NCBI RefSeq assembly: GCF_002932875.1
Contig: NZ_PSWS01000001.1
Span: 52,475 to 116,474 of the forward strand
DNA from: Rathayibacter tritici
GTDB lineage: Bacteria; Actinomycetota; Actinomycetes; Actinomycetales; Microbacteriaceae
Direction of reading: 5' to 3'
DNA: 64,000 bases
The stretch's first letter is position 1; every line of letters starts with the position of its first letter. The translations under genes were made by a program, and so were the position numbers. A model generated the notes under the pieces. It was not told the DNA's origin, searched no databases, and was given only the letters and a program-made list of their open reading frames with translations. This document shows positions 1 through 64,000 of the stretch, in pieces.

Positions 1-426
1 CTCCCAGTCGATCATGACGACCGGGATCCTCCTGGTGGCCTCCTCGAGAGGCTCCACGTCGTGTGCGGACGGGACGGCGATGATTCCGTCGACCATTCGA
101 CTGAGCAACAGCCCCACCGCATCGTCCTCGGCGCGAGGACTGGACGCGACGATCACGCTCATGCCCTCGCTCCGCAGCGCTTCCTCCACTCCGGCGATGA
201 TGTGCAGGTGGAACTCATTGTCCAGCGCCGGTAGGAGGACACCGACGATACGGGACCGCTGACGGCGCAGGCCCGCGGCGAACGCGTTCGGGCGGAAGTC
301 CAGAGCCTCGACCGAGGCCTGGATCGCCGTCCGATTGGCCTCCCGCAGGGTCCCGCCATTGAAGTACTTCGAGATCGTTGCCAGCGAGAGGCCGGTCTCG
401 CGTTGGATGTCCTTGTAGCTCGCCAT
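1..426 (-). CDS. LacI-family transcriptional regulator (5' part; C-terminus outside the window)
   Basis: The first 142 codons of a LacI/GalR repressor. The N-terminus has the family's helix-turn-helix (SYKDIQRETGLSLATISKYF), then a hinge with RPNAFAAGLRR, then the start of the periplasmic-binding-protein-like effector domain (RIVGVLLPALDNEFH). The start is set by a strong Shine-Dalgarno, GGAGGAGG, about 10 nt before ATG at 426. It is divergent from a sugar ABC operon, and similar operator-like palindromes lie in that operon's promoter and in the promoter of the beta-galactosidase further on, so it probably controls both. The inducer is inferred to be a galactoside or a product of the GH42 enzyme. 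Confidence 0.93.
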   Translation of the reverse strand, partial: MASYKDIQRETGLSLATISKYFNGGTLREANRTAIQASVEALDFRPNAFAAGLRRQRSRIVGVLLPALDNEFHLHIIAGVEEALRSEGMSVIVASSPRAEDDAVGLLLSRMVDGIIAVPSAHDVEPLEEATRRIPVVMIDWE

Positions 427-453
427 GGCGAACCACCTCCTCCGGAGACTTCC

Positions 454-468
454 GATCCGTTGCGGATC
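454..468. promoter_or_regulatory. Perfect palindrome in the lacI leader region
   Basis: GATCCG-TTG-CGGATC: six-base arms around a 3-base centre, 28 bp upstream of the lacI start. It could be an autoregulatory operator or a short hairpin in the lacI 5' UTR. It does not resemble the operator at 604-617. The functional assignment is inference only. Confidence 0.25.
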
Positions 469-561
469 CTGTGCAGTGCGCCCGCGGTCGCTGACGTCGG
501 GATCTCGAACAGGATCCCACGAGCAGTCACGGGTCCGCGCGTCCTGTGCCGCGGCTGTCGC

Positions 562-590
562 TTGACGACCCCGCAGGACCGGCCTAACAT
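562..590 (+). promoter_or_regulatory. Sigma70-type promoter of the sugar ABC operon
   Basis: -35 TTGACG (562-567), a 17-bp spacer and -10 TAACAT (585-590). A transcript would start near 597-600, immediately before the operator-like site at 604-617, so repressor bound there would block initiation. Confidence 0.65.
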
Positions 591-603
591 CGCTTCAACC
601 AAA

Positions 604-617
604 GCGTAACGTTTCGT
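604..617. promoter_or_regulatory. Putative LacI-family operator, site 1
   Basis: GCGTAACGTTTCGT is an imperfect palindrome centred on a CG step, as LacI-family operators are. Its reverse complement, ACGAAACGTTACGC, matches GCGAAACGATACGC at 6093-6106 in front of the beta-galactosidase gene at 12 of 14 bases. The shared site in two promoters flanking a lacI gene is the evidence; binding is inferred. Confidence 0.6.
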
Positions 618-719
618 TCTGCGATGCGCGGGTTGAGTCGGACTCCTCTGGTCAGCAGAGGGAGTCGGGTCGCCGCGGCATCCCCCGTCCGATCGGTCAC
701 ACGTCTCAAAGGAGAGCAC

Positions 720-2006
720 ATGCAGTCACACAGATCAATCCGCCCGACGCGGAGCGCTGCCCGACGCGGCGGTGCCGCACTCGTGGCCGCGGGAGCGGCC
801 GCCGCACTCCTGGCGGGCTGCTCCGCGGGATCCAGCGGATCCGGCGTCTCCGGCATGGACGGCACGACGGTGAAGATGGGCACCTGGATCGGCGGGCAGA
901 GCGACCAAGACCAGTGGTCCGCCTACGTCGACGCCGGCGAGGCGGCGGACCCGTCGGTCTCCGTCACGTTCTCCGGCCCTCCGATCGGCGACTTCTACAC
1001 CAAGCTGCCGACCGTGATCCGGGGACGCGACGCGCCGTGCATCGTCACGCTGCAGAACGGCCAGGTCGACCCGTACGTCGCCGGGCTCGAGCCTCTGGCC
1101 GATCTGGCCGAAGCCGCGGGAGTGGACTTCGACGACTACAACTCGGCCATGATCCAGCAGCTGAGTGTCGACGGCGAGGTCTATGCGATCCCCTACGATG
1201 CGGCGCCCCAGGTCGTCTACTACAACAAGGAACTGTTCGCGGCCGCCGGGGTCCCGGATCCGGCGCTGGACTGGACGTCTGACGACTTCCTGGCCGCCGC
1301 GAAGGCGACCACCAAGGACGGTGTCTGGGGCTTCGCCCTCGGACAGGGCATCACCCCGGTGACCTCCCTGATGTCCGCGAATGGAGAGAACTACGTCTCG
1401 GACGACAGCGTCGCCGACCTGGAGAACGCCGACCTCGTGAAGCGCTTCCAGTGGTACGTCGATCTGGCTGCCGAGCAGGGAGTGGCCAAGCCGCTCGAGG
1501 CATCCGGCGGCAGCTTCCCGGACATCGACGCCTTCAGCACCGGTCAGGCCGCCATGAGCATGAACGGTCTCTGGGACCTCCCGCACGAGCAGGAGGTCCT
1601 CGGCGAAGACGTTGTCGGGGTCGCCACAGTGCCGAGCGACGACGGGAACTCGAGGGGCTACGTCGGTGGCACCGGATTCGCGATCACGAAGACCTGCGGC
1701 GACAAGGCGGCGGCATTCTCGGCGATCAAGGCGATCACCAGCGCCGAGGCGATGCAGAGCGTGGCCACGTCACGCGCGACCGTGGTCGCCCGCCCCGACA
1801 GCCTCGACGCCTGGGCGGAGGCGATCGGCTCGGAGCAGACGGCTGCCGTCGTGAAGCAGCTGCTGGACAACTCCTTCGCGACGCCGACACCGGCCAAACT
1901 CAGCCAGCTCAACACGCTGATGACCCAGTACGAGTCCGACGCCTTCTCGGGCAAGGCCAGCGCGCAGGAGGTTCTCCAGCAGGTCGCCTCGGGTCTGAGC
2001 CAGTGA
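720..2006 (+). CDS. Sugar ABC transporter substrate-binding lipoprotein
   Basis: An extracellular solute-binding protein (family 1, 428 aa) delivering a sugar to the two permeases downstream. The ATG at 720 follows AAAGGAG at a good distance. The N-terminus is a lipoprotein signal with Arg-rich n-region, hydrophobic core and lipobox LAGC (Cys34). The mature part has the family's features: YAIPYDAAPQVVYYNKELF, GFALGQG, AAMSMNGLWDLP and GGTGFAITKTCGDKAAAF, a typical order for maltose/trehalose/galactoside-type binding proteins. First gene of the operon; its TGA overlaps the GTG start of the next gene. No ATPase gene is present, so a shared MsiK-type ATPase elsewhere probably drives uptake. Confidence 0.92.
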   Translation: MQSHRSIRPTRSAARRGGAALVAAGAAAALLAGCSAGSSGSGVSGMDGTTVKMGTWIGGQSDQDQWSAYVDAGEAADPSVSVTFSGPPIGDFYTKLPTVIRGRDAPCIVTLQNGQVDPYVAGLEPLADLAEAAGVDFDDYNSAMIQQLSVDGEVYAIPYDAAPQVVYYNKELFAAAGVPDPALDWTSDDFLAAAKATTKDGVWGFALGQGITPVTSLMSANGENYVSDDSVADLENADLVKRFQWYVDLAAEQGVAKPLEASGGSFPDIDAFSTGQAAMSMNGLWDLPHEQEVLGEDVVGVATVPSDDGNSRGYVGGTGFAITKTCGDKAAAFSAIKAITSAEAMQSVATSRATVVARPDSLDAWAEAIGSEQTAAVVKQLLDNSFATPTPAKLSQLNTLMTQYESDAFSGKASAQEVLQQVASGLSQ

Positions 2007-2953
2007 CCACCGCAGGTCTCCAGGACTCCGGCTCGAACAGTCCGAGTCAGGTCGCCCCCGTGCCGGTCGCACGGGGGCGACGCCCCTCCGGCGGCTCACC
2101 CGCGTGGGTCGGCTGGATCTTCGTGCTCCCGGGACTGCTCGGATTGCTGATCTTCATCGTGATCCCGATGATCGCGTCGCTGGTCCTGGGGTTCTCAGAT
2201 TCCACGCTGCTCGGCGGAACGCACCTGACGGGCCTCGAGAACTTCGTGCGCCTCGTCAATGACCAGCAGTTCATCGCCAGCATCGTGGTGACGACCGTCT
2301 TCGTCGTCGTCTATACGCCGCTCAATATCGCGATCTCGCTCGGGATCGCCCTGTGGCTCAAGACGAGGCTGGCGGGGAGCAGCTGGCTCCGGGTCGTCTT
2401 CCTGATCCCGGCGCTGTCCCCGATGGTCGCGAACGCCGCGGTATTCCGGCTGATCCTGCAGCGGGACGGTGCGGTGAACGGCATGCTCGGCGCTGTCGGC
2501 ATCGGACCCGTCCCGTGGCTCAGCGACGGGAACTGGGCCCTTGCGACAGTCATCATGGTCTCGCTCTGGCAGTCGTTCGGCTACAACATGATCATCATCG
2601 GAGCCGGCCTCGACTCGGTGAGCCCGGACGTGCTGGCCGCGTCCCGCATTGATGGGGCAGGGCCGATCCGGCGACTGTTCTCGATCAATCTGCCGCTGAT
2701 CAGTCCGGCGCTGTTCTTCACCACAGTGCTGACGGTCATCGGCGCCTGGCAGACGTTCGCTCAGTCGTACGTGATCACCGGCGGCGGACCAGGCAACAGC
2801 ACCACGACAATCATGCTCTACCTCTACCGGACGGCCTTCACCTACGACCAGCTCGGCTACGCCTCGGCGATCGCCACCGTGCTGTTCGCCATCATCGCCG
2901 TCTTCACACTCGTCCAGCTCTGGGGTCAAAAGAAGTGGGTGCACTATGACTAG
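2003..2953 (+). CDS. Sugar ABC transporter permease, MalF/UgpA type
   Basis: Integral membrane permease of about 316 aa. GTG at 2003 overlaps the TGA of the binding protein (GTGA), indicating translational coupling. After a short cytoplasmic N-terminus come about six transmembrane segments (first at WIFVLPGLLGLLIFIVIPMI). The cytoplasmic EAA loop, which docks on the ATPase, is seen as DVLAASRIDGAGPIRRLFSI followed by NLPLI. It ends with an 8-bp overlap into the second permease gene. It would form a heterodimer with that protein. Substrate is inferred to be an oligosaccharide from the neighbouring GH42 gene. Confidence 0.9.
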   Translation: MTTAGLQDSGSNSPSQVAPVPVARGRRPSGGSPAWVGWIFVLPGLLGLLIFIVIPMIASLVLGFSDSTLLGGTHLTGLENFVRLVNDQQFIASIVVTTVFVVVYTPLNIAISLGIALWLKTRLAGSSWLRVVFLIPALSPMVANAAVFRLILQRDGAVNGMLGAVGIGPVPWLSDGNWALATVIMVSLWQSFGYNMIIIGAGLDSVSPDVLAASRIDGAGPIRRLFSINLPLISPALFFTTVLTVIGAWQTFAQSYVITGGGPGNSTTTIMLYLYRTAFTYDQLGYASAIATVLFAIIAVFTLVQLWGQKKWVHYD

Positions 2954-3863
2954 TCCGGCCTCGATCGGTGTGAGGACCGTCCTCTCGACCGCGGCTCCGG
3001 CTTCGGCTTCGGCTCCGGCTCCGGCGACCCGCCGGAGGCGGCTGCGTCCGTGGGCCTTCGCAGCCAACACAGCGCTCGCCTGGGCCGTAGCGCTGATCTT
3101 CTCCTTCCCTCTCCTCTGGACCTTTTTCACCGCGCTGAAGCCGGCGAACGAGGTGTTCGGGCAACAGATCGAGTTCATCGGCTCGGAGGTCCTCTGGTCG
3201 AACTTCGTCGACGCGTGGGTGGAGGTCGACTTCGGTCGTCTCCTGCTGAACAGCCTGACCGTCGCGCTGATCTCGACAGCTCTGAGCGTCGTCATCGCGA
3301 CGCTCACCGCTTTCGCCTTCTCGCGTCTGCGCTTCCCCGGGCGCGACGCTCTGTTCCTCCTGTTCATCATCACGCTGACACTGCCCATCGAGATCGCGGT
3401 GATCCCGCTCTACCTGGGATTCGACTCCGTCGGGCTCGTGGACACGTGGACGGCACTCATCCTTCCGGGTCTGTTCGGGGCCTACGGCACCTTCCTTCTG
3501 CGGCAATTCATGCTGCAGATCCCCGCCGAGCTCGAGGAGGCGGCGAAGATCGACGGAGCCTCGACCGGGCGGATCCTCGTCAGTGTCATCATGCCTCTGG
3601 TCCGCCCAGCGCTCTCGGTGTTGGCGATCTTCTCCTTCCTCGGGAGCTGGAACAGCTTCCTGTGGCCGCTCATCATCCTGAACAGCTCGGAGAAGTGGAC
3701 GATCCCGATCGGTCTCGCAGGCTTCTCGGGTCAGACCGGTACGCAGTGGCAACTCCTCATGGCGGGCTGCGTGCTCACGATCATTCCGGTGGTCATCGTC
3801 GTCGCAATCGCGCAGAAGCAGCTCGTCGCCGCGATCGGAGCCGGTGCTTTCGGCGGTCGCTGA
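2946..3863 (+). CDS. Sugar ABC transporter permease, MalG/UgpE type
   Basis: The second permease, 305 aa. The ATG lies 8 bp inside the previous gene. The N-terminus has an Ala/Pro/Ser run (about residues 15-28) of unknown purpose, then six transmembrane segments. The EAA loop reads ELEEAAKIDGASTGRILVSV, the canonical carbohydrate-importer form. The C-terminus is short and hydrophobic (LVAAIGAGAFGGR), common in the MalG family. Third and last gene of the operon, followed by a perfect 18-bp hairpin shared with the convergent GH42 gene. Confidence 0.92.
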   Translation: MTSPASIGVRTVLSTAAPASASAPAPATRRRRLRPWAFAANTALAWAVALIFSFPLLWTFFTALKPANEVFGQQIEFIGSEVLWSNFVDAWVEVDFGRLLLNSLTVALISTALSVVIATLTAFAFSRLRFPGRDALFLLFIITLTLPIEIAVIPLYLGFDSVGLVDTWTALILPGLFGAYGTFLLRQFMLQIPAELEEAAKIDGASTGRILVSVIMPLVRPALSVLAIFSFLGSWNSFLWPLIILNSSEKWTIPIGLAGFSGQTGTQWQLLMAGCVLTIIPVVIVVAIAQKQLVAAIGAGAFGGR

Positions 3864-3871
3864 GCCAGGGA

Positions 3872-3913
3872 GCGAAGTGGCGCCGGATCATCCGATCCGG
3901 CGCCACTTCGCTG
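3872..3913. terminator. Bidirectional terminator between permease and GH42 gene
   Basis: A perfect inverted repeat with 18-bp arms (AGCGAAGTGGCGCCGGAT) around the 6-base loop CATCCG. It lies between two convergent stop codons (3863 and 3947), so it can terminate both transcripts. There is no long T-tract, as is usual in high-GC actinobacteria. Confidence 0.8.
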
Positions 3914-3946
3914 TCCGCTCCCGCCTATCGCGCTCCGGAACGCGTC

Positions 3947-6049
3947 CTACTCGGTCGCATCGAGCGCGATCTCGAGCACGGCGGCACCTCGGCGGTCGAG
4001 CGGCACCGAGTCGCCCGCGGCGTACGTCGCTCCGGTCACGAGGTCTCTCGCGGGCGCCGGCGTCGTGACTGACGTCGCAGCCGCGGACCAGTTGGACAGG
4101 AAGACGACCCGCGAGTGTCCGGTCGTCCCCGTGCTGACGCTGACCGAGTCGCCCGCGTGCCACTGCGACTTCTGTGTGTCCGGCACGAGCCAGCGGCCGA
4201 TGCTGCGGCCGAGCGCGGGGTTGGGCACGGTGCCGACGGAGGAGACCCGGCCCGCACCGAAGGCATGGGTGGTCACCGCCGCGTCCGCCTCGAGCTCCGT
4301 CGGCTCGTACCGGAGCAGGACGTCGGCGTCGTCGACCTCCAGCACGTCGACCCACTCCGTCCCCGCGGCCCCCTCCTCCAGCGCCAGGTCGCCCTCCGCG
4401 TGCACCATCATCGGCGCATCGATGTTGGAGTACTCGTCGTAGTGAACGCCGGCGGCGTCGGTCAGGAATGCCGGGGCGACCGCGAGGCGCGCACGGGCCA
4501 GCTCGTCGGCGTAGCCGGTCCGGATGCCGAGGACGAGGTGGCCACCCGCCTCCGCGTAGGCCCGGAGGTGCTCGAGCATCGCGTCATCGGCGACGTAGAC
4601 GGCCGGGGCGATGAGCACGGGGTAGCGTCGCACGAGCTCGGTGATGTCGGACGCGACGAACTGGCGCAGATGCTGAACCCGGATCTGCGCGCCGGCCTCG
4701 AAGAGCCCGCGGTAGAACGCGTCGAAGATCGTCAGGTAGGCGCGCGAGTCCGGGGATCCGTCGGCCCGCGCCAGCGGCGGGGTGAACTCGAACGACCACT
4801 TCGTGTCAGTGGAATAGAGCATCAGGACGTCGGCATCGGGCTCGTACTCGTCCAGCGCCGGGCCGAGTGCCTTCAGCGTCGCGCCGAGATCGGCGACCTC
4901 GCGGTAGATCCTGCCCGGTTGCTGACTGTGAGGGAGCACCCCGCCCCAATAGGTCTCGATGCCGAAGTGCAGCGTGTGCCAGTGCCAGTACTCGATCATC
5001 CGGCCTCCTCGGGCGAGCAGGGCGAGCGCCGCCTGCTTGATCTGGCCCGGGTACGGTGGATGGTTCGTCCACGAGCCATTGATGGACTGCGCGTTCGTCT
5101 CGGTCACGAGGTACTGCGTCTGGGCGGAGGAGAACGCGCGGTCGCCCCACTCGAACAGGGCCCACACGCCGGTCCCCCACCACGGCCTCTCGCGAGGGAC
5201 CTCGGCGGTCGCATCGAGGTCGCCCTGCATCTTGTAGTAGGGATTGCCGGCGACGACATCGAGCGGAGCGACGATCTCGTCGTCCGAAATCTGCGCCTGG
5301 GAGTACGCGATGCAGGTCGTGACGAACTGGTCCTCCCTCGCGTACTCCCGGACGAGGTCGGCCTGCCAGGCGATCAGCTCGTTGGCCAGCGTGCTCTGGA
5401 AACGACGCCACTCCAGCTGGTACTGGGGCATCAGGTTGCCGTCGGGCCGCCACAGATCCGCCCAGTCGGACAGGCGGTGCGACCAGTAGACAAGGCCCCA
5501 CTCGCGATTGAGGTCCTCGACGGTGCCGTAGCGCTCACGCAGCCAGCCGACGAAGCGCTGGAAGGTGTGCTCGTTATGGGGCAGGTGATTCCCGGGCTCG
5601 TTGTCGACCTGGTACCCGATGATCGCCGGATGGTCGGCGTACCGCGCGACGACTTTCCGCGCGATCCGGTCGGCGTAGAACCGGTAGGCGGGGTGGCTCT
5701 GGTCCATCTCCTGCCGGGCGCCCCACCCCATCCGGACTCCGGTCCGGGACTCGGCGGCGATCTCGGGGTGCAGGCGCTGCAGCCACGGCGGAATCGCGTA
5801 GGTCGGGGTGCCGAGGATGACGCTGATCCCCCGGGCATGGGCGGCGTCGAGGACCGGTTCGAGCCAGTCGAGGTCGAACACGCCCTCACGCGGCTCCCAC
5901 GTCGACCAGACGGACTCACCCACGCGAATGACGGTGAAGCCCGCCTCCGCCATGAGATCCAGATCCCGCTCGAGCACGCCCTCCGGCTGGTACTCCACGT
6001 AGTACGCGGCTCCGAAGAGGACACCGGAGAACCGGGGGGCTGCAGGCAT
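3947..6049 (-). CDS. Beta-galactosidase, glycoside hydrolase family 42
   Basis: About 700 aa, the usual GH42 length: TIM barrel, trimerisation (glutamine-amidotransferase-like) domain and a small C-terminal beta domain. The acid/base Glu is in YQVDNEP (E151) and the nucleophile Glu in QYLVTETNAQS (E317). There is no signal peptide, so it acts in the cytoplasm on imported galactosides such as galacto-oligosaccharides or arabinogalactan fragments. Two adjacent ATGs (6052 and 6049) follow GGAAAGG; 6049 has the better 6-nt spacing. It is convergent with the ABC operon but carries a matching operator in its promoter, so both are probably induced together. Substrate is inferred from the family. Confidence 0.93.
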   Translation of the reverse strand: MPAAPRFSGVLFGAAYYVEYQPEGVLERDLDLMAEAGFTVIRVGESVWSTWEPREGVFDLDWLEPVLDAAHARGISVILGTPTYAIPPWLQRLHPEIAAESRTGVRMGWGARQEMDQSHPAYRFYADRIARKVVARYADHPAIIGYQVDNEPGNHLPHNEHTFQRFVGWLRERYGTVEDLNREWGLVYWSHRLSDWADLWRPDGNLMPQYQLEWRRFQSTLANELIAWQADLVREYAREDQFVTTCIAYSQAQISDDEIVAPLDVVAGNPYYKMQGDLDATAEVPRERPWWGTGVWALFEWGDRAFSSAQTQYLVTETNAQSINGSWTNHPPYPGQIKQAALALLARGGRMIEYWHWHTLHFGIETYWGGVLPHSQQPGRIYREVADLGATLKALGPALDEYEPDADVLMLYSTDTKWSFEFTPPLARADGSPDSRAYLTIFDAFYRGLFEAGAQIRVQHLRQFVASDITELVRRYPVLIAPAVYVADDAMLEHLRAYAEAGGHLVLGIRTGYADELARARLAVAPAFLTDAAGVHYDEYSNIDAPMMVHAEGDLALEEGAAGTEWVDVLEVDDADVLLRYEPTELEADAAVTTHAFGAGRVSSVGTVPNPALGRSIGRWLVPDTQKSQWHAGDSVSVSTGTTGHSRVVFLSNWSAAATSVTTPAPARDLVTGATYAAGDSVPLDRRGAAVLEIALDATE

Positions 6050-6092
6050 CATCGACCTTTCCATCCAGCGACACACGAGGCAGTGGCGCAAA

Positions 6093-6106
6093 GCGAAACG
6101 ATACGC
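6093..6106. promoter_or_regulatory. Putative LacI-family operator, site 2
   Basis: GCGAAACGATACGC, palindromic apart from two mismatched pairs and matching site 1 (604-617, reverse complement) at 12 of 14 positions. It covers the predicted -10 box of the GH42 gene, so repressor binding would directly exclude RNA polymerase. Confidence 0.6.
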
Positions 6107-6126
6107 GCTGAGCGGTCACCGCTCAA
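6098..6126 (-). promoter_or_regulatory. Predicted promoter of the GH42 gene
   Basis: Read on the minus strand: -35 TTGAGC (6126-6121), 17-bp spacer, -10 TATCGT (6103-6098). The spacer contains a perfect GAGCGGT-C-ACCGCTC palindrome (6110-6124). The predicted transcript gives a leader of about 40 nt holding the GGAAAGG ribosome-binding site. Confidence 0.5.
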
Positions 6127-6157
6127 GAAGGCGCGTCAGGCTCAGCGGTCGCCGCTG
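6110..6157. repeat. Two neighbouring palindromes upstream of the GH42 gene
   Basis: GAGCGGT-C-ACCGCTC (6110-6124) and CAGCGG-TCG-CCGCTG (6143-6157) share the core AGCGGT and are 33 bp apart centre to centre, about three helical turns. They could bind a second regulator of the GH42 gene or of the ABC fragment on the other strand. No known consensus was recognised. Confidence 0.3.
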
Positions 6158-6232
6158 GGGGTGACGGATGTCATGGCTCAGTGGTGACGGAAGGCCGAGG
6201 CACGCGGGCGGGCGTCTCAGCAGGCTGAGGAC

Positions 6233-6619
6233 ATGACCTCGACCGACCTCGCCCTCCAGGCGACCGCCCTCACCAAGAGCTTTGGCTCCGTCGCCGCCGT
6301 CGCCGGGGTGGACCTCACCGTCCGACCCGGGGAGATCGTCGCCTTCCTCGGCCCGAACGGCGCGGGCAAGACCACGACCATCGACATGCTCCTGGGCCTC
6401 TCGATCCCGGACGCGGGCGAGGTCCGCGTCTTCGGGCGAGCGCCGCGCACCGCGATCGCGCACGGACTCGTCTCGGCAGTCCTGCAGACCGGGGGCCTGA
6501 TCAAGGACCTCACCGTGCGCGAGACTCTCGAGCTGACCGCGAGCTTCTTCGCCGACACCCGGCCGATCGGCGAGGTACTGGAGCTGGCCGGCATCGCGGA
6601 GCGGAACGGGTGGCTGTGA
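6233..6619 (+). pseudogene. ABC transporter ATP-binding protein, 5' fragment
   Basis: 128 codons of an ABC-2-type exporter ATPase. Walker A (GPNGAGKTT) and the following ATPase core are intact up to VRETLELTASFF and GEVLELAGIAERNG. The reading frame then stops exactly where the signature motif LSGGQ should begin. Signature, Walker B and the H-loop are all missing, as is the permease gene that normally follows. A functional ATPase of this class is about 300 aa. The protein may still be made (GAGGAC before the ATG) but cannot hydrolyse ATP normally. It is best read as the remnant of a deleted exporter operon. Confidence 0.8.
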
Positions 6620-6876
6620 GATCCGACACCCCCGAGCGCCGAGGAGAGCGACACGACGCTCAGATGCCGAGCGTGAACCGGCCACAGCTCTGGACGTGCA
6701 GCACCGCGAGGGCGCGTGCCACGAGCTGTCGATCAGCGCACAGCCGGCCCCTACTCGTCGTTCCGCCGATAAGGTGGTCCGATCGACTTCGTTGCAGCAG
6801 GTCCCCTCGCATCGAGCGCGGCCACTCCAGCATCCGAGGTCAGCCAAGAACCGGGTGGAGGAGGGGAACCGAGATC

Positions 6877-7422
6877 ATGACCACCGCGATCGATGTCGCC
6901 GCCTACGTCGCCAACGCTGCGAACGTCCCCCGTGGGGACAGCATGAAGATCCAGAAACTGGTCTACTTCGCGCAGGCCTGGCATCTGGCGTGGACCGGTG
7001 GACCGATCTTCGACGAGGAGTTCGAGGCCTGGCCGAAAGGGCCCGTCGTTCGATCGGTTTTCCGAGAGAACCGTTACGCGTCCCTGCCCGCCCGCGTGGA
7101 AGTGAACGACGACGTCCGAGCGACGCTGGATTCGGTGCTCGACTTCTACGGGCACCGGGGCTATGAAGAACTGGTCGAGCTCACGCATGTCGATGCACCC
7201 TGGATCGACGCACGTCGCGGCCTCGATGTAGACGAGCCGTCTCAACGGATTGTGAAGCGCAACACCATGCTCGACTTCTCTTCGAGCAGGGCGATCAAAG
7301 GCGGCGACGTGCCTGAGCGGCGGGCCCACGTCGAGAACGCCGACACCGACGAGACAGGCTCTCTCGCCCGGAGCGTGATCGACCGCTGGAAGGAAGGTCT
7401 CGCGCTGCTCGCGAACAAGTGA
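6877..7422 (+). CDS. Panacea-domain (DUF4065) antitoxin
   Basis: A 181-aa protein with the Panacea/SocA-like domain: MKIQKLVYFAQAWHLAW, then GGPIFDEEFEAWPKGPVV and a conserved Arg/Tyr region. These domains are known as promiscuous antitoxins that neutralise unrelated toxins by direct binding. The start ATG follows GGAGGAGGGG. The last 4 bases overlap the GTG of a Doc-type toxin gene, the typical antitoxin-toxin order and coupling. The C-terminal 35 residues are charged and probably flexible. It sits in a region of decayed genes beside tRNAs. Confidence 0.85.
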   Translation: MTTAIDVAAYVANAANVPRGDSMKIQKLVYFAQAWHLAWTGGPIFDEEFEAWPKGPVVRSVFRENRYASLPARVEVNDDVRATLDSVLDFYGHRGYEELVELTHVDAPWIDARRGLDVDEPSQRIVKRNTMLDFSSSRAIKGGDVPERRAHVENADTDETGSLARSVIDRWKEGLALLANK

Positions 7423-7823
7423 CCCTGTTCCTCACGGTCGATCAGGTCATCGCGCTGCACGGCGACAGAGATGGCGCGGCTCTGATCGACCGGGGCAAGC
7501 TCGAGGCCGCGGTCCCGCGACCTCAGGCTTCCTTCGGAGCGACGTTCTTGCATGCGACGGTCTACAAGCAGGCCAGCGTCCTTCTCCACGGCATCACGCA
7601 GGCACATGCCTTCCTCGACGCGAACAAGCGCACTGCCTGGGTGGCCAGCATCACTTTTCTCGAACTCAACGGCGTGCGCATCATCGACCTCGATCCTCAC
7701 TCGAACCGCAGAACAGGGCGAGCACTGCGGCGCCGATGTCAGAGCGTGAGACAGCGCACCGGAGAAGGCCCCGGCTCGACGCGTGAACCGGGGCCTTCTC
7801 GCTGTAGCGGGAGCGGGACTTGA
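7419..7823 (+). CDS. Doc-type Fic toxin, probably 3'-truncated
   Basis: GTG at 7419 overlaps the antitoxin stop codon. The first 85 or so residues are a clear Doc protein: FLTVDQVIALHGD at the start, and the Fic motif HAFLDANKRTAW (His63, Phe65, Asn69, Lys70, Arg71) with Ala in place of the first Gly, as in Doc kinases that phosphorylate EF-Tu. After VRIIDLDP the sequence becomes Arg-rich and unlike the family's C-terminal helix. The frame runs through the hairpin at 7762-7800 and ends inside the antisense tRNA-Met gene. No other frame gives a convincing Doc tail, so a deletion is more likely than a simple frameshift. Toxicity is doubtful. Confidence 0.75.
   Translation: MTLFLTVDQVIALHGDRDGAALIDRGKLEAAVPRPQASFGATFLHATVYKQASVLLHGITQAHAFLDANKRTAWVASITFLELNGVRIIDLDPHSNRRTGRALRRRCQSVRQRTGEGPGSTREPGPSRCSGSGT
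7762..7800. terminator. Terminator hairpin between doc and tRNA-Met
   Basis: Perfect 13-bp arms GAGAAGGCCCCGG and CCGGGGCCTTCTC around a 13-base loop. It lies 5 bp beyond the 3' end of tRNA-Met on the minus strand and after the conserved part of doc on the plus strand, so it can serve both directions. Confidence 0.8.
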
Positions 7824-7878
7824 ACCCGCGACACCACGATTATGAGCCGTGTGCTCTAACCACCTGAGCTACCCCGCC
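7805..7878 (-). tRNA. tRNA-Met (CAT)
   Basis: A 74-nt cloverleaf on the minus strand. The anticodon loop CTCATAA carries CAT. The acceptor stem GGCGGGG pairs with TCCCGCT, and the T arm is GCGGG-TTCAAGT-CCCGC. Discriminator A; the CCA end is not encoded. A 7-bp acceptor with a closing G-U pair suggests the elongator form. Confidence 0.93.
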
Positions 7879-7913
7879 GCGCGTTCTTCGCAGGCCTGGC
7901 CTGCGGGGAACGG

Positions 7914-7985
<72 letters not shown>

Positions 7986-8107
7986 GCACCTGCGGGCCGA
8001 ACAGCCTCTTTCGGGGCGTGCCCGCGATTTGGCACCGTTAGACCCTAGCACCTCCGCGGAGCGTCGCTGACCGCGGGAGGCCTGCCCCCGCGGTCACCGG
8101 CCGGACT

Positions 8108-9079
8108 CTACGCTCGGCTCGCCTCGTCGAGGGCCGCAAGCTCCTCGGTGCTCAGTTCGAGGGACGCCGAGGCGACCAGCGCGGGCAGCTGCTCCATCAC
8201 GCGGGCGCTCGCGATCGGAGCGACGACGCCGGACTGCGAGCGGAGCCACGCGAGCGCGACCGTCGCCACCTCGGCTCCGTGCGCCTCCGCCGTCGCATCG
8301 AGGGCCGCGAGCACCCGCCGGCCGCGGCCGTCCAGGTAACGGGCGGCGCCATCGGCCCGTGGACCGTCAGGGGTCGAGCCGTCGCGGTACTTGCCGGTCA
8401 GGAATCCGGAGGCGAGGGCGTAATAGGGGACGACGGCCAGCCCCGCTTCGCGCGCGAGCGGCAGCAGGTCCGCCTCGATCCCCCGCTCGACGAGGTTGTA
8501 GTGCGGCTGCAGGGCGACGGGCTTATGCAGCCCCTCCTCGCCCGCGACGCGCAGCCACTCGGCGATGCGCTCGGCGCTGAGGTTCGACACTCCGATCGCG
8601 CGGATCAGGCCCTGGTCGACGAGCTCCGAGAAGACGGCGGCGATGTCGGCCATCGGCACGGCTGCATCGTCGAAGTGGGCGTAGTAGAGATCGATCCGGT
8701 CGGTGCCGAGCCGCTCAAGGGAGGCGCGGGCGGCCGCGCGCACAGTATCGGGAGCGAGACCGGTGAACTGCGGGTGCCGACCCACTTTCGTCGCGATCAC
8801 CACGTCGTCGCGGGAGCCCGAGCGCTGCGACAGCCACTCGCCGATGATCGTCTCGGACTCGCCGCCCCTGTTACCGGGCGCCCACGCGGAGTAGGAGTCG
8901 GCGGTGTCGATGAAGTCGCCGCCGGCGGCCGTGTAGCCGTCGAGGACGTCGAAGGAGGTCTGCCGGCCCGCCGTCCAGCCGAAGACATTGCCGCCGAGCG
9001 AGAGCGGGAACACGTCGATGCCGGAGTCGCCGAGCGGTGCGCGGGTGAGGGAGGAGGATGCTGCGCTGTCGATGGTCAT
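8108..9079 (-). CDS. Aldo/keto reductase
   Basis: A 323-aa NADPH-dependent oxidoreductase of the aldo/keto reductase superfamily with a TIM-barrel fold. Visible are LGGNVFGW, DTADSYS (catalytic Asp and Tyr region), the Lys in VVIATKVGRHP, RIDLYYAHF (catalytic His) and GVSNLSAERI. The C-terminal cofactor region reads VVAPIASARVMEQL. The ATG at 9079 lacks a clear Shine-Dalgarno; longer starts would add an Arg-rich, non-conserved stretch. The substrate is unknown; the close class is that of YghZ/general stress protein 69-like enzymes. Confidence 0.9.
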   Translation of the reverse strand: MTIDSAASSSLTRAPLGDSGIDVFPLSLGGNVFGWTAGRQTSFDVLDGYTAAGGDFIDTADSYSAWAPGNRGGESETIIGEWLSQRSGSRDDVVIATKVGRHPQFTGLAPDTVRAAARASLERLGTDRIDLYYAHFDDAAVPMADIAAVFSELVDQGLIRAIGVSNLSAERIAEWLRVAGEEGLHKPVALQPHYNLVERGIEADLLPLAREAGLAVVPYYALASGFLTGKYRDGSTPDGPRADGAARYLDGRGRRVLAALDATAEAHGAEVATVALAWLRSQSGVVAPIASARVMEQLPALVASASLELSTEELAALDEASRA

Positions 9080-9151
9080 TCTGTGATTCAAGACCCGCCG
9101 CGAGCCTCGATCGATCCCCCTCCCGCGCATGCGCGGGAAGGACTCAGGCTC

Positions 9152-10042
9152 TCAGCGCCGCGGGTAGTCGGCGTAGGCGAAGCGGGTGGAGTCGGGCGCC
9201 CATCCGGAGACGTTAGTCGTGCCCTGCCCGCCGTGGAGGCGCTGGAGCACGCGCCCGGGCTCTCGGGTCTCGCGGGCCTCCAGCTCGAGCAGCCGCAGCT
9301 CGACGTCGACGTTCTCCGGGTGTCCCGTCGTGCCCGCCGGGTAGGAGAGGTAGAGCAGGTGAGCGCCGTCCGGTGACTCGTGAGGGAACCAGTCGACGGT
9401 GGCCGACTCGACCAGCCGCGTGAGGCCGGAACCGTCGAGGCCGATGCGGAAGAGTTGCGCGCCTCCTCCTGCCCGCTCGGAGGTGAACACGAGGGTGTGT
9501 CCGTCGGCTGAGACGTCGACCCCGTCGTCGGCGGAGGCGTCGTCGGTCAGCGCGGTGAGGGCGCCGCCGCCGGCCGACATCGTGTAAACGTCAGTCCGCC
9601 ATCCGCCGGAGGCGTCACCGCCGCCGATCACCGCGAGCGTCGCTCCGTCCGGCGAGATGCCGTGCAGGTAGTGCTTGAAGCGGACGCCCTCGCGCGCGGT
9701 CGTCAGACGCCGGGCGGGAGCGGAGCCGTCGAGCTGCACCGCGTAGAGGTGCCCGTCGCGTGCTGAAACGTACGCGACGCCTCCGGACGGAGCGAGCACG
9801 TGGTCGTTGTTGAGCTCGGCCGGCACCCCGGCGAGCGGAATCGGTTCGAGCTCGGCCGGGCCCTCGAGCGGCAGCCGGAAGAGGCGGCCGTCGCCGTTCA
9901 CGATCAGCGCCGCCCCGTCCGGAGTCCAGTTCGGCGCCTCGACCAGGACCGAGTCGGACTCGAAGACGGTCCTCGGCTCTGCGGTCGCGAGGTCGTAGAC
10001 GCGGAGACGGCAGAGCTGGTCGGGCAGGAGGGAGCGGGCCAT
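9152..10042 (-). CDS. TolB-like beta-propeller protein
   Basis: A 296-aa protein with repeated PD40-type blades: APNWTPDGAALIVNG, HGISPDGATLAVIGG, VDVSADGHTLVFTSE, HESPDGAHLLYLSY and SGWAPDSTRFAYAD. No signal peptide and no peptidase domain are seen, so it is a cytoplasmic six-bladed propeller resembling the periplasmic part of TolB rather than TolB itself. It lies downstream of and divergent from the Mrp operon and 72 bp from the reductase gene. Its partner is unknown. Similar proteins in actinobacteria are annotated only as biopolymer-transporter TolB-like. Confidence 0.8.
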   Translation of the reverse strand: MARSLLPDQLCRLRVYDLATAEPRTVFESDSVLVEAPNWTPDGAALIVNGDGRLFRLPLEGPAELEPIPLAGVPAELNNDHVLAPSGGVAYVSARDGHLYAVQLDGSAPARRLTTAREGVRFKHYLHGISPDGATLAVIGGGDASGGWRTDVYTMSAGGGALTALTDDASADDGVDVSADGHTLVFTSERAGGGAQLFRIGLDGSGLTRLVESATVDWFPHESPDGAHLLYLSYPAGTTGHPENVDVELRLLELEARETREPGRVLQRLHGGQGTTNVSGWAPDSTRFAYADYPRR

Positions 10043-10172
10043 GCCCCCACGGTAGGGCCCACTCCGATCGCGACGGCTCTGGTCAAGCCTTCCCGCACTC
10101 AGCTTCCGCCGGAACGCCCTCCGTTATTCTTGGTCCACGAATGCGCTGGGTGAACCGTGGGAGGAACATGTG

Positions 10173-13100
10173 ATGCTCCTCATCCTGGTGATCTCGTTCG
10201 TGCTGGCCGTCGTCACACCCTGGCTGGTGGATCGCTTCGGCCCGACGACCTTCTACGCGCTGGCGCTCGTTCCGGCCGGCAGCTTCGTCGCCACCGCGAC
10301 CGCGCTCCCCACAATCCTCGACGGCGGTGAGATCCGCGAGACGGTGCCGTGGATTCCCGCTCTCGACATCGCGCTCTCCTTCCGGCTCGACGCGCTCTCG
10401 ATCGTCCTCGCCCTCGTGGTCAGCGGAGTCGGCGCCCTCGTCCTGGCGTACTGCGCGTCGTACTTCAGCCGCGACGAGCCCTCGCTCGGTCGCTTCGCGG
10501 CGCTCCTGTCTGCGTTCGCCGGAGTGATGTACGGCCTCGTCACGGCCGACGACGTGATCATCCTCTTCGTCTTCTGGGAGGCGACGAGCGTTCTCTCCTA
10601 CCTCCTGATCGGCCACTACAGCGGGCGCAAGGAGAGCCGGGGTGCCGGACTTCAGGCGCTGCTGGTGACGACACTCGGTGGCCTGGCGATGCTGGTCGGC
10701 ATCGTGATCCTGATCGTGCAGGCCGGTACCACCAGCCTCTCCGGGATCGTCGCCGCGGCTCCCTCCGGGCCGATCGTGTCGACGGCGCTGGTGCTCGTGC
10801 TGCTGGGCGCGTTCTCGAAGTCGGCGCTGGTCCCCTTCCACTTCTGGCTGCCGGCCGCGATGGCCGCCCCGACGCCGGTCAGCGCCTACCTGCACGCGGC
10901 GGCGATGGTGAAGGCGGGGATCTACCTCGTTGCGCGCCTCGCGCCGGGCTTCGCCGACGACTCCGTCTGGCTGCCGGTGGTGGTCAGCGTCGGCGTCTGG
11001 ACCATGCTCGTCGGCGGCTGGCGCTCGCTCCGCCAGTACGACCTCAAGCTCGTGCTCGCGTACGGCACCGTCAGCCAGCTCGGCTTCCTCACCGTCGCCG
11101 TGGGTTTCGGCTCGCGCGACGCGGCACTGGCCGGTCTGACGCTCCTGATCGCCCACGCGCTCTTCAAGGCGCTACTCTTCCTCACCGTCGGGATCATCGA
11201 TCATCGCGCCGGCACGCGCGACCTCCGCAAGCTCAGCGGTCTCGGCCGACAGGCGCCCGTCCTCGCCGCGGCCGCGCTGATCGGTGTGCTCTCGATGGCC
11301 GGCATCCCGCCGCTGCTGGGATTCGTCGCCAAGGAAGCGGTGTTCACCAGCCTGATCTCGGCGATCGAGCAGGGCTCGTTCTGGGCGTGGGTCGCGCTCG
11401 TGGGCCTCGTGCTCGGCTCGATCCTCACCGTCGCCTACTCGGCCCGCTTGTTCTGGGGCGCTTTCGCCCGCGAGAAGGGCCTCGAGGACACGCACCTGCA
11501 CGCCGAGCCGTGGACCTTCACCGCCGCTCCCGTGCTGCTCGCCGCCGCCAGCGTGATCGGCGGGCTCGCCGCCTCCGTGCTCGACCCGCTCGTGGCCGTC
11601 TCCGCCGACACCCTCCCGTCCGCGGCGCCCGACGCGGACCCGCGACTCGCAGCCGCGGCGGAGGCCTCGGACCACGGCGGCTACCACCTCGCGCTCTGGC
11701 ACGGCTTCGAGCCCGCGCTGGGTCTGAGCGCCCTCGTGATCGCGGTCGGCCTCCTCCTCTTCGCCAAGCGCGTCGCCGTCGCGCGTGCCCAGTCGATGCT
11801 GCCCAACCGGATCGACTCCGCCGAGGGCTACTGGGCCACGGTCCGCTGGCTCGACCGCGTCGCCAGCACGGTCACCGAGTCCGTGCAGCGCGGATCGCTC
11901 CCCCGCTACCTCACGGTGATCTTCGCGGTCTTCGTACTCGGCGTCGGCGGTGCGGCTGCCCTGAACCGCACCTGGCCCGGCGACCTCGTCTTCTGGGACA
12001 GCCCGGGACAGCTCGCGGTCGCGGCCGTGATGATCCTCGCGGCGCTCCTCTGCGCGATCGCGCGCAACCGCGTCGCCGCCGTGCTGCTTGCCGGGGCCAC
12101 CGGCTACGGGATGGTCGCCCTCTTCGCCCTGCAGGGCGCCCCCGACCTCGCCCTCACCCAGGCGCTGATCGAGACGGTGACGCTGGTGGTCTTCGTCCTC
12201 GTGCTGCGCCGCCTCCCCACCCGTATCGCCGCGAAGCACCAGCCGATGCGCAAGCGGCTGCGTGCCGTCATCGGCATCGCGGTCGGAGCGGTGATGGCTC
12301 TCGCCGCCACGATCGCCCTCGGAGCCCGGACCGCGACGCCGATCTCGGCGGAGCTGCCCCGGCTCGCCTACGAGGAGGGCAAGGGCCGCAACATCGTCAA
12401 CGTCCTGCTGGTCGACATCCGCGCCTGGGACACGATGGGCGAGATCTCGGTGCTGGTCGTCGTCGCTACCGGAGTCGCGAGCCTGATCTTCCTCTCCAGC
12501 AGAGCCGGAGGTGCACCCCGCCTCGAGGCGCAGGGCGCGGGCGACCGCCGCGATCGCGCGATGGACCTGACCGCCTCCTCCGACGACTCCGAGCGAGAGG
12601 GCGACCGCGGCTCCTGGCTCGTCGCGGGACGCACGCTCCGCCCCGAGAACCGCTCGATCGTGCTCGAGGTGCTGGTGCGCTTGCTGTTCCACCCCGCGAT
12701 GATCGTCTCGGTCTACCTGCTCTTCACCGGCCACAACACCCCGGGCGGAGGCTTCGCGGGCGGACTGCTCGCCGGCCTCGCCCTCGTCGCGCGCTACCTC
12801 GCCGGCGGCCGCTTCGAACTCGGCGAAGCCGCTCCGATCGACGCCGGCAAGGTGCTCGGGCTCGGCCTCTTCTTCGCCGTCGGTACCGCTGTCTCCTCCC
12901 TCGCCTTCGGCCTCGAGGTGCTGGAGTCGAGCTGGCTCGACCTCGAGGTGCCGGTGCTCGGCGAGCTCCACCTCGGCACATCCACCCTCTTCGATATCGG
13001 GGTGTACCTGATCGTGATCGGCCTCGCCCTGGACATCCTCCGCAGCCTCGGCGGCGAGGTGGACCGTCACGGCGAGGAGGCCGAGCAGGGCTCCCCCTCG

Positions 13101-13229
13101 GGCGACGGCGTGACGCACTCGACGGACAGCACCCCCGGCCCCGGCCAGGGCACCGTCGACGGACTCGAGACCACACTCCCCACGGGCTCCACCGTCATCG
13201 GCGGACCAGGCCGGGGGGACGGCACGTGA
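10173..13229 (+). CDS. mrpA: Mrp Na+/H+ antiporter subunit A with fused MrpB domain
   Basis: The largest Mrp subunit, 1018 aa with about 20 membrane helices. The first 500 residues are homologous to NuoL/ND5, with the conserved FWEATSVLSYLLIGHY helix and the Lys/His-bearing channel region (FSKSALVPFHFWLPAAMAAP). Residues of about 620-780 are the MrpA-specific MbhD/E part. The C-terminal 150 residues, after a hydrophilic linker, are a complete MrpB/MnhB domain (LLFTGHNTPGGGFAGGLLAG). ATG at 10173 lies 8 nt after GGAGG; GTG at 10170 is the alternative. Its TGA overlaps the mrpC GTG. The complex exports Na+ using the proton gradient, for pH and salt tolerance. Confidence 0.95.
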   Translation: MLLILVISFVLAVVTPWLVDRFGPTTFYALALVPAGSFVATATALPTILDGGEIRETVPWIPALDIALSFRLDALSIVLALVVSGVGALVLAYCASYFSRDEPSLGRFAALLSAFAGVMYGLVTADDVIILFVFWEATSVLSYLLIGHYSGRKESRGAGLQALLVTTLGGLAMLVGIVILIVQAGTTSLSGIVAAAPSGPIVSTALVLVLLGAFSKSALVPFHFWLPAAMAAPTPVSAYLHAAAMVKAGIYLVARLAPGFADDSVWLPVVVSVGVWTMLVGGWRSLRQYDLKLVLAYGTVSQLGFLTVAVGFGSRDAALAGLTLLIAHALFKALLFLTVGIIDHRAGTRDLRKLSGLGRQAPVLAAAALIGVLSMAGIPPLLGFVAKEAVFTSLISAIEQGSFWAWVALVGLVLGSILTVAYSARLFWGAFAREKGLEDTHLHAEPWTFTAAPVLLAAASVIGGLAASVLDPLVAVSADTLPSAAPDADPRLAAAAEASDHGGYHLALWHGFEPALGLSALVIAVGLLLFAKRVAVARAQSMLPNRIDSAEGYWATVRWLDRVASTVTESVQRGSLPRYLTVIFAVFVLGVGGAAALNRTWPGDLVFWDSPGQLAVAAVMILAALLCAIARNRVAAVLLAGATGYGMVALFALQGAPDLALTQALIETVTLVVFVLVLRRLPTRIAAKHQPMRKRLRAVIGIAVGAVMALAATIALGARTATPISAELPRLAYEEGKGRNIVNVLLVDIRAWDTMGEISVLVVVATGVASLIFLSSRAGGAPRLEAQGAGDRRDRAMDLTASSDDSEREGDRGSWLVAGRTLRPENRSIVLEVLVRLLFHPAMIVSVYLLFTGHNTPGGGFAGGLLAGLALVARYLAGGRFELGEAAPIDAGKVLGLGLFFAVGTAVSSLAFGLEVLESSWLDLEVPVLGELHLGTSTLFDIGVYLIVIGLALDILRSLGGEVDRHGEEAEQGSPSGDGVTHSTDSTPGPGQGTVDGLETTLPTGSTVIGGPGRGDGT

Positions 13230-13726
13230 GCATCACCCTCGTCCTCGTCGTCGTGATGGCGGTGCTGTACGCCGCGGGCGTCTACCAGATGCTTGAGCGC
13301 AGCCTCACCCGGATCCTGATCGGGTTCCTGCTCGTCGGGAACGCGACCAACATCCTCATCCTGCTGATGGCCGGCCGCTCAGGCATCGCGCCGTTCGTCT
13401 CCGACGACGGCCGCTCCTACGAGCAGATCGCCGCCGAGATGGCCGACCCGCTGCCGCAGGCGCTGATCCTGACGGCGATCGTCATCACCTTCGGAGTGTC
13501 CGCCTTCCTCCTCGCGATGATCTACCGGCGCTGGCGCCTCGCCAACGCCGACCAGGTGGAGGACGACGAGACCGACGCCTCCGTCCGCGAGGACGCGGCG
13601 GGCATCTCGGCGCAGACGACCGCCGATGACCGGGCGCTCGACGTGCTGCTCGAATCCAGCGACGAGGGCACCGCCGCCAAGCACGGGGAGAGCGCCATGA
13701 CCGATGACAGGAAGGAGGACCGATGA
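13226..13726 (+). CDS. mrpC: Mrp antiporter subunit C
   Basis: A NuoK-like subunit of 166 aa. It starts at GTG 13226, overlapping the mrpA stop (GTGA). Three membrane helices fill the first 110 residues (LVLVVVMAVLYAAGVYQML, LIGFLLVGNATNILILLM, ALILTAIVITFGVSAFLLAM). The hydrophilic C-terminal tail of about 55 residues is acidic and longer than in many MrpC proteins. Its ATGA overlap with mrpD shows tight coupling. Confidence 0.95.
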   Translation: MSITLVLVVVMAVLYAAGVYQMLERSLTRILIGFLLVGNATNILILLMAGRSGIAPFVSDDGRSYEQIAAEMADPLPQALILTAIVITFGVSAFLLAMIYRRWRLANADQVEDDETDASVREDAAGISAQTTADDRALDVLLESSDEGTAAKHGESAMTDDRKEDR

Positions 13727-15318
13727 ACGCCCTGATCCCGCTCGTCGTCACCCTCCCCCTCCTGGGAGCGGCCGTCGCGCTGATCCTCGGCCGCCACCGG
13801 CGCGCGCAGATCACGGTGAACATCGTCACGCTCTCCACTGTGCTGGTGATCTCCTCGGTGATGCTCGTTCTCGTCCTCACCGGCGACGGAGGCGGCAACG
13901 CCGTCTACGTGGGCGGCTGGGAGCCGCCGTGGGGCATCGTGCTCGTCGTCGATCCGCTCGCCGCCCTGATGCTCGTGATCACCTCGATCACGCTGCTGGG
14001 CGTCCTGCTCTTCTCCGTCGGCCAAGGCCTGGTCGACGGCAACCGCGAAACGCCGGTGACGATCTTCCATCCGACCTACCTGATCCTCTCGGCGGGCATC
14101 CTCAACGCCTTCGTCGCGGGCGATCTGTTCAACCTCTACGTCGGCTTCGAGATCCTGCTCGCCGCGAGCTACGTGCTCATTACCCTGGGCGGCACTGCGC
14201 CGCGCATCCGAGCCGGCACGACCTATGTGGTCGTCAGCCTGGTCTCGAGCGTGTTCTTCCTCTCGGCAATCGGCCTGCTCTACGGGGCGACCGGCACCGT
14301 CAACATGGCGCAGCTCTCGATCCGGATCGCCGAGCTCCCCGCCGACGTGCAGCTGGTCCTGCACGTGGTGCTCTTGCTGGGCTTCGGGATCAAGGCGGCC
14401 GTGTTCCCGCTGTCGTTCTGGCTCCCGGACTCGTACCCCACGGCTCCCGCTCCCGTCACCGCGGTCTTCGCCGGGCTGCTCACGAAGGTCGGCGTGTATG
14501 CGCTGATCCGCACCGAGACTCTGCTCTTCCCAGGCGGCAGGCTGAGCGACGTCCTGCTGGTGGTGGCGCTCCTGACACTGATCGTCGGCATCCTCGGCGC
14601 GGTCGCGCAGGCCGACATCAAGCGGATGCTGTCCTTCACACTGGTCTCGCACATCGGCTACATGGTGTTCGGGATCGCGGTGGGCACCCCGGCCGGTTAC
14701 GCCGCGACGATCTTCTATGTCATCCACCACATCACGGTGCAGACGACGCTGTTCCTCGCGACCGGTCTGATCGAGCGGGTCGGCGGCACCACGTCGATCC
14801 TGCGCCTGGGTGGGCTGCTGAAGGCCTCGCCGCTGCTCGCGCTGCTCTACTTCATCCCCGCGATGAACCTCGGCGGTATCCCGCCGTTCACCGGCTTCCT
14901 CGGCAAGGTGGGGCTTTTCGTCGCCGGCACGGAGTCGGCCGTCGACCAGCCGTCCTGGCTGATCTGGGCCGTCATCGCCGCCGGGGCCGTGACCTCGCTA
15001 CTGACGCTCTACGCGGTCGCCCGCGTCTGGAACATGGTCTTCTGGCGCCGCCAGGAGGAGGTGCCCGGCTACGAGTCCCCCCTGATCGACCAGCTGCAGG
15101 AGGACCCGCACGACACGGGCAGCATCCGCACCCGTCACTCGCCGCCGATGATGGTGCTCGCCACCGCGGGCATGGTCGTGGTCGGAGTTGTACTCACCAT
15201 CGGCGCCGGACCGCTCTACGACGCGAGTGAGCACGCCGCGAACGCGGTCGCCGATCCCGCGACCTACATTGCGACCGTTTACCGCGAGTCGTCCTTCGGA
15301 GAGGAGGGGCCGCGATGA
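13723..15318 (+). CDS. mrpD: Mrp antiporter subunit D
   Basis: A NuoM/NuoN-like subunit of 531 aa with about 14 membrane helices. Key features are FNLYVGFEILLAASYVLI, the Lys-bearing GFGIKAAVFPLSFWLPDSYP, and FAGLLTKVGVYALIRTE. The acidic and Lys residues of these helices form the second proton channel of the complex, paired with MrpA. The ATG overlaps the mrpC stop by 4 bp and its stop overlaps mrpE by 4 bp. Confidence 0.95.
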   Translation: MNALIPLVVTLPLLGAAVALILGRHRRAQITVNIVTLSTVLVISSVMLVLVLTGDGGGNAVYVGGWEPPWGIVLVVDPLAALMLVITSITLLGVLLFSVGQGLVDGNRETPVTIFHPTYLILSAGILNAFVAGDLFNLYVGFEILLAASYVLITLGGTAPRIRAGTTYVVVSLVSSVFFLSAIGLLYGATGTVNMAQLSIRIAELPADVQLVLHVVLLLGFGIKAAVFPLSFWLPDSYPTAPAPVTAVFAGLLTKVGVYALIRTETLLFPGGRLSDVLLVVALLTLIVGILGAVAQADIKRMLSFTLVSHIGYMVFGIAVGTPAGYAATIFYVIHHITVQTTLFLATGLIERVGGTTSILRLGGLLKASPLLALLYFIPAMNLGGIPPFTGFLGKVGLFVAGTESAVDQPSWLIWAVIAAGAVTSLLTLYAVARVWNMVFWRRQEEVPGYESPLIDQLQEDPHDTGSIRTRHSPPMMVLATAGMVVVGVVLTIGAGPLYDASEHAANAVADPATYIATVYRESSFGEEGPR

Positions 15319-15887
15319 GCCCCCGCCGCCGCGTCGACATTTGGAACCGCGTCGCGATGTTCGCGACCCTCGTCGGCATCTGGGTGCTGCTCTGGGACGA
15401 CGTCTCGGTGCTGTCGATCGTCACCGGCTTGCTGATCGCCCTGCTGATCACGCGGGTGTTCTACCTGCCGCCGGTCGAGTTCTCGAACCGCATCAATCCG
15501 TGGTTCGTGCTCCTCTTCCTCCTGCGCCTGCTGGCCGACATCGCGGTGGCCTCGGTGCGCGTGTCCTGGCAGATCCTGACGCTGCCGGTCCCGGTGCACA
15601 ACGCCATCGTCGCCGTGCACCTGCGCAGCCGCTCCGAGGGGATGCTGGTGTGGACGACCGAGGCCGTCTCGCTCGTGCCCGGTTCCCTCGTGATCGACGT
15701 CGACCCGCAGCTGAACGTGCTCTACCTGCACGTGCTCGGCGTGACCCACGACGAGGGCGAGCGGATCGAGGAGGTTCGCCGCACGGTGCTGCGGACGGAG
15801 GCGCGCATCGTCCGCGCTATTGGCTCCCGCGAGGATGTGCAGCGGGTGAGCCGGCCGCTCGAGGCCGGGGCGGGGGCGGTCCGGTGA
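15315..15887 (+). CDS. mrpE: Mrp antiporter subunit E
   Basis: A 190-aa subunit with two N-terminal membrane helices (ATLVGIWVLLWDDVSVLSIV and the following segment, then PWFVLLFLLRLLADIAVASV) and a soluble C-terminal alpha/beta domain containing SLVPGSLVIDVDPQLNVLYL. In Mrp complexes it helps assemble the smaller subunits. The start is ATGA-coupled to mrpD; the stop overlaps mrpF. Confidence 0.93.
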   Translation: MSPRRRVDIWNRVAMFATLVGIWVLLWDDVSVLSIVTGLLIALLITRVFYLPPVEFSNRINPWFVLLFLLRLLADIAVASVRVSWQILTLPVPVHNAIVAVHLRSRSEGMLVWTTEAVSLVPGSLVIDVDPQLNVLYLHVLGVTHDEGERIEEVRRTVLRTEARIVRAIGSREDVQRVSRPLEAGAGAVR

Positions 15888-16150
15888 TCGACTGGCTGTT
15901 CTGGATCCTGGTGCCCGTATTCGGTGCCGCGTGCCTGCTCGCGCTCGTGCGCATCCTCCGCGGGCCCTCGGTGCTCGACCGCGTGGTCGCCGCCGACGTG
16001 CTTGTCGCAACGATCATCTGCGGGATCGGCGCCGAGATGGCCGTCAATCACCATGCGCGGACCCTGCCCGTCGCGCTCGGACTCGCGCTCTTCGCCGTCT
16101 TCGGCTCGATCAGCGTCGCCAAATTCATGGCCAACCGCGAGGAGGACTGA
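15884..16150 (+). CDS. mrpF: Mrp antiporter subunit F
   Basis: An 88-aa protein with three membrane helices: LFWILVPVFGAACLLALVRI, then RGPSVLDRVVAADVLVATII (the conserved GPSxxDRVVAxD signature with a membrane-embedded Asp implicated in Na+ transport), and LPVALGLALFAVFGSISVA. GTG at 15884 overlaps the mrpE stop. Confidence 0.94.
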   Translation: MIDWLFWILVPVFGAACLLALVRILRGPSVLDRVVAADVLVATIICGIGAEMAVNHHARTLPVALGLALFAVFGSISVAKFMANREED

Positions 16151-16151
16151 C

Positions 16152-16604
16152 ATGAACCTGTTCTTCGACGTGCTCACCGCGGTGCTCCTACTGGTTGGCG
16201 CCCTGCTCTCGCTCGTCGCGGCGATCGGGCTCATGCGCTTCGACGACCTGCTCTCGCGGATGCACGCGGGCACCAAGCCGCAGGTGCTCGGCCTGATCTG
16301 CGTGATGCTCGCGGTCGCCATCCGGAACCCCGGCTTCGCCGCCGCGGGGACGATCGTGCTGGTGATCGGCTTTCAGCTGCTGACCGTGCCCGTCTCGGCG
16401 CACATGGTCGGCCGCGCTGCCTACCGGGCCGAGGCCGTCTCGCCGGGGTACCTGGTCGCCGACGAGCTCGCGGAGGCGGTCAGCCGCGCCGACGAGCAGG
16501 CCCGCGCGACCGGCCCCGAGACAGGGCACGCATCCGAGGAGCGGGCGCGGACCTCCTCCTCGCCGCCGCCCGAGGATGAGGACGGCCCGACCGCGACCGC
16601 CTAG
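16152..16604 (+). CDS. mrpG: Mrp antiporter subunit G
   Basis: The last operon gene, 150 aa. Three membrane helices hold the family core: GLMRFDDLLSRMHAGTKPQV (the RhxDxxxRxHAxTK-type motif) and TIVLVIGFQLLTVPVSAHM, followed by GRAAYR. A hydrophilic tail of about 50 residues ends in Ser/Pro/Glu-rich sequence. One base separates its ATG from the mrpF stop. The stop codon touches the end of a convergent small gene. Confidence 0.93.
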   Translation: MNLFFDVLTAVLLLVGALLSLVAAIGLMRFDDLLSRMHAGTKPQVLGLICVMLAVAIRNPGFAAAGTIVLVIGFQLLTVPVSAHMVGRAAYRAEAVSPGYLVADELAEAVSRADEQARATGPETGHASEERARTSSSPPPEDEDGPTATA

Positions 16605-16774
16605 CCAGCGAGGACGAGCTGCACGAGCGCCGCTCCGGTCAGACCGCGCAGGGCGACACCGCCGATCGCGAGCGTGGCCGCGATCAGGCCGACGACGAGC
16701 AGCACCAGCAACGGCACCACCCAGAGCAGCGCCCGGCGGCGCCGCGCCCGGGCCTCATCCGGCGTCTCCTCCAT
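16601..16774 (-). CDS. Small single-span membrane protein
   Basis: 57 aa: an acidic and Arg-rich N-terminus (MEETPDEARARRRR) followed by one long hydrophobic stretch (ALLWVVPLLVLLVVGLIAAT) and a second weakly hydrophobic end. It is convergent with mrpG and overlaps its stop codon by 4 bp. Positive-inside rule places the N-terminus in the cytoplasm. The family was not recognised. GTG at 16777 is an alternative start. Confidence 0.6.
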   Translation of the reverse strand: MEETPDEARARRRRALLWVVPLLVLLVVGLIAATLAIGGVALRGLTGAALVQLVLAG

Positions 16775-16846
16775 CACCCATCGACTGTACGGGACAGCGG
16801 AGGGGACGCCAGCGCCCCGTCGGCGACGCCCGATAAACTGAGCACC

Positions 16847-18574
16847 ATGACCCTGGACTCCGCCCTCTCCGGCGCGCCCGAGAACGTCCCCGGCCCCTCC
16901 TCCCAGGCCGAACACCACCGGGGATCCGAGTGGTGGCGCACCGCCGTCATCTACCAGATCTACCCGCGCTCCTTCGCGGACGCGGACGGCGACGGCATCG
17001 GCGACCTGCCCGGCATCACGTCGCGGCTCGAGAGTCTCGCCGAGCTGGGCGTCGACGCAATCTGGCTCTCGCCCTTTATGACCTCTCCGCAGAAGGACGC
17101 CGGCTACGACGTCGCCGACTACTGCGACGTCGATCCACTCTTCGGCACCCTTGCCGACTTCGACGCCATGCTCGCCCGCGCACACGCCCTGGGCATCCGG
17201 GTCATCGTCGACCTCGTCCCCAATCACTCCTCCAGCGCTCACCGCTGGTTCCAGGAGGCGCTCGCGTCTCCCGCGGGAAGCGCCGAGCGGGGGCGCTACC
17301 TGTTCCGCGATGGACGCGGCGAGTCGGGAGAGCTACCCCCGAACAACTGGGAGTCGGTCTTCGGCGGCCCGGCGTGGACCCGTGTCACGGAATCCGAGGG
17401 GAACGCCGGCCAGTGGTACCTGCACCTCTTCGACACCTCGCAGCCCGACTTCGACTGGACGAACGAGTGGGTGCGCGAACGCTTCCGCGGCGTCCTGCGT
17501 TTCTGGCTCGACCGGGGAGTCGACGGCTTCCGCGTCGACGTGGCGCACGGAATGATCAAGGCCGAGGGGCTGCCCGACTACACGCCGCCTACGGACAGCG
17601 GCTCGATGGGCGCAGTGGCGCCGGCCGATGGGGACGAACCCGTCACCGCACCCTACTGGGCGCAGGACGGCGTCCACGAGATCTACCGGGACTGGCACTC
17701 TCTGCTCGCCGAGTACCCGGACGACCGGGTGCTCTGCGCCGAGGCGTGGGTGCAGCCGCTCTCGAAGCTCGCCCGCTGGGTGCGCCCCGACGAGATGCAC
17801 CAGGCCTTCAACTTCGCCTACCTCGAGACCCCGTGGAGCGCGCGCGCCCTCCGCGACATCATCGACTCCTCCGTCGAGGCCTTCGCCGCAGTCGGTGCCC
17901 CCTCGACCTGGGTGCTGTCCAACCACGACGTCGTGCGCCACGCCAGTCGCCTCGCGCTCACCGCCGACAACCCGCAGGGCTACGGCATCGGCCCTCGCTC
18001 GCCCGGGCTGCCCGACCCGGCGCTGGGCCTCCGCCGCGCCCGCGCGGCCACCGCGCTGATGCTCGCGCTCCCCGGCTCCGCCTACGTCTATCAGGGTGAG
18101 GAGCTCGGACTACCCGAGGCGATCGACCTGCCCGACTCGGCGCGTCAGGATCCGACCTGGTTCCGCACCGGCGGCGAGCGCTACGGCCGCGATGGCTGCC
18201 GAGTGCCGATTCCGTGGGAGGCCGACGCGCCCGCGTACGGTTTCAGTGGCACCGGTGACTCCTGGCTGCCGCAGCCCAGCGACTGGGCGCCACTCGCTCG
18301 CGACCGCCAGCGCGGAGTCGCGGGCTCGACGCTCGAGCTCTACCGCTCCCTGCTCGCGGTGCGCCGAGCGGAGGACCTGGGCTCGGGCCACGTCGAGTGG
18401 CTTCAGGGCTATCCGGAGGACGTGGTGGCCTTCCGGAACGGCGGCGTCACGGTGATCGCGAACCTCGGTGACGCCCCGGTCGAGCTGCCCGTCGGTTTCG
18501 TGGTGCTCTCGTCCGAGGGGCTGCACGAGCCGGCGCTGCCCGCGGATACGACGGTCTGGTTGCGCACGGAGTAG
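16847..18574 (+). CDS. Alpha-glucosidase, glycoside hydrolase family 13
   Basis: A 575-aa cytoplasmic GH13 enzyme of the oligo-1,6-glucosidase/alpha-glucosidase group (VYQIYPRSFADADGDGIGDL, the GH13 subfamily hallmark). The catalytic residues are the nucleophile D231 in GFRVDVAHG, acid/base E299 in LCAEAW and D361 in LSNHDVVRH. It hydrolyses terminal alpha-1,4 or alpha-1,6 glucosides; the exact linkage cannot be told. A TAAACT box at 16834 lies 7 nt before the ATG, so the mRNA is probably leaderless. Confidence 0.93.
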   Translation: MTLDSALSGAPENVPGPSSQAEHHRGSEWWRTAVIYQIYPRSFADADGDGIGDLPGITSRLESLAELGVDAIWLSPFMTSPQKDAGYDVADYCDVDPLFGTLADFDAMLARAHALGIRVIVDLVPNHSSSAHRWFQEALASPAGSAERGRYLFRDGRGESGELPPNNWESVFGGPAWTRVTESEGNAGQWYLHLFDTSQPDFDWTNEWVRERFRGVLRFWLDRGVDGFRVDVAHGMIKAEGLPDYTPPTDSGSMGAVAPADGDEPVTAPYWAQDGVHEIYRDWHSLLAEYPDDRVLCAEAWVQPLSKLARWVRPDEMHQAFNFAYLETPWSARALRDIIDSSVEAFAAVGAPSTWVLSNHDVVRHASRLALTADNPQGYGIGPRSPGLPDPALGLRRARAATALMLALPGSAYVYQGEELGLPEAIDLPDSARQDPTWFRTGGERYGRDGCRVPIPWEADAPAYGFSGTGDSWLPQPSDWAPLARDRQRGVAGSTLELYRSLLAVRRAEDLGSGHVEWLQGYPEDVVAFRNGGVTVIANLGDAPVELPVGFVVLSSEGLHEPALPADTTVWLRTE

Positions 18575-18621
18575 CCCGAGCGTTTGATCTGCAGGCGCGC
18601 GGGGTAGCCCTGCGTCAGGGT

Positions 18622-19587
18622 TCAGCGCCCGGCGTTGGCCTGCAGCCAGAGGTACGAGTCGACCTTCGTCACGCCATCCAAGCGGATCTCGAAGTGCAGG
18701 TGCGGTCCGGTCGACATGCCGGTTGTACCCACCAGGCCGAGCAGCTGGCCGACCTTGACCGGGTCGCCCTCGTTCACGGCCGCCGTGCCGTGCTGCATGT
18801 GTGCGTAGACGCTGGAGACGAGCTGCCCGTCGATCTCGTGGTCGACGATCACGTGAACGCCGAGCGAGCCCTCGCCGTCGATCACCGTGCGCACCACGCC
18901 GTCGGCAATGGCCTGAATGGGCGAACCGTCGCCCGGGTTGAAGTCCGTCCCGCCGTGATTGACCGAACAACCCGCGCAGTTGCGGTAACCGAAGCGGTCC
19001 CCCACCGGCACGCCCACCGCGAAGGGCCACTGGATCGAGGCGTTCGGGTCGTTCGTGAAGCCGGCGTCGGAGGTACGGACAATGTCGGCCACGTTGGTCT
19101 GGGTTTTACGCTCGTGCACGCCGAAGCCGTCGCGGGCGATCGTCGCGGCGCTGACCTCACCCGCCACGAACGACTGCGCGCCGCGTCGAGAATCGGCACC
19201 GAACGGGACGGTCAGGCTCTGAGCCTGCACGTCCTCCGCGGTCAGCAGCGACGTGGCCGGCAATGAGGTCGCCGCCACGATGGCTGCGACGAACGAGAGC
19301 GCGGCGAGTCCACCGATCCTGGCACGGCGCACGGGGCGGAGCGGGGCCGAGCGCGGGGCGGACACGGGTGCTGGGGCACTGCGGACGGAGGCGACTCGGC
19401 GCTCGGCCTCGCGCAGCTGATCTGGTGTGGGGGCACTGAGGCCGCCGCTGGACATGCTCGACAGCGACACGTCGGCCGCGAGGGCCAGGGCGCGCTCTCG
19501 CTCGCGGATTTCGCGGCGGGACAGCGGTGGAGTCGATTCGCCGGGGGTCGATGCGGAGGCAGCGGAGGCAGGCGAATCGGGGCTCAC
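18622..19587 (-). CDS. M23/LytM-type peptidase with membrane anchor
   Basis: About 321 aa. A disordered, Arg/Ser-rich cytoplasmic N-terminus of about 90 residues precedes one membrane helix (about 92-114), so the C-terminus is outside. The C-terminal LytM domain has the zinc ligands H211 and D215 (NHGGTDF) and H298 in PHLHFE, plus H263 in YAHM, all intact. It should cut peptidoglycan cross-bridges or act as a cell-separation factor. GTG 19587 was chosen because the only longer start is TTG 19665, which adds a non-conserved Arg-rich leader. Confidence 0.88.
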   Translation of the reverse strand: MSPDSPASAASASTPGESTPPLSRREIRERERALALAADVSLSSMSSGGLSAPTPDQLREAERRVASVRSAPAPVSAPRSAPLRPVRRARIGGLAALSFVAAIVAATSLPATSLLTAEDVQAQSLTVPFGADSRRGAQSFVAGEVSAATIARDGFGVHERKTQTNVADIVRTSDAGFTNDPNASIQWPFAVGVPVGDRFGYRNCAGCSVNHGGTDFNPGDGSPIQAIADGVVRTVIDGEGSLGVHVIVDHEIDGQLVSSVYAHMQHGTAAVNEGDPVKVGQLLGLVGTTGMSTGPHLHFEIRLDGVTKVDSYLWLQANAGR

Positions 19588-19836
19588 GAAATCGAGATCT
19601 TTCGTCGGGGGCAGGGGACGAGCGGCCCTCCGGAGAGGACACGCCGCGCGGGTCCGTGAGTGCAACCTGTGCGAACATCACGAATGCATAAAGGATAACC
19701 ATGACGACCGCTCTCCGGCCAGAGCCCGGCCCCGACAGGCGCGTTCATCGCCCGCCGCTCGGCGATCCGCGGTGCGGAACTGCGCCGAGGGGAGTCCTCA
19801 CGCAGGAGCGTTGCGTAGCCCGACGGCGGAGAGCGG

Positions 19837-20649
19837 TTACACCTCGTCCGCGCGCAGTCGGCGCAGCACATCCTCCAGCTCGCCGAACAGCGGATCCGGT
19901 GCAGCGATGAGCAGACCGGATCCGAACGGCGCACCGTCCAGCCCCGCCACTCGAGCCCCCGCCTCCTGGGCGACCAGGGCCCCCGCGGCCAGGTCCCAGG
20001 GGTTCAGCCCTCGTTCGTAGTAAGCGTTCAGCTGCCCCGTCGCCACCGAGCACAGGTCGAGGGCCGCGGAGCCGATGCGACGGATGTCACGCACCGAGCC
20101 GAGCAGCTCCTGCACCACCGCACCCTGCCGCATTCGGTGGCCTGCGTCGTAGCCGAACCCGGTGCCGAGGAGCGCGAGCGAGAGCGAGGTCGGCGCGACG
20201 ACCCGCACCGCGACGCCGTCCCGCTCCGCGCCTCCGCCACGGCTCGCCGTGGTGACCTCGCCCGTCGCGCCATTGACCACCGCACCGGCGAGCGCCGTCC
20301 ATGTGGCCGGATCAGGCTCGCCCTCGACCACGGCGATGCTGACCGCATAGGACGGGATGCCGTAGAGGTAGTTGACGGTGCCGTCGATCGGGTCGACCAC
20401 CCAGGTGAGGCCGCTCGTCCCTCCGCTAGAACCCGACTCCTCTCCGAGGAATCCGTCATCCGGCCGCGCCCGGGCGAGACGACGGCGGATGAGCTGCTCG
20501 ACCTCGCGATCAGCGGCCGTCACCACGTCCTCGGGAGAGGACTTCAACGCGGCGATCTCGACTCCATCCTGCCGCCGCTGACGGGCGAGCTGTGCCGCCT
20601 CGATGGCGATCGATCGGGCAATGGCGAGGAGAGGGGCGTGATCGCTCAT
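19837..20649 (-). CDS. Inositol monophosphatase-family phosphatase
   Basis: 270 aa. The Mg2+-binding motifs of the IMPase superfamily are present: E70 in GEESGSS, D86 and D89 in WVVDPIDGTVNY, and GSAALDLCSVATGQLNAYYE near the C-terminus with the final catalytic Asp in NPWDLAAG. Substrates in actinobacteria include inositol phosphate, histidinol phosphate and PAP; the sequence alone does not decide. A TAGGCT box (minus strand, 20661-20656) lies 6 nt before the ATG, suggesting a leaderless mRNA. Confidence 0.88.
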   Translation of the reverse strand: MSDHAPLLAIARSIAIEAAQLARQRRQDGVEIAALKSSPEDVVTAADREVEQLIRRRLARARPDDGFLGEESGSSGGTSGLTWVVDPIDGTVNYLYGIPSYAVSIAVVEGEPDPATWTALAGAVVNGATGEVTTASRGGGAERDGVAVRVVAPTSLSLALLGTGFGYDAGHRMRQGAVVQELLGSVRDIRRIGSAALDLCSVATGQLNAYYERGLNPWDLAAGALVAQEAGARVAGLDGAPFGSGLLIAAPDPLFGELEDVLRRLRADEV

Positions 20650-20753
20650 GGCACCAGCCTAGGCATCGGTCCCGTCGTGGCGAGGTGAGCGCCCGATCGC
20701 CCTCACCGGGGTCGCCAAAGCCGAGTGCGGCCGGCGCTGCCCCCGGGGCGGTC

Positions 20754-21035
20754 TTCGCGCTCGCCCGCGACCACGCGGCGACCGAGGACGCGATCCGCCG
20801 CTCGGGCACGGACCGGTCAGTCCTGCGCTGCAATCTCTACCACGGCATCCTGCCCACGATGCTCGCCGAGGACGGCACGATTCGCGGTCTTGGAGCCCAG
20901 GGCCGGGCGACCCCGGGGATTCGTCGACACGGCGAACGCGTCGCGCGGCCGAGGGAACGCGCCGGACTGGCAGCATGACGCGCGGGGCAGCAGCTCGACC
21001 GCGACGGCAACGGGCGAGCGCCGCTCTCGCTAGCC
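20754..21035 (+). pseudogene. NmrA-like NAD(P)-binding oxidoreductase remnant
   Basis: From 20754 the plus strand encodes ALARDHAATEDAIRRSG, then SVLRCNLYHGILPTML and GTIRGLGAQGRATPG. This is the middle of NmrA/quinone oxidoreductase 2-type proteins (HxATExaIRxSG, LRxxLYxxxLP). Near 20916 the likeness moves to another frame (GFVDTANAS). There is no Rossmann N-terminus and no complete C-terminus. It is a gene fragment with at least one frameshift in the gap between the phosphatase gene and tRNA-Tyr. The rest of this 490-bp gap holds nothing recognisable. Confidence 0.6.
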
Positions 21036-21105
21036 GGATTCCCGGGGCGGGAGGCGCAGGGCTGAGGGCGAGGGCCTACCGAGCGAAACGCCCCGGTACA
21101 CGGAA

Positions 21106-21134
21106 CGCCCCGCACATCGGTTGATGTCGGGGCG
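21106..21134 (-). terminator. Terminator of tRNA-Tyr
   Basis: A hairpin CGCCCCG-C-ACATC / GATGT-CGGGGCG with loop GGTT and one bulged base, 10 bp beyond the tRNA-Tyr 3' end. Confidence 0.75.
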
Positions 21135-21143
21135 TCACCTCTG

Positions 21144-21225
21144 TGGCGAGTGAGGGATTCGAACCCCCGAAGGCTACGCCGTCTGATTTACAGTCAGATC
21201 CCTTTGGCCGCTAGGGTAACTCGCC
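21144..21225 (-). tRNA. tRNA-Tyr (GTA)
   Basis: An 82-nt class II tRNA with the long variable arm expected for bacterial tRNA-Tyr. The anticodon loop CTGTAAA carries GTA in the stem TCTGA/TCAGA. The acceptor stem GGCGAGT pairs with ACTCGCC; discriminator A. Confidence 0.94.
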
Positions 21226-21313
21226 ATGGCGCACCCGACCGCGTAGTCACAACCGGAGGCGCTCAGCAAGGATACCCGCGCGACCGGCGGATCGGAAATC
21301 GGTACGGCGCGGA

Positions 21314-22048
21314 TCATGCCGCTTCCGCCGCGTAGCGGGACGCCGCCTCCGCGACCTTCCCCGCGTAGCTTGGGGCCGGATTGTAGGCGGCGATCGCCGC
21401 CCGCCAACCCGACTCGGTCGAGAGATCACCACCAGCGTCGCAGAGGTAGCGCGCCGCCGTCACCGCCTGCTGGTCCACGTTCTGCGGGTCCCAGCCGCTC
21501 GACGCCCACAGCATCCAGGTCGTCGGGATGATCTGGAGCGGACCCATCGCCCGGTCGACCTCCGCGTCGCCGTCGAGCGCTCCGCCATCGTTGTCGGGGA
21601 CCGTGTCGAATCGCGTGCCATCCAGGCGAGGGCCGTATATCGGCTCGGTCGGGCGACCGTCCTCGCCCAGTTCGCCGCCGTCGATCGTGCCATGACGGCT
21701 CTCGACGTAACCGATGCCGGCCAGGGTCGCCCAATCGAGACGACAATCGGGATCGACGGACGATATGAGCAAAGCCGTGCCTGCGTAGGCGGTCAGGGCG
21801 CGCAGGGGGATCCCGCTCCTCTCCGCCGCCGTGGCGAGCCAGGTCTCGTCGGTGAGGAGGCGTACCGGGGTCTCCGTGGCCTGCTCGGGATTCTGCAGGA
21901 CGATCGGATCCGCCGCGACGGGGACGGCCGCCACTGGCGGGACCGTGGACAACCCCTCCTCGACCGTCAGCGCGGGGGGCCGCTCGCCGCAACCGGCGAG
22001 AAGGAGACCGACGAGCGGGACGAGGACGAGAACGGGAAGGCAGCGCAC
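21314..22048 (-). CDS. Lipoprotein lytic transglycosylase-like protein
   Basis: 244 aa, starting at GTG. The signal peptide ends in lipobox LLAGC (Cys20). The C-terminal 160 residues resemble soluble-lytic-transglycosylase (MltB/SLT-like) domains of actinobacteria: the putative catalytic Glu116 in GIGYVESRHG, then DRAMGPLQIIPTTW, VTAARYLCDAGGDL and AAIAAYNPAPSYAGKV. It would cleave glycan strands at the outer face of the membrane. It lies upstream of tRNA-Tyr and is divergent from yajQ. Confidence 0.87.
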   Translation of the reverse strand: MRCLPVLVLVPLVGLLLAGCGERPPALTVEEGLSTVPPVAAVPVAADPIVLQNPEQATETPVRLLTDETWLATAAERSGIPLRALTAYAGTALLISSVDPDCRLDWATLAGIGYVESRHGTIDGGELGEDGRPTEPIYGPRLDGTRFDTVPDNDGGALDGDAEVDRAMGPLQIIPTTWMLWASSGWDPQNVDQQAVTAARYLCDAGGDLSTESGWRAAIAAYNPAPSYAGKVAEAASRYAAEAA

Positions 22049-22113
22049 ACCCCAGGGATACCAGCTGCGCCTGAGGCGGGGCCCCGCCGAACCGGAAAGC
22101 TACACTCGCAGCC

Positions 22114-22602
22114 ATGGCAGATTCAACATTCGATGTCGTCAGCAAGATCGACAAGATGGAGGCGGACAACGCACTGAACCAGGCCCACAAGGAGGTCGAG
22201 CAGCGCTACGACTTCAAGAATGTCGGCGCGTCGATCGCCTGGAGCGGCGAGAAGATCCTGATCAAGGCCAACACCGAGGAACGGGCGAACGCCATCCTCG
22301 ACGTCTTCCAGTCGAAGCTGATCAAGCGCGGCATCAGCCTGAAGAGCCTCGACGCGGGAGAGCCGTTCGCGTCGGGCAAGGAGTACCGGATCGAGGCGAC
22401 CCTCAAGGAGGGCATTGATCAGGAGCACGCGAAGAAGATCAACAAGCTCATCCGCGACGAGGCACCGAAGTCGGTCAGATCGCAGATCCAGGGCGACGAG
22501 CTCCGCGTTTCCTCGAAGAGCCGCGACGACCTCCAGGCGACCATGACGCTGCTGCGCGGGGCCGACCTCGAGCTCGACCTCCAGTTCGTCAACTTCCGCT
22601 GA
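22114..22602 (+). CDS. YajQ family nucleotide-binding protein
   Basis: A 162-aa YajQ/UPF0234 protein with full-length family features: [48 protein letters not shown] and a C-terminal [19 protein letters not shown] with DLQFVNFR. YajQ proteins bind RNA or nucleotides, and in some bacteria cyclic di-GMP; the role here is unknown. TACACT at 22101-22106 lies 7 nt before the ATG, so translation is probably leaderless. Confidence 0.95.
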
Positions 22603-22628
22603 GCAATGGCGCACTCGGGAGCACGCGC

Positions 22629-23282
22629 GTGACTGTCGGCGTCGACGAGCCGGACCGACGCGGCCGCATCGAGCTCGACCGGGAAGGCTTCGACCTCACC
22701 GGCAATCCCGACGTCGTGGTGAAAGAGGTGACCCTCCTCTCGAGTCACTGGTACGTCCTCCGCACCACCCGCTTCGAGTACCGGCACCGGGACGGTAGCT
22801 GGACGAGCGAGGAACGCGAGACCTACGACCGGGGCAACGGCGCGGCCGTCCTGCTCTACGACGCGGAGGCGCGCACGGTCGTCCTCATCCGGCAGTTCCG
22901 CTACCCCGCCTACGTGAACGGCGATGTCGACGGGATGCTCCTCGAGGTTCCCGCCGGCCTCCTCGACGAGGACGGACCCGAGGAGGGCGCGCGTCGGGAG
23001 GCGTCGGAGGAGACGGGTCTCGAGATCGGCCGGCTTGAGCACGTGTTCGACGCGTTCATGAGCCCGGGGTCGGTGACGGAGAAGCTGCACTTCTACGCCG
23101 GACGCTACCGGGCGGGCAGCCGCGACGGCACCTTCGCGGGACTCGCGGACGAGGGCGAGGACATCGAGGTGGTGGAACTCTCCTTCGATGAGGCACTCAC
23201 TCAGATCGGCGTGCAGATCGTCGACGCGAAGACGATCATGTTGCTGCAGTGGGCGGCACTGTCCGGTCCGTTCTCCCGCTGA
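22629..23282 (+). CDS. Nudix hydrolase, NudK-like (GDP-mannose/ADP-ribose pyrophosphatase class)
   Basis: 217 aa from GTG 22629, 26 bp after yajQ. The Nudix box runs over GLLDEDGPEEGARREASEETGL with all Gly, Arg and Glu ligands. The flanks are typical of NudK: FRYPAYVNGDVDG, FMSPGSVTEKLHFY and DAKTIMLLQWAAL at the C-terminus. The family cleaves nucleoside diphosphate sugars; the preferred substrate is inferred. It is convergent with the UvrA-like gene. Confidence 0.92.
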   Translation: MTVGVDEPDRRGRIELDREGFDLTGNPDVVVKEVTLLSSHWYVLRTTRFEYRHRDGSWTSEERETYDRGNGAAVLLYDAEARTVVLIRQFRYPAYVNGDVDGMLLEVPAGLLDEDGPEEGARREASEETGLEIGRLEHVFDAFMSPGSVTEKLHFYAGRYRAGSRDGTFAGLADEGEDIEVVELSFDEALTQIGVQIVDAKTIMLLQWAALSGPFSR

Positions 23283-23367
23283 CCCCGCGGGCCTCGTCCA
23301 CTCGATCGTTTCCTGCGCGACCTCATCGCCCACGGGACGTTCTCCCGACTCTGCAGCGACGGCGGGC

Positions 23368-25617
23368 TCACCGCACATACTCGGCGAGTGCCCGCCCGGT
23401 CAGCGTTCCGGACCCCGCCAGCTCGGCCGGAGTGCCCTCGAACACCACCGTTCCCCCGTCATGGCCGGCTCCGGGACCCACATCGATGATCCAATCGGCA
23501 TGGGCCATCACTGCGCGATGGTGCTCGATCACCACGACGGAGTTCCCCGAGTCGACCAAGCGATCAAGGAGCCCGAGCAGAGTGTCGACGTCGGCCAGAT
23601 GGAGCCCCGTTGTCGGCTCGTCGAGCAGATACACCGATCCGGACGAGGCCATGTTGATTGCAAGCTTGAGCCGCTGGCGCTCGCCTCCGGACAGCGTGTT
23701 CAACGGCTGGCCGAGCGTGAGGTAGCCGAGCCCGACGTCGACGAGGCGGGCGAGCACGGGCTGCGCCGCCCCGGCCGCGAAGAACTCCGCGGCGTCGACG
23801 ATCGGCATCGAGAGCACCTCGTGGATGTTCTTCCCACGCAGACGGTACTCGAGCACCTCGGCGGTAAAACGCTTGCCCTCGCACTCCTCGCAGACCGACG
23901 AGACTGTCGCAGCGGGACCCAGCTCGGTGAAGATCATCCCGGCGCCCTTGCACACCGGGCAGGCGCCAGCGGAGTTGGCGCTGAACAACGCCGGCTTCAC
24001 TCCGTTCGTCTTCGCGAACGCCGCACGGATCGCGTCGAGAACGCCGGTGTAGGTGGCGGGGTTGCTGCGCCGCGAGCCTCGGATCGGCGACTGGTCGGCG
24101 ACGACCACCCCAGGTCGACCCGCGAGCGAGCCGTGCAGAAGGGACGACTTCCCCGAGCCGGCGACGCCGGTCACAACCGTGAGCACGCCGAGCGGGACGT
24201 CGACGTCGATGCTGCGGAGGTTGTGAGTCGCAGCGCCGCGGATCTCGACGGCCCCCGTCCGACGGCGCACCGACTCCTTGAGCGGTACACGGTGCCCGAG
24301 GTGGCGGCCGGTCAGCGTGTCCGACGCGCGCAGACCCGCCACCGTCCCCTCGAATCGCAGCTCGCCGCCGTGCGCGCCGGCACGCGGACCGAGGTCGACG
24401 ACGTGATCGGCGATCTCGATGATCTCGGGCTTGTGTTCGACCACCAGCACGGTGTTGCCCTTGTCCCGGAGGCGGCGTAGCAGTTCGATCATCCGCGAGA
24501 CGTCGTGCGGATGCAGGCCGGCCGTCGGCTCATCGAAGACGTAGGTTACATCGGTGAGGCTCGATCCGAGATGCCGCACCATCGTGACTCGTTGCGCCTC
24601 GCCTCCCGACAGAGTGCCCGACTCGCGGTCGAGCGACAGGTAGCCGAGCCCCACCTGCACCAGCGCATCGAGCGTGCCGAGGAGCGTCTCGACGATCGGA
24701 GCGACCGAAGGAGTTTGCATCCCACGGAGCCAGCCGGCGAGGTCAGTCGCCTGCATCGCCGAACACTCGGCGATGGTACGTCCGGCTATACGCGACGCGA
24801 GGGCAGCCCGGGTGAGGCGCCCGCCTTCGCACTCGGGGCAGACGGTGAAAGTGGCGACGCGATCAGCGAAGGCCCGAATGTGCGGCTGGGCCGCTTCCTT
24901 CGCGAGGTACAGCCGAGTGACCTTCACCAGAAGACCCTCGTAGGTCATGGTCATGCCGGCGATGGCCATTCGTGTCGCCGGCCGGTGAAGGAACGCATCC
25001 ATCTGCTGCGCCGTGAACTCGGCGATGGGCACGTCCGCCGGGTAGAGACCAGACCCGGCGAGACCTTTCCAGTACCAGCCGCCCACGGCGAAGTTCGGAA
25101 TCGCATCGAGAGCTCCGCCCTCGAGCGACTTCGAGCGGTCGACCAGCGCATCCAGGTCGATGCTCGACACCCGACCCGTGCCCTCGCAGCGCGGGCACAT
25201 CCCCTCGGGCACGTTGAACGAGAAGGCTCCGCTCGTGCCTGCGTGCGGGTCGCCCATCCGACTGAAGAGGATGCGGAGCATCGTGTACGCATCGGTCGCC
25301 GTCCCGACCGTCGAGCGGGCGTTCGATCCCATCCGCTCCTGGTCGACGACGATCGTGGCCGACAGCCCGTCGAGCGACTCCACGTCGGGCCGAGCCGGCG
25401 ACGCCATGAACTGCTGCACAAAAGCGGAATAGGTCTCGTTGATGAGGCGCTGCGACTCCGCCGCGATGGTGCCGAAGACCAGCGACGACTTGCCCGATCC
25501 CGAGACACCCGTGAAGACGGTGATGCGGCGCTTCGGGATGTCGACATCGATCCCTCGAAGGTTGTTCTGACGCGCACCTCGCACCCGGATGATGTCGTGC
25601 GGTGCGGCCGCGGTCAT
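23368..25617 (-). CDS. UvrA-like tandem ABC ATPase
   Basis: 749 aa with two ABC modules. Walker A motifs are GVSGSGKSS (N-terminal) and GVAGSGKSS (second half); signature motifs are LSGGEAQRV and LSGGERQRL; Walker B regions are [13 protein letters not shown] and [13 protein letters not shown]. CxxC pairs are present ([31 protein letters not shown]). It is about 200 residues shorter than true UvrA (about 950 aa) and lacks the expected UvrB-binding insertion. It therefore belongs to the UvrA2/DrrC-like class linked with antibiotic or DNA-damage tolerance. It is not a substitute for uvrA without further evidence. Confidence 0.88.
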
Positions 25618-25724
25618 ACTGTCTCCATCCTGAGCGGTGCCCGAAGCATAGAGGAGACGCGCGATATCCGCGCCGAGGCGGCAACGGCCCCCCGAACTGC
25701 TCCGGAGGGCCGACGTCGAGCGGA

Positions 25725-27092
25725 TCAGTGGGCGATCGGCTCCGCCCGCGAGATGGCGATCATGTCCTCACGCGGCACAACCTTGACGCGGGCGCGGCCC
25801 TCGGGCTCGCCGAGCCCCATCTCGTGCTCATCGAGCCGATGCCAGCCGTCGAGGTCTGTGTACGCGATCTCCCGCTCCTCGAGCAGGGCGACGACCGCGG
25901 CCTCCTCGGGAAGCGCGGGCGTCCACCAGGACGCCTGGTCGTTGAGGACGTGGGCAACGGTCTCCATTGCATCTGACTTGGTGTGCCCGATGAGGCCGAC
26001 CGGTCCCCGCTTGATCCAACCGGTCGCGTAAACGCCGTGGACCAGCTGGTCCTCGTCATCCAGGACCTGCCCCTCACGGTTCGGGATCACTCCGCGCATC
26101 TCGTCGAACGGCAGACCGTCCAAGGGTGAACCGAAGTAGCCGACCGCGCGGTAGACCGCCTGCACGGGAACCTCGCGGATCTCACCCGTGCCGCGCACGC
26201 CGCCCTCGCCGTCGGGCTCCGTGCGCTCGTAGCGGATCGCACCGACTCGCCCGGATCCGTCATCAACGAACTCGAGCGGCTTGGCCCAGAAGTGCAGGTG
26301 CAGACGACGCGAGGCACTGCCGACCTCGCGGGTGCGCCACTGGTTCAGCACCCGATTGATGACCATCACCTGCTTGTTGGTCGCGATCGCCGCCTCCGAA
26401 GCGGGGTCGAGATCGAAGTCCTCGTCCGCGACGATCATGTCGACGTCGCGCAACTCGCCCAACTCGCGCAGCTCCAGCGGAGTGAACTTCACCTGCGCGG
26501 GGCCGCGGCGGCCGAAGACGTGCACATCGGTGACAGGCGACGCCCGCAAGCCCTCGTAGACGTTCGGTGGTACCTCGGTGGGAAGGAGGTCCTCGGCGTG
26601 CTTCGCCAGCATTCGCGAGACATCGAGCGCCACATTGCCGTTGCCGATCACCGCGACCGACGAGGCCTCGAGGGGCCAGGTGCGCGGCACATCGGGGTGG
26701 CCGTCAAACCAGCTGACGAAGTCCGCCGCACCGTAGGAGCCCTCCAGGCCGACACCAGGGACGTCGAGAGGGGCATCCCGGACGGCACCCGTCGCGAAAA
26801 TCACGGCGTGGTAGTGGCGCTTCAGATCCTCGAGTGTGATGTCTGTCCCGAAATGCACGTTGCCGAAGATCCGGATGTCACCGCGGTCGAGCACCTCCCG
26901 CAGAGCTGTAATGATCCCCTTGATCCGCGGATGATCAGGCGCAACGCCATACCGGACCAGGCCGTACGGCGCCGGGAGATGCTCGAACAAGTCGATCGAG
27001 ACGTCATACTTCTTCTCGGCCTTGATCATGAGGTCGGCGGCATAGATGCCCGCGGGCCCCGCGCCGACGATGGCCAGCCTGAGCTTGGTCAT
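25725..27092 (-). CDS. fprA: Ferredoxin/adrenodoxin-NADP+ reductase, FprA type
   Basis: A 455-aa two-domain flavoprotein homologous to mycobacterial FprA and mitochondrial adrenodoxin reductase. The FAD site is RLAIVGAGPAGIYAAD; the NADP site is VAVIGNGNVALDVSRM. Other landmarks are PYGLVRYGVAPDH, HVFGRRGPAQVKFT and YATGWIKRGPVGLIGHTKSD. It passes electrons between NADPH and ferredoxin, for cytochrome P450 or iron metabolism. It is last in a possible minus-strand operon with menG and the polyprenyl synthase. Confidence 0.93.
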   Translation of the reverse strand: MTKLRLAIVGAGPAGIYAADLMIKAEKKYDVSIDLFEHLPAPYGLVRYGVAPDHPRIKGIITALREVLDRGDIRIFGNVHFGTDITLEDLKRHYHAVIFATGAVRDAPLDVPGVGLEGSYGAADFVSWFDGHPDVPRTWPLEASSVAVIGNGNVALDVSRMLAKHAEDLLPTEVPPNVYEGLRASPVTDVHVFGRRGPAQVKFTPLELRELGELRDVDMIVADEDFDLDPASEAAIATNKQVMVINRVLNQWRTREVGSASRRLHLHFWAKPLEFVDDGSGRVGAIRYERTEPDGEGGVRGTGEIREVPVQAVYRAVGYFGSPLDGLPFDEMRGVIPNREGQVLDDEDQLVHGVYATGWIKRGPVGLIGHTKSDAMETVAHVLNDQASWWTPALPEEAAVVALLEEREIAYTDLDGWHRLDEHEMGLGEPEGRARVKVVPREDMIAISRAEPIAH

Positions 27093-27169
27093 TGCGTTCC
27101 TCCTGCCGGGGCGCCTGCGCGCAACTCCGGTCTCATTCCCGCGGCGCAGGGCGCGCCGCGACGTCAGGG

Positions 27170-28258
27170 TCAGCCATTGCGCTCAACGACGGTGTCAGCG
27201 AAACGCGTCAGCGCCCTACGAACGGAGCCGTCGGGCAGCGGAGCGAGAGCAGCGACAGCCTCATCGGCCCACCGGTGGGCCTCGGCGAGAGTCTGCGCCG
27301 TGACCTCATGATCGCGCAGCTGCGCGATGGCGTCCGAGATGTCGGCGCGCTGTTCCTCCGTGTGCGCAATCTCGTCGTTCGCGCGGCTGACATAGCTCTC
27401 AATGCGCTCAAGCAGGACAGCGGCCACACGGTCCGACGATGCCCGCTCGCGCAGGCGAAGAATCGGCAGCGTCGCCACACCCGCGCGGATGTCCGTGCCT
27501 GGGTTCTTGCCGGTCTCCTCCGGCTGAGGCGAGAGGTCGATCACGTCGTCGACGATTTGGAAGGCGACGCCGATCTTCTCGCCGAAAACGCGCATGGCCT
27601 CCTCGTACTCCTCAGACGCCTCGGAGAACGCGACACCTGTGCGACCGGCCGCGGCAATGAGCGAACCCGTCTTATCCGCCAGCACCGAGAGGTAGTGCTC
27701 AACCGGGTCCTCGCCGTCGCTAGGACCGACGGTCTCGTGCAACTGGCCGAGGACGAGCCGCTCGAACGTATCCGCCTGAAGCCGGATCGCCTTGTCCCCG
27801 AGCTCAACCATCAACTGGTTCGCGCGGGCGAAGAGCAGATCGCCCGTGAGAATCGCAACGTTGTTCCCCCATACGGTCTGCGCCGACGGAACACCGCGTC
27901 GCTTCTCCGCCTCGTCCATGACGTCATCGTGATACAGCGACGCCAGGTGCGTGATCTCGATCGCCTGCGCGCCGAGCAACACCTGCGGAGTATTGCCCCG
28001 CCCGAGGGACGCCGCCAGGAGGGTGAGCATCGGACGGACACGCTTCCCCCCCGCCTGGAGAAGGTACCGGGTCGACACGTCGGCCACGGCATCCGCGAAA
28101 GACAGCTGACGAACGAGCCCCGCCTCGACCTGCTCGAGCCCCGCATCGATCGACCGCGCGAGCGCACGATCCGACGAGGAAGAAAAGATACGCTCGGAAA
28201 GGCCCAGCTGCGCCGTCAACGACGGGCTGCGACGAGCGACAGGCGCAGTGGCATTCAC
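27170..28258 (-). CDS. Trans-polyprenyl diphosphate synthase
   Basis: 362 aa, in the all-trans class. The first Asp-rich motif is in LYHDDVMDEAEKRRG, the second in FQIVDDVIDL; between them lie GGKRVRPMLTLL and TGSLIAAAGRTGV. It makes the long isoprenoid tail (hepta- to nonaprenyl) attached by MenA to form menaquinone. The 40-bp gap after menG and the surrounding men genes support this use. Chain length cannot be predicted from the sequence alone. Confidence 0.92.
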   Translation of the reverse strand: MNATAPVARRSPSLTAQLGLSERIFSSSSDRALARSIDAGLEQVEAGLVRQLSFADAVADVSTRYLLQAGGKRVRPMLTLLAASLGRGNTPQVLLGAQAIEITHLASLYHDDVMDEAEKRRGVPSAQTVWGNNVAILTGDLLFARANQLMVELGDKAIRLQADTFERLVLGQLHETVGPSDGEDPVEHYLSVLADKTGSLIAAAGRTGVAFSEASEEYEEAMRVFGEKIGVAFQIVDDVIDLSPQPEETGKNPGTDIRAGVATLPILRLRERASSDRVAAVLLERIESYVSRANDEIAHTEEQRADISDAIAQLRDHEVTAQTLAEAHRWADEAVAALAPLPDGSVRRALTRFADTVVERNG

Positions 28259-28298
28259 AGGGAAACTCTAACGTCTCGGGCTGTACGGACCCCGGCCG

Positions 28299-29015
28299 TC
28301 ATCGACTCGCTGCAATCGGCTTGACGCCGCGGTGGAGAGCGACGATCCCCGCGGTCAGGTCGCGATAGGCGACCCTCTCGAATCCGGCAGCGCGCAGCCA
28401 ACCCGCGACAACGGTCTGCTCGGGCCAGGCGCGGATGGAGTCACCGAGGTAGTCGTACGCGGGATTGTTCGACGACGCCAGGCGCACGATCGCGGGCATG
28501 ACCCTCGACAAGTAGAAGTCGTAAGCAGCGGCCAACACAGCGAGCGGCGGAGTCGAGAACTCGCAGACCACGACGCGACCACCCGGCCTGAGCACCCGCA
28601 GGAACTCGGCCAGCGCCGTCCGCGGCTCGGCAACATTGCGAAGACCGAAGGAAATAGTGACGGCGTCGAACGACTCGTCCTCGAAGGGAAGATCCATCGC
28701 ATCGGCCTGTACGAAGTCGATCCGCTCCTGACCAGCCTGACGACGACGGCCAACCGCAATCATCCCGGGGGAAAAATCTGCGGCGACCACGTCAGCCCCC
28801 GACCGCGCAAGCGAAGCGCTGGACGTTCCGGTACCGGCGGCGACATCCAAGATCCGTTCACCTCGCGCCGGGTTAACCGCCCGAGTCGTCGCGATCCGCC
28901 AGAGCCGGTCGTTGCCAACCGAGAGAAGGCCGTTCACCAGGTCGTAGGCAGGAGCCACAGTGTCGAACATCGAGGCGACCTCATCGGGCCGCTTGGTGAG
29001 GTCTGCCTTCGTCAC
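28299..29015 (-). CDS. menG: Demethylmenaquinone methyltransferase
   Basis: About 238 aa, a UbiE/MenG SAM-dependent methyltransferase. Motif I is ILDVAAGTGTSSASLA, with the family signatures YDLVNGLLSVGNDRLWR near the N-terminus and VVCEFSTPPLAVLAAAYDFY later. It carries out the last step of menaquinone synthesis. GTG 29015 (TKADLTKRPDEVASMFD) is preferred over TTG 29024, because a TACACT box (minus strand, 29029-29024) lies 8 nt upstream of it, giving a leaderless mRNA. Confidence 0.93.
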   Translation of the reverse strand: MTKADLTKRPDEVASMFDTVAPAYDLVNGLLSVGNDRLWRIATTRAVNPARGERILDVAAGTGTSSASLARSGADVVAADFSPGMIAVGRRRQAGQERIDFVQADAMDLPFEDESFDAVTISFGLRNVAEPRTALAEFLRVLRPGGRVVVCEFSTPPLAVLAAAYDFYLSRVMPAIVRLASSNNPAYDYLGDSIRAWPEQTVVAGWLRAAGFERVAYRDLTAGIVALHRGVKPIAASR

Positions 29016-29226
29016 GATCCGCAAGTGTACGGCGAGACGCGGAACGACGGCTGTGCATCCGCCGTCCCGCGCCCGGTCGACGCGCTCCCCTCAGGGAAGC
29101 GCCGGGGCCGCCCCGCTCCGCCTCGCGAGACGGCCCCGGACCGGATTACGGTAGCAATGGACCCCTCCGCGACGGCTCACTAGGCGTAGGACGTCTCACG
29201 TTCTGGCGCGGGCGTACTCTGCTGAG

Positions 29227-30471
29227 GTGATGCTCATCGGCGCCGGGGCCCTCCCGCTGCACGTGAAAACAACGCCGCTGGACTCCCCGCAGGCGCTCCT
29301 CCCCCTCTCCGACCCGAAACGGCCCCTGCTCTGGCAGCGCGAAGGCGCAGGACTCAGCGGACGAGGCGAAGTGCTGCGCCTCGAGTTCTCCGGACCAGAC
29401 CGGCTTCGAGAAGCGGCATCGACATGGCGCATGCTGTGCGACTCGGCGCTCGTGCAGGACGGCGTCGGCCTGCCAGGGACGGGCCTCGTCGCCTTCGGTG
29501 CGTTTGCGTTTTCGGAGGGATCGACCGCGACGAGTGTGCTCATCGTGCCGAGAACAGTGATCGGAACGCGGGACGGACAGTCGTGGCTGACTCGGATCGC
29601 GGTCGCTGGGGCGACGTTCGCCGAGGCACCCAGCGAACAGCCGTCGGGGGAGGACTACCGGGTGCCGCTGGCGCCCGGCGCGATGACGCCGGACAGCTAC
29701 CGTGCGGCCGTGAGGAGCGCCGTGGCGGCGATCCGAGCGGGTGAGCTGTCGAAGGTGGTGATTGCGCGCGACCTTCGGGGCCAGCTTCCTGCTGAGGCGG
29801 ATCTACGGCGGCTACTGGGATCTCTTGCCGACGGATATCCGGAGTGCTGGACATTCGCGGTGGACGGATTCCTAGGAGCGAGCCCGGAAACCCTCGTGGC
29901 TGTCGACCGGGGAACGGTTTCGGCGAGGGTGCTCGCTGGTACTGCGGCGCGCGGAACTGACGCGAACGCCGACGACGCAGTAGCAGCCGCGCTCGTCGCA
30001 AGCACGAAAGACCGCTCCGAGCACGCGTTCGCGCTCGCCAGCCTGATGCGCGAGCTGAAGCCGCACACACGCGAGCTCACCGCCGACCCTGTACCCTTCC
30101 CACTTCGGCTGCCGAACCTGTGGCATCTGGCAACCGACGTCCGGGGCGTGCTGGGCGACACGTCGACCGCCCTGGATCTCGTGAGCGCCCTGCATCCGAC
30201 CGCAGCGGTCGCAGGCACGCCGACCGATGACGCTCTCTCGCTGATCGGCCAGCTTGAGCCATTCGACCGCGGTCGCTATGCGGGGCCGGTCGGTTGGATC
30301 GATGGCAGCGGCGACGGTGAGTGGGCTGTGGGCCTTCGTAGCGCTGAGATCAGTGCGAAGGGCTCCCTCACGGCTTGGGCGGGAGCCGGTATCGTCGCCG
30401 ACAGCGATCCGGAGTCCGAGCTTGCCGAGACGCGCATGAAGTTCCGTCCGATCCTCGATGCTCTGAGCTGA
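29227..30471 (+). CDS. menF: Isochorismate synthase
   Basis: 414 aa of the chorismate-binding family. The C-terminal catalytic domain has GELSKVVIARDLRG, FLGASPETLVAVDRG, ARVLAGTAARGTD, DVRGVLGDTSTALDLVSALHPTAAVAGTP (conserved HPTpAvgGxP) and ETRMKFRPILDAL. It converts chorismate to isochorismate, the entry step to menaquinone. A TACTCT box (29215-29220) lies 6 nt before GTG 29227, supporting leaderless translation from GTG rather than the following ATG. It is divergent from menG. Confidence 0.93.
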   Translation: MMLIGAGALPLHVKTTPLDSPQALLPLSDPKRPLLWQREGAGLSGRGEVLRLEFSGPDRLREAASTWRMLCDSALVQDGVGLPGTGLVAFGAFAFSEGSTATSVLIVPRTVIGTRDGQSWLTRIAVAGATFAEAPSEQPSGEDYRVPLAPGAMTPDSYRAAVRSAVAAIRAGELSKVVIARDLRGQLPAEADLRRLLGSLADGYPECWTFAVDGFLGASPETLVAVDRGTVSARVLAGTAARGTDANADDAVAAALVASTKDRSEHAFALASLMRELKPHTRELTADPVPFPLRLPNLWHLATDVRGVLGDTSTALDLVSALHPTAAVAGTPTDDALSLIGQLEPFDRGRYAGPVGWIDGSGDGEWAVGLRSAEISAKGSLTAWAGAGIVADSDPESELAETRMKFRPILDALS

Positions 30472-30530
30472 ACGCCGCGTCACGCACGCAGTGGGCAGGC
30501 GGAACCTGCTCCGCACGCCCCTCTTTCGAC

Positions 30531-31826
30531 TTAGCCGGCGGGATCGCCAGGCTTCTCCGGCATCCCCGGTGGTCGCCCTGGAAGAACCGGTGGTCGTGTC
30601 GTCACGCGCCGGCCTGTCGGTGTGGTCCAGTCGGCGGTACCGTCCGGGTGCAGAGAGTAAGTCCATCGGTCGCCGTGTCGTACGTGATGGTGCGGGACAC
30701 ACAGCGAAGCGAGGTTCGCGGGCGTGGTCTCTCCGCCGTTGCGCCATTCGATGGTGTGGTCCGCCTCCGTCGACGACGCCGACCGCGTGCATCCCGGGAA
30801 CCTGCAGGTCTGGTCGCGGAGCTGGATGAGCTGCCGCATCCTCGGTGGCGGGAGGCGGTAACGTCGTCCGACGGACACGACGGCTCCCGTCGTGTCGTCG
30901 GTCAGCACGGGGGTGAAGGACGTGTCGTCATTGATGAGCGCTCGCGCGGCGTCTGCGGGGATCGAGCCGTAGCCGTCCAGCTCGACGGGTGCGTCGTCGG
31001 CCCCCGCAGCGGTGCTGGCCGCTAGCGTCAGGCGCACGTCGGCGCGGACTCCTCCCCCGGAGGTTCCGACGCCGCTTTCCTCCGGCGTGGTTCCGGCTAC
31101 GTCGCCGTTGCACAGCAGGTCGGCCCACGCGTCGGCGCGCAGCTGCGCCAGTGTCCGCACCTCACCGTCCTCACCTCCGGCGTCGCGGAGATCTCGTGCT
31201 ATCCGGTCCAGTCGCGCGAGCGCACCTATCGCTTGAGGAGCGGGGACGTGTGCGCAAACGGTCGCCATCCCGTCGATCTCGGGTGTTAGCCAGACCCGGC
31301 GGTCCTCACGAGCGCGGGCGTGGCGCTCTATGATCGGTTCCTCGTGCAGTTCTTCCCGTAGTCGGGCGAGTGCGTGTCGCAGCTGTGTCGGCGTCATCGT
31401 GGCGGCGAGGTCGACCGCGCGGTCGTCGAGGGCCGCCCGTGCACGTTCGGGGAGGGACGCCGCGACCGCGCAGATCATCTGCCCTGCCTCCCAGCGCATC
31501 CGGGCATCGGCGAGTGCGGCGCGCGTGCGGGGTAGCTCCTCGATCAGGAGTGTCGCGTGCAGCAGTTCTCGGGCGGCGGCCCGCTCGGAGATGCCGAGGG
31601 CCACCGCGAATTCGGCTCGGACCGAGCGCTCGACGAGCTCGGTCGAATCGGCGCTGACCGCGGTGGAACCGCGCGCGAAGGCCTCCGGGCAGGTGAGAGC
31701 TGCGCGGTGTCCCGCGTGCAACGCCTCCGCCCCGGACAGGAGCACGGGCGAGGCGCTGCGGGCGAGCGCTGCCGCGCGGTCTCCGAGCGTCCGGACCTCT
31801 GCCCGCACGGTCTGTTCGTCAGCCAT
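30531..31826 (-). CDS. DUF222/HNH endonuclease protein (13E12 repeat family)
   Basis: 431 aa. The DUF222 region (residues about 20-300) is helical and Arg-rich. The C-terminus is an HNH nuclease: QLRDQTCRFPGCTRSASSTE, ADHTIEWRNGGETTPANLASL and CVPHHHVRHG, with Cys pairs and His residues in place. The family is multi-copy in actinobacteria and resembles the mycobacterial 13E12 repeat; its function is unsettled, but it behaves like a mobile or domesticated nuclease gene. ATG 31826 is preferred; longer starts add 40 Arg-rich residues. It separates menF from menD. Confidence 0.85.
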   Translation of the reverse strand: MADEQTVRAEVRTLGDRAAALARSASPVLLSGAEALHAGHRAALTCPEAFARGSTAVSADSTELVERSVRAEFAVALGISERAAARELLHATLLIEELPRTRAALADARMRWEAGQMICAVAASLPERARAALDDRAVDLAATMTPTQLRHALARLREELHEEPIIERHARAREDRRVWLTPEIDGMATVCAHVPAPQAIGALARLDRIARDLRDAGGEDGEVRTLAQLRADAWADLLCNGDVAGTTPEESGVGTSGGGVRADVRLTLAASTAAGADDAPVELDGYGSIPADAARALINDDTSFTPVLTDDTTGAVVSVGRRYRLPPPRMRQLIQLRDQTCRFPGCTRSASSTEADHTIEWRNGGETTPANLASLCVPHHHVRHGDRWTYSLHPDGTADWTTPTGRRVTTRPPVLPGRPPGMPEKPGDPAG

Positions 31827-31979
31827 GTATCGAGCGAAGCAGGGTCTCGGGGTCCCGGGCTCCGGACGTCGCATTCTCCGGACAATCCGCCCCGCGGACC
31901 GCCTGTGGAGGAGCCTCCGCCGGATCGTCCGATCCGCCGGGCGCATCGTCCGTCCTCGCCCACCGATCGTCTCGGACCG

Positions 31980-33677
31980 TCAGCGATCGAGCCGGATCTC
32001 CACGATCCCGGGCCCGTCGCCCGGCGAGGTCAGCGCCTGCTCCAGCTCGCCACGGGCGGCCACGCGACGGTGCCGCCACCCGTAGGCTGCGGCGAGCGCT
32101 GAGAGGTCTGCATTCTGGGGCGTGAACTGTACGCGGTCGAACGCGTCGGGGTGTGAACTCAAGGCGACTTCGAGTCCGTCGAAGATGGTGCCGCCGCCGT
32201 CGTTCACGACGACGAGCTGCACTCGCGGCCGCAGCTCCCCCGGCGGGAGGAGGAGCCCGCCGGCCTCGTGGAGCAGGGTGAGATCGCCGAGAACGGCACG
32301 GGTGACGCCGACTGCTCCCTGCGCGCCGGACTGGGAGGCGACCGCGATGCCGAGAGCGGTCGAAACCGTGCCGTCGATGCCCGCGAGGCCGCGGTTGGAG
32401 TGTACGGTGATGCGCTTCCCGGGCAGGGTCCGGTCGGCGAGGCGGATCAGCCGGGAGGCGCCGAACAGGAGCCGGTCGTGCGGCCAGGTGACCCTCCAGA
32501 CGGCGGCGACGACAAATTCGCGGGTGAGGGGAGCACGGACGGCGGCCAGAGCGTTGCGCGCATAGCCTCGCCGGTCCTTCAGCGACGTCGATCCGGAGTC
32601 GGGCACCTCGTCCAGCGCGTCCGGATCGGCCAGGAGAGCGCGGCTCGCCGCCACCCACGATCCGGCCCAGGCGCGTTCGCGTCGCTCGGGGCGCGGCGCA
32701 TCCTCGGCGCGCGTGACGTCGATGCCCCTGACCCGGCGCGCGCGTCGGCCCGGGTTGTAGAACTGTTCGCGCGAAGGATCCACAACGATCACCTCGACGT
32801 CATCGCGGCGCAGCAGTTCCGGCACCTCGCGGGAGAGCGTCGGGTGCCCGAGGACGATCGCCCGGCGGATCCGTCCGCCGAAGTCCGGCTCGCCGAGCAG
32901 GCGCTGCCAGGCGACCACGAGCTGCGGTCCGAAGCGCGCTCCCGAGGACACCTCGGCAAGCAGCGGCCAGTCGCCTGCGCGGGCGATCTCCTCGGCCTGC
33001 TCGCCGGCTTTATCGCCTGCGATGACGACCGTGAGTGGTTCGTCGGGTCCAGCCGTGAGGACAGCCGAAACGGTCGCCTGGCGGGAGGACGGCAGTGCGA
33101 CCGGCTCGATTGGAGGGATGTCCGGCAGGGCGGAGGAGAGCGGGTCGCGGAACGCGAGGTTCAGGTGGACCGGCCCGCGCCGCGCGGCCGTAACGGCCCG
33201 GTCGGCGAGTGAGTGTGTCTCCTCGCGCTTCATCGCTTCGCCCGGAGCAGCGACGTCCTCGAAGAGCCGCACCGCGCGCCCGTAGAGCTCGCGCTGCTCC
33301 GTGGTCTGGTTCGAGCGGATACCGCGGAGCTCGACGGGTCGGTCAGCCGTCAGCACGATCATCGGCACGTCCGAGGCGTCGGCCTCCAGAACGGCCGGGT
33401 GCAGGTTCGCGGTGGCGGTGCCGGAGGTGGTGATGACGAGCGCGGGCAGCCCCGACTCGAGGGCGAGTCCCAGGGCGAGGAACCCCGCGGAGCGTTCGTC
33501 GATCCGCACGTGCAGGCGCACGTCACCGCGAGTCTCCAGCTCGGCCGCGACCAGGGCGAGTGCTTGGGAGCGGGAGCCCGGGGCCAGGACGATGTCGTGG
33601 ACGCCGAGCGCGACGAAGCGGGTGAGAAGGTCGACCGCGAATCGGGTGGAGGGGGCGACCGGCCTGTGCTCAGGCAT
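31980..33677 (-). CDS. menD: SEPHCHC synthase
   Basis: 565 aa, a thiamine-diphosphate enzyme joining isochorismate and 2-oxoglutarate, the first committed step of menaquinone synthesis. Seen are the N-terminal APGSRSQAL, the ThDP-contacting Glu in HVRIDERSAGFLALG, TSGTATANLHPAV, and the C-terminal HSNRGLAGIDGTVSTALGI with the metal-binding VVVNDGGGTIFDGLE. ATG 33677 overlaps the end of the upstream PLDc_N-domain gene by 8 bp, so the two are translationally coupled. Confidence 0.94.
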   Translation of the reverse strand: MPEHRPVAPSTRFAVDLLTRFVALGVHDIVLAPGSRSQALALVAAELETRGDVRLHVRIDERSAGFLALGLALESGLPALVITTSGTATANLHPAVLEADASDVPMIVLTADRPVELRGIRSNQTTEQRELYGRAVRLFEDVAAPGEAMKREETHSLADRAVTAARRGPVHLNLAFRDPLSSALPDIPPIEPVALPSSRQATVSAVLTAGPDEPLTVVIAGDKAGEQAEEIARAGDWPLLAEVSSGARFGPQLVVAWQRLLGEPDFGGRIRRAIVLGHPTLSREVPELLRRDDVEVIVVDPSREQFYNPGRRARRVRGIDVTRAEDAPRPERRERAWAGSWVAASRALLADPDALDEVPDSGSTSLKDRRGYARNALAAVRAPLTREFVVAAVWRVTWPHDRLLFGASRLIRLADRTLPGKRITVHSNRGLAGIDGTVSTALGIAVASQSGAQGAVGVTRAVLGDLTLLHEAGGLLLPPGELRPRVQLVVVNDGGGTIFDGLEVALSSHPDAFDRVQFTPQNADLSALAAAYGWRHRRVAARGELEQALTSPGDGPGIVEIRLDR

Positions 33678-34041
33678 CCCGGCGGCCGGGGCCGTCGGCC
33701 TCGCCCTGCTCGTCCATGTCGGCGAGGTCGCGCTCGAGTTGAGCGATGCGCTCGGCCTGCAGGCGCTCCTCCTCGGGGTCGCGCTCGGTGCGGAGAGTGC
33801 CGAGGAAGTCGGGGTCGTCGTCCGGGGCCGTGTAGCGGCGGCCGGCGGCGCGCTGCTTGCGTGGCCGGCCGATCCAGAACCACAGGCCGGCACCGACGAC
33901 GGGGAGGATCAGGACGACCAGGAGCCAGGACCACTTCGGAATCGCCCGCACGGCGTGCCGGTTGCTCAGGGCGACGTCGATCACGGTGTAGACCGTGAAG
34001 ACGGCGAGGGCCACGAGCAGGCCGATGACGAGGCGGATCAT
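33670..34041 (-). CDS. PLDc_N-domain membrane protein
   Basis: 123 aa. Two membrane helices (IRLVIGLLVALAVFTVYTVI and WSWLLVVLILPVVGAGLWFW, ending in GRPRKQRAAGRRY) match the phospholipase D N-terminal helical hairpin family, which in actinobacteria occurs alone beside menD. A charged, Glu-rich coiled C-terminal tail follows. TAGACT (minus strand, 34054-34049) lies 7 nt before the ATG, so the menD transcript probably starts here without a leader. The function is unknown. Confidence 0.85.
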   Translation of the reverse strand: MIRLVIGLLVALAVFTVYTVIDVALSNRHAVRAIPKWSWLLVVLILPVVGAGLWFWIGRPRKQRAAGRRYTAPDDDPDFLGTLRTERDPEEERLQAERIAQLERDLADMDEQGEADGPGRRDA

Positions 34042-34154
34042 GGGATTGAGTCTACGTCCGGTACCCCCGTCGGGGAGGGCCTGCACGGATGCTGGACAGG
34101 AGGCTCCCACGGTGCTCACGGAACTGTGTGGAGGGGCCGACGTACACTGTCTCG

Positions 34155-34451
34155 GTGAAACTGAGCCGCGCGGTCCTCGTCTACTCGCTCCTGCGCCTGG
34201 CGATGTTCGCCGCCGTCTTCGTGCTGGTGTACCTGCCGGCGCGGACGTTCGTCGATTCGGAGCTGACCGCCGCGGTCACCGCGGGCTTCGTCGCCGCGAT
34301 CGCGAGTCTGTCCCTGTCCTACATCCTGCTGCGGAAGCCGCGCGAGCGCATCGCGGAGGCGATCTACGAGCGCCGCAAGGACGCCCCTCGCACTCCGACC
34401 GACGACGACATCGAGGACGCCGCGGTCGATGCGTCTCGCGATGAGCGCTGA
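34155..34451 (+). CDS. DUF4229 membrane protein
   Basis: 98 aa with two membrane helices (VLVYSLLRLAMFAAVFVLVY and TAAVTAGFVAAIASLSLSYI) followed by LLRKPRERIAEAIYERRKD and an acidic tail. This matches DUF4229, a family found only in actinobacteria and of unknown function. GTG 34155 follows TACACT (34143-34148) by 6 nt, again a leaderless arrangement. It is divergent from the menD operon and convergent with menA. Confidence 0.85.
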   Translation: MKLSRAVLVYSLLRLAMFAAVFVLVYLPARTFVDSELTAAVTAGFVAAIASLSLSYILLRKPRERIAEAIYERRKDAPRTPTDDDIEDAAVDASRDER

Positions 34452-34465
34452 CCGGCGCTGACCCT

Positions 34466-35413
34466 CTAGAACGCGAGCGCCGCCCCGAGGATCACCGCGT
34501 AGGCGAGCCCGCCCAGGCTGGTCAGCTGCAGCGCCAGGATGAGTTCCTTCGCCGTCTTCGCCGTCAGCGTGATCAGGATGGACGGCAGGATCATCAGCAG
34601 CACGAACAGCGTGAGCCACGCCAGCGGGTAGAACAGCGCGAGGATCACCGCGATTGCGAACGGGATCAGCACGAACCCGGTGTAGATCGCCCGAGAGACT
34701 GCGGGCCCGGCGAGGACCGCGAGGGTGCGCTTTCCCGAGAGGCGGTCGGTCGGGATGTCGCGGATGTTGTTGACCATCAGGACCGCGCAGGCGAAGAGTC
34801 CGGCCGCGACCGCGCCGAGCCAAGCCTCCTGGTTGGTGCGGCCGATCTGCACGAAGGTGGTGCCGACCGTGGCGACCAGCCCGAAGAAGACGAAGACGAA
34901 GAGCTCGCCGAATCCGAGGTAGCCGTAGGGTCGGCGACCGCCGGTGTAGAACCAGGCGGCGGCGATCGCGGCCGCGCCGACGATGAGGAACCACCAGTGT
35001 CCGGAGAGAACGGTCAGCACGAGGCCTGCGACGGCGGCGATTCCGAAGAAGACGAGGGCGACGGTGAGTACCTGCTTCGGCTTCGCCGCTCCCGAGCCGG
35101 TCAGCCGTGAGGGGCCGACGCGGTTGGCGTCGGTGCCGCGAACACCATCGGAGTAGTCGTTGGCGTAGTTGACGCCGATCTGGAGTGCGAGCGACACAGC
35201 CAGGCAGAGCAGGGCGCGCACCCAGTGCCAGCCCTCATCGACCACCTGCGTCGCTCCGGTGCCGATCAGCACGGGAGCGACGGCCAGCGGGAGCGTCCGG
35301 AGCCGGGCGCCGGCGATCCACTCGCGGGGCCCTGCGGGCTTCACAACGACGGCGCGCGGGTTCCCCCCGGGGCGGCCGCTGCGGGACTTCTTCTTGCGAC
35401 TCGTACTCGACAC
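34466..35413 (-). CDS. menA: 1,4-dihydroxy-2-naphthoate polyprenyltransferase
   Basis: About 315 aa, a UbiA-family integral membrane prenyltransferase. The first Asp-rich motif is in NYANDYSDGVRGTD, the second in NNIRDIPTDRLSGKRTLA. About eight membrane helices follow the family pattern. It attaches the polyprenyl tail to dihydroxynaphthoate. GTG 35413 has the upstream GTAGGA at 8-nt spacing and is preferred over GTG 35431. It is last in a minus-strand menB-menE-menA set. Confidence 0.94.
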   Translation of the reverse strand: MSSTSRKKKSRSGRPGGNPRAVVVKPAGPREWIAGARLRTLPLAVAPVLIGTGATQVVDEGWHWVRALLCLAVSLALQIGVNYANDYSDGVRGTDANRVGPSRLTGSGAAKPKQVLTVALVFFGIAAVAGLVLTVLSGHWWFLIVGAAAIAAAWFYTGGRRPYGYLGFGELFVFVFFGLVATVGTTFVQIGRTNQEAWLGAVAAGLFACAVLMVNNIRDIPTDRLSGKRTLAVLAGPAVSRAIYTGFVLIPFAIAVILALFYPLAWLTLFVLLMILPSILITLTAKTAKELILALQLTSLGGLAYAVILGAALAF

Positions 35414-35455
35414 GGAGGGAATCCTACCCACCGGCTCATCAACGCCCGGAGTGCG

Positions 35456-36601
35456 TCAGAGCTGCGCGGCGAGCCGCTCGAGGGCGCGGCGGTCGGGTTT
35501 GCCCGAGGCGAGGAGGGGGATGGCCGCGACCGGCAGCACTGCAGCGGGGGCGGCGGCGCGACCCAGGTGGCCCGTGACGAGGGTCCGCAGATCCGCGAGC
35601 GCAGGTGCCTGCTCCGCGGTGACCACGACCGGGACCTCGCCCCACTGCGCGTCGGTGCGGCGCACGACGACCGCGTCGGCCACGGCAGCCTCACGCAGCA
35701 CCGCCTCGACGGCGTCGAGAGAGATCTTCTCCCCGCCCGAGACGATCACGCGATCGAGTCGTCCGGTCACCTGGAGGCGTCCGTCGATCATCGTGCCGGC
35801 GTCGCCAGTGCGGTACCAGCGCTGTGCGTCGCGGTCAACGAAGGCTGCCGCGCTCCGCTCGTGGTCGACAGTACCGTCGTCGGCGAGGTAGCCCTCGGCG
35901 AGGGTTGGGCCTCCGAGCAGCACCTGCCCGTCGTCGACCCGCATCCGAACGTCGTGCAGCGGGAGGCCGTCGTAGACGCAGCCGCCCGAGGTCTCGCTCG
36001 AGCCGTAGGTCAGGCGGATGTGCGCGCCGAGCGCAGCTGCCCGGTCTCGGAGCGGCTGCGGCGTCGCCTGGCCGCCGATCAGGAGGGCGTCGAACGAGCG
36101 GAGCGCCTCGGCCGCGGCGGCATCGCGTTCGGCCACGTCCAGCAGTCGCGCGAGCTGCACGGGCACCAGCGAGGAGTAGCGCCGCTCCCCCGCCGGCATC
36201 GTCCGAGCGAGCGCGAGGAAGGCGGCCGCGTCGAAGCCGCCGGCCGGGAGGACCACCGGGTCCGCCTCCGCCGTCAGCGACCGGACCAGGACCTGCAGCC
36301 CCGCGACGTAGTGCGTCGGCAGACAGAGCAGCCACCGCCCCGGGCCGCCCAGCTCGGTGAGGGTCGCGGAGGCGCTGGTGAGCAGAGCGGCGGTCGAGAG
36401 GGCGACCCGCTTCGGTGGGCCCGACGAGCCGGAGGTCTCGACGACCACGGCGATGCGCTGCGGCACGACAGCGTCGGTCGAGGCGGGGGCCGCGCCCGGA
36501 GCGGAGAGGCGAAGAGCCGGTCCGCTGCCGTCGAGGGCCGCGCGGAGTGCGATGAGCACAGCCTCGGGACCCGCATCGACCCCGACCAGCGGGCGGGTCA
36601 C
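35456..36601 (-). CDS. menE: O-succinylbenzoate-CoA ligase
   Basis: 381 aa, an acyl-adenylate-forming enzyme at the shorter end of the MenE size range. The AMP-binding P-loop is VVVETSGSSGPPKRVALS; later motifs are LTYGSSETSGGCVYDG, WYRTGDAG, and VTGRLDRVIVSGGEKISL, and the catalytic Lys is in PLLASGKPDRRAL. It activates o-succinylbenzoate with CoA. GTG 36601 lies 16 bp after menB, so the genes are co-transcribed. Confidence 0.93.
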   Translation of the reverse strand: MTRPLVGVDAGPEAVLIALRAALDGSGPALRLSAPGAAPASTDAVVPQRIAVVVETSGSSGPPKRVALSTAALLTSASATLTELGGPGRWLLCLPTHYVAGLQVLVRSLTAEADPVVLPAGGFDAAAFLALARTMPAGERRYSSLVPVQLARLLDVAERDAAAAEALRSFDALLIGGQATPQPLRDRAAALGAHIRLTYGSSETSGGCVYDGLPLHDVRMRVDDGQVLLGGPTLAEGYLADDGTVDHERSAAAFVDRDAQRWYRTGDAGTMIDGRLQVTGRLDRVIVSGGEKISLDAVEAVLREAAVADAVVVRRTDAQWGEVPVVVTAEQAPALADLRTLVTGHLGRAAAPAAVLPVAAIPLLASGKPDRRALERLAAQL

Positions 36602-36617
36602 CGACGCACCGCCCGGC

Positions 36618-37529
36618 TCAGAACTGCCACGGGAACGGCGACCAGTCGGGTTCGCGTTTCTCGAGGAAGGAGTCGCGTCCCTCGACGGCCTCGTCGGTGC
36701 CGTAGGCGAGGCGCGTGGTCTCGCCCGCGAAGAGCTGCTGGCCCACGAGGCCGTCGTCCACCGCGTTGAAGGCGTACTTCAGCATCCGGATGGCCGTCGG
36801 CGACTTGGTGAGGATCGTCTCAGCCCATTCCACCGCCGTCGTCTCGAGCTCGGCGTGCGGCACGACCGCGTTCACCGCGCCCATCTCGTAAGCCCGCTGC
36901 GCGGAGTACTCCCGCGCGAGGAAGAACACCTCGCGGGCGGCCTTCTGCCCGATCTGGCGGGCGAAATAGGCGGAGCCGTAGCCGGCGTCGAAGGACCCGA
37001 CGTCGGCATCCGTCTGTTTGAAGCGCCCGTGCTCGGCGGAGGCGAGCGTGAGGTCGCAGACCACGTGCAGCGAGTGCCCGCCTCCCGCGGCCCAGCCGGG
37101 GACGGCCGCGATGACCACCTTCGGCATGAAGCGGATGAGGCGCTGCACCTCGAGGATGTGCAGGCGGCCGTTCCGTGCGGAGTCGATGCCCTCCGCGGTC
37201 TCGCCGTCGGAGTACCGGTAGCCGTCGCGGCCGCGAATCCGCTGGTCACCGCCGGAGCAGAACGCCCAGCCGCCGTCGCGCGGGCTCGGGCCGTTGCCGG
37301 TGAGGATCACGACGCCGATGCGCGGGTTCGTCCGGGCGTCCTCGAGAGCGCGAAACAGCTCGTCGACCGTGCGCGGCCGGAACGCATTGCGCACCTCGGG
37401 CCGATCGAACGCAACGCGCGCGATGCGGCCGGAGCGGTCGTGGTGGTAGGTAATGTCCTCGAGTGCGTCGAAGCCGTCGACGGCCGCCCAGCGGTGCGCG
37501 TCGAACAGTTCGGAGACCTGCGTGCTCAT
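36618..37529 (-). CDS. menB: 1,4-dihydroxy-2-naphthoyl-CoA synthase
   Basis: 303 aa of the crotonase family. The MenB signatures are FCSGGDQRIRGRDGY, VPGWAAGGGHSLHVVCDLTL, DADVGSFDAGYGSAYFARQIG and the C-terminal EGRDSFLEKREPDWS. It closes the naphthoate ring. The TAGGGT box (minus strand, 37541-37536) is 6 nt before the ATG, so the mRNA is probably leaderless. Immediately upstream are eight 15-bp tandem repeats that cover the expected -35 region. Confidence 0.95.
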   Translation of the reverse strand: MSTQVSELFDAHRWAAVDGFDALEDITYHHDRSGRIARVAFDRPEVRNAFRPRTVDELFRALEDARTNPRIGVVILTGNGPSPRDGGWAFCSGGDQRIRGRDGYRYSDGETAEGIDSARNGRLHILEVQRLIRFMPKVVIAAVPGWAAGGGHSLHVVCDLTLASAEHGRFKQTDADVGSFDAGYGSAYFARQIGQKAAREVFFLAREYSAQRAYEMGAVNAVVPHAELETTAVEWAETILTKSPTAIRMLKYAFNAVDDGLVGQQLFAGETTRLAYGTDEAVEGRDSFLEKREPDWSPFPWQF

Positions 37530-37543
37530 GCCTCGACCCTACT

Positions 37544-37659
37544 GATCCGGACCGCACCGATCCGGGCCGCACCGATCCGGGCCGCACCGATCCGGACCGC
37601 ACCGATCCGGACCGCATCGATCCGGACCGCACCGATCCGGACCGCACCGATCCGGGCCG
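37544..37659. repeat. 15-bp tandem repeat (minisatellite) at the menB promoter
   Basis: Seven complete copies of GATCCGGACCGCACC (variants with G for A at the eighth position, and one CATC ending) and a partial eighth copy, in perfect register. The array begins 15 bp upstream of the menB start and directly abuts its -10 box. Each unit has the near-palindrome GATCCGG. Array length could vary by slippage. No CRISPR spacers are present. Confidence 0.9.
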
Positions 37660-37709
37660 TCGGGCGTTTCGACTCCCTCACCTCCCTCCTCCCTCCGGAC
37701 ACGCGGAAA

Positions 37710-37733
37710 GGGACCCCGCGTCAGCGGAGCCCC
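37710..37733 (-). terminator. Terminator of dps
   Basis: On the minus strand GGGGCTCCGC-TGAC-GCGGGGTCCC followed by TTTCC, 16 bp beyond the dps stop. Eight of ten arm positions pair, with a short T-run. Confidence 0.65.
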
Positions 37734-37749
37734 TCTCGCAGTGGTGCTG

Positions 37750-38295
37750 TTACTTCGCGGCAGAGGTGGTGCGGTTCTCAGCCGACACCATCCAGGCGTA
37801 CTGTTCCAGGCTCTGGATGATTGAGTGCAAAAGGTCCGCGCTGGTCGGGTCTTCCTCGTCGACCTGGTCGTGCACCTCGCGCATGGTGGCGGCGGTGTTC
37901 TCGAGGCGAATCGTGACCAGGTCGACCGTCTCGGCCGTGTCGATCTCGCCGTGGGGGTACTCGGGGAGCGTGGTGGTCGCGGCGACGGTGTCGCTGCGTC
38001 CATCCGGGATCCCGTGCAGGGCGCGCATACGCTCAGCGATGTCGTCGCTGAATTCACGTGCGGCTTCAATGATCTCGTCGAGCTGCAGGTGGAGGTCGCG
38101 GAAGTTCTTACCGACGACGTTCCAGTGGGCCTGCTTGCCCTGGACGTGGAGCTCGATCAGGTCGACGAGGACGATCTGGAGGCTGTCGAGCAGCTCCTTC
38201 GAGGCCTTGAAGCCCTTCTCGGCGTTCTGACGGCGGCTGGTCTTGGCACCGGAGCCCGCAGGGGCTTCGACATGGCGTTCGAGGGTGGTGGTCAT
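37750..38295 (-). CDS. dps: Dps-family DNA-binding/ferritin-like protein
   Basis: 181 aa, four-helix ferritin fold. The Dps ferroxidase motif is visible as QAHWNVVGKNFRDLHLQLDE (His57, His69, Asp73) with FSDDIAERMRALHGIPDG after it. The Lys/Arg-rich N-terminus (AKTSRRQNAEKGFKASK) is suited to DNA contact. Twelve subunits would store iron and protect DNA in stationary phase or under peroxide. SD AAAGGAAC lies before the ATG. A hairpin at 38321-38342 lies in its upstream region. Confidence 0.94.
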   Translation of the reverse strand: MTTTLERHVEAPAGSGAKTSRRQNAEKGFKASKELLDSLQIVLVDLIELHVQGKQAHWNVVGKNFRDLHLQLDEIIEAAREFSDDIAERMRALHGIPDGRSDTVAATTTLPEYPHGEIDTAETVDLVTIRLENTAATMREVHDQVDEEDPTSADLLHSIIQSLEQYAWMVSAENRTTSAAK

Positions 38296-38320
38296 GGACC
38301 GTTCCTTTCTCTTGCAGTGC

Positions 38321-38342
38321 CGGGGACGGTGTCCCGTCCCCG
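38321..38342 (-). terminator. Hairpin between the SDR gene and dps
   Basis: Perfect arms CGGGGACG and CGTCCCCG around GTGTCC. It is 75 bp beyond the SDR stop and 26 bp before the dps start, so it is either the SDR terminator or a leader structure of dps. Confidence 0.45.
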
Positions 38343-38416
38343 AGTCTGGCTTCTTCGGCTGGACGGCGTCCGCACGCGCGAGGTACGTGCGCTGGACGGG
38401 GTCCGTGGTTCGGGGA

Positions 38417-39217
38417 TCAGATCGTGGCGACGGATCCAGAGTCGACGCGGTAGTTCGAGCCGTTCACGAAGGAGGCGCGGTCGGAGCAGAGGAACGCGAT
38501 CACGGCAGCGACCTCCTCCGCCTCGCCCCGGCGCTTGAGCTCCAGGTACGGCCGTTCCTCGTCGAGGAACGAGGCGATCGCCTCGTCGAGAGAGGTACCC
38601 CTCTGGTCGGCGCGCCGGCTCATCATCGCGTCGGTCATCGGAGTGCGGATGAACGCCGGCGAGACCGTGTTCACCAGCAGGCCCTCCTGCGCGTAGGAGC
38701 GCGAGAGGCCCTTGGCGAAGGCGAGGACGCCCGCCTTCGCGGCGCAGTAAGGCAGTTCGTCGTCGTAGGGCTGCACGGCGTCCTCGGAGGCGGTGAGCAC
38801 CAGGCGGCCCCAGCCTCCGGAGCGGAGGTCGGGGAGGAACTCACGCACCAGCCGCACGGGCCCGAGCAGGTCGACCTCGAGGGTGCTGGTCCAGCCCTCG
38901 TCGTCGATCTCGTGGAAAAGGCCCTGCGCCCCCGTCACTCCGGCGCACTGCACAAGAATGTCGATCTCGCCGACCGACTCGGCGACCCGGCGGTGCAGCT
39001 CGGCGAGCTGATCGGTCCTGGTGACGTCGGCGGCGAAGGCGTGCACGCGCCCCTCCGGAGCATCGAGCCGGGCCGCTGCCTCGTCCAGAGTCGCCTGGTC
39101 CTGATCGGAGATCACGACGGTCGCACCCTCGGCGATCAGGAGCTTCGCGGTGGTCCAGCCGATTCCGGAGTCGCCTCCCGTGACGAGGGCGGTGCGGCCG
39201 GTGATTCCGAGGTCCAT
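38417..39217 (-). CDS. Short-chain dehydrogenase/reductase
   Basis: 266 aa, classical SDR. The cofactor site is TALVTGGDSGIG, acidic residues in VVISDQDQ suggest NAD(H) preference, the structural motif is LVQCAG, and the catalytic Tyr-Lys pair is in YCAAKAGVLAFAKG. The C-terminus FVNGSNYRVDSGSVATI is family-typical. The substrate is unknown. AGGAG precedes the ATG. Two copies of a 16-bp sequence lie just upstream and may be operators. Confidence 0.9.
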   Translation of the reverse strand: MDLGITGRTALVTGGDSGIGWTTAKLLIAEGATVVISDQDQATLDEAAARLDAPEGRVHAFAADVTRTDQLAELHRRVAESVGEIDILVQCAGVTGAQGLFHEIDDEGWTSTLEVDLLGPVRLVREFLPDLRSGGWGRLVLTASEDAVQPYDDELPYCAAKAGVLAFAKGLSRSYAQEGLLVNTVSPAFIRTPMTDAMMSRRADQRGTSLDEAIASFLDEERPYLELKRRGEAEEVAAVIAFLCSDRASFVNGSNYRVDSGSVATI

Positions 39218-39234
39218 GCTGAGGTGCTCCTGGT

Positions 39235-39268
39235 GGGTACGGTTCGAGGGACGGGTACGGTTCGAGGG
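39235..39268. repeat. Tandem 16-bp direct repeat upstream of the SDR gene
   Basis: GGGTACGGTTCGAGGG occurs twice (39235-39250 and 39253-39268), spaced 18 bp start to start. It lies 18-51 bp before the SDR start codon and could be a pair of regulator sites. Each copy contains a loose palindrome around GGTTCGA. Confidence 0.7.
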
Positions 39269-39333
39269 GATGCCTCCGGTCTACGCTCCCCGGCTCCGAC
39301 CCTCAACGGGTTGCGCGGAGACCGCGGCCGGGG

Positions 39334-41148
39334 TTACGTGCGGCTGACCTTCTCCGGCGCCAGCTCCTCGATGGTGATGGCCGCGTTGATCAGCGCGAGA
39401 TGACTGAGTCCCTGCGGCAGGTTGCCCCAGAAGGCGAGGTCGTCGACGGCGATCATCTCGGACATGATGCCGACGTCGTTGGGCACGGTGGCCACGAGCT
39501 CGTCCATCAGAGCGACCGACTCCTCGTGGCGGCCGACGCAGGCCAGGGCCGAGGCGAGCCAGAACGAACAGGCGACGAACGGATGCTCCTCGCCCTCCAT
39601 CCCGGAGTAGCGGAACAGCAGCGCGCCGCGGCCCAGCTCCGTCACCAGGGCGTCAATGGTCGAGATCATCCGCTCGCCGCGCTCGTACCCGCTCGGCGCG
39701 TGCAGGAGCACCGAGGCGTCCAACTCCTCACTGCCCGGGTACATCACGTAGGAGCCGAGCTCCTGGGACCAGCAGTGCTCCTCGATCCACTCGCGGATGC
39801 GGTCGCGCTCGAAGCGCCACCGGTCGGGGCTGCCCGCCACCTGGCCGAGCTCGGCGAGGTGTACGGCCGCGTCCAACGCCTGCCAGCAGCCCATCTTCGA
39901 GGAGGTGTAGTGCCGCTCCTCCTTCAGCTCCCACATGCCGGCGTCGCGATTGCGCCACAGGTCGCAGGTGGTGTCGGCGACGCGGGCGAGGAGGCGTCCG
40001 GTCTGGATGTCGAGGACGTTGCCCTCGTCGACGTAGATGCGGCAGATGTCGAAGAGATCGCCGAACACGCCCAGCTGCAGCTGGCTCTGCGCCCCGTTGC
40101 CGGAGACGACCGGGGCGATACCGGCGTATCCCGGGACGTCGAACTCCTCCAGCTCGGTCGGCATCGAGCCGTCCAGACCGTAGAAGATGTGCAGGTCCGG
40201 GCCGTGGTCTTTGATCGTGCGCAGGAGCCAGGAGAGCGCGGCGTGCGTCTCCTCGCGCAGGCCGAAGCGGACCAGCGCATGCACCGTGTAGGCGGCATCG
40301 CGCACCCAGGCGAAGCGGTAGTCCCAGTTCTTCCCGCCGTTGGGCGACTCCGGGAGCGACGTGGTCGCGGCCGCCGCGATCGCCCCGGTGGGCGAGTAGA
40401 TCAGCAATTTGAGCGCGAGGGCGCTGCGCTGGACCGCCTCGGACCACGGACCGTCGTAGGAGAACTCCCCCGACCAGTCCTGCCAGCTGCGGATGGTGCG
40501 GTCGATACCGCGGTCGACGTTCTTCGCGACCGGGAAGTGCAGCGGCTCATCGTGCGTGGCCGAGACGACGAGAACGTGCCGCACGGCGTCCTTGCCCGCG
40601 GTCACCACGAAGGATCCGGTCAGCTCATCGCCGGCACCGGAGGGCGCTTCCTCGCCGTCCGGCCCGTGCTCCAGGCCGGTCACGCCGATGGTGATGTCGC
40701 CGGCGCGGATGAGCGAGCGGCCGTCGGCGTTCTGGATCCACGGGGAGAACCGGCCGAGACCGGTCCCGGGGCGCACCGCCCAGCGCATCCGCACCTCGCC
40801 GTCGACGCCGTCCACGCGGCGGGCCAGCTCGGCCCACGGGAGCCGGCCGGCGATCCCGGTGACGAGCGCGTCGGTGACGCGGACCGTGCCGAACTCGGTG
40901 GTGAAGGTGGTCTCCAGGACGTTCGTATCGGGGATGTAGGTGCGCGAGACCTCTGCAGGCGCCTCGGGGGCGAGTTCTACGCAGCCGCCGGATTCGGCGT
41001 CGATCAGCGCGGCGAAAGCCGGAGTGGAGCCGAGGTCCGGGACGGGCATCCAGTCGACACTGCCGTCCTTCGCGATCAGGGCGACCGTCCGCCCGTCTCC
41101 GATCGCGGCGTAGTCGCGCAGGGGCCTGGTCGAGCGGGGTGCAGCCAT
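39334..41148 (-). CDS. Glycoside hydrolase family 15 (glucoamylase/trehalase-like)
   Basis: 604 aa in the bacterial GH15 class. The N-terminal part is a beta-sandwich (DYAAIGDGRTVALIAKDGSV at the start, where the enzyme recognises nonreducing ends). The C-terminal (alpha/alpha)6 barrel has NWDYRFAWVRDAAYTVHAL, GAQSQLQLGVFGD and FVACSFWLASALACVGRHEE. Actinobacterial members of this type include trehalases, and some act on alpha-glucans; no signal peptide is seen. It may recycle trehalose or glycogen. The next gene upstream is a hypothetical protein on the same strand. Confidence 0.88.
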   Translation of the reverse strand: MAAPRSTRPLRDYAAIGDGRTVALIAKDGSVDWMPVPDLGSTPAFAALIDAESGGCVELAPEAPAEVSRTYIPDTNVLETTFTTEFGTVRVTDALVTGIAGRLPWAELARRVDGVDGEVRMRWAVRPGTGLGRFSPWIQNADGRSLIRAGDITIGVTGLEHGPDGEEAPSGAGDELTGSFVVTAGKDAVRHVLVVSATHDEPLHFPVAKNVDRGIDRTIRSWQDWSGEFSYDGPWSEAVQRSALALKLLIYSPTGAIAAAATTSLPESPNGGKNWDYRFAWVRDAAYTVHALVRFGLREETHAALSWLLRTIKDHGPDLHIFYGLDGSMPTELEEFDVPGYAGIAPVVSGNGAQSQLQLGVFGDLFDICRIYVDEGNVLDIQTGRLLARVADTTCDLWRNRDAGMWELKEERHYTSSKMGCWQALDAAVHLAELGQVAGSPDRWRFERDRIREWIEEHCWSQELGSYVMYPGSEELDASVLLHAPSGYERGERMISTIDALVTELGRGALLFRYSGMEGEEHPFVACSFWLASALACVGRHEESVALMDELVATVPNDVGIMSEMIAVDDLAFWGNLPQGLSHLALINAAITIEELAPEKVSRT

Positions 41149-41220
41149 TCCTTCACCGTAGAGCGCAGGCGGTACCCGGATGTGGGCTTGCGGGCGGACG
41201 GGCTTGCTTGTAACGCGCGC

Positions 41221-42129
41221 TCAGGTCGTTGCGACGCCGCCGTACTTCGCGAGGCGGTCGGTGAACGCGCCGCGATCGCCGTCCTCGAGGATCCCGTTCG
41301 CGTACCCCGCGAGGAACGCGCCCTGCGGCTCCGGCGAGAGGCCGACTCCGTCCAGCATGTCGGCCACCCGACCGCTGGGGTCGGCGTCGAGGTCCACCAG
41401 GCCCAGCTCGATCGCCGGCACGAGGTCGGCGGACGAGCGTGCGGTGACCACCCAGAGGGCGGCCGAGGCCTCCTCGTTGGAGAGATCGCCGTCGAACTCG
41501 TAGCCCACGTCCGACCACTCATCAGGGGTGTCGGCGATCTCGATCTCGTCGAAGCCGAGAGGCGCGAGCGCCGCGGCGAAACGGTCGACCACGGCCTGCT
41601 TGTCGGCGTCGGTGGAGACGTCAGCGACAGAGTACTCGGTGGCCGAAATGTAGTCGTAAAGGAGCGAGCGGCCGCCGTACGCGTTCTGCGACTGCTCGTA
41701 GTACTCGTCGTCGGCCGAGGTCCACTCCTCGGGGACGGCGCTCTCGACGGCCGCGACAGCTTGCTCAGCGCTGGCACGAACCTTCTCGGCAGAAGGCTGC
41801 CCGAGGATCGTCGCGGCGTCCCCGTCCTGGTACCCCGGGTAGTCGTAGAGAGGATCGGACGGGTCACCGCTGCCGAAGGGGTCGTCCGACGAATCGCCGA
41901 ACGGCTCGGCGGGAACGCTCGGCGACTCACTGCCGGAGGCGGAGTCGAATGCGCTGCCCACTCCGATGGCGAGGAGAGTGCCCAGCACGCCGGTGTAGAC
42001 GACGCCCACGAGGATGCTCGTGCCGAGCGCGATCCAGGCACCGGTGCCGAGCGGGCGGTGGGAGGGCACGGAGCCCTGCGTCGGGCCCGGGGCGGGCGCC
42101 GGCGGCGGGCTCATCAGCATCTGGCTCAT
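41221..42129 (-). CDS. Membrane-anchored hypothetical protein
   Basis: 302 aa. A Pro-rich cytoplasmic N-terminus (SPPPAPAPGPTQG) is followed by one membrane helix (about residues 29-60, GAWIALGTSILVGVVYTGVL) and an acidic Ser/Asp/Pro linker. The remaining 200 residues are an acidic extracytoplasmic domain with Tyr-rich DDEYYEQSQNAYGGRSLLYD. No family was recognised. It is divergent from menC. Confidence 0.75.
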   Translation of the reverse strand: MSQMLMSPPPAPAPGPTQGSVPSHRPLGTGAWIALGTSILVGVVYTGVLGTLLAIGVGSAFDSASGSESPSVPAEPFGDSSDDPFGSGDPSDPLYDYPGYQDGDAATILGQPSAEKVRASAEQAVAAVESAVPEEWTSADDEYYEQSQNAYGGRSLLYDYISATEYSVADVSTDADKQAVVDRFAAALAPLGFDEIEIADTPDEWSDVGYEFDGDLSNEEASAALWVVTARSSADLVPAIELGLVDLDADPSGRVADMLDGVGLSPEPQGAFLAGYANGILEDGDRGAFTDRLAKYGGVATT

Positions 42130-42244
42130 CGCACTCCTTGGGGCTCCAACGGCAGCCCCGTCAGTCTGTCACCTCTGCGGGCCGCCGGTGCAGCGGTGTC
42201 GGATGCGTGCACGTGCGCACGGCCGGCCGGTGGACAATATCCGG

Positions 42245-43243
42245 ATGGACGATGTCGTGCCCGCCTCCCCGCTCCCCTCCCTCGGCGAGATCGATGCGGG
42301 ACTCCGCGTCGTCGCCCTGCCGCTGCGAACCCGCTTCCGCGGCGTCGACCACCGCGAGATCGCGCTCGTGCGCGGCCCGGAGGGCTGGACGGAGTTCTCA
42401 CCCTTCCTCGAGTACGGCGCCGAAGAGTCTGCCGTCTGGCTCCGCGCCGCGATCGACTACGGCTGGAGCGAGCAGCCCGCCGCGCTCCGGGACCGCATCC
42501 CCGTCAATGCGACGGTCCCGGCCGTCGCGCCCGACGAGGTCGCAGCGGTACTCGAGAGCTACCACGGCTGCCGTACCGCGAAGGTGAAGGTCGCCGAGCG
42601 CGGCCAGACACTCGCCGACGATGTGGCGCGGGTCGTCGAGGTGCGCCGCCTGCTCGGCCCGGAGGGACGCCTCCGCGTGGACGCGAACGGCGGCTGGAAC
42701 CTGGATGAGGCGGAGCACGCCGTCCACGCCCTCGCCGAATCCGATCTCGAGTACGTCGAGCAGCCGTGCGCGAGCGTCGATGAACTGGCCGAGCTGAGAT
42801 ATCGCGTGAAGTACATGGGCATCCCGATCGCCGCCGACGAGAGCGTCCGGAAGGCCGCGGATCCGCTCGCGGTCTCTCGGGCGGGCGCTGCGGACCTGCT
42901 GGTGGTGAAGGCGCAGCCCCTCGGTGGCACCCGGCGTGCGCTCGCGATCGTCGCCGAGGCCGGCCTGCCCGCGGTCGTCTCCAGTGCGATCGACAGCTCG
43001 GTCGGACTCGCGATGGGCGCTGCCCTCGCCGCAGCTCTCCCCGAGCTGCCCTTCGACTGCGGCCTCGGCACGGCCTCCCTGCTCGCGGCGGACGTGACGG
43101 AGCGGCCGCTGCGGCCGGTCGACGGCGGCATCCCCGTCGGCCGCGTCGAGGTCTCGGAGGCGCTCCTGGCTCGGTACGCGGTGTCGCCGGAGCGCCTCGC
43201 CTGGTGGCGTGCTCGGCTCCGCGACGCTCACGCGCTGCTCTGA
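42245..43243 (+). CDS. menC: O-succinylbenzoate synthase
   Basis: 332 aa of the enolase superfamily. The catalytic Lys is in TAKVKVAERG, metal ligands in RVDANGGWN, EYVEQPC and PIAADES, and the second Lys in LLVVKAQPLGGTR. It forms o-succinylbenzoate from SHCHC in menaquinone synthesis. A GACAAT box (42233-42238) lies 6 nt before the ATG, so translation is leaderless, and longer upstream starts are rejected. Confidence 0.93.
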   Translation: MDDVVPASPLPSLGEIDAGLRVVALPLRTRFRGVDHREIALVRGPEGWTEFSPFLEYGAEESAVWLRAAIDYGWSEQPAALRDRIPVNATVPAVAPDEVAAVLESYHGCRTAKVKVAERGQTLADDVARVVEVRRLLGPEGRLRVDANGGWNLDEAEHAVHALAESDLEYVEQPCASVDELAELRYRVKYMGIPIAADESVRKAADPLAVSRAGAADLLVVKAQPLGGTRRALAIVAEAGLPAVVSSAIDSSVGLAMGAALAAALPELPFDCGLGTASLLAADVTERPLRPVDGGIPVGRVEVSEALLARYAVSPERLAWWRARLRDAHALL

Positions 43244-43281
43244 GGGCCGGTGTCGGACGCCGTAGCGGGCGAGCGGCAGAA

Positions 43282-43540
43282 ATGGATTCACCGACCGCCG
43301 CGCTGGTCCCGGGTAACGTCACCGCCGTCGCGGAGGCCACGATTTGGCACGATCTGACAGCCGCGACCGAGGTCGTTGCGGCCGACGGGGACGTCACGCT
43401 CGTGCCGCTGGACTCAACGAGGCGCCACCTGATGCCGGAGGAGCACCGCCCCGTGCTGCTCTCGTCGTCCGACCCGCTCGCCCGGGCTGTCGGGAAGGCG
43501 GTGGACTACTGCTCCGACTGTCACGTGGGCGGTTTCCCCG
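43282..43540 (+). pseudogene. Nucleoside hydrolase fragment
   Basis: About 85 codons from ATG 43282: ALVPGNVTAVAEATIWHDL, TLVPLDSTRRHLMPEEHRPV and SSDPLARAVGKAVDY. This is the central-to-C-terminal core of inosine/uridine-preferring nucleoside hydrolases (xGNVTPxAExNIWxDPEAA, VPLDVTRRHLLTEEH). The catalytic N-terminal Asp cluster DTDxGxDD is missing, and after about 43540 the likeness ends in Pro-rich sequence. It is a decayed gene in the 530-bp gap between menC and ccsB. Confidence 0.7.
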
Positions 43541-43674
43541 CGCGTCCGGCCTCGCCGCCTCCCCCCTCATCCGGTCACCGAGACCCCGATCAGCACGCTC
43601 CGGCGAACCACCCCGCCCCGCCCGACCGCGAACCGAAGCCCTCCACCGAGCGAAAACGTCTCCCTCATTGGTCG

Positions 43675-43772
43675 GCGGGGCCTGGTGGGGTCGATCGCAA
43701 GGCGGAGGTGACGGGCGTAGCAGCGCTACGGTCGTCGCCGACAACGCCGCGAGCGGCCCCACCAGGCCCCGC
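43675..43772. repeat. 98-bp element with 16-bp perfect terminal inverted repeats
   Basis: GCGGGGCCTGGTGGGG (43675-43690) and CCCCACCAGGCCCCGC (43757-43772) are exact reverse complements. The 66-bp interior contains a second hairpin CGTAGC-AGC-GCTACG (43717-43731). It ends 4 bp before the ccsB stop, so it may be the ccsB terminator, or a small MITE/REP-like element. No target duplication was seen. Confidence 0.75.
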
Positions 43773-43775
43773 TGA

Positions 43776-44819
43776 TTACATGCCGGTGTCGAGGCCGGAG
43801 TAGGCGTGGAGCCCCTTGAAGAACACATTGACGACGCCGAAGTTGAACATGACGGCGGCGAAGCCGACGATGGCGAGCCAGGCGGAGGGGGTACCACGCC
43901 AGCCGCGGGTGGCGCGGGCGTGGATGTAGCCGGCGTAGATGGTCCAGATGATGAAGGTCCAGACCTCCTTGGTGTCCCACCCCCAGTAGCGGCCCCAGGC
44001 CTTCTCGGCCCAGACGGCGCCGGCGATGAGGGTGAAGGTCCAGAGGATGAAGCCGATGATCGTGACGCGGTAGGCGAGGTTCTCGAGTGTGGCGGAGCTG
44101 GGCAGTGTGCGCAGGAAGCTCAGGAGGGAGCGGGGGCTGTCGCCGGCCGTTTCGCGGCGGGCCTGGAGGAGCTGGGTGACCGAGAGCGCGAAGCCGAGGG
44201 CGAAGAACGCGGTGCCGAGGATGGCGACGAGCACGTGGATCACGAGCCAGTACGACTGGAGTGCCGGCGGGAGCGGGACGACGGCGACGTAGTAGTTGAC
44301 GGTCGCGACTCCGAGGAGCACCAGGACGAGTCCGGTGATGAACGCGCCGAGGAAGCGGAGGTCCCAGCGCAGCTGCACCACGAGGAAGACGCCGATGATG
44401 ATGAGCGTCCCGGTCATCGAGAACTCGTACATGTTCGCCCACGGGACGCGTCCTGCGGCGACGCCGCGGAGGACGGTTGCGGCGAGGTGCAGCACGAAGG
44501 CGAGGAGGGTGAGGGAGAACCCGATGCGCAGGGTCGTGGAGCGCTCGGGGGCTCGGTGGACCTCGTCCTCGACTCGGGTGCCGATGCGGGAGAGGGTCGC
44601 GGTGCGTCCGGAGGCGATGGTGGCCTTACCGCTGGCGCCGCGATCGGCGGCGGCCGCGGAAGCGACGCGCTCCGCTTCCTGCACGACCTCATTCGACTCG
44701 CCGTCGGCCAGGGAGGCGCGACGAGCGAGGTCGATCGCGAAGAAGACGAACGCCATCGCGTAGATACCCATGGCGGAGGAGAGGCACAGCACCGAATACT
44801 GCGAGAGGGTCGCGATCAC
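43776..44819 (-). CDS. ccsB: Cytochrome c biogenesis protein CcsB (ResC)
   Basis: 347 aa with eight or so membrane helices. The haem-handling signature is WGRYWGWDTKEVWTFIIWTI, with conserved His residues in YWLVIHVLVAILGTAFF and GYIHARATRGWRGTP. With ResB it moves haem across the membrane and attaches it to CxxCH apocytochromes (system II). An acidic cytoplasmic loop of about 80 residues, after the first helix, is longer than usual. GTG 44819; a TTAGCCT box lies 6-7 nt upstream, so it may have its own leaderless promoter. Confidence 0.93.
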   Translation of the reverse strand: MIATLSQYSVLCLSSAMGIYAMAFVFFAIDLARRASLADGESNEVVQEAERVASAAAADRGASGKATIASGRTATLSRIGTRVEDEVHRAPERSTTLRIGFSLTLLAFVLHLAATVLRGVAAGRVPWANMYEFSMTGTLIIIGVFLVVQLRWDLRFLGAFITGLVLVLLGVATVNYYVAVVPLPPALQSYWLVIHVLVAILGTAFFALGFALSVTQLLQARRETAGDSPRSLLSFLRTLPSSATLENLAYRVTIIGFILWTFTLIAGAVWAEKAWGRYWGWDTKEVWTFIIWTIYAGYIHARATRGWRGTPSAWLAIVGFAAVMFNFGVVNVFFKGLHAYSGLDTGM

Positions 44820-44935
44820 CTCCCCAGGCTAATCGCTCGCGGCCTCCCCCGCCCCTTCGCGGTTGCACAGACTCGGTCCCTGCCCAGCCGCGAGCGCCTG
44901 TGGAGGAGGATGTGACCTCCCGCCCGGAGGGACGC

Positions 44936-46636
44936 TCAGTCGAGCGGCGCGTGCCGATCGGCGACCGTCCGCACGGCGCGCACGAGCTGCGGATCCTCGC
45001 CGCGGGCGAGCCCGGCGTATTCGAGGAGCAGCCCGCCGTCCTCCTGCCTCGTCGCCTTCACCCACACGCGGCGGCGCGGCACGAACAGCGAGGTGAGCAG
45101 GCCCGCGAGCACAAGGATCGCGAAAAGCAGCACCCAGCCCTGGGTCGCGTCGTGGTGGATGTCGAAGGAGGCGAAGCGCTTCACGCTGTCGGTGCCGATG
45201 CGCGTCGGGTCGGCGCCCGTGTTCTCGAAGGTCACGCTGCCGAGCCCGTTCGGGAGCTCGGCCGTGTCACCGGGCTTGAGCGTGATCGGCGCGACTCCGG
45301 TGGTACCGCCGGTGAGCCGGGTCAACGAGTCCGTGTTGAGCACGTAAACGGAGGTCGGCACTCCCCTGTCGAGGCCGAGGTCGCCCGCGAAGACGTTCAA
45401 CGAGAGAACGGGGTACTGCAGGTCGGGGAAGATCGAGGTCGACGCCCCGGAGGCCAGAGTGTCCTCCGTCGGGTAGAAGAAGCCGGTGAGGCCCAACTGC
45501 TCCGAGAGCCCGTCCGGCACCTTGACGACTCCGACCGAGGTGAGGTTGGCATCCTGCGGGAGGAAGGGCACGGAATCGGTGAAGATCGCGCGGCCGGAGG
45601 GATCGCGGACGGTGATCGTCGGGGCGTAGCCGTTGCCGAGCAGGTAGACGTTGGTGCCGCCGATGCCGAGCGGGTCGTTCACCTTGATCGTGCGCCCCTC
45701 GGTGGCCCCGCCGCGTTCGGACGTCGTGACGTTCGCCGTGAAGTCGACAGGCTGGCCGAGCGCCGACTGGTTCTGCTCCTCGTACCTCACGTCGAGGCTG
45801 TCGAGGGTCAACTGGTACGGGTCGAGCTGGCTGGAGTCGAAGAAACGGCCGGGGTTGAACGAGTCGTAGGCCGCGAGGTTGTTGGCGAAGCCCTGCGAGC
45901 CCTCGACCAGCACCCGCTGCCCGCTGTAGCCGAACCCGCCTCCGACGCCGACGGCGACGAGGATGCCGACCAGAGCGGAGTGGAAGACCAGGTTGCCCGT
46001 CTCGCGGAGGTAGCCGCGCTCGGCCGAGACACTCGACCACCGGCCTCGCGGGTCGTTGTAGCGCTCGACGCGGTAGCCCGCGCGACGCAACACCGCGTGG
46101 GCGGAGGCGACGGCGTCCTCCTCTGTCGCGCCCTCCACCTCGCGGATGGTGTAACCGGCGAGGCGCTGCAGGCGCGCGGGGGTGCGCGGCGGCCGCGAGC
46201 GCATCGCCTGGAAGTGGTGGCGAGTGCGCGGGACGATGCAGCCGATCAACGAGATGAACAGCAGCAGGTAGATGCTCGAGAACCAGGCCGAGGTGTAGGT
46301 GTCGAACGCCTGCACCTTATCGAGCACGGGCGCCAGATCCGGGTTGTCAACGAAGTACTGCGTCACTCCATTGGGGTCGGAGGAGCGCTGCGGCACGAGC
46401 GATCCGGGCACCGCCGCGATCGCGAGCAGCAGCAGCAGAAACAGCGCAGTGCGCATGCTGGTGAGCTGGCGCCACATCCAGCGCAGCCACCCGGTGACGC
46501 CGAGCGCGGGCTGCGCGACGGTGCCGTCGGAGTCGTAGTGGTCAGCGGGACGGAACGACGCGTCGGTCTTCTCCTGCGTCGCCTCATCCGGGCGGCGCGT
46601 GCTCTCCCCGGACTCAGATCGCCGGCTGGAAGCCAT
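44936..46636 (-). CDS. resB: Cytochrome c biogenesis protein ResB
   Basis: 566 aa. Four membrane helices flank a large extracytoplasmic domain. ResB hallmarks are LRWMWRQLTSMRTALFLLLL, SLVPQRSSDPN, the helix YTSAWFSSIYLLLFISLIGC, and NLVFHSALVGILVAVGVGGG with its haem-ligand His. The C-terminus has TQGWVLLFAILVLAGLLTSL followed by FVPRRRVWVK. It forms the haem lyase with CcsB. It overlaps ccdA by 23 bp. Confidence 0.93.
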   Translation of the reverse strand: MASSRRSESGESTRRPDEATQEKTDASFRPADHYDSDGTVAQPALGVTGWLRWMWRQLTSMRTALFLLLLLAIAAVPGSLVPQRSSDPNGVTQYFVDNPDLAPVLDKVQAFDTYTSAWFSSIYLLLFISLIGCIVPRTRHHFQAMRSRPPRTPARLQRLAGYTIREVEGATEEDAVASAHAVLRRAGYRVERYNDPRGRWSSVSAERGYLRETGNLVFHSALVGILVAVGVGGGFGYSGQRVLVEGSQGFANNLAAYDSFNPGRFFDSSQLDPYQLTLDSLDVRYEEQNQSALGQPVDFTANVTTSERGGATEGRTIKVNDPLGIGGTNVYLLGNGYAPTITVRDPSGRAIFTDSVPFLPQDANLTSVGVVKVPDGLSEQLGLTGFFYPTEDTLASGASTSIFPDLQYPVLSLNVFAGDLGLDRGVPTSVYVLNTDSLTRLTGGTTGVAPITLKPGDTAELPNGLGSVTFENTGADPTRIGTDSVKRFASFDIHHDATQGWVLLFAILVLAGLLTSLFVPRRRVWVKATRQEDGGLLLEYAGLARGEDPQLVRAVRTVADRHAPLD

Positions 46637-47354
46637 CGATCACCGCCGAGAGGGAGCCGTAGACGAGAGTGTTCCAGATGCCCGTGACCATCAGGACTCC
46701 GATCAGGACGAGGGCGGCGCCGCCGAGGATATTGATCACGCGGATGTGGCGCTTCACGAAAGCGAGCGTGCTGGTCACCCAGCTGAAGCCGAAGGCGACG
46801 AGGAGGAAGGGGATGCCGAGTCCGAGGCAGTAGACCAGGGCGAGGAGCGCGCCGCGCCAGGGCGAGCCGACGCCATAGCTGAGGGCGAGGATCGAACTCA
46901 GCGTCGGGCCGAGGCAGGGCGTCCAGCCGACCCCGAAGACAATGCCGAGCAGCGGCGCCCCGATCAGCCCGGTCGCGGGGCGGATGCCCGGGCGGAGTGT
47001 GCGCTGCAAGAACGAGAACTGCCCGATGAAGACCAGCCCCATCGCGATCACGACGAGGCCGAGGACGCGGGTGATCAGGTCGGTGTACTGCGTCAACCAG
47101 AAGCCGACCGTACCCGCCGCCGCTCCGTACAGCACGAAGACGAGCGAGAAGCCGAGCACGAACAGCAGCACGCCGAGGACGACCCGGCGGCGGCCGCGGG
47201 CGGCGCGCTCGTCGGCGTCGGTGAAGCCGCCGACGTAGGCGAGGTAGCCGGGCACCAGTGGGAGGACGCAGGGCGACGCGAACGACACCAGTCCGGCCAG
47301 CAACGCGATCGGCACGGCCAGCAGAAGCTGTCCGCTGAGGACGATCTCGCCCAC
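46614..47354 (-). CDS. ccdA: Thiol-disulfide membrane transporter CcdA
   Basis: 246 aa, six membrane helices. The two conserved motifs carry the reactive Cys residues: FASPCVLPLVPGYLAYVGGF and GVGWTPCLGPTLSSILAL. It brings reducing power from cytoplasmic thioredoxin to ResA on the outside so that apocytochrome Cys pairs stay reduced. GTG 47354 is 4 bp after resA; the end overlaps resB by 23 bp. Confidence 0.94.
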   Translation of the reverse strand: MGEIVLSGQLLLAVPIALLAGLVSFASPCVLPLVPGYLAYVGGFTDADERAARGRRRVVLGVLLFVLGFSLVFVLYGAAAGTVGFWLTQYTDLITRVLGLVVIAMGLVFIGQFSFLQRTLRPGIRPATGLIGAPLLGIVFGVGWTPCLGPTLSSILALSYGVGSPWRGALLALVYCLGLGIPFLLVAFGFSWVTSTLAFVKRHIRVINILGGAALVLIGVLMVTGIWNTLVYGSLSAVIDGFQPAI

Positions 47355-47358
47355 GCCG

Positions 47359-47958
47359 CTACTCTCCCTCGGCGAGAGTGTCGCCCACGAGCGTCGAGAG
47401 GATGGACGCCTCCTGAAGCTGGCCCAGGATGCGCGACGCGACGCGGCCCTCCTTGTCGAGGACGAGCGTCGTGGGAACGGCGTTGGGCGGGACGGTGCCG
47501 GTGAAGGCGAGCTGCACCGAGGAGTCGGTATCGACGATCGAGGGGTAGCCGAGCCCGAAGGTCTCGGCGAAGGCGGCCGCGGTGGGCGCCTGGTCGCGCA
47601 CGTTGACGCCGACGAACGAGACGCCCTTGTCGGCGAAATCGGTGTTCACCGTCTCGAGGTCGGCCGCCTCGGCGCGGCACGGGGCGCAGCTGGCGTACCA
47701 GAAGTTGACGACGACGACCCGCCCGACGAGATCGGCGGACTCGATGCTGGCACCGGTCTCGTCAGTACCCGAGAAAACGATGGGATCGTCGCGGTCAGCG
47801 ACGGCGATCTCCGTGACGGTGCCGTCGCCCGAGATGTAGCCCTTGTTGCTGCCGTTGCGGTACTGCTCGGCGAGCGGATCCTTGGTGCAGCCCGTCAGCG
47901 CGAGTGCGGCGACCAGCGCGAGGGCACCCGCGGCACGCAGGCGGTTCGTCCGCCGCAT
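47359..47958 (-). CDS. resA: Lipoprotein thioredoxin ResA/TlpA
   Basis: 199 aa. Lipoprotein signal with lipobox LALTGC (Cys24). The thioredoxin fold has VVVVNFWYASCAPCRAEA with active-site C91 and C94, and the cis-Pro region VPTTLVLDKEGRV. It reduces the CxxCH motif of apocytochrome c outside the membrane. ATG 47958 shares its A with the preceding gene's stop (TGATG), showing coupling to the histidine phosphatase gene. Confidence 0.94.
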   Translation of the reverse strand: MRRTNRLRAAGALALVAALALTGCTKDPLAEQYRNGSNKGYISGDGTVTEIAVADRDDPIVFSGTDETGASIESADLVGRVVVVNFWYASCAPCRAEAADLETVNTDFADKGVSFVGVNVRDQAPTAAAFAETFGLGYPSIVDTDSSVQLAFTGTVPPNAVPTTLVLDKEGRVASRILGQLQEASILSTLVGDTLAEGE

Positions 47959-48602
47959 CAGACGGCTCCGACATCGGTGGCCAGGCCCTGCAGGCCGGCG
48001 GCGGGGTCGGCGTAGCCGACTTCGATGAAGCCATCGCCGCGGCGTTCGAGCGTGGTGATGCTCGACAGGGCGCAGCGACGCTTGCGCGGATCGTGGAACA
48101 GACGCTCGCCCGCGAGGGCGCGGTGCACGGTCCAAATGGGGAGCTGGTGGCTGACGATCGCGGCGTCGCCCTCGGCGGTGCTCTCCCATGCCGACTCGAT
48201 CGCGGCGTACATCCGCGCCGAGATGGAAAGGTAGGGCTCGCCCCAGCTGGGCTCGAAGGGGTTGCGGAGCCACGGCCAGTGCTGGGGGTTCCGCAGGGCG
48301 GAGTTGCGGGCGGAGAGAGACGTGCCCTCGAAGCGGTTGCTCGGCTCGATCACGCGCTCATCAGTACGGATCAGGAGTTCGAACGCCTGTGAGATCGGCT
48401 GAGCTGACTCCTGCGTGCGCTGGAGGGGCGAGGCGATCAGCGCAGTGATCGGACGCTTGCGCTCGAGCAGATCGTCGGCTGCGGAGCGGGCCATGCGGTG
48501 GCCGAGATCCGAGAGCCGGAAGTTCGGGAGTCGCCCGTAGAGGACCCGGTCGGGGTTGAACACCTCGCCGTGCCGCACGAGATGGATCTGATCGGCAACC
48601 AC
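47958..48602 (-). CDS. Histidine phosphatase (phosphoglycerate mutase family)
   Basis: About 214 aa. The catalytic RHG is at residues 10-12 (HLVRHGEVFNPD), with FRLSDLGHRMA, LIASPLQRTQESA, the acid Glu region NRFEGTSLS and the second His in DAAIVSHQLPIWTVHRAL. The family includes phosphoglycerate mutases and broad phosphatases; the substrate is unknown. TACACT (minus strand, 48619-48614) ends 11 nt before GTG 48602. This gene commonly leads the resA-ccdA-resB-ccsB set in actinobacteria, for reasons not known. Confidence 0.88.
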   Translation of the reverse strand: MVADQIHLVRHGEVFNPDRVLYGRLPNFRLSDLGHRMARSAADDLLERKRPITALIASPLQRTQESAQPISQAFELLIRTDERVIEPSNRFEGTSLSARNSALRNPQHWPWLRNPFEPSWGEPYLSISARMYAAIESAWESTAEGDAAIVSHQLPIWTVHRALAGERLFHDPRKRRCALSSITTLERRGDGFIEVGYADPAAGLQGLATDVGAV

Positions 48603-48676
48603 GAGCGTCAAGTGTACGGAACGCGGCGTGGGGGCGCGCCGGGAAAGGGTCGCCTGGGCCGCTCCCGAGCGGCGGC

Positions 48677-49441
48677 TCACCGGCGCGCAGACACCGCGGC
48701 CGAAAGCCCCCGCACGAGAGGTCCAGGCAGGTGCCGCACGAGCGCCATCGGGATGGCGAACCGCCACGACGGCACCGAGACCACCACCCCGCGCGCGACG
48801 TCGCGGAGGAACTCCTCCGCCACTGCATCGGCGTCGAGCCAGAGGAAGGAAGGGATGGAGGAGGTGTCCATCGCCGCCCGCTCGTGGAACTCGGTGCGCA
48901 CCCAGCCCGGGCAGAGCGCGGCCGAGCGGACGCCGGTCCCGCGCAACTCGACGGCCAGCGACTGCGCGAACGCGGTCGCCCACGCCTTCACCGCGGAGTA
49001 GGGGCCGAGATGCACGAAGCCCGCGACACTCGACACGGTGAGAATCGCGCCGCGGCCTCGTGCCGTCATCGCCTCCGCGGCCGCGCCCGAGAGCACAGCG
49101 ACCGCGCGCACCATCACCTCGAACGCGTGGTCCTGCGCGGCGACGTTCGGCTCGGAGAACGTCCCGTCGATCCCGAAGCCGGCGTTGTTGACGAGGACGC
49201 GGACGGGCCGCGCCGGGTCGACGAGCCGTGCGCGCACGTGCTCTACCTGCCCGCGGTCGCCGAGGTCGGCAGGCAGGACCTCGACGGCTGCGGCGCCGAG
49301 CGCGTGCAGGCCGGCCGCCGCCTCCCGGAGGCGCTGCTCGCTGCGGGCGACGAGGACGAGGCTCCAGCCGCGGCGCGCGAACGCCCGAGCGAAGGCGAGC
49401 CCGATGCCGGAGGACGCGCCGGTGATCAGTGCGGTGCTCAT
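48677..49441 (-). CDS. Short-chain dehydrogenase/reductase (DltE-like)
   Basis: 254 aa, classical SDR. TALITGASSGIG is the cofactor site with Arg in LVLVARSEQRL suggesting NADP(H). VLVNNAGFG, the catalytic Ser in LTVSSVAG and the Tyr-Lys in YSAVKAWATAF are present, then CPGWVRTEFHER. The substrate is unknown; the class resembles the SDR proteins annotated as ketoacyl reductases. The upstream region holds a set of 19-bp repeats. Confidence 0.88.
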   Translation of the reverse strand: MSTALITGASSGIGLAFARAFARRGWSLVLVARSEQRLREAAAGLHALGAAAVEVLPADLGDRGQVEHVRARLVDPARPVRVLVNNAGFGIDGTFSEPNVAAQDHAFEVMVRAVAVLSGAAAEAMTARGRGAILTVSSVAGFVHLGPYSAVKAWATAFAQSLAVELRGTGVRSAALCPGWVRTEFHERAAMDTSSIPSFLWLDADAVAEEFLRDVARGVVVSVPSWRFAIPMALVRHLPGPLVRGLSAAVSARR

Positions 49442-49481
49442 GCTGCGACGCTACCCGCCGCCGCTCGACCAGACGGGGCCC

Positions 49482-49681
49482 GTGCGATTCGCAGGGGAAC
49501 GTGCGATTCGCAGGAGAACGTGCGATTCGCAGGGGAACGTGCGATTCGCAGGAGAACGTGCGATTCGCAGGGGATCGACCCGCCTCCGGTGGGATCGTCG
49601 AGCAGAATCGCGACCGGAGCGCGGATCCCCTGCAGATCGCACCGTCCCCTGCAGATCACACCGTCCCCTGCAGATCACACC
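49482..49681. repeat. 19-bp repeats: five direct and three inverted copies
   Basis: Five contiguous copies of GTGCGATTCGCAGGGGAAC (49482-49576; alternate copies have GGGGAAC or GGAGAAC, the last GGGGATC). After 47 bp come three copies of the related unit in opposite orientation (49624-49681; reverse complement GGTGTGATCTGCAGGGGAC). The set fills the 312-bp divergent gap between the SDR gene and aspS. It is not a CRISPR array (no spacers). It may be an operator cluster or a REP-like element. Confidence 0.9.
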
Positions 49682-49753
49682 CCGGCCGCGTCGACCCGCG
49701 CCCGGTCGCCGACCCCGCGCCCGCCCTACAGCCCGCGAGTAGACTCCCCTACC

Positions 49754-51109
49754 GTGACCGACGAGACCCGCCTCCCCCGAACCACCGTCAAGAAGCTCGC
49801 TGCGCTCGAGGACGGACCCGTCCGCGTCTCCGGCTGGGTCGAGACCGTGCGCGACCAGAAGAAGGTGCAGTTCGTCGTCCTGCGCGACGAGTCCGGCGCC
49901 GTTCAGCTGGTGAATCCGGCCGTGCGCGAGGCAGTCGCGGGCGATGACGCGTCGGCCGAGCGCCTCGCGATCACCGAGGCGATCTCGGGCCTGGCCCAGG
50001 GATCCTTCGTCACCGTCACGGGCGCGCTCAAGCACGACGAGCGCGTCAAGCTCGGCGGCATCGAGGTCAAGCTGGAGACCCTGGAGGTCGTCACCGCCTC
50101 GATCCCCGAGGCGCCGATCGCGCCCGACTCGGGCATCGACAAGCGGATGGACTGGCGCTTCCTCGACCTGCGCCGCCCCGAGCAGAACCTGATCGCCCGC
50201 GTGCAGACCACCTTCGAGCACGCACTGCGCACCTACTGGATCGAGCACGACTTCATCGAGATCCACACTCCGAAGCTCATGGCGAGCGCCTCGGAGTCGC
50301 GGGCCGAGCTCTTCGAGGTCGAGTATTTCGAGACGAAGGCGTACCTCTCGCAGAGCCCGCAGTTCTTCAAGCAGATGGCGCAGCCGGCGGGCTTCGGCAG
50401 GGTCTTCGAGGTCGGGCCCGCCTTCCGTGCCGACCCGAGCTTCACCTCCCGGCACGCGACCGAATTCACGAGTGTCGACGCCGAGGTCTCCTGGATCGAC
50501 TCGCACGAGGATGTCATGGAGCTGCACGAGCAGCTGATGGTCGCCGGCCTCACCGCCGTCGTCGAGAAGCACGGCGCCGAGGTGAAGGCGCTCTTCGACA
50601 TCGACCTGACGGTCCCGACGACACCGTTCCCGCGCATTCCGCTCGCGGAGGCCAAGCGGATCGTCGCCGAGCGCGGCTACGAGGTGCCCCGCGCCGACGA
50701 CGACATGGACCCGGAGGGTGAGCGCCGCATCGCGGCGTATGTGCAGGAGGAGTTCGGGCACGACTTCGTGTTCCTCACCGACTACGCGTCGAGCATCCGG
50801 CCCTTCTACCACATGCGCCGCGAGGGCGACGGGACGATCACCAACAGCTACGACCTCATCTACAACGGCGTCGAGATCTCGACCGGAGCGCAGCGCGAGC
50901 ACCGCGTCGACGTCCTGATCGAGCAAGCGCGCGATAAGGGGCTCGACCCCGAGGAGATCGAGTTCTACCTCGACTTCTTCCGCTATGGAGTCCCGCCGCA
51001 CGGCGGCTTCGGCATGGGTCTTTCGCGCGTGATCATGCTGATGCTCAACCAGGCGAACCTCCGCGAGGTCACCTACCTCTTCCGCGGCCCGACCCGCCTG
51101 CGGCCCTAG
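49754..51109 (+). CDS. aspS: Aspartyl-tRNA synthetase, short archaeal-type
   Basis: 451 aa, class II. The OB-fold anticodon domain is VRVSGWVETVRDQKKVQFVV; the catalytic domain has motif 2 around GRVFEVGPAFRADPSFTSRH with EFTSVDAEVSW, and motif 3 around GGFGMGLSRVIMLM. It lacks the GAD insertion of the usual 590-aa bacterial enzyme and is like the archaeal-type AspRS2, often nondiscriminating and able to charge tRNA-Asn for amidation by GatCAB. A TAGACT box (49740-49745) lies 8 nt before GTG 49754, so it is leaderless. Confidence 0.93.
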   Translation: MTDETRLPRTTVKKLAALEDGPVRVSGWVETVRDQKKVQFVVLRDESGAVQLVNPAVREAVAGDDASAERLAITEAISGLAQGSFVTVTGALKHDERVKLGGIEVKLETLEVVTASIPEAPIAPDSGIDKRMDWRFLDLRRPEQNLIARVQTTFEHALRTYWIEHDFIEIHTPKLMASASESRAELFEVEYFETKAYLSQSPQFFKQMAQPAGFGRVFEVGPAFRADPSFTSRHATEFTSVDAEVSWIDSHEDVMELHEQLMVAGLTAVVEKHGAEVKALFDIDLTVPTTPFPRIPLAEAKRIVAERGYEVPRADDDMDPEGERRIAAYVQEEFGHDFVFLTDYASSIRPFYHMRREGDGTITNSYDLIYNGVEISTGAQREHRVDVLIEQARDKGLDPEEIEFYLDFFRYGVPPHGGFGMGLSRVIMLMLNQANLREVTYLFRGPTRLRP

Positions 51110-51120
51110 GCAGCATCGAC

Positions 51121-51188
51121 CGAGGGAACCCCGACCCGTCGAGACCGCCAGAAACACCTGGTTCCCTCGACGGTTCAGGGTTCCCTCG
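51121..51188 (+). terminator. Downstream hairpin region of aspS with alternative pairings
   Basis: CGAGGGAACC (51121-51130) can pair with GGTTCCCTCG (51160-51169) or with the second GTTCCCTCG at 51180-51188. CCGTCGAG (51136-51143) can pair with CTCGACGG (51166-51173). It is probably the terminator of aspS and of the convergent surface-protein gene. Confidence 0.5.
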
Positions 51189-51221
51189 CGTCAACGGCGG
51201 AGGCGACTACCGCGAGGCCGG

Positions 51222-52706
51222 TCAGTCGCCCTGCGTGTGCGTCAGCGGTCCACCGATGAAGAGATCGGTGTTCTGTCGACGGCGGCGCAGCACGAACAGG
51301 ACGACTGCGCAGGCGACGAGCGATGCGGCGACGGCGCCGCCGCCGATCATCAGCGCGGTGGTCGGCGTGATGCCGGCCGGTCCGGCCGAGGCGACCGTGG
51401 TGATGAACGTATTGCGCGCCGCGCTGATAGCGGTGCCGCAGACCTGCTGCGCCTCCCACGGCGCGGCCGTGGCGCCGCTGGGGCGGTACGAGAGCGTCAC
51501 GGCCGCCGTGCGGTGCGACTCGCGGCCGAAGGCGACCATGCAGTAGACGGAGGGATCCGGATCGGCGACGACCGTCTCGCCCAGGGCCAGCTCGGCCCAG
51601 CCGAGGGAATCGGTCTGGACGGCGACGTCTCCCGCGGCCAGATCGGCGCGGTCGCCCGTCGTTCGGAAGGCACCCACGGCGACCTCCTCGTCCGGCTCGA
51701 AGCCCCAGACCGCGCCGCGCGGCGCCTCCGTGCTGCCGTCGCCGAGGTCGCGAGGCTCGAGCAGGAGGCCGTTACCGGAGGAGGTCGCGAGCCGGAAACC
51801 GACCTTGGCGAAGGAGCCCCGGTCACCGCTGAGGTCGACGGTGAAGGCTCCAGACTTGGTGATCAGCGCGGTCGGAATGGTGGCGGTGCCGCTCCCGGCC
51901 TCGAGCGTCACTGGTGTCTTGGTGCCGTTCGGATCGCGGAGGACCGCCGAGACGCTCTCGCCACTCGCGAAACCGGTGTACGAGAAGCCGACGCCGTAGA
52001 AGCGAGCGAGCTCGACGGTGAGCGACTCCGGATCGACATCGGTCGCGCGCGTGAGGAACACGGAGGCCGAGGCGACTCCGGCCGCCGCGGGCTGCGCGCC
52101 CTCGGTGGAGCTGGCGAGCGCGGTGCGTCCCGGGGCGGAGGCGGTGGGAGCGGCGCTGCCCGCGTCGGCGGAGGCGGTGCCGCCGGACGTGGTGGTGCCG
52201 CTGGCGGTGCCGCCGGACGTGGTGGTGCCCGAGGTACCACTGCCGGAGGTGGTACCACTGCCGGAGGTGGTACCGCCGGAGCCGCCCTGCTGACCGCCGC
52301 CCGTCGTTCCGCCCGTGGAGGGCCGGCTCGTCTGCACAGGCGCCGGCTGCTCGGGTTGGACGGGTGCCGGATCGACGGGCGCGGGCTGAACCGGTGCCGG
52401 ATCGACGGGCGCGGGGTCCTGAGGCGCGGGATCGACGGGGGCGGGCTGCTCCGGCTCCGTCGGCCCCTCGGGCACGCCGGGCACGGGCTGCTCCTCGGGC
52501 ACTCCGGGGATCGGATCGGAGCTGCCGTCTCCCGGCTCCTCGGGGTCCTCGGGCACTCCCGGGACCGTCGTCCCAGCAGGCTGCTCGACGGTGGTCGAGA
52601 CCGTCGAGCCGGAGGGCGCCGCGACCGCCGCACCGGGCAGGGCCAGACCGAGGACGAGCGCCGCGAGAGCGAGAGCGGGCAGGGCGAGTCGGCGGGGTGA
52701 CGACAT
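51222..52706 (-). CDS. Pro/Thr/Gly-rich surface protein with C-terminal membrane anchor
   Basis: 494 aa. Signal peptide (RLALPALALAALVLGLALPG, cleaved after AVAA). Residues of about 45-130 are a Pro/Glu/Val repeat region (PVDPAPxxP, PEEPGxP units), followed by a Gly/Thr/Ser tract of about 60 residues. The middle 200 residues are a beta-rich domain with FYGVGFSYTGFASGESVSAV. The C-terminus is a membrane helix plus RRRRQNTDLFIGG; no LPXTG sortase signal. The low-complexity stalk likely spans the cell wall. Start ATG 52706 follows GAGGAAGGA. The ligand is unknown. Confidence 0.82.
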   Translation of the reverse strand: MSSPRRLALPALALAALVLGLALPGAAVAAPSGSTVSTTVEQPAGTTVPGVPEDPEEPGDGSSDPIPGVPEEQPVPGVPEGPTEPEQPAPVDPAPQDPAPVDPAPVQPAPVDPAPVQPEQPAPVQTSRPSTGGTTGGGQQGGSGGTTSGSGTTSGSGTSGTTTSGGTASGTTTSGGTASADAGSAAPTASAPGRTALASSTEGAQPAAAGVASASVFLTRATDVDPESLTVELARFYGVGFSYTGFASGESVSAVLRDPNGTKTPVTLEAGSGTATIPTALITKSGAFTVDLSGDRGSFAKVGFRLATSSGNGLLLEPRDLGDGSTEAPRGAVWGFEPDEEVAVGAFRTTGDRADLAAGDVAVQTDSLGWAELALGETVVADPDPSVYCMVAFGRESHRTAAVTLSYRPSGATAAPWEAQQVCGTAISAARNTFITTVASAGPAGITPTTALMIGGGAVAASLVACAVVLFVLRRRRQNTDLFIGGPLTHTQGD

Positions 52707-52867
52707 GGCGGGTCCTTCCTCCGCGGGCGACGATCTGCGTCCGCGCACGGAGGAATGCGCTCCCCCGTAACGAGGGTACGGGCCAGAGGCGAGCTATCGC
52801 GAGGATTCCTGTCCCCCATCAGAGGTACGTCGCAGCCGCGCTCCCCTCCGCTCAGTTCAGCGGACGC

Positions 52868-53128
52868 TCACCCGACTGCACGCAACGCCCGGCGCAGACG
52901 CTCCGGATCCACCCGCCAGAACGTATGCACGCGCCCGTCGATCAGCACCACCGGGATCTCCTCCACGTAGCGCTCGTGCAGCTCCGAGTCGTCGAGGATC
53001 GACACCTCCGAGACGGCCACCGCGACCTCGTCGCCCAGGTCGGCCAGGACCTGCTCGATAACGGTCCGTGCGTCGTCGCAGAGATGACAGCCCGGCTTAC
53101 CCACGAGCGTCAGCTCCACGTCCACCAT
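52868..53128 (-). CDS. Glutaredoxin-like DUF836 protein
   Basis: 86 aa. Thioredoxin fold with the redox pair C14 and C17 in LVGKPGCHLCDDART and the cis-Pro region EEIPVVLIDGRVHTFWRVD. Family PF05768-like (DUF836); these act in cytoplasmic thiol exchange, possibly with mycothiol in actinobacteria. Its neighbours give no clue to a partner. Confidence 0.9.
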   Translation of the reverse strand: MVDVELTLVGKPGCHLCDDARTVIEQVLADLGDEVAVAVSEVSILDDSELHERYVEEIPVVLIDGRVHTFWRVDPERLRRALRAVG

Positions 53129-53173
53129 GCGGTCAGTGTACGGCGAGGGCTCCGAGAGGCACGCAGACGCAGA

Positions 53174-53205
53174 CGAGCGCCCGACCCCGGAAGGGCGGAC
53201 GCTCG
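53174..53205 (-). terminator. Terminator of the bS22 gene
   Basis: Arms CGAGCGCCCG (53174-53183) and CGGACGCTCG (53196-53205) pair with one mismatch around a 12-base loop, 19 bp beyond the stop codon. Confidence 0.7.
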
Positions 53206-53224
53206 AGACGGAAGAGGCGCGAGC

Positions 53225-53323
53225 CTACTTCTTGTTGCGACGCTGGTGGCGAGTCTTGCGAAGCAGCTTGCGGTGCTTCTTCTTCGCCATACGCTTGCGA
53301 CGCTTCTTGATGACAGAACCCAC
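53225..53323 (-). CDS. Small ribosomal protein bS22 (AURKAIP1/COX24 domain)
   Basis: 32 aa and extremely basic: GSVIKKRRKRMAKKKHRKLL, then RKTRHQRRNKK. The MAKKKHRKLLRKTRHQRR core is the AURKAIP1/COX24 domain, known in mycobacterial 30S subunits as bS22. GTG 53323 follows GAGG at a 7-nt distance. It is too short for most gene callers but highly conserved in actinobacteria. It occupies the decoding-centre side of the small subunit in mycobacterial structures. Between a glutaredoxin-like gene and an ArsR-type regulator. Confidence 0.93.
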   Translation of the reverse strand: MGSVIKKRRKRMAKKKHRKLLRKTRHQRRNKK

Positions 53324-53438
53324 GAAGACCTCACAACGTTCAGGGGGTCGACCGCCCGACGGGCGGCCGCTTACGAAAAACTGGCTCCCGCGAGCTTACA
53401 CGACGCAGCGCCGGGCAAGTCCCGGCCCGTCGCGCCCA

Positions 53439-53885
53439 TCACTTGCGCAGGCGCAACGCCTCCGCCACCTTCGTCGCACCCTCGCTGACCCCGCGCTGAA
53501 TGTCCTGCACCACCGTGCTGACCTGGTGCGTCCGCTCGGCGAGGGCACGGCCCAGCGACTCCGCTCGGGCCGCGGTCGGGGCGTCAAGCAGCGCGCCGGC
53601 CGCCTCGTCTTCGGCGAGGAAGGGCAGCAGCCAGTCCTCCACATCCGCCAGCGGCCCGTACTCGAGCGTATAAAAGCGGTGCTGGCCGCTCTCGCGCACT
53701 GTCACGAGCCCGGACTCGCGCAGCACCTTGAGGTGTTTCGAGACGGTGGGCTGACTCAGTTCGAGACGCGCAACGATCCGCGAGACACTCATGCCCTCGG
53801 TTGCGCCCTCGCGCCGCTGCTCGAGCAGCAGGGCGAGGATGTCGCGGCGCGTGCCGTCCGCGATCACCCCGAAGATGTCAGCCAT
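53439..53885 (-). CDS. ArsR/SmtB-like winged-helix regulator
   Basis: 148 aa. Winged helix in residues 1-85: IFGVIADGTRRDILALLLEQ, then RIVARLELSQPTVSKHLKVL and ESGLVTVRESGQHRFYTLEY. The metal-binding Cys motifs of ArsR sensors are absent, so the signal is something else. The C-terminal 60 residues are an extra helical extension with Ala/Glu-rich sequence. It is divergent from ktrB and could regulate potassium uptake. Confidence 0.85.
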   Translation of the reverse strand: MADIFGVIADGTRRDILALLLEQRREGATEGMSVSRIVARLELSQPTVSKHLKVLRESGLVTVRESGQHRFYTLEYGPLADVEDWLLPFLAEDEAAGALLDAPTAARAESLGRALAERTHQVSTVVQDIQRGVSEGATKVAEALRLRK

Positions 53886-53961
53886 GCCCCCAGGCTAGTC
53901 AGCGCCGCGGTCACGCGGCACCGAGCGGGTAGCATGGCCGCGATCGAGTGGAGGATCCGCC

Positions 53962-55416
53962 GTGGTGGTTCGGCAGCAGTTCCGCAGCCCCGTGGGCGTC
54001 TCGCCCGTCTCCCCCTGGTCGGGATTCGAGCGGGCCCGCGACCTGATCGACGACTTCGCCGGACGCTCACCGTCCCGCTTCGCGATCCTCATCTTCTCGG
54101 CACTCGTGCTCGTGTTCACCCTGCTGTTCTCGCTCCCCGTGTCGAGCACCACCGACACCGTCACTCCGCTGCACGACGCCTTCTTCACCGCGATGTCGGT
54201 GATCTGCGTGACCGGGCTCGCGACGGTGGACATGGCGACGCACTGGTCGGCGTTCGGGCACTCGATCATCTTCATCGGCGTCAATATCGGTGCGCTCGGT
54301 GTCCTGACCCTCGCCTCGATCATGGGCCTGGCGATCTCACGCCGCCTCGGACTGCGCGCGAAGCTCATGGTCGCCAGCGACTCCAACCCGCTGCGGATCC
54401 ACTCTGGGCCGGTCGCCGAGGGCCAGGCCGTGCGCCTGGGCGAGATCGGCGGCCTACTCGCCACCGTCGCGATCAGCGCCGCCGCGATCGAAATCGTCGT
54501 CGCGCTGCTGCTGTTCCCGCGGATGCTGATCGACGGCATCCCGATCGGCGAGGCCGTCTGGCACTCCTTCTACTACTCTGCGATGGCCTTCACCAACACC
54601 GGCTTCGCGCCCAACGCCGCGGGCCTGACACCGTTCGAGGACGACTACTGGTTTCTGGGGATCCTGATGGTCGGCGTTTTCCTCGGCGCCATCGGTTTCC
54701 CCGTGATCTACGCCTTCTCGCGCGGCTGGAGACGCCCGCGCAAGTGGTCGGTGCACGTCAAGCTGACGCTGGTCACCTCCGTGATCCTGCTCGTGGCCGG
54801 CGCAGTCCTCTACATCGTGCTCGAGTTCGACAACCCGAAGACCTTCGGCAGCTTGGACGCGGGAGACACCGTCTTCCAGTCCTTCTTCCTCTCGACGATG
54901 ACGCGCTCCGGCGGGTTCTCGACGATCTCGGTGCCCGACCTCAACGGGTCCAGCCTGCTCGTGACCGACATGCTGATGTTCATCGGCGGCGGGTCGGCCT
55001 CGACCGCGGGCGGGATCAAGGTCACCACCCTCGCGATCCTGTTCCTGGCCGCCTTCGCCGAGGCGCGCGGCAACAACGATATGGAGGCATTCGGGCGTCG
55101 GATCCCCAACGACGTGTTGCGCCTGGCCGTCTCGGTCGTCCTGTGGGGAGCGACGACGGTCGCCGTGTCCTCGGTCCTGATCCTGCACATCACGAAGGCC
55201 TCGCTCGATCACGTGCTCTTCGACGTCATCTCCGCCTTCGCCACCTCCGGACTGTCGACAGGGCTGACGGCCGAGCTGCCGCCGTCCGGGGCGTACATCC
55301 TGGCGCTGACGATGTTCATGGGCCGCGTTGGTACCGTGACTCTCGCCGCTGCGCTCGCCGCCAGCCAGCGGAGGCAGTTGTTCAGACGACCGGAAGAGAG
55401 GCCCATCGTTGGTTGA
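53962..55416 (+). CDS. ktrB: Potassium uptake channel subunit KtrB/TrkH
   Basis: 484 aa. Four M1-P-M2 repeats of the TrkH/KtrB superfamily; pore regions include SVICVTGLATVDMATH, AFTNTGFAPNAAGLTPF, TMTRSGGFSTISVPDL and AFATSGLSTGLTAEL, each with the central Gly that forms the K+ filter. GGAGGATCC precedes GTG 53962. It forms a Na+-dependent K+ uptake system with KtrA, whose gene overlaps its end by 8 bp. Confidence 0.94.
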   Translation: MVVRQQFRSPVGVSPVSPWSGFERARDLIDDFAGRSPSRFAILIFSALVLVFTLLFSLPVSSTTDTVTPLHDAFFTAMSVICVTGLATVDMATHWSAFGHSIIFIGVNIGALGVLTLASIMGLAISRRLGLRAKLMVASDSNPLRIHSGPVAEGQAVRLGEIGGLLATVAISAAAIEIVVALLLFPRMLIDGIPIGEAVWHSFYYSAMAFTNTGFAPNAAGLTPFEDDYWFLGILMVGVFLGAIGFPVIYAFSRGWRRPRKWSVHVKLTLVTSVILLVAGAVLYIVLEFDNPKTFGSLDAGDTVFQSFFLSTMTRSGGFSTISVPDLNGSSLLVTDMLMFIGGGSASTAGGIKVTTLAILFLAAFAEARGNNDMEAFGRRIPNDVLRLAVSVVLWGATTVAVSSVLILHITKASLDHVLFDVISAFATSGLSTGLTAELPPSGAYILALTMFMGRVGTVTLAAALAASQRRQLFRRPEERPIVG

Positions 55417-56080
55417 CCGCATCAGGTACGACGCCCCGGTGCTGGTGATCGGCCTTGGGCGCTTCGGAGCAGCCACGGCCGGCCAGCTCGACCGTCTCGA
55501 CCGCGAGGTCCTCGCCATCGACGCCGACGCCGGGCTCGTGCAGAAGTGGTCGGAGCGGGTCACCCACGCGGTGCAGGCTGACGCACGCTCCCTTGACGCT
55601 CTCGCGCAGATCGGCGCGCAGGACTTCCAGGTCGCCGTCGTCGCGGTCGGCTCCTCGATCGAGGCCTCCGTGCTGATCACCGCGAACCTCGTCGACCTCA
55701 AGATCCCGCAAATCTGGGCGAAAGCGATCTCGCGCTCGCACGGCAAGATCCTCGAGCGGATCGGCGCGAACCACGTGATCTACCCCGAGGCGGAGGCGGG
55801 CGAGCGCGTGGCGCACCTGGTCTCGGGGCGCATGCTCGATTTCATCGAGTTCGACGACGACTTCGTGCTCGCGAAGATGTACCCGCCCAAGCCGATCCGC
55901 GGTCTCACCCTCACCGAGTCGGGCGTGCGCCGCAAGCACCGCGTCACCGTCGTCGGCGTCAAGAGCCCCGGCAAGCCGTTCACCTACGCGACCGAGCAGA
56001 CCGTCGTCTCCAACCACGACCTCATCGTCGTCAGCGGCACCCCCAGCGACATCGAGCGCTTCGCCGCCCTCGGCTCCTAG
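55409..56080 (+). CDS. ktrA: Potassium uptake regulatory subunit KtrA/TrkA
   Basis: 223 aa. The RCK domain starts with PVLVIGLGRFGAATAGQLDR, the dinucleotide-binding site, with Asp in VLAIDADAGL; the C-terminal TrkA-C domain (residues of about 135-220) holds GLTLTESGVRRKHRVTVVGV. It gates KtrB by ATP/ADP or NAD(H) binding at the membrane's inner face. TTG 55409 is the likely start inside the end of ktrB. Confidence 0.93.
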   Translation: MVDRIRYDAPVLVIGLGRFGAATAGQLDRLDREVLAIDADAGLVQKWSERVTHAVQADARSLDALAQIGAQDFQVAVVAVGSSIEASVLITANLVDLKIPQIWAKAISRSHGKILERIGANHVIYPEAEAGERVAHLVSGRMLDFIEFDDDFVLAKMYPPKPIRGLTLTESGVRRKHRVTVVGVKSPGKPFTYATEQTVVSNHDLIVVSGTPSDIERFAALGS

Positions 56081-56098
56081 CCCCCTCCCCTCCCCCTC

Positions 56099-56159
56099 CG
56101 CGAGATGCCACTTACGCACGCCTCCTCCGGCGTGTCGCCCTCACAAGTGGCATCTCGCG
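56099..56159. terminator. 61-bp interrupted palindrome between ktrA and proC
   Basis: Perfect 15-bp arms CGCGAGATGCCACTT (56099-56113) and AAGTGGCATCTCGCG (56145-56159). The interior contains CACGCC-TCCTCC-GGCGTG, giving a cross-like fold. Located between convergent stops, it is a two-way terminator or a REP-like element. Confidence 0.75.
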
Positions 56160-56187
56160 GGGAGGGGCGGAGGGCAAAGGAGCGGGG

Positions 56188-57042
56188 TCAGGAGGCGGCG
56201 AGCTCGCGGGCGCGGGCCAGGGCGGCGTCGGTCGCGCGGGTGAAGAGCGCGGCGAGGTCCGCCTCCTGCAGGACCGCGACGGCCCGCTCGGTGGTGCCCT
56301 TCGGGCTCGTAACACGGCGGCGCAGCTCAGCGGGCTCCTCGCCGGAGTGGGCGAGCAACTCGACGGCGCCGCGGAACGTGCCGATCACCAGAGTCGACGC
56401 CTGCTCCGACGTGAAGCCCTTCGCGAGCGCGGCGGCGATCAGCTCCTCGATCAGCAGGAACACGTAGGCCGGCCCTGATCCCGAGATCGTCGAGAGCGCG
56501 TCGAGCTGCGACTCCGGCACCTCGACCACCTCGCCGACCGTCTCGAACAGGCGGCGCACGAGCGCCAGGTCCTCGTCGCTCGACCGAGTTCCCGCGCTGA
56601 GTCCCGTGACGGCACGGCCGACGACCGCGGGAGTGTTCGGCATCGAGCGGAGCACGGCGACCGACGCGGGAAGGTGCCGCTCGAACGTCGCCACCGTCAC
56701 TCCGGCCGCGACGCTGACCACCACGGCGCCCGGAGCGAGCGCGTCCGCAATGTCGTCGAGTAGATCGGGCACCAGGTGCGGCTTGACGGCCACGAGCACG
56801 ATCGCCGCACCCTCGACCGCGCGCCGGTTGGCCTCGGTGTCGTCGCCGGTGGCGAACGCGGTGACCACGGGGTGGCCGTCCCAGGCGGCGGCCTTCGCGG
56901 AGTCGCGGTTGGTCACCCGCACGCCCCCCTCGACGCGCACGCCGGGATCCAGCAGGCCCGTCAGGATCGCGCCCCCCATCGAGCCGAGGCCGAGGACGGC
57001 GATGGACGGGAGCAGCACGGGCGCATCGATCACGCCGCTCAT
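56188..57042 (-). CDS. proC: Pyrroline-5-carboxylate reductase
   Basis: 284 aa. N-terminal Rossmann fold IAVLGLGSMGGAILTGLLD, middle VLVAVKPHLVPDLLDDI and VSVAAGVTV, RSMPNTPAVVGRAVTGLSAG, and the family signature in SGSGPAYVFLLIEELIAAAL with SPKGTTERAVAVL. It makes proline, the last biosynthetic step. ATG 57042 is chosen because longer starts add non-conserved residues. Confidence 0.94.
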   Translation of the reverse strand: MSGVIDAPVLLPSIAVLGLGSMGGAILTGLLDPGVRVEGGVRVTNRDSAKAAAWDGHPVVTAFATGDDTEANRRAVEGAAIVLVAVKPHLVPDLLDDIADALAPGAVVVSVAAGVTVATFERHLPASVAVLRSMPNTPAVVGRAVTGLSAGTRSSDEDLALVRRLFETVGEVVEVPESQLDALSTISGSGPAYVFLLIEELIAAALAKGFTSEQASTLVIGTFRGAVELLAHSGEEPAELRRRVTSPKGTTERAVAVLQEADLAALFTRATDAALARARELAAS

Positions 57043-57134
57043 CCTACGAACAGCCCCGCGAGCAAGGGGGTCCAGGGCCGGTCCGGGCCTCGTAGGATGG
57101 CCCGACCATCCAGCGGCGAGCCCGAGGAGACCAC

Positions 57135-58145
57135 GTGAGCGCATCCGGAGGCGGCACCACGATCATCGCGGCACTCGCGGCCAACCTCGGCATCGCTCTG
57201 ACGAAGTTCATCGCCTGGTTGTTCTCCGGATCCGCCTCGATGCTGGCGGAGGGGGTGCATTCGCTCGCCGACTCCGCCAACCAGCTGCTCCTGCTGCTCG
57301 GCGGCCGTCGATCCAGGAGAGCCGCCGACGAGGAGCACCCGTTCGGCTACGGACGCGAGCGCTACGTCTACGCCTTCGTCGTCTCGATCATCCTGTTCTC
57401 GGTCGGCGGCGTCTTCTCGCTGTACGAGGGCATCGAGAAGATCGCCGAGCCGCACGAGCTCGACAACGCCTGGCTGCCGATCCTGGTCCTGGTGATCTCG
57501 ATCTGCCTCGAGGGCTACTCCTTGCGCACCGGAGTGAAGGAGTCGAACCGGGTCCGCGGCTCGCAGTCGTGGCTCCCGTTCATCCGCCGCGCGAAGGCGC
57601 CCGAGCTGCCGGTCGTGCTACTCGAGGACGTCGCCGCGCTCACCGGCCTGACGTTCGCGCTGCTCGGAGTCGGGCTGAGCGTGATCACGGGCGATTCGGT
57701 CTACGACGCGATCGGCACGATCATGATCGGCACCCTGTTGATCGTGGTGGCGATCGTCCTCGGCGTCGAGACGAAGAGCCTCGTGGTCGGCGAGGGGGCG
57801 ACTTCCGCCAACGTCGCTTCGATCCGCGCCGCGCTCGAGGCTGGGCACGATGTCGAGCGCGTGATCCACATGCGCACCCTGCACCTCGGGCCCGACGAGA
57901 TCCTCGTCGCCGCGAAACTCGCGTTCCCGGCCGCCGACACCCTCGGGCACGTCGCCGCCGGGATCGACGCGGCGGAGCAGCGCGTCCGCGAGGCGGTCCC
58001 CGCGGCGACGACGATCTACCTCGAACCGGACGTCGACCTCGGGCGGACGGCGACGGTGCCGTCCCGACCGGCCGAGTCGAGCGCCGCGACTCCGACCGCC
58101 GCGCCGCCGACTGCCGCCGCGCCGGCACCGCACGAGAGCGCCTGA
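57135..58145 (+). CDS. Cation diffusion facilitator (CDF) transporter
   Basis: 336 aa. Six membrane helices in residues 10-215 and a cytoplasmic C-terminal domain. The membrane metal site is in ASMLAEGVHSLADSANQLLL (HxxxD), with the second helix-5 site around EDVAALTGLTFALLGV. Family signature FGYGRERYVYAFVVSI. It exports divalent cations such as Zn2+, Fe2+ or Mn2+ in exchange for H+. The Ala/Pro-rich tail is probably disordered. 2 bp separate its stop from the next gene. Confidence 0.92.
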   Translation: MSASGGGTTIIAALAANLGIALTKFIAWLFSGSASMLAEGVHSLADSANQLLLLLGGRRSRRAADEEHPFGYGRERYVYAFVVSIILFSVGGVFSLYEGIEKIAEPHELDNAWLPILVLVISICLEGYSLRTGVKESNRVRGSQSWLPFIRRAKAPELPVVLLEDVAALTGLTFALLGVGLSVITGDSVYDAIGTIMIGTLLIVVAIVLGVETKSLVVGEGATSANVASIRAALEAGHDVERVIHMRTLHLGPDEILVAAKLAFPAADTLGHVAAGIDAAEQRVREAVPAATTIYLEPDVDLGRTATVPSRPAESSAATPTAAPPTAAAPAPHESA

Positions 58146-58146
58146 C

Positions 58147-58884
58147 GTGCGGCGGGCACTGGCGATCGTCAACGAGCGCGGTGCCGGGCTCGGCGCGCTC
58201 GAGCCGATGCTGACGGCCGAGGGCTTCGTGGTCGACGCCGTCGCCGGGACGGATCTCGACGCGATCGACATCCTCGTCCCCGACCTGGTCATCACGCTCG
58301 GCTCCAGCGCCGGCGTCTACGAGACCTCGCGACACCCCTTCATCAACCCCGAGATCGCCCTCCTGCAGGACCGGCTGCACCACCGCCGTCCCACCCTCGG
58401 CGTCTGCTTCGGTGCGCAACTGATCGCGTCGGCCCTCGGTGAGTCAGTGCACCCCGGAGCGACCCGCGAGGTCGGCTTCCGCTCCATCGTGCTCACGGAG
58501 GCGGGCGCGCGCTCCCCGCTGCGCCACCTCGCCACTGTCGACGTCATGCAGTGGCACGGCGACACCTTCGCTCTGCCGCTCGGAGCCGCACTGCTGGCCT
58601 CGTCGCCGGCGGGCGAGGTGGAGGCGTTCGCGGTCGAGGACTGGCTGCTCGCCGTGCAGTTCCACCCGGAGCTGACCGGCGCGATGGCGGCGCAGTGGCT
58701 CGAGGGCGACGGGGAGTATGCGGGAGCGGCGGGCTACGACGCGGCAGTTCTCGCTGGCGACCTCGCGGTCGGCCGGTTCGAGCGGATGCACGCGGCGACG
58801 CGGCTCGCACTCGCCGAGTGGCTGCGCGCTCCGAGCGGAGGGCGGTCGCCGTCAGCGGCGCGAGGCGAAGAAGTCGAGCAGTAG
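58147..58884 (+). CDS. Class I glutamine amidotransferase-like protein
   Basis: 245 aa with an intact triad: Cys87 in TLGVCFGAQLIASALG, His173 and Glu175 in AVQFHPELTG. It lacks a synthetase domain, so it is of the GuaA-N/YfeJ-like type of stand-alone amidotransferases of unknown acceptor. GTG 58147 is 1-2 bp after the CDF gene, hence the same transcript. Its last 33 bp overlap the end of convergent tadA. Confidence 0.9.
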   Translation: MRRALAIVNERGAGLGALEPMLTAEGFVVDAVAGTDLDAIDILVPDLVITLGSSAGVYETSRHPFINPEIALLQDRLHHRRPTLGVCFGAQLIASALGESVHPGATREVGFRSIVLTEAGARSPLRHLATVDVMQWHGDTFALPLGAALLASSPAGEVEAFAVEDWLLAVQFHPELTGAMAAQWLEGDGEYAGAAGYDAAVLAGDLAVGRFERMHAATRLALAEWLRAPSGGRSPSAARGEEVEQ

Positions 58885-59328
58885 CCGCGAGCTCTCCTCG
58901 GCACGCACCCCGGGGTATACCTCGACCACGTGATTGTGCCGGCGGTCGCGGAGGAGGTCGTGCACCGATCCCGACGCCCCGGCCTTCTCATCCCATGCTC
59001 CGAACACGACCCGCTCGATCCGTGCCGCGAGGATCGCACCTGCGCAGAGCACACACGGCTCCAGGGTGACCACCAGTGTGCAGCCCTCGAGATGCCAGTC
59101 GCCCCGAGCCTGGGCCGCCGCGCGGATCGCGACCACCTCGGCATGGGCCGTCGGGTCCCGGCGCAACTCCCGCTCGTTGCGCCCGAGCCCGAGCACGGCG
59201 CCCTCCGAGTCCAGCACCACCGCGCCCACCGGGACGTCTCCCCAACCGCAGGCCCGACGCGCCTCGTCGAGAGCCAGGCCCATCCACTCGTCGGAGTGCG
59301 GGGGGACGCGCAGATCGCTGTCGCGCAT
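58852..59328 (-). CDS. tadA: tRNA adenosine(34) deaminase
   Basis: 158 aa of the cytidine-deaminase fold. Zinc ligands H62 (TAHAEVVAI, with the proton-shuttling E64) and C92/C95 (LEPCVLCAGAIL). It converts A34 of tRNA-Arg(ACG) to inosine. ATG 59328 is preferred, as upstream codons are not conserved. Divergent from upp and overlapping the amidotransferase gene at its 3' end. Confidence 0.93.
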   Translation of the reverse strand: MRDSDLRVPPHSDEWMGLALDEARRACGWGDVPVGAVVLDSEGAVLGLGRNERELRRDPTAHAEVVAIRAAAQARGDWHLEGCTLVVTLEPCVLCAGAILAARIERVVFGAWDEKAGASGSVHDLLRDRRHNHVVEVYPGVRAEESSRLLLDFFASRR

Positions 59329-59398
59329 CGCTCCCCCCTCCCGCGGTCGCTGCCCCGCTCGGGCCGGTCGGTACGACCGCGGCCAGTAGATTGAGCTT

Positions 59399-60034
59399 AT
59401 GCGCGTCCACGTAGCCGACCACCCGCTGATCACCCACAAGCTCACCGTGCTTCGTGACAAGCGCACTCCCTCCCCTACTTTCCGTCAGCTCGCCGAAGAG
59501 CTGATGACGCTCCTCGCCTACGAAGCCACCCGCGGCGTCCGCACCCGCACCGTCACCATCGACACTCCTGTGACGCAGACCACCGGCCTCGCGCTCAGCG
59601 ACCCGCAGCCGCTCGTCGTCCCGATCCTCCGCGCAGGTCTCGGCATGCTCGAGGGCATGGTCAAGCTGATCCCGACCGCCGAGGTCGGCTTCCTGGGCAT
59701 GGCGCGCAATGAGGAAACCCTCGAGCCGACCACGTACGCCGAGCGACTGCCCGAGGACCTGTCGAATCGGCAGTGCTTCGTCCTGGACCCGATGCTCGCG
59801 ACCGGCGGCTCGCTCATTGCCGCCATCCAGTTCCTCTTCGACCGCGGGGCCGTGGATGTCACCGCCGTCTGCCTCCTCGCCGCCCCCGAGGGTCTGGCCG
59901 CCGTCGAGAAGGCCTTCGGCGACCGCGACGTGACCATCGTCCTCGGCTCCCTCGACGAGAAGCTCAACGAGCTCGGCTACATCGTGCCGGGCTTGGGTGA
60001 CGCGGGCGACCGCCTCTACGGTCTGGCGGGCTGA
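59399..60034 (+). CDS. upp: Uracil phosphoribosyltransferase
   Basis: 211 aa, the normal UPRT length. [20 protein letters not shown] at the start, [13 protein letters not shown], the PRPP-binding loop [18 protein letters not shown], and the uracil-binding C-terminus [18 protein letters not shown]. Salvages uracil to UMP. TAGATT (59387-59392) is 6 nt before the ATG, so leaderless. Confidence 0.95.
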
Positions 60035-60189
60035 CCCCGCGGGCTGCGGAGCCCGCGTCAGGCACCTTCCGCTCGAGCGGCCCGGGCCCCGGTTCCCCTC
60101 GCCCAGCCCTGAGCCGCGTTCCGCGCCAGATCGATCGCTGTCCTCCGTGCGTCTCTATTCTCGTGACATTCACTCACGAAGGAGGCGCG

Positions 60190-62244
60190 ATGGAGTTCCG
60201 TTTCGACGACGCGACGGCCGACGACCTGGCGAAGACTCTGCGCAACGCCAGCGATTCGCTGAGGGATCACGGAGTCGCCTGGAGCGGCGCGATGGGCACG
60301 GCCGTAGAGCACTTCACCGGCCCGTACGCCGATCTGTTCCGCACCGCCTGCATCGTCGGCTCCGAGAACCGGGTCGGCCTCTCCCGGTCGCTCTGGGACC
60401 TGGCCGACCGTATCTGCGAGACGTCGTACGCCGCTCAGAAGGAGCGGGCTCGCATCGCCGCACTCGAGGCCTGGAACGTGCGCGAGGCCGAGCGGGAGCA
60501 GCGCCGACGTTCTCATCCGCTCGCCGGCCTCGGCGTCCAGCCCGACGAGGGGATGCTGGTCGATCCGCGTCCGTCCGAGGACCGGATTCCTGCGCCGGTC
60601 ATCAACGCCGGCTTCGCGATCCAGGAGCCGCCGCGAACGACGACGCAGCATTCGGGCCCACTCGGGCACGGCAGGACCTCCGCCGACCCGGACGATCTCG
60701 TCGTCTACGCATCGACGGCGCGGGCGTTCGGCGCGCTGATGCAGGAGCGGCTGACCAGCGTCCGCGCCTCCTGGGCGTCTTTCACGGACGCGTGCTCCTG
60801 GGTCCCGATCGAGAACTGCACCTTCCTGAACGCCTTCGAGCGCTTCGTGACCGTGAACGGCGAGGAGGCCAGTTGGGTCGAGGCGATCGCCGACGCATTC
60901 CGCGCGGCCGGGGGTGGTTCACTCTCCTCGGCGGGTCTCGATCTCGCTCGAACCCGATTCGCTCCCCCCACCGATCAGGCGCTGCGCGCCATCCTCGCGT
61001 CCGTCCCCGCGGGAGACCTCGCGGCGATGCTCGCGGCGTCGCCCGCTCTGGCCGCGCAGATCCAGAGAATGCCACCCGCCGTCGTACACGAATGGTGGCA
61101 GAGCCTTGACCCCGCAGCCGACTCTGTCGATCCGTTCTCGTCCCGCCAGCACGAGCTGCTGACGGCGCTGCCGCTGGTGATCGGGAATCTCGAGGGCATT
61201 CCCTACGGTGCCCGGTCGGTGGCGAACGCGTTCCGCCTCGAGGCGGAGCTCGCGAGCCTGACCGCCGAGCGGGACGCCCTGCGCGCGATCACTCCGGGCA
61301 CGGGCAGTGCCGACGCTGTGGGGCCGGCTCTCGCGGACATCGAGCGACGACTCGCCGTCCTCGCGAACATTCACGATTCCCTGGCGTCGTTCGAAGGCCG
61401 GAACCCCAGGTTCCTGATCTCGCTGACCGACGACGACCCGCCCCTGGCCGCGGTCTCGATCGGCGACCTCGACACCGCGACCGACGTCACCTACGCGGTC
61501 CCCGGGATGGGGCAGACGACCGCGACGACGACCGACTGGACGAGAGCCTCGCAGAACCTGCAGTCGCTGCTGCCGCCGGGGCACGCGGTCGTCGCCTGGA
61601 TCGGCTACGAGACGCCGCCCAATCCGATCGGCGTCGACCTGGACATGTCGGTGCTCACTACGGACGACGCGGTCGCAGGCGCCACCCGCCTCGCCGCCGC
61701 TCTCGGCGGACTCGCCGCCGTCCGCGGGGACTCGATCCCCCACCCGAACGTCGTCGCGCACTCCTACGGCAGCACCGTCGCCGCCGTCGCGGCGACCCGA
61801 CCGGACGTGCAGCTCGGCTCCCTGATCACTCTCGGCTCCGCGGGGCTCCCCGACTCTGTCGACAACGCATCCGATCTTCACGCCGACGGCGTCTACGCCG
61901 GCCAGGGCCGCCCCAAGTTCCCCGGAGAGAACAGCAGCGGCGACGAGCTGGCCTATGTGGGACGGGGGGCGAGTGAGGATCACCATGTGAATCCCGTCCT
62001 GCCGGGGTTCGGAGCCCACGTCTTCGGAGTCGAGAACGGTGGCGACAACGGTCGGCCGGTCTCGGCCCACGGGGCGGTGGAGAGCGATACGGGCGACAGG
62101 GCGGGGTACTTCGACGTGAAAACGGAGTCACTCAACAACGTTGCCCGGATCTTGCGAGGCGATCTGGACTCCGTGACTGACTACGTGCCGCTGGGGCCCA
62201 CAGAGTTGCAGAAACGGGTAGGAGAGCTTGTTGATGGCGACTAA
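60190..62244 (+). CDS. WXG100-like/alpha-beta hydrolase (DUF1023-like) protein
   Basis: 684 aa. ATG 60190 follows GAAGGAGG. Residues 1-100 are a WXG100/ESX-like helical hairpin (HGVAWSGAMGTAVEHF). Residues of about 180-260 form another helical region (LTSVRASWASFTDACSW). The last 280 residues resemble DUF1023 alpha/beta hydrolases: YAVPGMGQTTATTTDWTRAS, AWIGYETPPNP, the nucleophile Ser525 in VVAHSYGSTVAA, and LGSAGLPDSV. No signal peptide. Actinobacterial proteins of this kind may be exported by type VII secretion or act at the envelope as esterases; neither is proven. It overlaps the following lipoprotein gene by 11 bp. Confidence 0.8.
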   Translation: MEFRFDDATADDLAKTLRNASDSLRDHGVAWSGAMGTAVEHFTGPYADLFRTACIVGSENRVGLSRSLWDLADRICETSYAAQKERARIAALEAWNVREAEREQRRRSHPLAGLGVQPDEGMLVDPRPSEDRIPAPVINAGFAIQEPPRTTTQHSGPLGHGRTSADPDDLVVYASTARAFGALMQERLTSVRASWASFTDACSWVPIENCTFLNAFERFVTVNGEEASWVEAIADAFRAAGGGSLSSAGLDLARTRFAPPTDQALRAILASVPAGDLAAMLAASPALAAQIQRMPPAVVHEWWQSLDPAADSVDPFSSRQHELLTALPLVIGNLEGIPYGARSVANAFRLEAELASLTAERDALRAITPGTGSADAVGPALADIERRLAVLANIHDSLASFEGRNPRFLISLTDDDPPLAAVSIGDLDTATDVTYAVPGMGQTTATTTDWTRASQNLQSLLPPGHAVVAWIGYETPPNPIGVDLDMSVLTTDDAVAGATRLAAALGGLAAVRGDSIPHPNVVAHSYGSTVAAVAATRPDVQLGSLITLGSAGLPDSVDNASDLHADGVYAGQGRPKFPGENSSGDELAYVGRGASEDHHVNPVLPGFGAHVFGVENGGDNGRPVSAHGAVESDTGDRAGYFDVKTESLNNVARILRGDLDSVTDYVPLGPTELQKRVGELVDGD

Positions 62245-62896
62245 AGCTGAGAGAAGAAGGGGCATCGTTGCAACGGGCGGGCTCGCCGTCGTCCTGCTCC
62301 TGACGTCAGCCTGCGCAGCCGAGAATCCGGAGGAACCGACACCGATGACCACCACGACACCTACCGAGGGACGAGCTTCGATTATCGCGTTCGTTAAAGA
62401 CACCACCCAGCAGCTCGACATCACGGGCTGGTGGCCCAAGTCCGGCGGCGCGGCACCCGACAGCTGCGGACTCGGCGGCGGAGAGAAAGGAGCCAGCTAC
62501 AGCTTCGACCATTGGGCGCCCCGCGGAACCGATCCCGCCGGCGACGCCCGAAAGGTTGCCACCTACTGGGAATCCCTCGGCATGAGCGTCCGCATCGCCG
62601 ACTCCACCCCCTGGCCCACCGTCTACGGAGAAGGCGGCCCCGTCCTCCGCGCCGACTTCGACACCCATTCCGCCGAAGACACCTATCGGGTCGGCGCCGT
62701 CGCGCGCTGCGCGCCCGGCGACGCCATCGCCCTGCTCAAGGAGGACAACGCGCAACGCGCCGCCGGAATCGTCGTCCCCGGAGACGAAGGCACCATCCCC
62801 CGCTGGGACCCGAAAAAGAAATACACCCTCGAGCCCGTCGCACCCGCCACCACCCCACCGAAACCCGAACCCGATCCCGACGAGCCCGAGCAATGA
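62234..62896 (+). CDS. Lipoprotein of unknown function, copy 1
   Basis: About 220 aa. ATG 62234 lies inside the hydrolase gene's end, after GGAGAG. Lipoprotein-like signal ending LLLTSAC (Cys27). Mature domain: DTTQQLDITGWWPKSGGAAP, CGLGGGEKGASYSFDHWAP, ATYWESLGMSVRIADST and RCAPGDAIALLKEDNAQRAA, with three conserved Cys. A Pro-rich tail ends the protein. No known family was recognised. It is followed by a close paralogue, so a tandem duplication occurred. Coupling to the hydrolase gene suggests a partner or immunity role (inference). Confidence 0.8.
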   Translation: MATKAERRRGIVATGGLAVVLLLTSACAAENPEEPTPMTTTTPTEGRASIIAFVKDTTQQLDITGWWPKSGGAAPDSCGLGGGEKGASYSFDHWAPRGTDPAGDARKVATYWESLGMSVRIADSTPWPTVYGEGGPVLRADFDTHSAEDTYRVGAVARCAPGDAIALLKEDNAQRAAGIVVPGDEGTIPRWDPKKKYTLEPVAPATTPPKPEPDPDEPEQ

Positions 62897-62933
62897 CCTC
62901 ACCATCCGACACGGGCCGCGGAGCACGCCAACA

Positions 62934-63560
62934 GTGACCAGGACTCCTCCACGACGAGGTACCGCCGCGGCGAGCGTTCTCGCCGCAATCCTGCTCCTGA
63001 CGTCCGCCTGCGCCGCCGAGAATCCGGAGGAACCGACACCGGTGACCACCATGACACCCACCGAGGGACGCACCGCGCTCATCGCGTTCGTCAAAGACAC
63101 CACCCGGCAGCTCGACATCACGGGCTGGTGGCCCAAGTCCGGCGGCGCGGCACCCGACAGCTGCGGACTCGGCGGCGGAGAGAAAGGCGCCAGCTACAGC
63201 TTCGACCATTGGGCGCCCCGCGGAACCGATCCCGCCGGCGACGCCCGAAAGGTAGCCACCTACTGGGAATCCCTCGGCATGAGCGTCCGCATCGCCGACT
63301 CCACCCCCTGGCCCAGAGTGTTCGGCGAAGGCGGCCCCGTCCTCCGCGCCGCCTTCGATACCAAAGCCGGAGAAGACACCTACCGGGTCGGCGCAACCGC
63401 GCGCTGCGCGCCCGGCGACGCCATCGCCCTGCTCAAGGAGGACAACGCGCAACGCGCCGCCGGAATCGTCGTCCCCGGAGACGAAGGCACCATCCCCCGC
63501 TGGGACCCGAAGAAGAAATACACCCTCGAGCCCGTCGCACCCGCGGAACCCGCAGGATGA
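62934..63560 (+). CDS. Lipoprotein of unknown function, copy 2
   Basis: 208 aa from GTG 62934 (GGAG at 62920-62923). Same architecture as copy 1: signal with LLLTSAC (Cys26), AENPEEPTP, and an almost identical mature domain. The nucleotide sequences are nearly the same from about 62990 to 63540 versus 62294 to 62845, with clustered changes in the WPTVYGEGGPVLRADFDTHS versus WPRVFGEGGPVLRAAFDTKA stretch. The tail is shorter. Copy divergence is small, so the duplication is recent or the copies convert each other. Confidence 0.8.
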   Translation: MTRTPPRRGTAAASVLAAILLLTSACAAENPEEPTPVTTMTPTEGRTALIAFVKDTTRQLDITGWWPKSGGAAPDSCGLGGGEKGASYSFDHWAPRGTDPAGDARKVATYWESLGMSVRIADSTPWPRVFGEGGPVLRAAFDTKAGEDTYRVGATARCAPGDAIALLKEDNAQRAAGIVVPGDEGTIPRWDPKKKYTLEPVAPAEPAG

Positions 63561-63588
63561 CGCGTACATCGGCGCTGGCGACAGCCGT

Positions 63589-63602
63589 CGCGATGCATCG
63601 CG
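63589..63602. promoter_or_regulatory. 14-bp perfect palindrome upstream of the leader ORF
   Basis: CGCGATGCATCGCG, 27 bp before the -35 box of the promoter at 63629. A candidate activator or repressor site, with no family assigned. Confidence 0.3.
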
Positions 63603-63628
63603 GCGCGCCGCCTCCGCGCACGGACGTG

Positions 63629-63658
63629 TTGACGCACGGCACCAGCCTGGGCTTTACT
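63629..63658 (+). promoter_or_regulatory. Predicted promoter of the Met/Cys leader ORF
   Basis: -35 TTGACG (63629-63634), 18-bp spacer and -10 TTTACT (63653-63658). The ATG begins 8 nt after the -10 box, so the transcript would start at or next to the ATG. Confidence 0.55.
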
Positions 63659-63665
63659 GTCGAGC

Positions 63666-63767
63666 ATGACTGACACCCTGCACGCCCTGACCTCCCTCGA
63701 GGCCTCCGGGAATGCCGGCATGATGATGGCCGGTGGCCCCGTCATGTGCTGTCGAATGTGTGCATGA
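63666..63767 (+). CDS. 33-residue Met/Cys-rich leaderless ORF (candidate leader peptide)
   Basis: ATG 63666 to TGA 63767. The first 18 residues are unremarkable (TDTLHALTSLEASGNAG); the rest is packed with sulfur amino acids: an MMM run and the end GPVMCCRMCA, giving six Met and three Cys in 33 residues. There is no ribosome-binding site; the -10 box is 8 nt away. This matches leaderless Cys-rich upstream ORFs known to control sulfur genes in mycobacteria. 200 bp of leader follow, then the next gene. A RiPP precursor is the alternative, but no modifying enzyme is visible. Confidence 0.5.
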   Translation: MTDTLHALTSLEASGNAGMMMAGGPVMCCRMCA

Positions 63768-63805
63768 GGAACTGACCTCGCCGGATCCCCGCATCGCCTC
63801 CGCCC

Positions 63806-63824
63806 GCTGATCCTCTCGATCAGC
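63806..63824 (+). promoter_or_regulatory. Hairpin in the leader after the Met/Cys ORF
   Basis: GCTGATC-CTCTC-GATCAGC, perfect 7-bp arms, 39 bp beyond the ORF stop. It could be part of an attenuator; no T-run follows. The remaining leader up to 63967 has more GATC/GGATCC inverted repeats but no clear single structure. Confidence 0.35.
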
Positions 63825-63967
63825 TGAGCGTCGCAGGCGCGGACGATCCCCTGGATGCCCTGCATCCGTCTCTGCCGTTACCGCGCTTCGCGGATCGGCT
63901 CGATCGCGCACACCCGGATCCGCCCCCACGGACACTCGTCCCGGATCCGACCAGCCAAGGACTCGTC

Positions 63968-64000
63968 ATGACCCTCCTCCACCCCCGCACCGTCCCCACC
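63968..64000 (+). CDS. Start of a gene cut by the window edge
   Basis: ATG 63968 preceded by AAGGA with a 6-nt gap. Only eleven codons (MTLLHPRTVPT) are visible, so the product cannot be named. If the Met/Cys ORF is a leader peptide, this gene should belong to sulfur uptake or assimilation. Confidence 0.5.
   Translation, partial: MTLLHPRTVPT

Follow-up and report, generated by a model that had tools for sequence, protein, structure and literature searches.

A candidate leaderless Cys-codon leader peptide with a conserved CGA-ATG pair ahead of a winged-helix regulator gene in Rathayibacter tritici and its relatives

The analysed window is a stretch of 64,000 nucleotides from Rathayibacter tritici (contig NZ_PSWS01000001.1). 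Its right end contains a short ORF with its own putative promoter, an untranslated spacer, and the beginning of a regulator gene. The features are listed below; counts over 71 leaders refer to the set defined further on.

59399–60034, + strand: upp (uracil phosphoribosyltransferase; our naming), the usual upstream neighbour, outside the proposed mechanism
63629–63634, + strand: putative −35 element (TTGACG) in the leader promoter, 37 nt upstream of the start codon; position conserved in relatives
63653–63658, + strand: putative −10 element TTTACT, 7 nt before the ATG; read from the sequence, at the equivalent place in relatives
63666–63767, + strand: leaderless leader-peptide ORF, 33 codons and TGA; from sequence, translation and homologues
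63720–63728, + strand: MMM codons ATGATGATG; ATGATG present in 62 of 71 leaders
63747–63761, + strand: proposed stall cassette TGC TGT CGA ATG TGT (Cys-Cys-Arg-Met-Cys), with CGA and ATG invariant in all 71 leaders
63768–63967, + strand: untranslated spacer, C-rich and G-poor (rut-like, by C-G skew), without a U-tailed terminator
63915–63949, + strand: inverted repeat CGGATCCG (63915–63922) / CGGATCCG (63942–63949) ahead of the Shine-Dalgarno (SD) sequence; from sequence, fold z −2.6
63957–63961, + strand: SD sequence AAGGA of the regulator gene; from sequence, conserved in relatives
63968–64000, + strand: beginning of a regulator gene of the winged-helix kind (PF00486, GlnR/PhoB-type), truncated where the window ends; from comparison with loci L235 and L003

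The leader ORF, from the ATG at 63666 to the TGA at 63767, translates as MTDTLHALTSLEASGNAGMMMAGGPVMCCRMCA, with the M-C-C-R-M-C-A codons at 63744–63764. The first-pass annotation had described it as a Met/Cys-rich ORF of 33 codons with an MMM run and a CCRMC end; it was present as claimed, with homologues throughout the family. Pfam gave no match for the ORF, and NCBIfam at E ≤ 10 gave none for it or for ten relatives, very short ORFs being hard to match. NCBIfam holds models of the mycobacterial leaderless Cys-rich attenuator ORFs. Two sub-threshold Rfam matches were taken as chance, and none lay above threshold. The relative L235, about 91% identical in DNA, showed 0 differences from the window in the 102-nt leader ORF and about 14 in the 200-nt spacer.

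The regulator gene starts at the ATG at 63968–63970 and runs off the window. Its first 11 residues (MTLLHPRTVPT) are identical in L235, which has the full regulator gene behind a leader identical to that of the window. The orthologue in L003 contains a Trans_reg_C domain (PF00486, E 3e-22), and the nearest solved structures, by sequence and fold, include DNA-binding domains of GlnR (47% identity) and PhoB. No receiver domain was matched in the orthologue by Pfam at E ≤ 1. The regulator model, built with 52 aligned orthologues, had a mean pLDDT of 79.7 and a pTM of 0.49, and its N-terminal part consisted of helices only. The best Foldseek matches were isolated DNA-binding domains; the longer matches, to full-length regulators, had rmsd of ~6–14. 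A new gene with a good ribosome-binding site had thus been correctly anticipated after the leader (AAGGA at 63957–63961, ATG at 63968), and the sulfur gene expected there turned out to be a PF00486 winged-helix regulator gene. The downstream gene lies outside the known sulfur genes, which we counted against the Cys-attenuator model presented below.

The window Upp is 98–99% identical to those of Rathayibacter tanaceti (L001), Rathayibacter sp. Leaf185 (L002) and VKM Ac-2754 (L003). Between upp and the leader, the window also contains a 693-aa ORF (60163–62244, hydrolase-like by eye) and two tandem, nearly identical lipoprotein-like genes (62228–62896 and 62934–63560). L235 carries three lipoprotein-like copies, L001 seems, by eye, to retain a decayed remnant of this region, and in L002 and L003 upp is close to the leader. 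A link between the leader and cysK/cysE was dropped; these genes were found a few kb away only in the Rathayibacter loci L002 and L003.

The comparison started from 81 entries with the regulator, one of them the window, and a leader was picked ahead of it in 77. Removal of three entries in which the wrong ORF had been picked (L014, L031, L104) and of three tail-less ones (L015, L019, L033) left 71 leaders, among them that of the window and two from a second family (L107, L108). These loci are related by descent; hence the counts given below are not independent events, and the p values ignore kinship. No leader was picked in L095, L106, L109 and L110, of which L110 has a diverged one and L095 is cut by a contig end.

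The proposal that a promoter places the transcript start at the ATG was supported by this comparison. The best TTGACA-like box began 36–37 nt before the leader start codon in 67/71 loci, with 6/6 matching bases in 59/71 and 5/6 in 10/71; shuffled upstream regions gave 6/6 in 4/71 and 5/6 in 20/71. Position −1 was C or T in all 71 loci, and an SD-like motif preceded the start in only 2/71. Because of the box spacing, the pyrimidine at −1 and the rarity of SD-like motifs, the leader looks leaderless, and its transcript is predicted to start at the A of the ATG in the window. A consensus promoter scan of the window reported no site at its thresholds.

In Microbacteriaceae, the leader homologues end CCRMC[A/R]*, and the N-terminal pattern LTS.EA.G.AGMMM is widely kept. 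A scan of 80 upp loci from named genomes for the C-terminal motif found it in 59, including those of Rathayibacter, Cryobacterium, Leifsonia, Herbiconiux, Agreia, Subtercola, Frigoribacterium, Salinibacterium, Glaciihabitans and Agromyces; L014 and L032 carry variants. Of the 21 upp loci without a motif match, 13 are from Microbacterium. In two Microbacterium genomes (L085, L086), the leader adjoins the regulator, away from upp. Conservation of the CCxMC C-terminus in other Microbacteriaceae, which the first-pass annotation had suggested looking for, was therefore found, and an altered form occurs in the second family.

The tail pattern TGTTGYCGAATGNNNNNNTRR was present in 99/199 Microbacteriaceae genomes, once only in 91 of them; the reversed pattern, used as a control, occurred in 3/199. 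Of 30 matches examined, 27 stood ahead of the regulator and one (L120) near a contig end. The other two (L124, L133) had no ORF and look like chance, so part of the 99 genomes must be chance as well. The regulator itself was found in 193/199 genomes (E ≤ 1e-45). From the 95 regulator-bearing genomes without a strict tail-pattern match, 40 regions were picked by the analyst, two of which (G168, G201) do have a strict match elsewhere in the genome. In all 40, a short upstream ORF was seen that has Arg-Met at its core and one or more Cys close to its end; the picked start is uncertain in L212, L220, L229 and L230. Since 40/40 further regulator loci carry one, the leader appears to be close to universal wherever the regulator occurs in the genomes examined. 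Five of these loci, from genomes of ~1.5–2.2 Mb (L225, L226, L228–L230), have a Cys run after Arg-Met (RMCCC) and keep CGA-ATG.

The tail has gone in Microcella/Yonghaparkia (L015, L019, L033), where the leader retains its promoter and N-terminal half and has lost the Cys tail and CGAATG. The spacer in this clade is only 43 nt (L015) and 34 nt (L033), compared to 125–309 nt between leader stop and regulator start in the 71 loci. We count this natural loss in favour of the attenuator model presented below. Clades in which the cassette is lost or rearranged offer a natural comparison set.

Outside Microbacteriaceae, 149 genomes of the order were searched and the regulator was found in 24 (E ≤ 1e-35); no leader was seen in L106, L109 and L111 from this search. 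In the second family (that of genome G091, probably Micrococcaceae), the regulator is present in 61/61 genomes, and 26 of 29 freshly examined loci have a leader ending in Cys and Arg-Met, e.g. CCCRMQA. Among these 29 loci, no leader was found in L167 and L171, and L154 keeps Arg-Met without the Cys run. A third family (that of genome G092) has the regulator in 24/41 genomes. Its leaders, read by eye in ~10 of the 19 loci L176–L194, look different, as with MTYSTHSARMRSAYMCMPCVRCR in L188 or the Cys run ending CGCCCCL in L184. Much of this family has Cys codons near the stop and CGAATG further upstream; within 600 nt upstream, CGAATG is missing from 7 of the 19 loci, and L113 has CGC-ATG in place of CGA-ATG.

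As read from these sequences, Cys near the stop is common to the leaders seen across families and the surrounding peptide is not (CCRMCR, CCCRMQA, MCMPCVRCR, CGCCCCL). Because the peptide around the Cys residues varies and the Cys residues stay, reading of the codons fits better than a fixed arrest peptide. Met and Cys occur together across families, as the first-pass annotation had stressed for the window; the strongest constraint, however, is in two families the CGA-ATG pair, which had gone unnoticed.

The Arg codon before the last Met was CGA in 71/71 leaders, which had been picked by protein-level rules, and Met followed it directly in all of them. As background, CGA accounts for 5.4% of Arg codons when the regulator and upp genes are counted, and for 7.1% over a wider set of ORFs. 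The same codon was found in 40/40 leader ORFs of the further regulator-bearing genomes and in 33/35 Arg-Met ORFs of additional loci, the 33 coming from 31 distinct loci; the two exceptions, in L155 and L160, are additional and unrelated ORFs. A variant tail pattern with CGC, CGG or CGT gave one match in 199 genomes (G158, L141), and G158 also has a true leader; this pattern also fixes TGY after the ATG and is not the tail pattern with one codon changed. The first Cys of the cassette was less constant (61/71). Of the leaders, 70/71 had 2–4 Cys codons in the last eight, and 67/71 had none elsewhere. About 68% of the leader Cys codons are TGT, versus 7–8% elsewhere.

We considered whether CGAATG and its flanks are bound by the regulator or some other protein, or take part in an RNA-RNA contact, with the peptide incidental. 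Constancy at the nucleotide level in all 71 loci would be expected of such a site, as would locus L102 (same genome as L166), which keeps CGAATG out of frame with the GTG start of its relatives; direct GTTAC repeats upstream in the second family also point this way. However, the Arg-Met codons of the 71 leaders are in frame with the Cys codons, the stop codon lies three codons past the Met, and ORF lengths (25–44 aa) shift by whole codons, while much of the third family keeps Cys near the stop with CGAATG displaced. We therefore regard a binding site as improbable. Selection on the ORF as a peptide is moderate, which we counted against the Cys-attenuator model: the synonymous fraction was 0.40 vs 0.23 expected (162 pairs of 35 leaders), and the differences in the first 26 codons of the same pairs were distributed almost equally among the three codon positions (907, 815 and 912).

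A small functional protein made together with the regulator, e.g. a metal- or redox-binding micropeptide, was considered as well. Metal binding or the sensing of thiol stress by CCxMC and MMM is conceivable, and the N-terminal pattern is widely kept in Microbacteriaceae. Other families, however, keep Cys near the stop and not that pattern, and protein function leaves the fixed rare codons unexplained; a micropeptide is in our view very improbable.

The spacer of the window is 200 nt long, with a C-G skew of 0.24 (99th percentile of local windows). Over the 71 loci, the mean skew was 0.26, compared to 0.017 (sd 0.09) in 246 control 5′ intergenic gaps, which came from a crude gene caller and may include some of the spacers themselves (p 9e-37, descent uncorrected; 96% of spacers above the control 95th percentile). 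Against equal-length local windows, the skew was at the median 99.3rd percentile (58 loci). Twenty-six second-family spacers averaged 0.247, the lowest being 0.000. To our knowledge, Rho sites have no reliable consensus, and we treat the excess of C over G as suggestive only of Rho. A U-tailed intrinsic terminator was predicted in 1/71 loci, and a scan of the window spacer for a terminator-like site found none; attenuation by an intrinsic terminator and antiterminator was rejected on these grounds.

We tentatively favour a Cys-codon attenuator with Rho-dependent termination ahead of the regulator gene, and would give it not quite an even chance of being right; we infer the stalling, the signal, the part of Rho and the regulon. 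Transcription would start at the ATG, and a ribosome would begin translating the leader immediately. With plentiful Cys-tRNA, it would pass UGC-UGU-CGA-AUG-UGU and terminate at the stop codon just behind, leaving 125–309 nt of C-rich, G-poor RNA on which Rho could load and stop transcription before the regulator. A shortage of Cys-tRNA would instead halt the ribosome in the cassette beside the stop codon, where the slowly read CGA, and perhaps the Met codons, would help to hold it. The halted ribosome would block Rho loading, and the winged-helix regulator would be made and then adjust the uptake or use of reduced sulfur. A rut-like region after the stop, preceded by candidate stall codons, is the arrangement expected of Rho-dependent leader attenuation.

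An alternative is translational attenuation, in which the leader RNA hides the SD sequence of the regulator until stalling of a ribosome at the Cys codons exposes it. The closest experimentally studied relatives, the Cys uORFs of M. smegmatis, are described in the available text of PMC13236596 as attenuating translation and not as depending on Rho. The RNA ahead of the regulator shows some structure. In the window, the first-pass annotation had called the 200-nt leader structured; the length is right and the 68 nt before the SD fold better than shuffles (z −2.6), but no such excess is seen in the middle or at the leader start (z −0.5 each) or in the tail region (z 0.6). The 71 loci gave mean z values of −1.21 before the SD (16/71 below −2), −1.41 in mid-spacer (23/71), −0.87 at the leader start (10/71) and −0.03 at the tail (2/71). 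Other clades have different hairpin-like repeats ahead of the regulator SD, by eye. The final 60 nt ahead of the regulator start are strongly enriched in CATCAT (38 copies in 4473 nt vs 1 in 8960 nt of remaining spacer); it occurs there in 30/71 loci, at shifting positions, and is absent from the window. As local folds beat shuffles somewhat and CATCAT is enriched before the start, some structural role of the leader or spacer RNA is possible.

Pairing between CATCAT and the ATGATG in the Met codons is conceivable, and the tail of L100 (p 0.01), less clearly that of L099 (p 0.06), pairs ~60 nt before the start. The predicted SD accessibility, however, was 0.376 vs 0.368 for shuffles and lower in 32/71 loci, so that the idea of a hidden SD was rejected. 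Tail-spacer pairing, convincing by eye in L099, L004 and L107, also failed against shuffles over the 71 loci (mean duplex z 0.10; p ≤ 0.05 in 2/71). Pairing of the MMM codons with CATCAT was discarded too, as CATCAT was found in 25/62 loci with ATGATG and 5/9 without, and does not track it. We judge translational attenuation unlikely.

The CGA codon is decoded by inosine-34 tRNA-Arg, and its constancy is no requirement of classical Cys attenuation. In the available part of PMC4046918, CGA is described as slowly read and as stalling ribosomes in a his-leader assay. One reading of the constant CGA-AUG is that it is part of the sensor, Cys-tRNA supply and slow inosine-wobble decoding of CGA being read at one spot. 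If so, the regulator would be switched by the combined state of sulfur-amino-acid supply and decoding, and the leader would act as a sensor of codon identity that has stayed the same in two bacterial families but not in all of a third. A tadA-like gene (by eye; 58852–59466, − strand) adjoins upp in the window, ~4 kb and several genes from the leader. We take its product to make the inosine tRNA-Arg that reads CGA, and its proximity to a CGA-bearing leader is probably a coincidence of old gene order. The distance of tadA from the leader and the inconstant CGA-ATG of the third family lower the odds of the CGA-AUG sensor reading, which we consider quite doubtful. Still, one synonymous codon choice frozen in a short leader makes the role of a slow codon in ribosome-based sensing directly testable.

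A more general sensor of translation stress was also weighed. The uORF of whiB7/wblC senses such stress through a terminator and antiterminator. By analogy, any slowing of the ribosome would activate the regulator here, Cys shortage being one cause besides antibiotics, slow CGA decoding or lack of inosine-34 tRNA-Arg. A general sensor would suit the constancy of CGA-ATG (all 71 leaders and the 40 and 33 further leader ORFs), which exceeds that of the first Cys. Yet such a sensor needs no Cys codons, and those near the stop persist despite changed surroundings; the intrinsic terminator usual for the whiB7 system is absent in 70/71 loci, and CGA-ATG is inconstant in the third family. The target is a transcription factor, as with whiB7 in the available text of PMC13236596, where the uORF likewise controls a transcription-factor gene in Actinobacteria; no U-tailed terminator accompanies 70/71 of our loci, in contrast to whiB7/wblC. 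We judge a general stress sensor unlikely.

Several known systems resemble the leader described here. E. coli tnaC is a tryptophan-sensing arrest peptide, in which the ribosome is held at the end of the leader next to a Rho loading region. The proposed arrangement is alike in this respect, but here the peptide context varies and the Cys codons stay. Leaderless Cys-rich uORFs of mycobacteria have reportedly been treated by Canestrari et al. in 2020. Such upstream ORFs are known from the available text of Shell et al. 2015 (PMC4633059), and share with our leaders the leaderless start, a short conserved ORF, a C-terminal Cys cluster and possible attenuation. As far as those texts go, they precede cysA2 and other Cys-metabolic or hypothetical genes, whereas the gene here encodes a winged-helix regulator; the present leaders also differ in the fixed CGA-ATG within the Cys cluster, the Met runs, the sequence and the families concerned.

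A further paper (PMC1262725), in which Leifsonia occurs once and the tna operon is mentioned, predicted Cys leaders for Mycobacterium, Propionibacterium acnes and Bifidobacterium longum. Those leaders also have Cys codons near the stop and no terminator hairpin, and Rho termination was suggested for them. They precede cys operons or cbs, unlike the regulator gene here. In the available text of that paper, the polypyrimidine motifs were not conserved and the authors called the Rho prediction weak; in our case, the excess of C over G is quantified over 71 loci. The uORFC-8-2 motif upstream of cysS in Rhodobacterales, as given in the accessible part of PMC8632094, likewise has two tandem Cys codons and is a presumed sensor, but differs in its intrinsic terminator with a U run, its cysS target and its occurrence in alpha-proteobacteria. 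Among the matches listed in our literature search, titles and abstract openings contained no description of a Cys leader ahead of a winged-helix regulator. By its sequence, the leader peptide is of the known Cys-codon type and new in its target, its families and its frozen CGA codon.

From the codon content, we infer that the leader may sense sulfur supply. PAPS reductase (PF01507) was found in 3/19 Microbacteriaceae genomes searched and in 14/14 control genomes. Nitrite/sulfite reductase domains (PF01077) were matched in 9/19 genomes, adjoining PAPS reductase in two; the remaining matches, in frames of 886–1029 codons, are probably nitrite reductases. Most of the genomes tested thus seem unable to make reduced sulfur from sulfate and to need an outside supply, which makes a sensor of Cys supply plausible. 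The leader also points to an unnamed, near-universal regulator (193/199 Microbacteriaceae genomes, 61/61 in the second family) and suggests its signal.

In many second-family loci (L147–L175), direct repeats such as GTTACTTGC...TTGTTACG (GTTAC) were observed just upstream of the leader start. They resemble the GTnAC half-sites of GlnR-type proteins, and the winged-helix regulator may control its own expression through them.
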